From a virus: 24,431 nucleotides of DNA. Below, in pieces: positions 1 through 24,431 of the stretch. The stretch is taken from the IMG/VR virus record IMGVR_UViG_3300007541_000211, positions 1-24,431 of that record; one strand, 5' to 3'. The notes beneath the pieces are model-generated. The model ran no database searches. It was not told where the DNA came from and was given only the letters and a program-made list of their open reading frames with translations. The position numbers were made by a program, and so were the translations under genes. Position 1 is the first letter of the stretch; each line of letters starts with the position of its first letter.

Positions 1-1252
1 ATCCACCACCACCGCCGCCTGTTCCACCAGAACTATTATCAGCACCACCACTGCCGCCGCCACCACCAGAGGTGCCACCACCCCCGCCGCCACCGCCGCC
101 GCCATCTTGTCCAGGGGTGTTACCTTCTGAACCGCTTCCTTCTCCCGTGCTACTACCAAATGAACCAGCAGTGCCACCACCACTAGCACCTCTATTCCAG
201 GATCCACCGCCACCACCACCGCCGCCACCGGCGACGATGATTCTTGATCCGTCTGATCTTACAGCAGTTCCTCCGCCGCCGCCGCCACCGAATCCAGAAC
301 ATCTTCTTCCATCACCCCCAGCACCAGCCTGTCCTCCTCTTCCTCCACTACCAGAACCAGACCCACCATCACCAGGAGATCCAAAGCAACCTCCACCTCC
401 ACCACCTTGTTTTCCAATTGTCCATGATAAAGTTCTACCACCATTAGCAAGAGTAAATTTACCAACTCTACCGTTACCACCACTGCCGCCACTACCGCCG
501 GCATCAGATCCACCACCACCACCTTTAGCTCCTGCCACAGTAACAGTGATGTCCTCAGAATCTGATGGTAAAGTAACAGAACCATTACTAGAAGATTGGA
601 CAAGTTTAGTTCTTGCATCAGTGGTGTCAGTTACTGTTCCATCAGAAACTGCAACTCCATTAAGGAACCACTGATACTGAACACCACTAGTAAAGAAAGA
701 ATCGGTTAATCCAGCATCAATTGTAAAAGTAACACTTGTTCCAACAAGTCCAGAAATGTTTGATGGTTGTGAGACAATTTCAAGTAAAGGTAATACAGAA
801 AGAGTTGCAATTCCAGATGAAACTCCATCATTAATTGCATTACCAGTAGAACGTGCAGTTCCAACAGTTACTGCAGATCCAATTGGTTGAGAATATGCAG
901 ATGGGACATAATCTGCTGTTAAGAAAAACTCCCTTCTATTATCTGTTGGAGTGATGAGATTTGAAAGTGTTAATGTTGTTGTAGCAGTTCCCGTTACATA
1001 GGTACTATCTGATAATGCACCAACTCCAACCTCATTCCAACGATAGGTAATGTATCCAGTATTTGTTGCTGGATTTGTAATGATACCAACAGTGTGGAAA
1101 AAAGCAGTGGCGATGCCACTAAAGGTAGCAACACCACTGCTTACAGTTCCAGAATCTGCTACAACAATTCCAGTTGTAGCAACCCCAACAGGATTTGAGG
1201 TAAATTGTAATACTGGACCGTTTAAGTCTAAAGAAGTTTGCTTATCAAACAT
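1..1252 (-). CDS. Glycine-rich, Ig-domain adhesin or tail-fibre tip protein (C-terminus cut by window edge)
   Basis: The frame is open on the minus strand from an ATG at 1252 to the window edge, giving at least 416 residues without a stop. The first ~150 residues are Thr/Val/Gly-rich beta-type sequence. Residues ~155-235 look like an Ig-like domain (a QPSNISGLVGTSVTF strand, then VQYQWFLNGVAV with the typical Trp). From about residue 245 the protein is mostly glycine, with runs of six to ten Gly broken by motifs such as RIIVAGGGGG. Such polyglycine arrays occur in gp38-type adhesins of T-even phages and in the glycine-rich domain of ALK-type receptors; here I infer host recognition. A good Shine-Dalgarno (GAGGT, 1261-1265) sits 8 nt before the ATG and overlaps the end of the upstream fibre gene, so the two are probably co-translated. 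The true C-terminus is not in the window. Confidence 0.75.
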   Translation of the reverse strand, partial: MFDKQTSLDLNGPVLQFTSNPVGVATTGIVVADSGTVSSGVATFSGIATAFFHTVGIITNPATNTGYITYRWNEVGVGALSDSTYVTGTATTTLTLSNLITPTDNRREFFLTADYVPSAYSQPIGSAVTVGTARSTGNAINDGVSSGIATLSVLPLLEIVSQPSNISGLVGTSVTFTIDAGLTDSFFTSGVQYQWFLNGVAVSDGTVTDTTDARTKLVQSSSNGSVTLPSDSEDITVTVAGAKGGGGGSDAGGSGGSGGNGRVGKFTLANGGRTLSWTIGKQGGGGGGCFGSPGDGGSGSGSGGRGGQAGAGGDGRRCSGFGGGGGGGTAVRSDGSRIIVAGGGGGGGGGSWNRGASGGGTAGSFGSSTGEGSGSEGNTPGQDGGGGGGGGGGTSGGGGGSGGADNSSGGTGGGGGG

Positions 1253-1260
1253 TATCGTTT

Positions 1261-1265
1261 ACCTC
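1261..1265 (-). promoter_or_regulatory. Ribosome binding site of the glycine-rich adhesin gene
   Basis: GAGGT on the minus strand, 8 nt before the ATG at 1252. It overlaps the stop codon of the upstream 1955-residue gene and fixes the adhesin start. Confidence 0.6.
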
Positions 1266-4200
1266 AATTGACAAAGTTCTGACCAACTACGACTCCGTAG
1301 AAATTACTTCCTCCATCAAATGTTTTGTATGAGTAGATGTCTGCTCTACTTGCAGTTGTTGTGATTCCTGGTAAAACTCCTCCACCTGGCCAGAAGACTG
1401 GAATGTCAGATCCACCAGAAGTCTTGAATGTATCAAGTCCAACATTGTGTCCGCCAGTTGAGTCTTGTACGATCTTAATCGTAAATTCACTTGCATCATT
1501 TGGAATATTGGTGATTGTGAAGGAATCAACCTTTTCATTCAATGTTAGAGTGAAGTTCTGAGATCTAGAAAGATCAAGGGTGACAACATTTGATACACTA
1601 GTAACGATTCCAACATGACCGTGGATAGTCTTATATCTAATTCTTCCTTCAACATCAAATTTGGATCTAGCAACAGAAGTACCAACACCAACATTTCCAG
1701 TTGAAAGAATAGCATTGAATACCGTTCCTGATGTTCCAACATGAATGATATTCGATGTTGTTACACCTGCCTTAATTCTACCATCAGTATTTCCTGTACT
1801 AATCAGTGCAAACTTACTAGAACTGAAAGTTCCACCAACAGAAACTTCACTTTCAAATGTTGCAGTAGAAATAAATCTAGATCCGTTAGTTACATACAGA
1901 GATGTTGCTGCAGTTCCTGCGATTTGAAGTTGTGCTGTAATACCGATACTAGTACCAATACCAACGAAGTGATTTGGATCATCCTTATCGTAAATAAATG
2001 TTCCACCAGTGTCTTCTTCCCAAATACTATCAAGGTTGGTAAGACCAGAACCATCACCAACAAAGGTTCCAAATACATTACCATTGACATACATTGTATA
2101 TCCTTGGGTTGAAGTTGTTCCTAAACCAACTTGTCCAGAGGAATTAACAGAGAATGAAGAACTTCCAGATCCAACTTGGAAGGTTGTGCTTCCAATTGAA
2201 GTTGTTCCGACACCAACTTGATCAAACAGATTAATATTAGCAGTCTTAGAGATGCTGATGTTACCGAAACGATACCAATCATTATCTGTTGTATAAACCC
2301 AACCAATATATCCAGACTTAGCAGGATTTGAATTATAAACAACATCTCCAGGGTTACCTGCAAGAGATGGTGTTGCAATACCTACGGTGTATTTTCTGGA
2401 AATTGTTGCATCACCTTGAATAAAGATAGATGATGCTTCGAATCCCTTAGTGGATGTTGAGGTTACTTTATCATTGAATACGACTGGTCCATCAAATTCT
2501 GAAATAATGTTATTATCTGGACCACCTTCAACTCTCAGCGAACGACTGATAGTAACTTCAAGTGGAGAAAGAACGTCAAATCCAATACTAATACCAGCAG
2601 GTAATACATCCTCACCAGTTACAGTTGGAATAGGTGCATCAAATACTTCTTCCTCACCAGTTGCAGAACTTACTTTTTTGTTACCAATATAGAAATCACC
2701 CTGGTCATTCATACCAGTATAAACAACAATACCACCGTCAGTCTTAGTTGATTGTGCTAAGAATTCTTCCTCAATTGAAAGTTGACGATCTTGTGTTTCG
2801 GGTAGAGCAGTTGAGTAGTTACCAGGACCATAACCAACATATTCAAATGTATGACCAGATGCGCGAAGAATTGAGTTTCTTCTGAGTTCAACTGGTGTTA
2901 CATGTACTCTTCTTACGACTGTGTTAATTGCATGACTTGATGCCTTTGTTCCCAAGACACCACGGAAAACAGAAACTGGATTTCCAGTTACTTTTGTTTT
3001 AACTCTTACAATCTCATCATTGATCTCAAGATAATCACCAATCTTAACATCAAGATTGTCTATATTTTGAAGTTCAATTGATGTTGTAGATGCGTTACTT
3101 ATTACTGCAGAAAGAGTAGTAGTAATTCCAGCATATTGAAGAACTTGGCGTCCTCCAACATTTTCATTATCGACAGTTATATTACCACTATTAGCGGAAA
3201 TTCCATTTCTAATTGCAAATTGTGTTCCAGCAACCGTTGGAGAGTTTGTTGATACTCCAAGATTGACAACAAATTCAGTAAGACTTGTATTTTTTGTTAC
3301 AACAACTTCTTTGTTATACAGATCATTGGTTGCACCAGAAAGTGTAATAACGTTATCAACTTTTAATCCATGATTTTGAGAAGTTACAACCGTTGCAATT
3401 CCAGACACGGAATCATAAGTAAATGATGTGATTCTCAGTGCTTCACCAGTCAGATAACCAAAAGCACTAGAAGTTAGATCAGATCCAGTTCCAGTTAAAT
3501 GGGGATTTCCAACAGTTGATGCAGAAGAAACTACAAATGATTTTGCAGCACCAACATTTACCTCACTAATTCTGTAAAGTTGATTATAATCTTTCAGAGT
3601 ATTGGAGGAAACGCCAATGATTCTTAAAGAATCGCCAACGTTGTTATAAACATCATCAACAGTAACATATCCTTGAACATGTCCAGTGGTGGTGGCAACA
3701 CCAACAACGGCAAGTGTATTTCCGATTCCGTATGCACTACCACCATCCATGATTTGAACAGCAGTAATACCACCGATAGCATCAACTGTGATTGCTGCAG
3801 TAGCATAATCACCAGTTACAGATCCAGCAAATCCAACTAAACGGGCATTATATAGAGTTGCTGCAGAACCACTTCCATATGCAGTTCCACTTTCAGCAAT
3901 ACTTACTTTAGTAATTCGATTTAATCCAATATCATTAGTTGTGTGAATGATATGTGATGTTCCAGCAGCAGAAACTGATACGATATCAGTAATACCAAAT
4001 CCAACTTTATCATCAACCAGTTTTTTATTGACAGTCTCTTTTGTCAAACTGTGTCTTGGTTCATCAACAATAACATTTCCAACTGGTGTTGGAGCAGCAA
4101 AACATACTGATGCATCTGGATCAGATTTTGGAGTGTCTCTATCAGTTTGTGGATATAAGAATTGAACGGGTTGAGAGAACTCTTTTCCAGTGAATGGAGC

Positions 4201-7131
4201 AACAGAAGGGGCGTTTGAAGAGTTCAGAACAACAAGATGGTAGATACCGTCTTGTTCACCAGCAATGTATTTTTGAACCTCTTGAGATCTGTAGAGATAA
4301 TATGTGTTATTGTATCTCTTTCTCTTGAACGTTGGCAGACTTGTTGTTCTATTTGAAGTATCATTAGTGAAAGTTCCTGGGTCACTGCCAAGTGGAACAG
4401 TGAATGATTTGGAACTACTAATACCTGTTACAGTAAAGGTATTGTTGAATGCAGAACTACCGATTCCAACACTATTAGACGATGTTGTGACATTGGAAAT
4501 TTCGACTACAGACCCTACAGAGAGGTTATGTGGCAATTCTGTCTCAAAGACAGCATTTGATCCATCCCAAATTGCATTAGCAATAAATCTGAAGTTTCTC
4601 TGTTCATTAACATTTGAAAGAGAAACAACAGTAGGACTGAAATAAGATTCGACTTCAGTATCGGTAGATCCAGTTACATCACTTGATTCTTGGAGGACGT
4701 ATCCATCAGCGGGTGGTCTTGCTGAGGTAATTCCTGAACCAGAAGGTATGACATATCTTAATTTATAAATTGTATCAGATAAGTTTCTGGTATCTGGTGT
4801 TCTAGAAATAAATGTTCTTGGTGTTGCTGCACCGAGACTTGTTGTTCCCAGAGAAACAATCTTTGTTGAAAGATTATTATCTGTTGCAGCGGTGGCAACG
4901 TTAATATACCACTGATTTTCAGTAGTATCATATTGAATTGGGTGTCCAATGTCACCAGAGTTTTTATCAGATACTCTGGATACAATTTTTAATCTTCCGC
5001 CAGAACTATTGATTGTTACTTGAGAAGCAGCAAGAGCATCATTCAGAGTTTTAGCAAGTCTAACTTGATCCGTATTAAGACCAGATGTAATAGCATAATA
5101 AATTTTATTAGCATCAACCCCATCTGGTAATTGTGCAGTGTCACTTAGAACTCTGATTGATTCACCCTCAATGAAGTTATGAGGACTTTGTAATGTAATT
5201 GTATCAGAAGAAATACTATTAACACCAACAGAACTTCTACCAACATTAAAAGATTTTTCAGATGTAACTTCATTACCGGAATATCCAGTATTTGGAACAA
5301 TAATTCTTGCAGAATATTCTGCTGAGGTATTTGACTCCGAGATTAAAGTCTTTAATCTATCACCTTCTCTTGCACCAATTCTATATCCTTCAATAACGTT
5401 GTCAGGAGCAACGTCTGAGTTTGTCTGATTGTAGAGATAAAGTCTATCAGTTGTTGCTGCACCAATTGTTCTCTCGACTGTCTTGGCAACATCAATTGCA
5501 TTGAATTCTACATTTGCCGTAATGTCAGAAAGTTGCTTTGGTGGAATAATGTGAGTGATGTATCCAACATCATCTCTAGAAAATGCTGAATTTCTAAATC
5601 CTTTTGCAATAAGTGATTTTGAACCAAAGTTTGAGTTGGAGTTGGTGATTGATTGATCGCCGCCAGTATCAGCAACGAAGTGTTCAGCAAATCCAATTGC
5701 AAATACAGAAACGATTTGCAAAATAGCATTGTTAGAACACTTAATGTGGAAACTGCTATATTCTGGTTTATAGACTGCTAAAGAATCACTGTGTAAGTTT
5801 TCATTTCCAGCAGTGGTTGAGTCTTTGTAAGTTCCACTTGAGGTGTCATATTTTACAAAGGCATTATCATCTTTTTGCAGTCCAATTCCAGTAAATTGGG
5901 CAATAACCATCGACTTAAATCCAGTCGCTTTGTCGCCATCAGCATGAACACCACACATTCCGAATACGGATCTAAGTGAGATGTTGAAAATATATGGAGA
6001 TGCTGAAGTAACAGTGTCGACATTCAGAGTTACAATTCCTCCAGTTGGAGTTGGAAGAGCATTTGTTGGTGCTGCACTTACAGCATATTTAAATTCTGTT
6101 GAACTTACAACATCACTTACAACATATTGTCCATTATATCCGCTTGCAGTGATTCCATTAACTTGGAATGCTGTATCAACTGCAATTCCATCGAGAGCGG
6201 AATCTGTAGTTACAGTAATTGTTGTTGATGAAGTTGTGCCGTCGCCTGCTTTTATACTTGTGATACCAACATTGCCAGACTTTGGTCCAACAATTCTGTA
6301 TTCATCGATTTTTGGTTGAATATCTAATCCAGATGCTGGATAATCTGGTTCGACTTCACGACCAGAAGAAGGTCCATAAGCAAGACCAACTTTCTCATAA
6401 TACATTTCCAGATCAGTTCTGGTTGAAGTATATGTAAGGAAAGCATCGTCAATTTTTACTGGATTGACACCATCAGCATATTCAAAGCAAGTTAATTTAT
6501 GGTGTGAGAAGTTTGGAACAAAGGTATTTGAAGTATAATCCTTATAGATAACTCCGTTTGGATCTCCATCCAAAAGGGTAAATTGCCAAAGATAAGAAAT
6601 ACCAGTTAATCTGAAGATAGCAGATCTTTCAATATTATCATTCGATGGATTTGGTACGTATCTTGGACGAATTTTAGTTTTTCTTAAGTCAAGACCAACG
6701 ATAGATGTTCCTCGTGGAAGAATAACACCACCATGAATACTGTTTAACTTATAGAGAGCATTATCATCAGTGGTGAGGTCAAAATTTGTTGTCAGGTCAA
6801 ATTGAGAGAAATTTGTGGATGTGGTTCCATTTCTCAGTTGGAAAGTATTAGCAGTGGTTTCGTGGATAGGAATCCATCCTGGTCGGTTATCAATTAAGTG
6901 CTCACCAGGATAGAGTAAAATAGTAGTTTGACCGAATCTATCATTATCCAGTCCAGCTTGATATGAGAATCTTGCTGCCTCAACTAATGCTCTCTGGATT
7001 GTCTTGAATGGGCGAGCAAGAGAGTTGCCTTGATTTTCTATGCTGTCCGTGGCATCCAAATCATTTGGATTAACATACAAGATATTTCCACGCGCATTCT
7101 TTAGGAAATTATCTAAACGACTGAGAGGCAT
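1264..7131 (-). CDS. Very large virion structural / tail-fibre-like protein
   Basis: A 1955-residue protein, the largest in the window. The N-terminus (residues ~15-90) carries ILYVNPNDLDA...RPFKTIQRALVEAARF...TTILLYPGEH, the usual entry to a pectate-lyase-type right-handed beta-helix in phage fibres and spikes. The long middle is Ser/Thr/Gly/Val-rich beta sequence with many short GVGTTS or GIGST-like turns. Near residue 1695 is FVGDGSGLTNLD, a motif typical of phage fibre shafts. The last ~130 residues (VTLDLSRSQNFTLTL...FTIKIVQDSTGG...YGVVVGQNFVN) form a beta-sandwich-like end found in many marine phage fibre proteins. It lies between a late-promoter-like box and the glycine-rich adhesin, so a shaft-plus-tip relation is likely. 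The exact T4 counterpart is not clear, and assignment to long or short fibre is inference. Confidence 0.8.
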   Translation of the reverse strand: MPLSRLDNFLKNARGNILYVNPNDLDATDSIENQGNSLARPFKTIQRALVEAARFSYQAGLDNDRFGQTTILLYPGEHLIDNRPGWIPIHETTANTFQLRNGTTSTNFSQFDLTTNFDLTTDDNALYKLNSIHGGVILPRGTSIVGLDLRKTKIRPRYVPNPSNDNIERSAIFRLTGISYLWQFTLLDGDPNGVIYKDYTSNTFVPNFSHHKLTCFEYADGVNPVKIDDAFLTYTSTRTDLEMYYEKVGLAYGPSSGREVEPDYPASGLDIQPKIDEYRIVGPKSGNVGITSIKAGDGTTSSTTITVTTDSALDGIAVDTAFQVNGITASGYNGQYVVSDVVSSTEFKYAVSAAPTNALPTPTGGIVTLNVDTVTSASPYIFNISLRSVFGMCGVHADGDKATGFKSMVIAQFTGIGLQKDDNAFVKYDTSSGTYKDSTTAGNENLHSDSLAVYKPEYSSFHIKCSNNAILQIVSVFAIGFAEHFVADTGGDQSITNSNSNFGSKSLIAKGFRNSAFSRDDVGYITHIIPPKQLSDITANVEFNAIDVAKTVERTIGAATTDRLYLYNQTNSDVAPDNVIEGYRIGAREGDRLKTLISESNTSAEYSARIIVPNTGYSGNEVTSEKSFNVGRSSVGVNSISSDTITLQSPHNFIEGESIRVLSDTAQLPDGVDANKIYYAITSGLNTDQVRLAKTLNDALAASQVTINSSGGRLKIVSRVSDKNSGDIGHPIQYDTTENQWYINVATAATDNNLSTKIVSLGTTSLGAATPRTFISRTPDTRNLSDTIYKLRYVIPSGSGITSARPPADGYVLQESSDVTGSTDTEVESYFSPTVVSLSNVNEQRNFRFIANAIWDGSNAVFETELPHNLSVGSVVEISNVTTSSNSVGIGSSAFNNTFTVTGISSSKSFTVPLGSDPGTFTNDTSNRTTSLPTFKRKRYNNTYYLYRSQEVQKYIAGEQDGIYHLVVLNSSNAPSVAPFTGKEFSQPVQFLYPQTDRDTPKSDPDASVCFAAPTPVGNVIVDEPRHSLTKETVNKKLVDDKVGFGITDIVSVSAAGTSHIIHTTNDIGLNRITKVSIAESGTAYGSGSAATLYNARLVGFAGSVTGDYATAAITVDAIGGITAVQIMDGGSAYGIGNTLAVVGVATTTGHVQGYVTVDDVYNNVGDSLRIIGVSSNTLKDYNQLYRISEVNVGAAKSFVVSSASTVGNPHLTGTGSDLTSSAFGYLTGEALRITSFTYDSVSGIATVVTSQNHGLKVDNVITLSGATNDLYNKEVVVTKNTSLTEFVVNLGVSTNSPTVAGTQFAIRNGISANSGNITVDNENVGGRQVLQYAGITTTLSAVISNASTTSIELQNIDNLDVKIGDYLEINDEIVRVKTKVTGNPVSVFRGVLGTKASSHAINTVVRRVHVTPVELRRNSILRASGHTFEYVGYGPGNYSTALPETQDRQLSIEEEFLAQSTKTDGGIVVYTGMNDQGDFYIGNKKVSSATGEEEVFDAPIPTVTGEDVLPAGISIGFDVLSPLEVTISRSLRVEGGPDNNIISEFDGPVVFNDKVTSTSTKGFEASSIFIQGDATISRKYTVGIATPSLAGNPGDVVYNSNPAKSGYIGWVYTTDNDWYRFGNISISKTANINLFDQVGVGTTSIGSTTFQVGSGSSSFSVNSSGQVGLGTTSTQGYTMYVNGNVFGTFVGDGSGLTNLDSIWEEDTGGTFIYDKDDPNHFVGIGTSIGITAQLQIAGTAATSLYVTNGSRFISTATFESEVSVGGTFSSSKFALISTGNTDGRIKAGVTTSNIIHVGTSGTVFNAILSTGNVGVGTSVARSKFDVEGRIRYKTIHGHVGIVTSVSNVVTLDLSRSQNFTLTLNEKVDSFTITNIPNDASEFTIKIVQDSTGGHNVGLDTFKTSGGSDIPVFWPGGGVLPGITTTASRADIYSYKTFDGGSNFYGVVVGQNFVN

Positions 7132-7161
7132 CTTATTTGCACGATAAGTTCTGTTATGGAT

Positions 7162-7169
7162 TATTTATC
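7162..7169 (-). promoter_or_regulatory. Late-promoter-like box (GATAAATA) for the 1955-residue structural gene
   Basis: The minus strand reads GATAAATA, one mismatch from the T4 late consensus TATAAATA, 30 nt before the ATG at 7131. It sits just after the terminator of the upstream block, where a new transcript would have to start. Confidence 0.5.
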
Positions 7170-7174
7170 ATAAG

Positions 7175-7207
7175 AAAAAAGGGTAACCTCTCTGAGGTCA
7201 CCCTTTT
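7175..7207 (-). terminator. Rho-independent terminator ending the accessory (tRNA / Mom-like) block
   Basis: On the minus strand AAAAGGGTGACCTC pairs with GAGGTTACCCTTTT around a 3-nt loop and is followed by TTTTTTC. The one non-Watson-Crick position is a G.U pair only on the minus-strand transcript (A/C mismatch on plus), so the hairpin works best for minus-strand transcription. It lies 18 nt past the stop of the Mom-like gene. Confidence 0.85.
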
Positions 7208-7225
7208 CGCACTTCCTTCACACTG

Positions 7226-7837
7226 TTATATATTAGCATAACTTTCTTGTTTCCACAAGAGGTCTAACTTCTTATCAAATACCATTACATATCTGTGTTT
7301 ACGGGAGCGATTTTTCCATTCTCCATTGCACCCCTTAACAGAACCTCTGGAATGCTTGGTGCCATCGGCATAGTAGAAATCTTTCTTTGAATCTGATAGA
7401 CCGCAATACCTAAAGTTGCAAGCCCGATAAATTGTGCCGTTATGATAGTCGCTATCAGCGTATGAGATGATTGCTTTGACTTCTGTATCTTTTCTAAGTC
7501 TCTTAATCGCCTTTGAAACGAACCAAGAAGTGATATTATACTCTCCCTGCTGAGTATCGGGGTGGATGCAGAGCCTTGAGAGTTCGAAGAGTCCTTGCTG
7601 TTCATTTCTTTCTAGTCCAAATGCACCTTTTGCAATTTCTGGTACGGGAAGTCCTGTAAAGATACAAACTCCCAATGTACCTCCAATATTTAGAGGTGAA
7701 AAGTCATTTTTCTTAAAAAGACCGTAATTCCAACCTGACTTAAATCCTTTAGAAAAGTCCTTCAAATAGTGATAGGTAAGTAAAAGTTCTTTTGCTTCCT
7801 TTTTACCTATTCTATCAATATAGTAGTCAGATTTCAT
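7226..7837 (-). CDS. Mom-like DNA adenine modification protein (GNAT-type fold)
   Basis: A 203-residue protein resembling the Mom family, whose phage Mu member converts adenine to a carbamoylmethylated form that resists restriction. Motifs seen: YHYLK near residue 22; ELSRLCIHPD (85-94), the acyl-CoA-binding-type strand-helix region; ISYADSDYHNGTIYRACNFRYCG (124-146), close to the SYAD..GH.G.IY.A...Y.G signature of Mom-like proteins; and a C-terminal basic KHRYV (180-184). Mu Mom is of similar size. The start overlaps the end of the preceding small ORF by 11 nt and a strong terminator follows. Under the host-type promoter upstream it would be made early, which suits protection of phage DNA. 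The function is inferred from motifs; another GNAT-like activity is possible. Confidence 0.6.
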   Translation of the reverse strand: MKSDYYIDRIGKKEAKELLLTYHYLKDFSKGFKSGWNYGLFKKNDFSPLNIGGTLGVCIFTGLPVPEIAKGAFGLERNEQQGLFELSRLCIHPDTQQGEYNITSWFVSKAIKRLRKDTEVKAIISYADSDYHNGTIYRACNFRYCGLSDSKKDFYYADGTKHSRGSVKGCNGEWKNRSRKHRYVMVFDKKLDLLWKQESYANI

Positions 7838-7991
7838 TCATCATGTACTCCACAGTATTTGCAACATCACTCATTGCATCTTTTAAATTTGGTCTTTGTC
7901 CAGATTCCATTTTAGTAATTGGACGACGATTATCGATAAGAGTCCATCTCCATTGACCCATTTCTTTACAATACCAGAGATTAATTTTCAT
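7827..7991 (-). CDS. Small conserved hypothetical protein, 54 residues
   Basis: Reads MKINLWYCKEMGQWRWTLID... and ends ANTVEYMMNEI. It is rich in Trp and aromatic residues in the first half and looks like a small soluble protein. An upstream in-frame ATG at 8015 would overlap the previous gene; the ATG at 7991 lies 5 nt past that gene's stop and follows GAG in a Shine-Dalgarno-like context, so it is preferred. I associate short proteins of this style with T4-type cyanophages. Function unknown. Confidence 0.6.
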   Translation of the reverse strand: MKINLWYCKEMGQWRWTLIDNRRPITKMESGQRPNLKDAMSDVANTVEYMMNEI

Positions 7992-7996
7992 GTTAC

Positions 7997-8266
7997 TCAG
8001 TCTATTGGTAAACATTCTGGATTTTCTAATTCCAGTTCAAACATTAACGGATGGCATTGTTCATCAATTAGATAAAAAGAGGAAAGGTACAGATTTTCTG
8101 GTTCATATCTCAATTCTTGATCTGCCATTTCCAAGATCTCAGAATCATAATATAAACTCTCTTCACATTCATCGAAAGTAAATGCTATTCCATTTATAAA
8201 ATACATCAGAACTAATAGTGTTCCCTTATTGTACCACACATATCGAGTGTCAATACGGTATTTCAT
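7997..8266 (-). CDS. Hypothetical acidic protein, 89 residues
   Basis: Starts MKYRIDTRYVWYNKGTLLVLMYFINGIAF and continues with an acidic, Tyr/Leu-rich second half ending ELENPECLPID. The frame is open further up to an ATG at 8305, but that start lies inside the tRNA-Thr gene, so the ATG at 8266 is chosen. No recognisable domain. It lies between the tRNAs and another small ORF in the accessory block. Confidence 0.5.
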   Translation of the reverse strand: MKYRIDTRYVWYNKGTLLVLMYFINGIAFTFDECEESLYYDSEILEMADQELRYEPENLYLSSFYLIDEQCHPLMFELELENPECLPID

Positions 8267-8286
8267 TAGTTTTTTTGATTTTTTGG

Positions 8287-8294
8287 TATTTATT
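8287..8294 (-). promoter_or_regulatory. Possible late-promoter-like box (AATAAATA)
   Basis: The minus strand reads AATAAATA, one mismatch from TATAAATA, 20 nt before the ATG at 8266 and just past tRNA-Thr. It also forms the loop of a 6-bp palindrome (TTGGTA / TACCAA), so it may instead be a tRNA 3' trailer structure. Weak call. Confidence 0.25.
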
Positions 8295-8299
8295 ACCAA

Positions 8300-8373
8300 A
8301 GCCACTTGTCGGACTTGAACCGACGACCTACGGTTTACAAAACCGTTGCTCTATCCAGCTGAGCTAAAGTGGC
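8300..8373 (-). tRNA. tRNA-Thr (anticodon UGU)
   Basis: Minus-strand cloverleaf. Acceptor GCCACTT pairs perfectly with AAGTGGC, the D arm is AGCTC..GAGC-like, the anticodon stem ACGGT/ACCGT encloses the loop TTTGTAA (anticodon TGT), and the T arm is GTCGG TTCAAGT CCGAC. The 3' CCA is not encoded. It would read ACA codons, favoured in AT-rich phage genes. It is 2 nt from the tRNA-Leu gene, so both probably come from one transcript. Confidence 0.95.
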
Positions 8374-8375
8374 AA

Positions 8376-8460
8376 TAGGAGCGGGGGGACTTGAACCCCC
8401 ACAGGATTAACTCCCAACGGATTTTAAGTCCGGTGCGTCTACCGATTCCGCCACGCTCCC
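8376..8460 (-). tRNA. tRNA-Leu (anticodon UAA)
   Basis: Minus-strand class II cloverleaf of about 85 nt. Acceptor GGGAGCG pairs with CGCTCCT (closing G.U), the anticodon loop is CTTAAAA (anticodon TAA), a long variable arm with a short stem follows, and the T arm is GGGGG TTCAAGT CCCCC. The discriminator is A, as expected for tRNA-Leu. It would read UUA. No CCA is encoded. Confidence 0.95.
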
Positions 8461-8470
8461 AAAAAAGTCT

Positions 8471-8650
8471 TTAGACTTCGACTTTTACAACATCAGTTGA
8501 AGTGGTGTAAGTAGGAAGATGAAAACGGCAATACTCATTAAAGGTGATTTTCATTTCCTTCCAGGTAAGACCACAATTATCCGCTGCTTTGGGTACATTC
8601 CATTTTGCCGCAAACAGCATTTCCATTGATTTTCTGGTTTCTGGACGCAT
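8471..8650 (-). CDS. Small conserved hypothetical protein, 59 residues
   Basis: Minus-strand ORF from ATG 8650 to TAA 8471. It reads MRPETRKSMEMLFAAKWNVP, then KAADNCGLTWKEMKITFNEY, and ends STDVVKVEV. The pattern (a helix ending AAKWN.PKAA.NCGLTWKEMK..F.EYC) looks like a small helix-turn-helix-like fold, as if a DNA-binding region selected by WNVPKAADNCGLTW; this is inference. I recall similar short proteins in T4-type cyanophages. It sits in the accessory block between the leading small ORF and the tRNAs, 10 nt before tRNA-Leu. Confidence 0.65.
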   Translation of the reverse strand: MRPETRKSMEMLFAAKWNVPKAADNCGLTWKEMKITFNEYCRFHLPTYTTSTDVVKVEV

Positions 8651-8684
8651 TTGAAAAAGTAATAGAGTAAAAAATTTGCCGGGA

Positions 8685-8702
8685 ATTTTTCCGCCGAAAA
8701 AT
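8685..8702 (-). other. Intergenic hairpin in the accessory block
   Basis: ATTTTTC and GAAAAAT form a perfect 7-bp stem around a 4-nt loop (CGCC on plus). On the minus transcript a run of six T lies 10 nt further on, too far for a standard terminator. It could be an attenuator or a processing site between two small ORFs. Confidence 0.3.
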
Positions 8703-8725
8703 GGAACTAAAAGCTAATTTTGGTG

Positions 8726-8908
8726 TCAGAGAGGACTTGCATAAGTAAGTACTTCTTCATCACAAGTAGCACGAACAAATTCAAGCACGTTCATAAATTG
8801 TTCAACGGTTTCACAGGTCACGGTTTTCTCATCACCCTCATTAGAATAAAGATAGACACTACGCTTAGCAGGATCTACGACACAACGGGTGAGGTACTCG
8901 TCTTGCAT
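8726..8908 (-). CDS. Small conserved hypothetical protein, 60 residues, first gene of the early block
   Basis: Reads MQDEYLTRCVVDPAKRSVYL, then YSNEGDEKTVTCETVEQFMNVLEFVRATCDEE and ends LTYASPL. It is acidic and mixed alpha/beta, with no signal peptide or membrane segment. It is the first ORF after the perfect sigma-70 promoter; the ATG lies about 20 nt past the expected transcription start. Similar short acidic proteins occur in T4-type cyanophages, to my recollection without known function. Confidence 0.65.
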   Translation of the reverse strand: MQDEYLTRCVVDPAKRSVYLYSNEGDEKTVTCETVEQFMNVLEFVRATCDEEVLTYASPL

Positions 8909-8933
8909 TGGTTCGTTTGTTGATTACCCAGTT

Positions 8934-8962
8934 ATTATAGGATGATCACTGCTCCGTGTCAA
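8934..8962 (-). promoter_or_regulatory. Perfect-consensus sigma-70 promoter of the accessory block
   Basis: The minus strand reads TTGACA (8957-8962), a 17-bp spacer, then TATAAT (8934-8939). The -35 lies inside the 3' end of the preceding structural gene. It is oriented toward the small ORFs, tRNAs and Mom-like gene, and would be read by host RNA polymerase at the start of infection. Confidence 0.88.
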
Positions 8963-9284
8963 GTCTTTGCTCTGCCTTGAGTGGAGAAATGTCCTTTCTC
9001 TCACCGAAAATAAGGTAGTAACAGTCAATAGGCATATTACCCTGTGATTGGAAGTAAATTACTCCCTCACTAATTCTTTTAATAATAACATTTTGATGTG
9101 ATCCGATCATTGTCAAGTGAACACTAATGGTTCTCTCCTCAACAATCTCTCTATAGTAGTCTGGAAGTTTTAATTCGTATTTTCCAGTCAATCTACCTCT
9201 CAAAAAGACCGCATTTTCTGGTCCAATTAGAGATTCTAAATTTAAATTGTAATTCTCAAGTGTTGGGTGCTTAATTGTAATCAT
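8946..9284 (-). CDS. Stand-alone copy of a structural-protein C-terminal domain, 112 residues
   Basis: A short protein that aligns over nearly all its length with the last ~100 residues of the 320-residue protein encoded at 10741-11703. Shared landmarks in order: I.HPT, GPE, a RGRLT strand, LP.Y, R..V, TI.V.LT, PIDC.Y and GERKD. The shared domain resembles the C-terminal cap of fibre and appendage proteins in marine myoviruses. Its start overlaps the upstream gene by 4 nt (ATGA), so it belongs to the late operon and is its last member before the accessory block. Its 3' end carries the -35 of the early promoter. Confidence 0.7.
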   Translation of the reverse strand: MITIKHPTLENYNLNLESLIGPENAVFLRGRLTGKYELKLPDYYREIVEERTISVHLTMIGSHQNVIIKRISEGVIYFQSQGNMPIDCYYLIFGERKDISPLKAEQRLDTEQ

Positions 9285-10738
9285 GGTATCAGTGAAGTGA
9301 TGGTTGAAATTCCAAGATATGCTATTGCTGCATCATATTTTTCTATTTCATCTGCTTGCCCACCAATCGCTTGGCGGTTACCCCAGATTTCTTTTTGAAT
9401 GTCAGATCTCAAGTCTCTAAGCGCATTTACAGCGGTAACTTTATAGTTAAAGTCACCAAGATCTGACTGAATATCAGATTCCGCTGAGTCTGCTGTGCTA
9501 ATTGCATTTGTCAGTGCTGTTTCTTCGGTAGAACAAGAAGGAGATGCTGTGTATAACCCAGATGTGAGGTTGATGTCCTCAATAAATGCAGTTTCTCCCT
9601 CTACAACTCTACCACCACCAGTATCTGGATGACTTGAGAATCCGACCTTATAATATATCTTACCTGCACCTACACTTGGTTCTCTCTCACCTGTAGAGTA
9701 AGGTTCTATTCCAGCCAATGCAGGGTTCCATGACTTGGTACTTGGATTAGCACCAGAGTTATCATAGAATACGGATTTGCCTAGACCACTAGTTCCAGTT
9801 GTCAAAATTCCGATGGTTTGTGGTGCAAATGGATTTTTACCGAACTCCAGACGATAAGCACTAAGTGCAGTTGTCCCAACACCTGCAGGACTTTCCCTAA
9901 TCGTGAAAGTTACAAATGATCCATCAGACTCTGGAGCAGAGGCACCAAGAGAAACAACCGTTCCCAAAGTTAATTTTGGAACAATACTAATTGTGCTACC
10001 AATACCAACAGTTGTCCCTGCTCCAGCAATTACCGAGAGATCAGCAGTTGTAGTTCCGATGCCGACAATCTCACCAAATCCAGATGGGAATATCCCACTC
10101 TTGTTAGAGGTAATTAGTTGATTGAGATTAACACCGTCAGTAACACCAGATCCAACTGGTGACATAACAGTCAGAATACTAGATCCAATGCTGATTGTAC
10201 CAATAAAACTTGTGACAAATGTATCTCCTATACCTTTAGTATAGGGTTCATCATAATATTTTAATCCATATAGATTTTTATCTTGAAATCCAAAGATACT
10301 ATTTGCTGGATATTGGGTATAAGAACCATCAGTATTGAGAAAAGCAACCTGACCAGAGTTTCCCAGTGCAATGCCATTTGTTGATCCAATACCAACTGAT
10401 TGATATCCACTAAGAGAAAGTTTTGTTGCGATTAAGTTATAGAAAGTCTGTACTCCAACACCAACACCTTTTGTGCTGATGCCAGCAACTCTCCAGAACA
10501 CATCTGTTCTACATCCAGCAGTGACCCTATCATCATATGCATCTTGGACTGCTTCAAGTTTTTGATTGACATTGACTACTTGATCATACAGATTAGAGTC
10601 AATAGAAACTATCGCAGCATCATACTTATCAATTTCGCCATCTTTTACAACAATATTTTTTTGCAAGAAATCAATCGCTTCTACACTTCTCTCTCTTTTT
10701 ACATTTAACTCGTCAATAATACCAGTTGATATTGGCAT
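9281..10738 (-). CDS. Virion structural protein with helical ends and beta-rich centre
   Basis: A 485-residue protein. Residues ~10-70 are predicted helical coiled coil; ~80-400 are Gly/Ser/Thr/Val-rich beta sequence with repeated VGIGST-type turns; ~405-475 are again helical. The two ends share a near-identical motif, EIDKYDAAI (35-43) and EIEKYDAAI (464-472), suggesting the terminal helices pack together or descend from one duplicated segment. I do not recognise a T4 homologue; content and position point to a baseplate or fibre-attachment component. It starts 2 nt after the previous gene's stop. Confidence 0.65.
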   Translation of the reverse strand: MPISTGIIDELNVKRERSVEAIDFLQKNIVVKDGEIDKYDAAIVSIDSNLYDQVVNVNQKLEAVQDAYDDRVTAGCRTDVFWRVAGISTKGVGVGVQTFYNLIATKLSLSGYQSVGIGSTNGIALGNSGQVAFLNTDGSYTQYPANSIFGFQDKNLYGLKYYDEPYTKGIGDTFVTSFIGTISIGSSILTVMSPVGSGVTDGVNLNQLITSNKSGIFPSGFGEIVGIGTTTADLSVIAGAGTTVGIGSTISIVPKLTLGTVVSLGASAPESDGSFVTFTIRESPAGVGTTALSAYRLEFGKNPFAPQTIGILTTGTSGLGKSVFYDNSGANPSTKSWNPALAGIEPYSTGEREPSVGAGKIYYKVGFSSHPDTGGGRVVEGETAFIEDINLTSGLYTASPSCSTEETALTNAISTADSAESDIQSDLGDFNYKVTAVNALRDLRSDIQKEIWGNRQAIGGQADEIEKYDAAIAYLGISTITSLIP

Positions 10739-10740
10739 CT

Positions 10741-11703
10741 TTATTTCCTCTCAATATCCTGATAGATCATTTCAGTACCCTCATATTCTAACTCAAGTTT
10801 TGCAACATCTTTTCTTTCACCATAAACGACATAACTACAATCTATTGGACCTCCACCATTATTCATCACATAAATTCTAGAACCCCACTCAATTTTTTGA
10901 ACGAACAGTTCTTGATATATTCCGTGAGATGTTAGATTGACTGTTATTGTCTCTGGATCTACAAGACCCCTCCAATATTCGGGTAATTCTATCACATTAT
11001 TATTAGTCAGTCTACCTCTATGATAAACACCATGTTCTGGACCTTCCAAACAAGCATGACGTAATCTATGATTTTTCTTGGTTGGGTGAATAATATCAAA
11101 AAGTTTTGTTGTTCCTACGATAGAGGATAACCAGGAGACAAAACCATTAACATGCAATGCACCATTAATAACAACAGCACCGTTAATGACTCTACCAGCG
11201 GTGTTCTCTGCAACAGCACCAGTAGTTACCTCTGCACCAGTATCAACAGATGCACCTGCTCTTAATTCAAGACCAGTTTGTGCTTTTAATCCAACAAAGT
11301 TCTTAACACCAATCCAATTTAGTATCCCAACAGCGTTTGTAACACCGAGAATGCTAATAAAACTAGCATTGATGCTGATACCAACAGGACCAAGGATGTC
11401 TCCAAGAACAACATCAAGAGGAGTTGGTGGAAATCCAAAAGATGAGACCTTAACGATTGATAGTGGGGGTGGCAATGCCTCCAGGTTCCCACTACGACCA
11501 ATCATCAAGTTTGCTTCATTAAAATTAGGACCCTTCGTGAATGTAAGAGGGGACCCAATCATCACTGGACCAGCCAAATATGCTGCACCACGAATCTTTG
11601 TAGGACCAATACCAAATCCAACAGGAGGAATCGGTGCTCCAAGATGGTTTGCTGGTCCTACAAATAATTGATTACCAACGTATAGATCAGCTGATTTTGC
11701 CAT
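10741..11703 (-). CDS. Structural protein with beta-repeat N-terminus and conserved C-terminal cap domain
   Basis: A 320-residue protein. Residues ~1-200 are Gly/Pro/Val/Ile-rich short-period beta sequence (FGIGPTKIRGAAYLAGPVMIG; later TGAEVTTGAVAENTAGRVI and NGAVVINGALHVNG), compatible with a beta-helix or spike-like stack. Residues 203-299 are the cap domain shared with the neighbouring 112-residue protein (IIHPTKKNHRLRHACLEGPE, RGRL, LPEYWRGLV, PIDCSYVVYGERKD). Its ATG shares one base with the stop of the spike-like gene. Following gp5 and a needle-like protein it may belong to the central spike or an appendage; this is inference. Confidence 0.65.
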   Translation of the reverse strand: MAKSADLYVGNQLFVGPANHLGAPIPPVGFGIGPTKIRGAAYLAGPVMIGSPLTFTKGPNFNEANLMIGRSGNLEALPPPLSIVKVSSFGFPPTPLDVVLGDILGPVGISINASFISILGVTNAVGILNWIGVKNFVGLKAQTGLELRAGASVDTGAEVTTGAVAENTAGRVINGAVVINGALHVNGFVSWLSSIVGTTKLFDIIHPTKKNHRLRHACLEGPEHGVYHRGRLTNNNVIELPEYWRGLVDPETITVNLTSHGIYQELFVQKIEWGSRIYVMNNGGGPIDCSYVVYGERKDVAKLELEYEGTEMIYQDIERK

Positions 11704-12335
11704 TATTTAACTAAACTAATTTTATTTTTAACTGCTTGCAAGATTTCTCTAGGAGTTGCTGGTAAGAATGGGATGATTCCAGCAGAACCTTTAAGACTGG
11801 TAGCACCATCAAACATTTCTACGAATCCACCGTACATATTTAGGATAGAGTTTCCGATTATTTCTGTTGTTTTTTCGGAAAAGATTGTTGTATCAACATT
11901 AGAACGAACAAGAACTGATTGTTTAGAGTCAATGATAATTTTTTCATTTGCATTAATGTTGATGACTCCATGTTCACCACCAGATCCCGTCGCAATTATG
12001 TCAATATCTTGTGCTGCTATTCTAATTCTACCACTACTGATCAAGACAAGATCACCACTTCCAGAGTCAATAAACACTCCAGGAATTCCTGCTGCTACAG
12101 CATCTCCTGCCTTGACTTGGAACGTTCCAGGGCATCTATGGATTGTTCCACCACCTCTACCCTTTGTTCTAGTGTCTCCAGTCCTATCCATTTGAAAATA
12201 ATGGGGCACTGGAGATTCTGTATTTGAAACTACTTTAAATCCAGAAATTACACCATCACCATTCACATGACCGAAGGTTACTTTCGCATCGCCAGTGCTA
12301 ATTTCTTTTGCCTTATAATTAATTGGTTCTGACAT
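11703..12335 (-). CDS. Spike / needle-like beta-helix protein (gp5 C-terminal-like)
   Basis: A 210-residue protein. The N-terminal third has FGHVNGDGVISGFKVVSN and HYFQMDRTGDTRTKGRGG. Residues ~85-170 are short alternating strands (GDLVLISSGRIRIAAQDIDI, GVININANEKIIIDSKQSVL, TTIFSEKTTEIIGNSILNMY), the pattern of the triple-stranded beta-helix that forms the membrane-piercing needle of T4 gp5 and VgrG. It directly follows the gp5 OB gene with a 1-nt overlap, so it probably supplies the needle that this gp5 lacks. The function is by analogy; an exact homologue was not identified. Confidence 0.6.
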   Translation of the reverse strand: MSEPINYKAKEISTGDAKVTFGHVNGDGVISGFKVVSNTESPVPHYFQMDRTGDTRTKGRGGGTIHRCPGTFQVKAGDAVAAGIPGVFIDSGSGDLVLISSGRIRIAAQDIDIIATGSGGEHGVININANEKIIIDSKQSVLVRSNVDTTIFSEKTTEIIGNSILNMYGGFVEMFDGATSLKGSAGIIPFLPATPREILQAVKNKISLVK

Positions 12336-14638
12336 TATACTCTACCTACACAATCGACTACGGACAGTACAGAATCTTGTGGTGCTGGTTCTCTAAACTC
12401 ATCCTTATTGATTCTATCTATACAGAATCTAGGAACTATGTTTGCATTGACTCCTGTTTCACTTTCAATGTAAATTGTTGGGAACTCTTTAAATCCTTCA
12501 CCACCAGAAATTACTTTTACTGATTCCAAATTACCAAAAATACCAAATGTTGGGACAATTTCTGCTCCATAATTTGGTTCAATCACCACTTTATCACCGT
12601 CATTATATCCAAATCCTGGATTTGTGATGACAGCATCACACATGTAAAGAACAACTGAGTAATCAAGATCAGATGTTGCAGGAACAGTTGATGTTGGTTC
12701 CAGTGCAGTGATAGTTCTTGGTTCTTCTATGAGTTCAGTCGTGCTTGCAGTCTCTACAAGGTCTCCCGCAAATACATCAAACACTTCACCTGGGTCATAA
12801 GGAACATCATAGGTTCCGTCTGCCCTTCTTACTGTGGTTTGATTTGCCTCTGCCCATACTCTTCCATCTCCACCACGACTTCCATCTGGTGTTGGTAAGT
12901 ATCCAAATCCAGGATTATCCATAATAACACCAATGACACCAGTCTCATCTCCATTTGAGTCAGAAACATAAACTCCATTCTGAAGAGAGACTGGACCCAA
13001 AACTGGGGTTCCATAAGCACCAGATCCATTTCCACATGGATCTTCAAATCTTAAGAATGGTTCTCCACCAGAGTATCCAAATCCAGTTGAAACAATATCA
13101 ACCCCTAAAATATCTCCAGTAGCACTTACAATAGCATTTCCTGTTGCACCTTCACCAGATCCTCCCCAGAAAGAAACTGATGGAGGACCACAGAATAGTG
13201 CTCGAATGTTGCATGTATTTTCATCGGAAAGAATATCACTAAAGTCCATATCCAAATCGAAGTCAAAACTGTCTGGATCAATTGCTTGAGTTACACTAGA
13301 AGCAAATCCCTTAACTTTTCTAATCAAAGATTCTGGATCAAAAGTGGCGTCTGGTGTGTCTGGACCATCCCAAAGACTCCATGATTTTACTTGAGGACAT
13401 GCAGGTTTTTCTTCACAGGAAAGAAAACTCAAAATTGATTCAATAAATTGCAAAACATCTCCGACAATATCTATAGCTCCAAGAATTGTCTCCAGTGGTT
13501 TCATGATTTGAGAAACAAGTGAATTAATCAATCCAGAAAGTTTCCCGATAACTGCTGCAAGAATATTTTCGGCAGCACAAAGAGGAACATTGATGAAACG
13601 ATCAACAACTTGAAGTAGTGCCTTACGAACAATGTTTAAAAGATTTTTAATAATTTTTCTGAAGAAACATGCCAACAAATCCATTGCAGTTTCCATTGCT
13701 GCTTTGGCATTTGATTGTTGATCTGGGAAAAGTAAGAAGTAAAAATCTTGTGCTGCTGCATTAATTTTTCTTGTTATCCACTCTTGAGCACCAGCAATTC
13801 TATCTTTTACAAAAGTAGTAACTTTCTCTGCTGCTTCACCTACCTTGATAGAAATATATTCTTGGATACTTACCTGTCTTCCTTTGTGATTGATTGGATG
13901 AGTGAGACTATACTTAAAATCTTTTAATCCTTTTTGTGCTTTCTGAATGTCCTGAATCATCTTCTGGATGTCTTTTACAATCTTTCCAGGAGATTGACTC
14001 TGCGTACAAACAAATGGAAGTGGAATACTAGTTTCTCCTCCACCATCATCCCTTTCAAGTTCTTGTTGAAGAGTCTCTGCAGCAGGAGTAACACCTGTTG
14101 CTTGCCTGATATTTACTGGAGTTGCAGATACAGCAGATGCTCTTGCTCTCTCCTGAGGACTTGTTGTTATTGCATACCTAGGAATACTATCACGAACTCC
14201 GTATCCATTAAATGGAGTAAAAGGTTTTATTTTTGGAGTGTCTTTATAAATCGAAGTGTATTGATTATATCCAATAACCCCCATGATGATTGGTTGCTGA
14301 GCATCCTCGCCATCTAAAAAGAAACCATAAACAAAATCTCCCTTACCCAATCCAGGAGTTTCTGAGATTGCAGAAGATCCACTACCTGAGGTAACAGGAT
14401 ACATCAAACTTGCCCAAGGCAATTGATCATCTGGAAGTAAATTATCGTCCGCAGTATGGTATCCCATAACACGAACTTGATATCGATAACCAAATCCCTT
14501 TTGTTGACCTAGGGGGGTTCCTGTTGCATTTAATCCTGGAGCATTAATTTGATGGGCATCATTAGCGATCTGACCGATCCACCAAATGAATCCATCTCTG
14601 CCTACAAAATTTTTCTTAAGGAACCCTTGTTCGATCAC
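12335..14638 (-). CDS. 5: Baseplate hub subunit gp5 (OB-fold form without lysozyme domain)
   Basis: 767 residues. Residues ~1-130 match the gp5 N-terminal OB domain of T4-type phages (GRDGFIWWIGQIAN, YRYQVRVMGYH, LPWASLMYPV, GDFVYGFFLDGEDAQQPIIMGVIGY). T4 gp5 continues with a lysozyme domain; none is visible here. Instead residues ~215-410 form long amphipathic helices and the C-terminal part (~490-740) is beta-rich with recurring G.GY turns (519-522, 577-580, 675-678, GEGF 713-716). The start codon is GTG at 14638, 2 nt past the stop of the CP12-like gene, served by GAGGA at 14645-14649; no ATG lies nearby in frame. Upstream is a gp27-like hub gene and downstream a needle-like gene, consistent with hub and spike assembly. 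Confidence 0.85.
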   Translation of the reverse strand: MIEQGFLKKNFVGRDGFIWWIGQIANDAHQINAPGLNATGTPLGQQKGFGYRYQVRVMGYHTADDNLLPDDQLPWASLMYPVTSGSGSSAISETPGLGKGDFVYGFFLDGEDAQQPIIMGVIGYNQYTSIYKDTPKIKPFTPFNGYGVRDSIPRYAITTSPQERARASAVSATPVNIRQATGVTPAAETLQQELERDDGGGETSIPLPFVCTQSQSPGKIVKDIQKMIQDIQKAQKGLKDFKYSLTHPINHKGRQVSIQEYISIKVGEAAEKVTTFVKDRIAGAQEWITRKINAAAQDFYFLLFPDQQSNAKAAMETAMDLLACFFRKIIKNLLNIVRKALLQVVDRFINVPLCAAENILAAVIGKLSGLINSLVSQIMKPLETILGAIDIVGDVLQFIESILSFLSCEEKPACPQVKSWSLWDGPDTPDATFDPESLIRKVKGFASSVTQAIDPDSFDFDLDMDFSDILSDENTCNIRALFCGPPSVSFWGGSGEGATGNAIVSATGDILGVDIVSTGFGYSGGEPFLRFEDPCGNGSGAYGTPVLGPVSLQNGVYVSDSNGDETGVIGVIMDNPGFGYLPTPDGSRGGDGRVWAEANQTTVRRADGTYDVPYDPGEVFDVFAGDLVETASTTELIEEPRTITALEPTSTVPATSDLDYSVVLYMCDAVITNPGFGYNDGDKVVIEPNYGAEIVPTFGIFGNLESVKVISGGEGFKEFPTIYIESETGVNANIVPRFCIDRINKDEFREPAPQDSVLSVVDCVGRV

Positions 14639-14640
14639 TA

Positions 14641-14859
14641 TCAGTCCTCGTAAATTCTACACTCAGATGCGTCTGGATGCTCGTCACAGTACATCTCAAG
14701 AGGTGTTGGATCATGATCCTCATCTGGATGCTTTGCTTGATACTGTTCGAGATGATCTAACTCATCTGCCACATGACGGCGCATTTGTGGAGAGAGTGTT
14801 CCATTCTCTAACATGTCTTTATCATCATTAATATGTTGTTGAATACTTCTATCTGTCAT
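14641..14859 (-). CDS. CP12-like small protein in the baseplate operon
   Basis: 72 residues. The last 23 (DPTPLEMYCDEHPDASECRIYED, split as 50-58 and 59-72) match the CP12 C-terminus, including the Cys pair (C58, C67) eight residues apart and the ECRIYED end. In plant and cyanobacterial CP12 this half binds GAPDH, while an N-terminal Cys pair and AWD_VEEL core serve PRK binding; here the N-terminal Cys pair is absent and the core reads SPQMRRHVADELDHLEQYQA. CP12 is a redox regulator of the Calvin cycle, and some cyanophages carry it. The gene is locked into the late operon: 4-nt overlap with the hub gene before it, 2 nt before gp5, and its last codons contain gp5's Shine-Dalgarno. Alternative: a virion or chaperone protein with a convergent tail. 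Confidence 0.6.
   Translation of the reverse strand: MTDRSIQQHINDDKDMLENGTLSPQMRRHVADELDHLEQYQAKHPDEDHDPTPLEMYCDEHPDASECRIYED
14645..14649 (-). promoter_or_regulatory. Ribosome binding site of gp5, inside the CP12-like gene
   Basis: GAGGA on the minus strand, 6 nt before the GTG start at 14638. It overlaps the last codons of the CP12-like gene and supports the GTG start and translational coupling. Confidence 0.6.
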
Positions 14860-16226
14860 AGTACTTTAAATGGTTTTCTACCGAACGTGTCTCTAACTAA
14901 TGCTAAACTGGTATAGCAGTTATCAGGTGTTAGTCTGTGACACAGACTTGCTATCATATATATGCCACCAGTTTCCTTGTTTGGTTCCTTGTTGGCATCA
15001 CCAGTTAGTTCAGCAAAGTCACAATAAATTAAATCTCCAGCCCTTAGACTGAAGTCACCTGGTATTATAACATTAGTTTTGATTGTGAACAACTGGTTGT
15101 ATCTCATGATAGATTGAACCATCGCATTTGGCGCATCAAAATTAGTAGCGGTTGGATCACTCTTCCAAGTCTCTAATTGTTTTGTTGCTGTTGGTCCAAG
15201 CGGTATCGTTCCCACATCCAACACATGGTTCATCAATCTCGATGGACTCTTTCTAAACTCCTCTGCCACCCAAGTTATTTCTTTTGATCCTGCGTTTTTA
15301 ATTTTGTCTTTTTGGTTATCATCAACGTTGTATTCCTTGACTCGGTATCTCATCTCATAAAAATCAAAGAAGATACTTCTATTGGAGTAAGTTCCAAGAG
15401 TAAGATTTTGTTGTAGGTCGATATCTCTTTCTATATTGACACTAACAATTTTACCATCATATCCTTCTGGTTTCTCTGGATTTCCTGTAAAAATATATCT
15501 CTTGGTGCGTCCTCTTGTTTTTTCATCAAGCAGTTTATCAAGTGATTTAAATTTAAATCCATCATAAGTTTCATAGAAAAAATATCCAGCAGCACCACCA
15601 TATCCAGTCTTACCATTAACGGTTAGTTCTGGAATTGACTTTGATGCTAACCATGTGCAAACATAGAAAGGTTTTTTATCGTTGCCAATAAAATTATAAT
15701 TCACAACGGTCTTATCAATCTCAACATTTTTGGTGGTTTTGATTCCACCATTTTCCGTTAAAATCTTATTGACACTGTTTGATATTACACCATCATATCT
15801 TTTAACGACTCTTGTTTGTTCGTTTGCAATGAACTCTCTGGTACATAAATCGACACTGTACAAATCCTTTTGAGTTCCAGGGTCTATGCCACGAACTCTA
15901 TTAACATAAAATGACTTATCAGACTTGAAAGTTAATTTATTTGGTTCTGGTTGTGCATCTTCAAATTCAAGAATGACTTTTTCTCCACCTCTAACTGGAA
16001 GTGCATCCAAAACTCCTCTTGGTTTTGTACCATCTCCAATTTTCTTATCAGTGAATCCAGTTTCTATGATTGTTGCCGTAGCAGAGACTGAATTTGATAA
16101 TACACTTTCATAATAAGACAACTCAACGATTCCAGGAGACATATCGATGGAGTCGCCATTATTCTTCGCTTCAAATATTTGAAACTTACTAATATTACCA
16201 GATGTTGCTGCTGAATTATCTGCCAT
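14856..16226 (-). CDS. Baseplate hub protein, gp27-like
   Basis: 456 residues. N-terminal SKFQIFEAKNNG...IVELSYYESVLSNSVSATATI is the usual opening beta sheet of tail hub proteins (gp27 / gpD type). The end, LRAGDLIYCDFAEL...GGIYMIASLCHRLTPDNCY then TSLALVRDTFGRKPF, matches the terminal tube-like fold of this family. T4 gp27 is 391 residues, so this form is somewhat longer. It ends with a 4-nt overlap into the CP12-like gene and begins on the stop codon of the lysozyme-like gene. Position before gp5 fits, since gp27 and gp5 assemble together. The gene number is inferred from fold signature and context. Confidence 0.7.
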   Translation of the reverse strand: MADNSAATSGNISKFQIFEAKNNGDSIDMSPGIVELSYYESVLSNSVSATATIIETGFTDKKIGDGTKPRGVLDALPVRGGEKVILEFEDAQPEPNKLTFKSDKSFYVNRVRGIDPGTQKDLYSVDLCTREFIANEQTRVVKRYDGVISNSVNKILTENGGIKTTKNVEIDKTVVNYNFIGNDKKPFYVCTWLASKSIPELTVNGKTGYGGAAGYFFYETYDGFKFKSLDKLLDEKTRGRTKRYIFTGNPEKPEGYDGKIVSVNIERDIDLQQNLTLGTYSNRSIFFDFYEMRYRVKEYNVDDNQKDKIKNAGSKEITWVAEEFRKSPSRLMNHVLDVGTIPLGPTATKQLETWKSDPTATNFDAPNAMVQSIMRYNQLFTIKTNVIIPGDFSLRAGDLIYCDFAELTGDANKEPNKETGGIYMIASLCHRLTPDNCYTSLALVRDTFGRKPFKVL

Positions 16227-18436
16227 TAACCTATTTTATAAAGGGTTCCCAACAATTGTGCTTTATAATAACTATTTAACGCATCTTTCACAGACATTCC
16301 AACTGGTATTATAGAAGGTCCTCCGCTACCCATAGGACCCATGGGAGCAGAGGATTGCATTGGTGCCATGACAACTATTGGTCCTCCAGGTGCTGCTTCA
16401 TAAGATGCTCTTTGACTTAATGCAGATACAGCAGCACTTCTACCCTGAATTCTTTGTTGCGGTGGGAGTGGATGTCCTAGTTGATGTCCCCCATGAGGTT
16501 GAGGTTGTCCCGCTCTAAGTTGCGATGGTTGTGGTGTTGATGATGGTTTATAGTTTGGATCTAAATTTTTGAGATAACCCTGAGCTTCAGCAAACCTATC
16601 ATTGAACTTTGGATTGTTCCTTTGGTTTCTTGGCAATCGGGTTTGACTGCCAGAATATCTTTCGACATCTTCCCATGCACCCATGATGGTTCTCAAATCA
16701 TTACTATTTTTATAATCACGAACTAATTGAGTTCCCATTTCGCGTTCCATCATATATGCTACAGTTAAACCAAAGACTTGATCTTTATACTTTGCTCTGT
16801 CTGGGTTACTTGTATTTGTAAATAACGCTTGTGGATTAGGTATTCCAGATGCTGTTAAGAAATCTAAGAATGGTTTTCTTCTATCTGCCGCGTCGTTGAA
16901 TTGGAAAAGTCCATAAGAATTACCATTGTCTCCAACAGCATATGGGTTAAATGAAGATTCATTTAAAATGGTTGATAGCATACCAGCAGTAAGTGCTTTG
17001 CCATATCCCTTGCTTTGAGCATATTTTATTGCTGCTTGGACTCCTGCTGCTCCAAAATTTACACTAGCAGGTTCGATTCCAGGCATCAATGGACCTTGAT
17101 GCTGAGAAGATGGAAGACTGTATGCACTAGATTGTAAGAGTTGTTCTGTTGGATTGATCTGCGATATTTGTCCGCTCAATTTTTTATAAATTTCTTTTCC
17201 TGCCCAATCACCAACAGCAGCACCAACTGCTCCACCAAGAAATGTTCCAAGTCCAGGGATAGGTATGAGTCCAGTACCAATTGCACCACCAATAGCAGCA
17301 CCCAGAGAAGCGCCAGCAGCACCAGCAAGGGCATTATCCAATCTCTCTCCCATCGCAAGATCAATACCAATACCAATCAGTGCTCCAATAAATGGTATCT
17401 TCTTGAAGACAGCAGATACTTTTTTAAAGTGTTTAAGTCCACCAGGTTTGAATAGTTTCTCTCCTGCTTTTTGGAGAACCATTTGAGACGTTTGTCTTAT
17501 TGGAGCAGTCGCTCTTGCCACTGGTTTTGCAAATCTTCTTATGTTATTTGTCGCTACTCTTCTTATACCAACACCAGTCGATCTAGTGACTGCGCTGCCA
17601 GCACCACCAACTGCATTAGATACTCTGTTCAATTGATTTTTAACAAATCCAGCAGTTGTCTTTCCAACATTGACTAGTAAATTTTTTACTTGAGTTCCAA
17701 GTCTTTTCAATAACTTTTGTGTAAGATTTGCAGGACCTTTTAATAGTCTCTTACTAAGAGAAGCAATACCCTTGACTAGTTTTGGCATTGTGGTTGTCAA
17801 GGATATGACAGTATATCTCACTGCATCTAAAATGTTTGAGAACCCTTTAGAAATGTCATCAAACATTTTAAAGATTGTATCTTTATTCTGCAATAAGAGA
17901 TTGACTATACTACCCAACAATACATTGGTGAAAAAATTAATTATAGAATCAAGGAAACCAATTTTTGGTTTGGGAATTTTACCTTTGCCAGTAGATTTTG
18001 GTTCTTTCTTCTTCTCCAGTTCAGATTCTCTCTTCTTTTTCTTTAGTTGTTCCTGTTTCTTTTTGTTCTCTGCAATAAATTCAAGGTCAGCAAATAATTT
18101 TTTTTCTAAAAGATCTCTTACATTTGTTACACCAAGTTTTAATTTCTTGACCTCATCAATTAAATTCTGATATTCAGATGAATCAGATTCACCAGGATCT
18201 TGTTTGATAATATCTTCTGTAGATATTTTTTTTCTAGAAATTTTTGGTTTATACGGAACCAAAGAAGAGTTTGGAGACCCAACTGATGCTCCTGTTCCAC
18301 CACCAATTCCACCACCAGAGGGTGGTAACAGTTTTTCCGAACTTATTTTTTTCTTTTTCTCATTGACTTTACTATCACCCTTCTTTCCTGAGGATAACAT
18401 TTTGCTTGCCGCTGAAGCTAGAAATGATAGTGCCAT
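16226..18436 (-). CDS. Tail-interior protein with lysozyme-like domain
   Basis: 736 residues. Residues ~90-150 are Lys/Glu-rich coiled coil; 159-182 a hydrophobic stretch (GFLDSIINFFTNVLLGSIVN then LLL); ~345-405 a Gly-zipper-like hydrophobic region (IGALIGIGIDLAMG, AAGASLGAAIGGAIG, GTFLGGAVGAAVGDWAG) able to insert in membranes. Residues ~465-625 are a muramidase/transglycosylase-like domain: MLSTILNESSFNPYAVGDNG with a likely catalytic Glu at 493, then SYGLFQFN (507-514), as in phage tail lysozymes. The C-terminus is Pro/Gln/His-rich. I infer a tape-measure-like or ejected protein that degrades murein during DNA entry, taking over the lysozyme role missing from gp5. Starts 4 nt after the upstream gene's stop. 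Confidence 0.7.
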   Translation of the reverse strand: MALSFLASAASKMLSSGKKGDSKVNEKKKKISSEKLLPPSGGGIGGGTGASVGSPNSSLVPYKPKISRKKISTEDIIKQDPGESDSSEYQNLIDEVKKLKLGVTNVRDLLEKKLFADLEFIAENKKKQEQLKKKKRESELEKKKEPKSTGKGKIPKPKIGFLDSIINFFTNVLLGSIVNLLLQNKDTIFKMFDDISKGFSNILDAVRYTVISLTTTMPKLVKGIASLSKRLLKGPANLTQKLLKRLGTQVKNLLVNVGKTTAGFVKNQLNRVSNAVGGAGSAVTRSTGVGIRRVATNNIRRFAKPVARATAPIRQTSQMVLQKAGEKLFKPGGLKHFKKVSAVFKKIPFIGALIGIGIDLAMGERLDNALAGAAGASLGAAIGGAIGTGLIPIPGLGTFLGGAVGAAVGDWAGKEIYKKLSGQISQINPTEQLLQSSAYSLPSSQHQGPLMPGIEPASVNFGAAGVQAAIKYAQSKGYGKALTAGMLSTILNESSFNPYAVGDNGNSYGLFQFNDAADRRKPFLDFLTASGIPNPQALFTNTSNPDRAKYKDQVFGLTVAYMMEREMGTQLVRDYKNSNDLRTIMGAWEDVERYSGSQTRLPRNQRNNPKFNDRFAEAQGYLKNLDPNYKPSSTPQPSQLRAGQPQPHGGHQLGHPLPPQQRIQGRSAAVSALSQRASYEAAPGGPIVVMAPMQSSAPMGPMGSGGPSIIPVGMSVKDALNSYYKAQLLGTLYKIG

Positions 18437-18440
18437 TGTC

Positions 18441-20561
18441 TTATCCTACCATATTATACATTGCTTTAACGACCAAAACACTCATGTTCATTGGATCCTC
18501 TGGAGATATTGTAGGAACCGTTGGTTGATTTGGAGTAGCAGAACTAGTGATTGTTGTTGGTGCTGGAGCAGGAATTGGTAAGAAGGTAGCACCAGATGGT
18601 TCTTTCAGTGAAGCAAGATTTAAATTAGCAACTTTCTGTTGTGTGGATGAACTTGCTAAGAATTGTGCAGGATTCACCGTTCCAGATATACCAAATCCAG
18701 GATTGCTTCTGATCTCATAATGAATCACACCAGTTTTAGATTCACCTTGGGTGATCGGATGTCCAGGTGAAACCATTTGTCCCTGCGTTACAAGGACTTT
18801 TTGACCCTCTGCAATTCTTTCATAAACACCCAAGACAGAATTGAAAATATCAACGTAGTTTCCATATCCTTGTGCTGTACCAACTTTTGTTACGATACCA
18901 CCAATTCTAGAAAAGAACTTGTCATTAGGTCCAATGTCATAATCTACACCAGCATGTTGTCTGGCACCACCATCTCTAGAAGCGCCGTAATGTTGTCCTT
19001 GAATTGTGTTGGTTGGTGGTAGAGGAGGAATCATTCCACCACCTGCTGCTGTCATAATATTGAAAGGACCCATTCCAGGTTGGTTTGTACCACCTGCCAT
19101 CTTGTTCATTGCAAGCAAGGTATCTCTTCCGAAGAAGTCACCTGCTTTGTTGCTCATCACAACTTCTCCAGGAGACAGTGCAGTAAGTTGTGTATCTGGT
19201 CCCAGTCCAGTTATAGGAAGACCTGTTGTTTTATCAACTTGTCCACCACCTTCAAATTGAAATTTTGGAATTTGTGGCGGATCCGGAATGGTTGGAAGAT
19301 TAGATCCCGATATTGGAGGCAGTCCAAGAAGAGAAGAAAGTCTATTAATTTGATTTACTAATTCGTTAATGCCCGCGTTAATTCCATTAATAACCGCATT
19401 GATTGGAGCAACAACCAAATTATAAATGAATGCTATTACATTGTTCAAAAAATCTATTATTTGATTAGCAAAACTTTTAAGTGGATTTAAAATTATCGAC
19501 GGATTTTTTAAAACAGAAAGTAAAAAATTAACTGCAGATCCAAGCAAAATATTCAAGAAGAAATTTTTGATCATGTCAAAAATATTAGTAAATGGTTTGG
19601 TAATTTTACTAACCAACTCCTTTGATTTTTTAGAAACTCCTTCTAGTTCAGACTCTCTTGTTTTTTTCTTTTGCTTTTGCCCCTCTATTCGTTCCTTCTC
19701 TGTTTTTTTCTTTTCAAGATTAATTTGTTCCTCAAGTATGCTGAGTATATCTGAAACAACACTATTGATAGACTTGAGAGACTCTGTTAATTCTTCTAAT
19801 ATTTTATTTGGTATTTTTTCTTCTTCTGGTTTGTCTTCAACTTGTGTTGCCGCTGGTGGCAATAATCTTTTTGGATCTAATTGTACTTTAGTTTCTGCAC
19901 CACCTGGTTTTCTACTTACAACTTTTTCAGCACTAATTTTTGTTGCCTTTACCTTGAATCTTCCTGTCTTTCCTTTGACCCGCTTGAATTCATCAGTAAT
20001 TAATTGAGTCGTATCAGTATCACCCGATCCAGTTAATCTTCCTTCTGCTGCTTTTTCTTTTAACAAAGAAAGATATTCTTCATAAGTAAAGTCAAATACA
20101 TCCTGGAGTCCAAGAATTGCTAAGATCTTTTCATCAATTTTTTCCTCTACAAGATCAGTTCCTTTCTTGCCAACAGGAACAATTGCGGAGGAAGTTGGTT
20201 TTTGTTTCTTGACTTCTTTTTTCTCTTCCCGTATCTCTTTTAATATTTCATCCAGACCAGGTGGTTCACTACTATTCAGATACTCTTCTACTAACCAGTT
20301 CTGGTATGCTTCCAGATTATAATATCCACCATCCTTTCCTTTTTGATCTACTTGAGGATACCCACGGGGATCCTTCTTCATCTTGGCAATTATTTTATCA
20401 GCATCTGCTGATGATAAGCGAACGAAAGAAGAATACTCTATACCAGCAGCGTCCTTACCACCAGTTAATCGTGCCTTAAGTCTGTCCCAAAGCGCATCAG
20501 AAACTCTTCCCTTATACCAAGGTTGATCTCTATCTAAAAAGTCTAGGGAAGTGGTTGGCAT
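18441..20561 (-). CDS. Tape-measure-position protein with degenerate M23 peptidase domain
   Basis: 706 residues. Residues ~250-315 are charged coiled coil; 330-400 hydrophobic helices (FFLNILLGSAVNFLL, FLNNVIAFIYNLVVAPINAV). Residues ~520-635 are an M23 (LytM-type) domain: RQHAGVDYDIG keeps zinc ligands H536 and D540, GIVTKVGTAQGYGNYVDI is the usual core, and GVIHYEIRSNP keeps ligand H614. The two catalytic His of active M23 enzymes read R582 (YERI for Y.HL) and V612 (VIH for HLH), so hydrolysis is unlikely. It directly follows gp26-gp51 (ATG 1 nt after the gp51 stop), where tail chaperone genes usually precede the tape measure; that role is inference. It shares a module with the next gene. 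Confidence 0.65.
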   Translation of the reverse strand: MPTTSLDFLDRDQPWYKGRVSDALWDRLKARLTGGKDAAGIEYSSFVRLSSADADKIIAKMKKDPRGYPQVDQKGKDGGYYNLEAYQNWLVEEYLNSSEPPGLDEILKEIREEKKEVKKQKPTSSAIVPVGKKGTDLVEEKIDEKILAILGLQDVFDFTYEEYLSLLKEKAAEGRLTGSGDTDTTQLITDEFKRVKGKTGRFKVKATKISAEKVVSRKPGGAETKVQLDPKRLLPPAATQVEDKPEEEKIPNKILEELTESLKSINSVVSDILSILEEQINLEKKKTEKERIEGQKQKKKTRESELEGVSKKSKELVSKITKPFTNIFDMIKNFFLNILLGSAVNFLLSVLKNPSIILNPLKSFANQIIDFLNNVIAFIYNLVVAPINAVINGINAGINELVNQINRLSSLLGLPPISGSNLPTIPDPPQIPKFQFEGGGQVDKTTGLPITGLGPDTQLTALSPGEVVMSNKAGDFFGRDTLLAMNKMAGGTNQPGMGPFNIMTAAGGGMIPPLPPTNTIQGQHYGASRDGGARQHAGVDYDIGPNDKFFSRIGGIVTKVGTAQGYGNYVDIFNSVLGVYERIAEGQKVLVTQGQMVSPGHPITQGESKTGVIHYEIRSNPGFGISGTVNPAQFLASSSTQQKVANLNLASLKEPSGATFLPIPAPAPTTITSSATPNQPTVPTISPEDPMNMSVLVVKAMYNMVG

Positions 20562-20562
20562 T

Positions 20563-20727
20563 TTATTGTTTTTGCTGTTGCTTTAGTTTTTCCTCTTCCA
20601 GATGCTGTTGTAACAGCGCAATGTAGATATCCCTCTCCCAAGGTATCATATTCTCAAGTTCTGTTAGTGAATATTTATGGTACTGCATCAAAGCAAAATT
20701 GATCTTGAAGTAGTTTTCAAGATCCAT
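20563..20727 (-). CDS. 51: gp51-like tail/hub assembly protein, also readable as a -1 frameshift extension of gp26
   Basis: 54 residues from ATG 20727 (an in-frame ATG at 20736 is possible) to TAA 20563. It reads MDLENYFKINFALMQYHKYS then LTELENMIPWERDIYIALLQ and ends with a Glu- and Gln-rich tail. The pattern (helix, Y.L.EL..MPWER.IYI.LL..H..EE) is that of gp51-like hub assembly proteins and of the T part of G/GT tail chaperones. AGGA 9 nt before ATG 20727 would allow separate translation. In the frame above it is open through the end of gp26, past a T_TTT_TTC heptamer, so a 298-residue gp26-gp51 fusion is possible. The family call rests on motif and position. Confidence 0.65.
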   Translation of the reverse strand: MDLENYFKINFALMQYHKYSLTELENMIPWERDIYIALLQQHLEEEKLKQQQKQ

Positions 20728-20738
20728 ATGCACCATTC

Positions 20739-21458
20739 CTAGCCGAAAAAACTGGACAGACCCTCAAGAACAACAACACTTTCAACACCAGTATTGGGAT
20801 TTTTTAGAGTAACTTCATGAGAAAGTTTTGGCATAGTCTCAAAAAATTTCTCAATTTGTTTGAATTGAACACTGTTCATCTGTTCTAAGAAGTCATTAAT
20901 TTCTTTCTTAGTGCAGTCAGCGACAGTCCATACTTCTTCTTGATTGTAAATCTTATCGATACATGTTGCGATCAATTCAAATGATTGATCCAATCCAGAA
21001 TCAGTAGAGAAATCAAAATTATTCTTGATAAACTGTTCCAAAGAAGGATACTTCATTTCCATGATGAGATTATCATCAAGTTTAATTTTTTTCTCGTGAC
21101 CTTCTTTGGTCTGAACTTTGATGTCATCAATATTAATTTTTACAGTAACAGGAGTCACTTCATCATCTGGTGCAATGAAACTGACTTCAATTTCTTCACC
21201 AACAGATTTACCACGAATATTCAAAAACAAATATTCAATATCAAATGTGGGTAAGGATTCTACCTTGACACCTCTTGTTTGAATGCAACTTTTTAATACT
21301 GCTTTGATTGCACTCGATATCTCTTTTGTACTCTCACTTTCTAGTGCAAGAACCAAAAGTTTTTCTTCTTTTACAAGGAAAGGTCTATACTTAATTGTTT
21401 GTCCTGACGAAGGCAACTCAAGTTCATAAGTTGGAGTCGCAATTGTTGGTAAAGGCAT
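20739..21458 (-). CDS. 26: Baseplate hub assembly protein gp26
   Basis: 239 residues, matching the T4 gp26 baseplate family. Landmarks: LPSSGQTIKYRPFLVKEEKL, ALESESTKEISSAIKAVLKS, LPTFDIEYLFLNIRGKSVGE and VTVKI...IKLDDNLIMEMKYPS. The family takes part in hub assembly and resembles tail assembly chaperones. The ATG at 21458 is preceded by AGGA 4 nt away and by a late-promoter-like box 29 nt upstream. The gene ends in SSFFG with the last codons lying on a slippery T_TTT_TTC sequence. Confidence 0.8.
   Translation of the reverse strand: MPLPTIATPTYELELPSSGQTIKYRPFLVKEEKLLVLALESESTKEISSAIKAVLKSCIQTRGVKVESLPTFDIEYLFLNIRGKSVGEEIEVSFIAPDDEVTPVTVKINIDDIKVQTKEGHEKKIKLDDNLIMEMKYPSLEQFIKNNFDFSTDSGLDQSFELIATCIDKIYNQEEVWTVADCTKKEINDFLEQMNSVQFKQIEKFFETMPKLSHEVTLKNPNTGVESVVVLEGLSSFFG
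20745..20751 (-). promoter_or_regulatory. Slippery heptamer T_TTT_TTC: predicted -1 frameshift site joining gp26 to gp51
   Basis: In the gp26 frame the minus strand reads AGT TTT TTC GGC TAG, a canonical X_XXY_YYZ heptamer two codons before the stop. A -1 slip continues as TTT TTT CGG CTA GGA ATG GTG CAT ATG and enters the gp51-like frame with no intervening stop. Pairing and spacing are exactly as required; usage is predicted, not shown. Confidence 0.6.
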
Positions 21459-21487
21459 AATGTCCTATAAAGTATTTCAGTTGTGAT

Positions 21488-21495
21488 TATTTATT
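21488..21495 (-). promoter_or_regulatory. Late-promoter-like box (AATAAATA) for gp26 and downstream late genes
   Basis: One mismatch from TATAAATA, 29 nt before the gp26 ATG and directly after the gp54-like stop. Spacing matches that of the box before the 1955-residue gene. Confidence 0.45.
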
Positions 21496-21496
21496 G

Positions 21497-22327
21497 TCAG
21501 TCTCTGGGACCTCTAGGCGTTTCTCTAGGTTGTCTCGCCCTACCTACTGTAGCAGTGTATGCATCATTATACCATTTATTCAAGTCAGCCTGACTATTCA
21601 ATCCTATTGCTGTTGGTGCTCCCTGGATGCCGTTAAGTGCTGCTTGTGCTGGAGGAGGAACAGCAGCGCCAGCAACTGCAGTAGAAAGAGGTGTATCTGG
21701 TTTTCTATTACTTCTCTTTCTAATATATCTCATATAAGAGAAAGATGCTGTGCACTTCAGAATATTACTTGCTTCATATGAAACAGGTGAAGATGTTATG
21801 CTGAGAGGAAATGCACCAATAAACTGATAGGTCATATTAATACCACTGGTATCTTTCTCAAATTTTGTTATGTAAAGATTATCAGTCTTATATGAATTGG
21901 GATAGTTCATTCTATAGTGAGTGGTCCTATCAACGTATTGGTCTGTGGTGAAAGTTGTTTCTTGACCAGTTACATAATTCATCCATGCATCAAGATATTC
22001 AATGACATTATAACTTTTATCCACATAGAAAGTAAAGTCTATTGTTTCATCATATATTCTTCTATATGCAAACTTCTCAGTAACTCCAGGATAATCATTC
22101 GTTACATCATGTGTTGCAAGAGATGATCCAGGAAGATTTGTATCACAACAAAGAAGTTCGATGTTATTAATATCCGCACCATTAATTCCTCTTGCCTTGA
22201 GAAAATCACTTCCGTTAAGTCCTGGTGGTGGAGTTAGACCAACAATATAAACAGAGGTTTGAGCAAGATTTAAAAGGTTGCTCTTTATCTGATTTATTGA
22301 TAGTGTTCTTGGAGAAGGCGCTGCCAT
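21497..22327 (-). CDS. 54: Baseplate tail-tube protein, gp54-like
   Basis: 276 residues with the tail-tube fold signature of the gp19/gp54 group: TNLPGSS (64-70), YPGVTEKFAYRRIYDETIDF (79-98), FTFYVDK, VIEYLDAWMNYV (108-119), ITKFEKD, MTYQFIGAFPLSI (165-177) and the terminal ASFSYMRY (194-201). About 75 residues of Pro/Ala-rich and basic sequence follow, more than a plain tube protein has, which favours gp54 (tube initiator, 320 residues in T4) over gp19. gp48, its partner in T4, lies 0.9 kb away on the other strand. It starts 32 bp from the plus-strand gene group, so the two units are divergent. It could instead be another tube-like baseplate protein. Confidence 0.65.
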   Translation of the reverse strand: MAAPSPRTLSINQIKSNLLNLAQTSVYIVGLTPPPGLNGSDFLKARGINGADINNIELLCCDTNLPGSSLATHDVTNDYPGVTEKFAYRRIYDETIDFTFYVDKSYNVIEYLDAWMNYVTGQETTFTTDQYVDRTTHYRMNYPNSYKTDNLYITKFEKDTSGINMTYQFIGAFPLSITSSPVSYEASNILKCTASFSYMRYIRKRSNRKPDTPLSTAVAGAAVPPPAQAALNGIQGAPTAIGLNSQADLNKWYNDAYTATVGRARQPRETPRGPRD

Positions 22328-22328
22328 C

Positions 22329-22336
22329 TATAAATA
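22329..22336 (+). promoter_or_regulatory. T4-type late promoter (perfect TATAAATA) for gp4 and following genes
   Basis: Exact TATAAATA on the plus strand, in the divergent gap, 32 nt before the gp4 ATG at 22369. This spacing matches that of the other late boxes in the window. Confidence 0.75.
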
Positions 22337-22368
22337 CTATTTGACCGTATATATTATGTATGCACGTT

Positions 22369-22848
22369 ATGGCAGAGAGTATCAAAAGCAGATACAAACC
22401 ATCTTTTCCAAAAAAATATAAGGGCAATCCAAACAATATTATATGCAGGAGTAGTTGGGAAAGAAAATTCTGTCATTGGTGCGACTTAAATGAAAACATT
22501 CTTGAGTGGGGTAGTGAGGAATTTTATATTCCATACATCTCCCCAATAGATAATAGAGTTCACAAATACTTTCCAGACTTTATTATAAAGGTAAAAGAGA
22601 GCACAGGTCAAGTTAAGACTTATGTGATTGAAGTCAAACCAAAGAAACAAACAGTTGAACCTCAGAAAAGATCAAGGGTAACTAAATCATTCATATATGA
22701 GTGCAAAACATATGCAGTGAATCAAGCAAAGTGGAAAGCAGCAAGAGAGTTTTGTGCTGATCGGTTGATAGAATTTAAAATCATTACCGAAGAAGAATTA
22801 GGTATCAAGGATGTCAGCAAGAACAAGGGAACTGGAAAAAAGAATTGA
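22369..22848 (+). CDS. 4: Head completion protein gp4 (TnsA-like nuclease fold)
   Basis: 159 residues from ATG 22369; three codons upstream another in-frame ATG (22360) exists, but 22369 gives MAES..., resembles the T4 start, and keeps the ~30-nt spacing from the late box. Matches T4 gp4 along its length: YKGNPNNIICRSSWERKF, ENILEWGSEEFYIPYISP, YFPDFIIKV, VIEVKPKKQT, YAVNQAKWKAAREF and FKIITEEELG. A PD-(D/E)xK-like set is visible (Glu of SSWERKF, Asp of YFPDF, Glu and Lys of EVK). T4 gp4 finishes heads before tail joining. The 3' end overlaps the next gene by 38 nt. Confidence 0.9.
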   Translation: MAESIKSRYKPSFPKKYKGNPNNIICRSSWERKFCHWCDLNENILEWGSEEFYIPYISPIDNRVHKYFPDFIIKVKESTGQVKTYVIEVKPKKQTVEPQKRSRVTKSFIYECKTYAVNQAKWKAAREFCADRLIEFKIITEEELGIKDVSKNKGTGKKN

Positions 22849-23158
22849 AGGTCTGGTTGATCCAGAATCCATTATGATAGAGATAATGGATGTATTTCAA
22901 GAGACTGAGATAATTCCTGACGTTGGAAAATATTATACTTTTATATACATACCAAAAACACAAGACATTGCTTTTGATCAACACCCCCTAGTTGCAGTAA
23001 CAGAAATATATCAATGGGGATTTAAAGGATTAAACTTTCATTGGAGAGAAGTTAGAAATTATACTTGGTTAGAAATAGCAGGATTTTTACACGTAATTAA
23101 AAATAATGAAATTGATTATATGAGAGGAATTAAATATGCAAGGTATCTTGTTTCGTAA
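22811..23158 (+). CDS. Unrecognised conserved phage protein, 115 residues
   Basis: Reads MSARTRELEKRIEGLVDPES..., then VGKYYTFIYIPKTQDIAFDQ, HPLVAVTEIYQWGFKGLNFH and WREVRNYTWLEIAGFLHVIKNNEIDYMRG. The central PLV....(8-9)..GF.GLNFHW pattern recalls a short phage structural or injection-related family (P.Y..T..FD.PLV...GF.GLN.HY) but is too brief for firm assignment. It is not gp53, which follows gp4 in T4 and is longer with different sequence. It begins inside the gp4 3' end and is followed by a short leader ORF and gp48, so it is probably a late gene. Confidence 0.65.
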   Translation: MSARTRELEKRIEGLVDPESIMIEIMDVFQETEIIPDVGKYYTFIYIPKTQDIAFDQHPLVAVTEIYQWGFKGLNFHWREVRNYTWLEIAGFLHVIKNNEIDYMRGIKYARYLVS

Positions 23159-23180
23159 CTAAATAACTAAAAAGTCTATA

Positions 23181-23243
23181 ATGTCTCATACTCTACAAAA
23201 AATTGAGATGAACAATCCTCTTGTAGTTGGGGAGGATTTCTGA
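23181..23243 (+). CDS. Possible 20-codon leader peptide before gp48
   Basis: ATG 23181 opens a frame of 20 codons (MSHTLQKIEMNNPLVVGEDF) ending in TGA 23241-23243, which shares its A with the gp48 ATG (TGATG). Such an overlap would couple gp48 translation to it. No Shine-Dalgarno is obvious for it, and it covers the gp48 one. It may be chance. Confidence 0.3.
   Translation: MSHTLQKIEMNNPLVVGEDF
23229..23236 (+). promoter_or_regulatory. Strong ribosome binding site of gp48
   Basis: GGGGAGGA, 6 nt before the ATG at 23243, which fixes the gp48 start. Confidence 0.75.
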
Positions 23244-24431
23244 TGGCAACTAAAATTGTAAATGGAACTGTACCAGGAAGCAGTTTCAGGTATGTGGTTG
23301 TAGAAAAAACAACTAATAGATCAACACCATTATTTTTTAATTACTATGTGACATATGAGGACATGGGTGTCCCTGGAACAGCGAATCCATCTACTCTGAA
23401 ATCCGTATTAGTATATCAGAAACCCGGACCTGGGGGTACAATTCAATACGTTGAATCTGCTAGATTGCAAGCAGATGGTACATGGAAACTTTTAAAAGAT
23501 AATGAAGCAAGAGTTATAAATCCACCAAGTCCCGGATTTCCAAACGGATCTATAGGAGGAATAGTAGATGCAAATTCAACTGATTTTGTTCTTGGGGCTG
23601 GAGCAAGACGATCACTAGTAGAGAAAGGACCAAATACACTTAATACTACATCAAGACAAAAATTACTCGATGCAGTAACCAAATCAACTCCACTATCACG
23701 TCAGCAAGTAGAGCAAGCATATTATATTAGTCAAAGCACAGCTCCTGATGGAACCCAAATAGGACCAGTGATAGCACTACCTGGACCTGCAGTTGTAGAA
23801 CCAACTGCTCCAGTTGTAGAACCAACTGCTCCAGAAGCAGTGACCGCAGCGCCACTTGCTGAATCATCTACAGGTTTTCAAAATGCACCAGCATATTTGA
23901 GATATCCACTCAAACATACTAATGATCAGTATGACTTCTTGCAAATACAACCAGCAAAATATGTACCTGGTATTTCTGTTGGTGCTGGAGCAGCTGACAC
24001 AACTAGAATAGGATTGCAATCGGTAAAAACAAGAATCAAAAGTACAGAAGGATTTCCAAAAATATTTTTACCAATGACTCCTGGTATCACAGAGTCTAAC
24101 CAAGTCGGGTGGGGTGAGGATAGCTTAAACCCTGTTCAAGCAGCATATGGTCAAGCCGCAGCATCAATTATTGACGATCCGACAAAGGTATTTAAAAACT
24201 TAGATAAATTAAATGAAACTACACAAGGTCTTTTAAATCAATCTGGTCTTGGAAAGTTTGTTACTGCATACTTTGCAGGTCAAGCAGTGAGTGCTAATCT
24301 CTTGGGAAGAAGTGGAATTGTTTTGAATCCAAACCTTGAACTCTTATTCCAAGGTCCAAAATTACGCAGTTTCAAATATAGTTTTAGATTCACACCCAGA
24401 GATGATCCAGAAGCAAAAGAAATTAGAAGGA
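23243..24431 (+). CDS. 48: Baseplate tail-tube cap gp48 (3' end cut by window edge)
   Basis: Open from ATG 23243 to the window edge, 396 codons without a stop. The N-terminal ~75 residues (FRYVVVEKTTNRSTPLFFNY) are followed by a region with a Pro/Ala/Thr linker holding two VVEPTAP repeats. Then come AYLRYPLKHTNDQYDFLQIQ, IFLPMTPGITESNQVGWGED, and NPNLELLFQGPKLRSFKYSF then RFTPRDDPEAKEIRR, the tail-tube fold signature of gp48 at the point where the window stops. T4 gp48 caps the baseplate and starts the tube with gp54, here 0.9 kb upstream on the opposite strand. The Pro-rich insert makes this version larger than the 364-residue T4 protein. Confidence 0.85.
   Translation, partial: MATKIVNGTVPGSSFRYVVVEKTTNRSTPLFFNYYVTYEDMGVPGTANPSTLKSVLVYQKPGPGGTIQYVESARLQADGTWKLLKDNEARVINPPSPGFPNGSIGGIVDANSTDFVLGAGARRSLVEKGPNTLNTTSRQKLLDAVTKSTPLSRQQVEQAYYISQSTAPDGTQIGPVIALPGPAVVEPTAPVVEPTAPEAVTAAPLAESSTGFQNAPAYLRYPLKHTNDQYDFLQIQPAKYVPGISVGAGAADTTRIGLQSVKTRIKSTEGFPKIFLPMTPGITESNQVGWGEDSLNPVQAAYGQAAASIIDDPTKVFKNLDKLNETTQGLLNQSGLGKFVTAYFAGQAVSANLLGRSGIVLNPNLELLFQGPKLRSFKYSFRFTPRDDPEAKEIRR
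23792..23833 (+). repeat. Two tandem 21-bp repeats inside gp48 (VVEPTAP x2)
   Basis: Two identical 21-base units, GTTGTAGAACCAACTGCTCCA with no gap, encode VVEPTAP twice, followed by a partial EAVTAAP. They form a flexible linker in gp48. In-frame copy-number change would be tolerated. Confidence 0.85.

Follow-up and report, generated by a model that had tools for sequence, protein, structure and literature searches.

The gp26 gene in the window (the whole stretch of viral DNA analyzed here, 24,431 nucleotides) very probably carries a programmed -1 frameshift at a T_TTT_TTC heptamer, which would produce short and long forms of a tail assembly chaperone pair of the lambda G/GT type. Such a pair had been proposed from a sequence-only reading of the window, and it is supported by a conserved heptamer, a -1 frame under selection, and a tape-measure-like neighbor. 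We consider a short and a long chaperone made by programmed -1 frameshifting to be by far the best reading of this junction, because the heptamer, its frame, and the position of the stop codon are conserved and the -1 frame is selected, and because there is no conserved gp51 start codon and a tape-measure-like gene comes next.

The 3' end of gp26 reads GGT CTG TCC AGT TTT TTC GGC TAG, and the protein ends in ...GLSSFFG*. The heptamer lies in the gp26 frame close to the stop codon, as had been noted, but a single sense codon (GGC), rather than two, separates it from TAG. A -1 shift at the heptamer leads through an open frame into the gp51-like ORF and gives a fusion, ...SSFFRLGMVHMDLENYF..., with a total length of 298 aa and a TAA stop codon at 20565..20563, which agrees with the fusion predicted earlier. 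The tape-measure-like gene begins with an ATG at 20561, one base past this TAA. We note that the close spacing of the long-form TAA and this ATG (20561-20565, minus strand) might allow translation of the tape measure to be coupled to frameshifting ribosomes. Coordinates of all features are given in Table 1.

Table 1. Features of the gp26/gp51 junction and flanking genes in the window.
Feature	Coordinates	Strand	Remarks
Tail-tube-like protein, upstream gene	21497..22327	-	PF23849 E 1.1e-13; PHROG 45 tail tube E 6.9e-40
gp26, putative short tail assembly chaperone (TAC-N), 239 aa	20739..21458	-	PF12322, PHROG 150
Shine-Dalgarno-like GAGGG	20761..20765	-	GAGG ends 10 nt upstream of heptamer
Slippery heptamer T_TTT_TTC, in gp26 frame	20745..20751	-	Followed by GGC and TAG (20741..20739)
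-1 frame extension, FFRLGMVHMDLENYF...KQQQKQ	20563..20751	-	62 codons plus stop; putative C-terminal part of TAC-NC
Stem position, 5-bp stem with 4-nt loop, 10 nt after heptamer	20721..20734	-	Covariation in clade
9-bp hairpin, GATCTTGAA-AACTAC-TTCAAGATC	20701..20724	-	Strong in window, not conserved; folding z about -2.7 to -4.1
Tape-measure-like protein, next gene, 706 aa, C-terminal M23 peptidase domain	18441..20561	-	PHROG, Pfam

The gp26 protein scored 252.9 bits with Pfam PF12322 (T4_baseplate), for which the cut-off is 24.5, and matched PHROG 150 with an E of 1.7e-80. The -1 extension matched the gp51 family PHROG 634 (baseplate hub assembly catalyst) with an E of 4.4e-29 and resembled the end of PHROG 150 as well. 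The junction sits between the tail-tube-like gene upstream and the tape-measure-like gene that follows. The latter matched tape measure families in PHROG, with E values of 2.5e-10 and weaker, consistent with the tape-measure position assigned to it before any database search, as well as Pfam PF01551 (E 8e-8). An AlphaFold model of gp26 (pLDDT 87) matched gp26 proteins and one protein annotated as a gp51-type catalyst in a viral structure library. Fold and sequence searches of the PDB returned no significant homolog; the HK97 chaperone 2ob9 ranked third in the search with the gp26 model, a weak and nonsignificant match (E about 0.9).

Alignment of related junctions, suggested as a check along with the original proposal, showed that the heptamer, its frame, and the stop position are conserved while the flanking codons drift. 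Across the closest set of 81 loci (80 IMG/VR contigs and the window, with 68%–79% protein identity), T_TTT_TTC followed by one sense codon and a stop was identical in every locus. Only three of 123 conserved degenerate codon columns in gp26 were without synonymous change, and two of these were the Phe-Phe codons of the heptamer. The second Phe column was the only invariant column fixed on a minority codon, TTC, which accounts for 31% of Phe use. The codon preceding Phe-Phe was AGT or TCT (GGT once), always with a final T. The pattern extended to the full T4-like set, for which the closest loci, four further scans, and 20 public regions gave 334 complete gp26 junctions: an in-frame T_TTT_TT[C/T/A] was found close to the gp26 stop in 331 of them, a count of related sequences, including some re-sequenced isolates, rather than of independent events. 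In these 331 junctions, the -1 frame after the heptamer was open for 57–75 codons. Carriers of the heptamer include Kyanoviridae, Eurybiavirus, and Straboviridae (phiAS5, Aeh1, VH7D, and V05), as well as phages of Sinorhizobium, Stenotrophomonas, Pseudomonas, Acidovorax, Caulobacter, Ochrobactrum, and Desulfovibrio. T_TTT_TTN was absent from three Ackermannviridae-type Vibrio phages, D503, 207E48.1, and Kuja, of which the latter two are assigned by record or family and D503 by its resemblance to 207E48.1. These Ackermannviridae-type phages may use a variant slippery signal, because CTT_TTC or CTT_TTT occupies the same place and the -1 frame is open.

Conservation on this scale also bears on whether the junction is two conserved Phe codons followed by an accidentally open frame. 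The main genes of the window, roughly 6,900 codons in all, contain in-frame T_TTT_TTC three times, so twice outside gp26, but only at gp26 does it lie near a gene end. A 62-codon open frame arose in 116 of 20,000 composition shuffles. Because T_TTT_TTN is kept in 331 of 334 junctions, the junction is not due to chance; with codon-level invariance and the PHROG 634 match added, we regard a coincidence as already refuted and its probability as negligible.

pN/pS values show that the -1 frame is under purifying protein selection, which already acts on the stretch separating the gp26 stop from the ATG. Directly after the gp26 stop, pN/pS was 0.30 in the -1 frame versus 1.36 in the gp26 frame, and further downstream it was 0.14 versus 1.29. 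This selection before any ATG argues against gp51 being a separate short gene, translated by termination-reinitiation or from its own ATG after the gp26 TAG, with the heptamer representing mere Phe codons. Public cyanophage records do annotate gp51 in this way, and in the window two ATGs follow TAG closely in the -1 frame (20736..20734 and 20727), the first of them 2 nt after it, so reinitiation is possible for this one phage. However, ATG was missing from the first 15 codons of the -1 frame in 133 of 331 loci, and ATG, GTG, and TTG were all missing in 102 of 331; with so many loci lacking a start codon, a separately started gp51 is not the general rule. Furthermore, the Shine-Dalgarno-like motif in the window is placed 10 nt before the heptamer but about 25 nt before the first ATG, and T4 gp51 corresponds to the full-length long form, as described below. 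Taken with these observations, a separate gp51 gene appears improbable.

The upstream motif is itself consistent with ribosomal frameshifting. Among the 81 close relatives, 58 have a GAGG that lies upstream of the heptamer at a spacing of 10 nt, and the S-SM1 and P-HM1 clades had the same GAGG motif or AAGG. In the 20 nt that precede the heptamer, the predicted duplex with the anti-Shine-Dalgarno sequence had a mean energy of -7.2 kcal/mol versus -6.2 kcal/mol under synonymous resampling, with none of 200 resamplings as low, and the background in other gp26 stretches was -2.1 kcal/mol. A motif directed at the ribosome speaks against transcriptional slippage on the T run as the source of the -1 frame. 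A homopolymer of six T is present, as slippage of this kind would call for, but RNA polymerase slippage occurs on longer homopolymer runs, and six T is short for it in bacteria. In addition, the run is exactly six T and ends in C in nearly all loci, with a fixed codon frame. We therefore judge transcriptional slippage to be highly improbable and retain ribosomal frameshifting as the source of the -1 frame.

Downstream of the heptamer, evidence for RNA structure was limited to part of the family. Within the window's clade, the 5-bp stem showed 41 double-sided changes versus 10.6 in shuffles (with low values when the position was slid). Fully paired rows numbered 44 versus 30 when shuffling preserved the codons, and 40 independent sister pairs contained 10 double changes versus 0–5 in slid controls. 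The stem was first spotted in folds of the same sequences, so the independence of these tests from its discovery is incomplete. The window's own copy forms four of the five pairs, with one G-G mismatch, and the window folds strongly through other pairings. The stem was absent from the S-SM1 clade, and RNAalifold predicted no consensus structure across the whole junction alignment. We consider the stem a probable but secondary feature, because it is clade-limited and absent around S-SM1. Among other candidates, the window's 9-bp hairpin, as a conserved element, and a long-range helix pairing columns 43–49 with 96–102 of alignment A1 were both rejected for lack of covariation, and a bulged 9-bp version of the 5-bp stem gained little.

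Together, these elements resemble the frameshift signal of Escherichia coli dnaX, in which a Shine-Dalgarno-like motif precedes a homopolymeric heptamer by about 10 nt and a stem follows downstream. The junction in the window shares the spacing of the motif, the homopolymeric heptamer, and the downstream stem, but the dnaX heptamer consists of A rather than T, and the stem here is weaker and clade-limited. The outcomes also differ, as the dnaX shift leads to an early stop and the shift in the window to an extension. It is tentatively possible, at somewhat less than an even chance, that T4-type cyanophages use a three-part signal like that of dnaX, with GAGG 10 nt upstream, T_TTT_TTC, and a short downstream stem that compensatory changes maintain within the clade of the window and that gives way to different structures in other clades.

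The arrangement of products recalls lambda, where gpG and the longer, -1 frameshifted gpGT are encoded just before the tape measure gene. The window shares the short form, the -1 long form, and the tape measure gene next to them. The lambda slippery site is G_GGA_AAG rather than T_TTT_TTC, and the extension in the window is 60 residues long. By analogy, most ribosomes would stop at TAG and release the 239-aa short form (gp26, TAC-N), whereas a minority, paused by 16S rRNA pairing with the GAGGG that lies 10 nt upstream and probably assisted by RNA structure past the heptamer, would slip back one base at T_TTT_TTC. Slipped ribosomes would read FFRLGMVH... and complete the long form (TAC-NC, 298 aa), and the C-terminal segment added in this way would correspond to the C-terminal part of T4 gp51. 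As for lambda G and GT, both forms would then cover the tape measure protein, the product of the following gene, and bring in subunits of the tail tube. The sequence comparisons establish the heptamer, its frame and conservation, coding selection in the -1 frame, the upstream motif, and the homology to T4 gp26 and gp51, and from there we infer the occurrence of the shift, its rate, and the chaperone role.

Comparison with T4 clarified what gp51 corresponds to. A profile of the fusion proteins (298 positions) aligned with T4 gp26 over positions 10–240 and with T4 gp51 over positions 23–285, and T4 gp26 and gp51 matched each other by BLAST (E 6e-6). Gp51 of Aeromonas phage 25 aligned with the profile in two stretches, 13–98 and 135–291. 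The assumption that gp51 equates to the short downstream ORF alone thus does not hold, as T4 gp51 spans the whole fusion. Because it aligns along this length, T4 gp51 is, as judged by homology, the long form carried as its own gene, and T4 gp26 is the short form. In T4 and Aeromonas phage 25, the two forms are on separate, divergently oriented genes, and a frameshift is not needed; the window, a 24-kb fragment, differs from T4 in having one gp26-like gene with a -1 extension.

The idea that such a fusion would newly link T4 and lambda-type systems was anticipated in the literature. Two later papers, PMC10274946 and PMC12846349, credit Vladimirov, Gautam and Davidson (2022, Virology 566:9-15) with describing tail assembly chaperone genes of T4-like phages, with poly-T frameshift signals in the short-form genes and with separate genes in some phages. 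To the extent that these citing papers convey it, the gene pair, the short and long arrangement, and the 3'-terminal poly-T of the short form are the same as in the window. Since a poly-T chaperone frameshift in T4-like phages was, by these accounts, published in 2022, the junction belongs to an already described arrangement, and only the details of the stimulators may be new. The open-access literature searched contained no cyanophage-specific report of this gp26/gp51 frameshift.

Other genes in the window were also noted. A CP12 domain gene (14641-14859, minus strand; PF02672, E 1.4e-15) encodes a host-derived Calvin-cycle regulator typical of cyanophages, and its presence fits a cyanophage origin. 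A Mom-family protein (7226-7837, minus strand; PF25680, E 2.3e-25) is likely a DNA base modification gene product. A gene with a TnsA-like endonuclease domain (22360-22848, plus strand; PF08722) contains A_AAA_AAG in frame, five codons before it ends, but the ORF that overlaps it (22811-23158) is in the +1 frame and not the -1 frame.

These results place the window within the published scheme for T4-like chaperones. No new question about T4 is opened, because the homology is already published. In public phage records, gp51 is annotated as a gene of its own, "baseplate hub assembly catalyst"; going by the junction sequences, cyanophage records with gp26 and a tiny separate gp51 are probably misannotated and would instead contain one chaperone gene with a frameshift. 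The alignment of 331 junctions provides a deep and clean basis for asking which signals set the ratio of short to long form. If the three-part signal is real, it would be an undescribed set of stimulators in the gp26/gp51 family and would offer a natural series for the evolution of frameshift rates.
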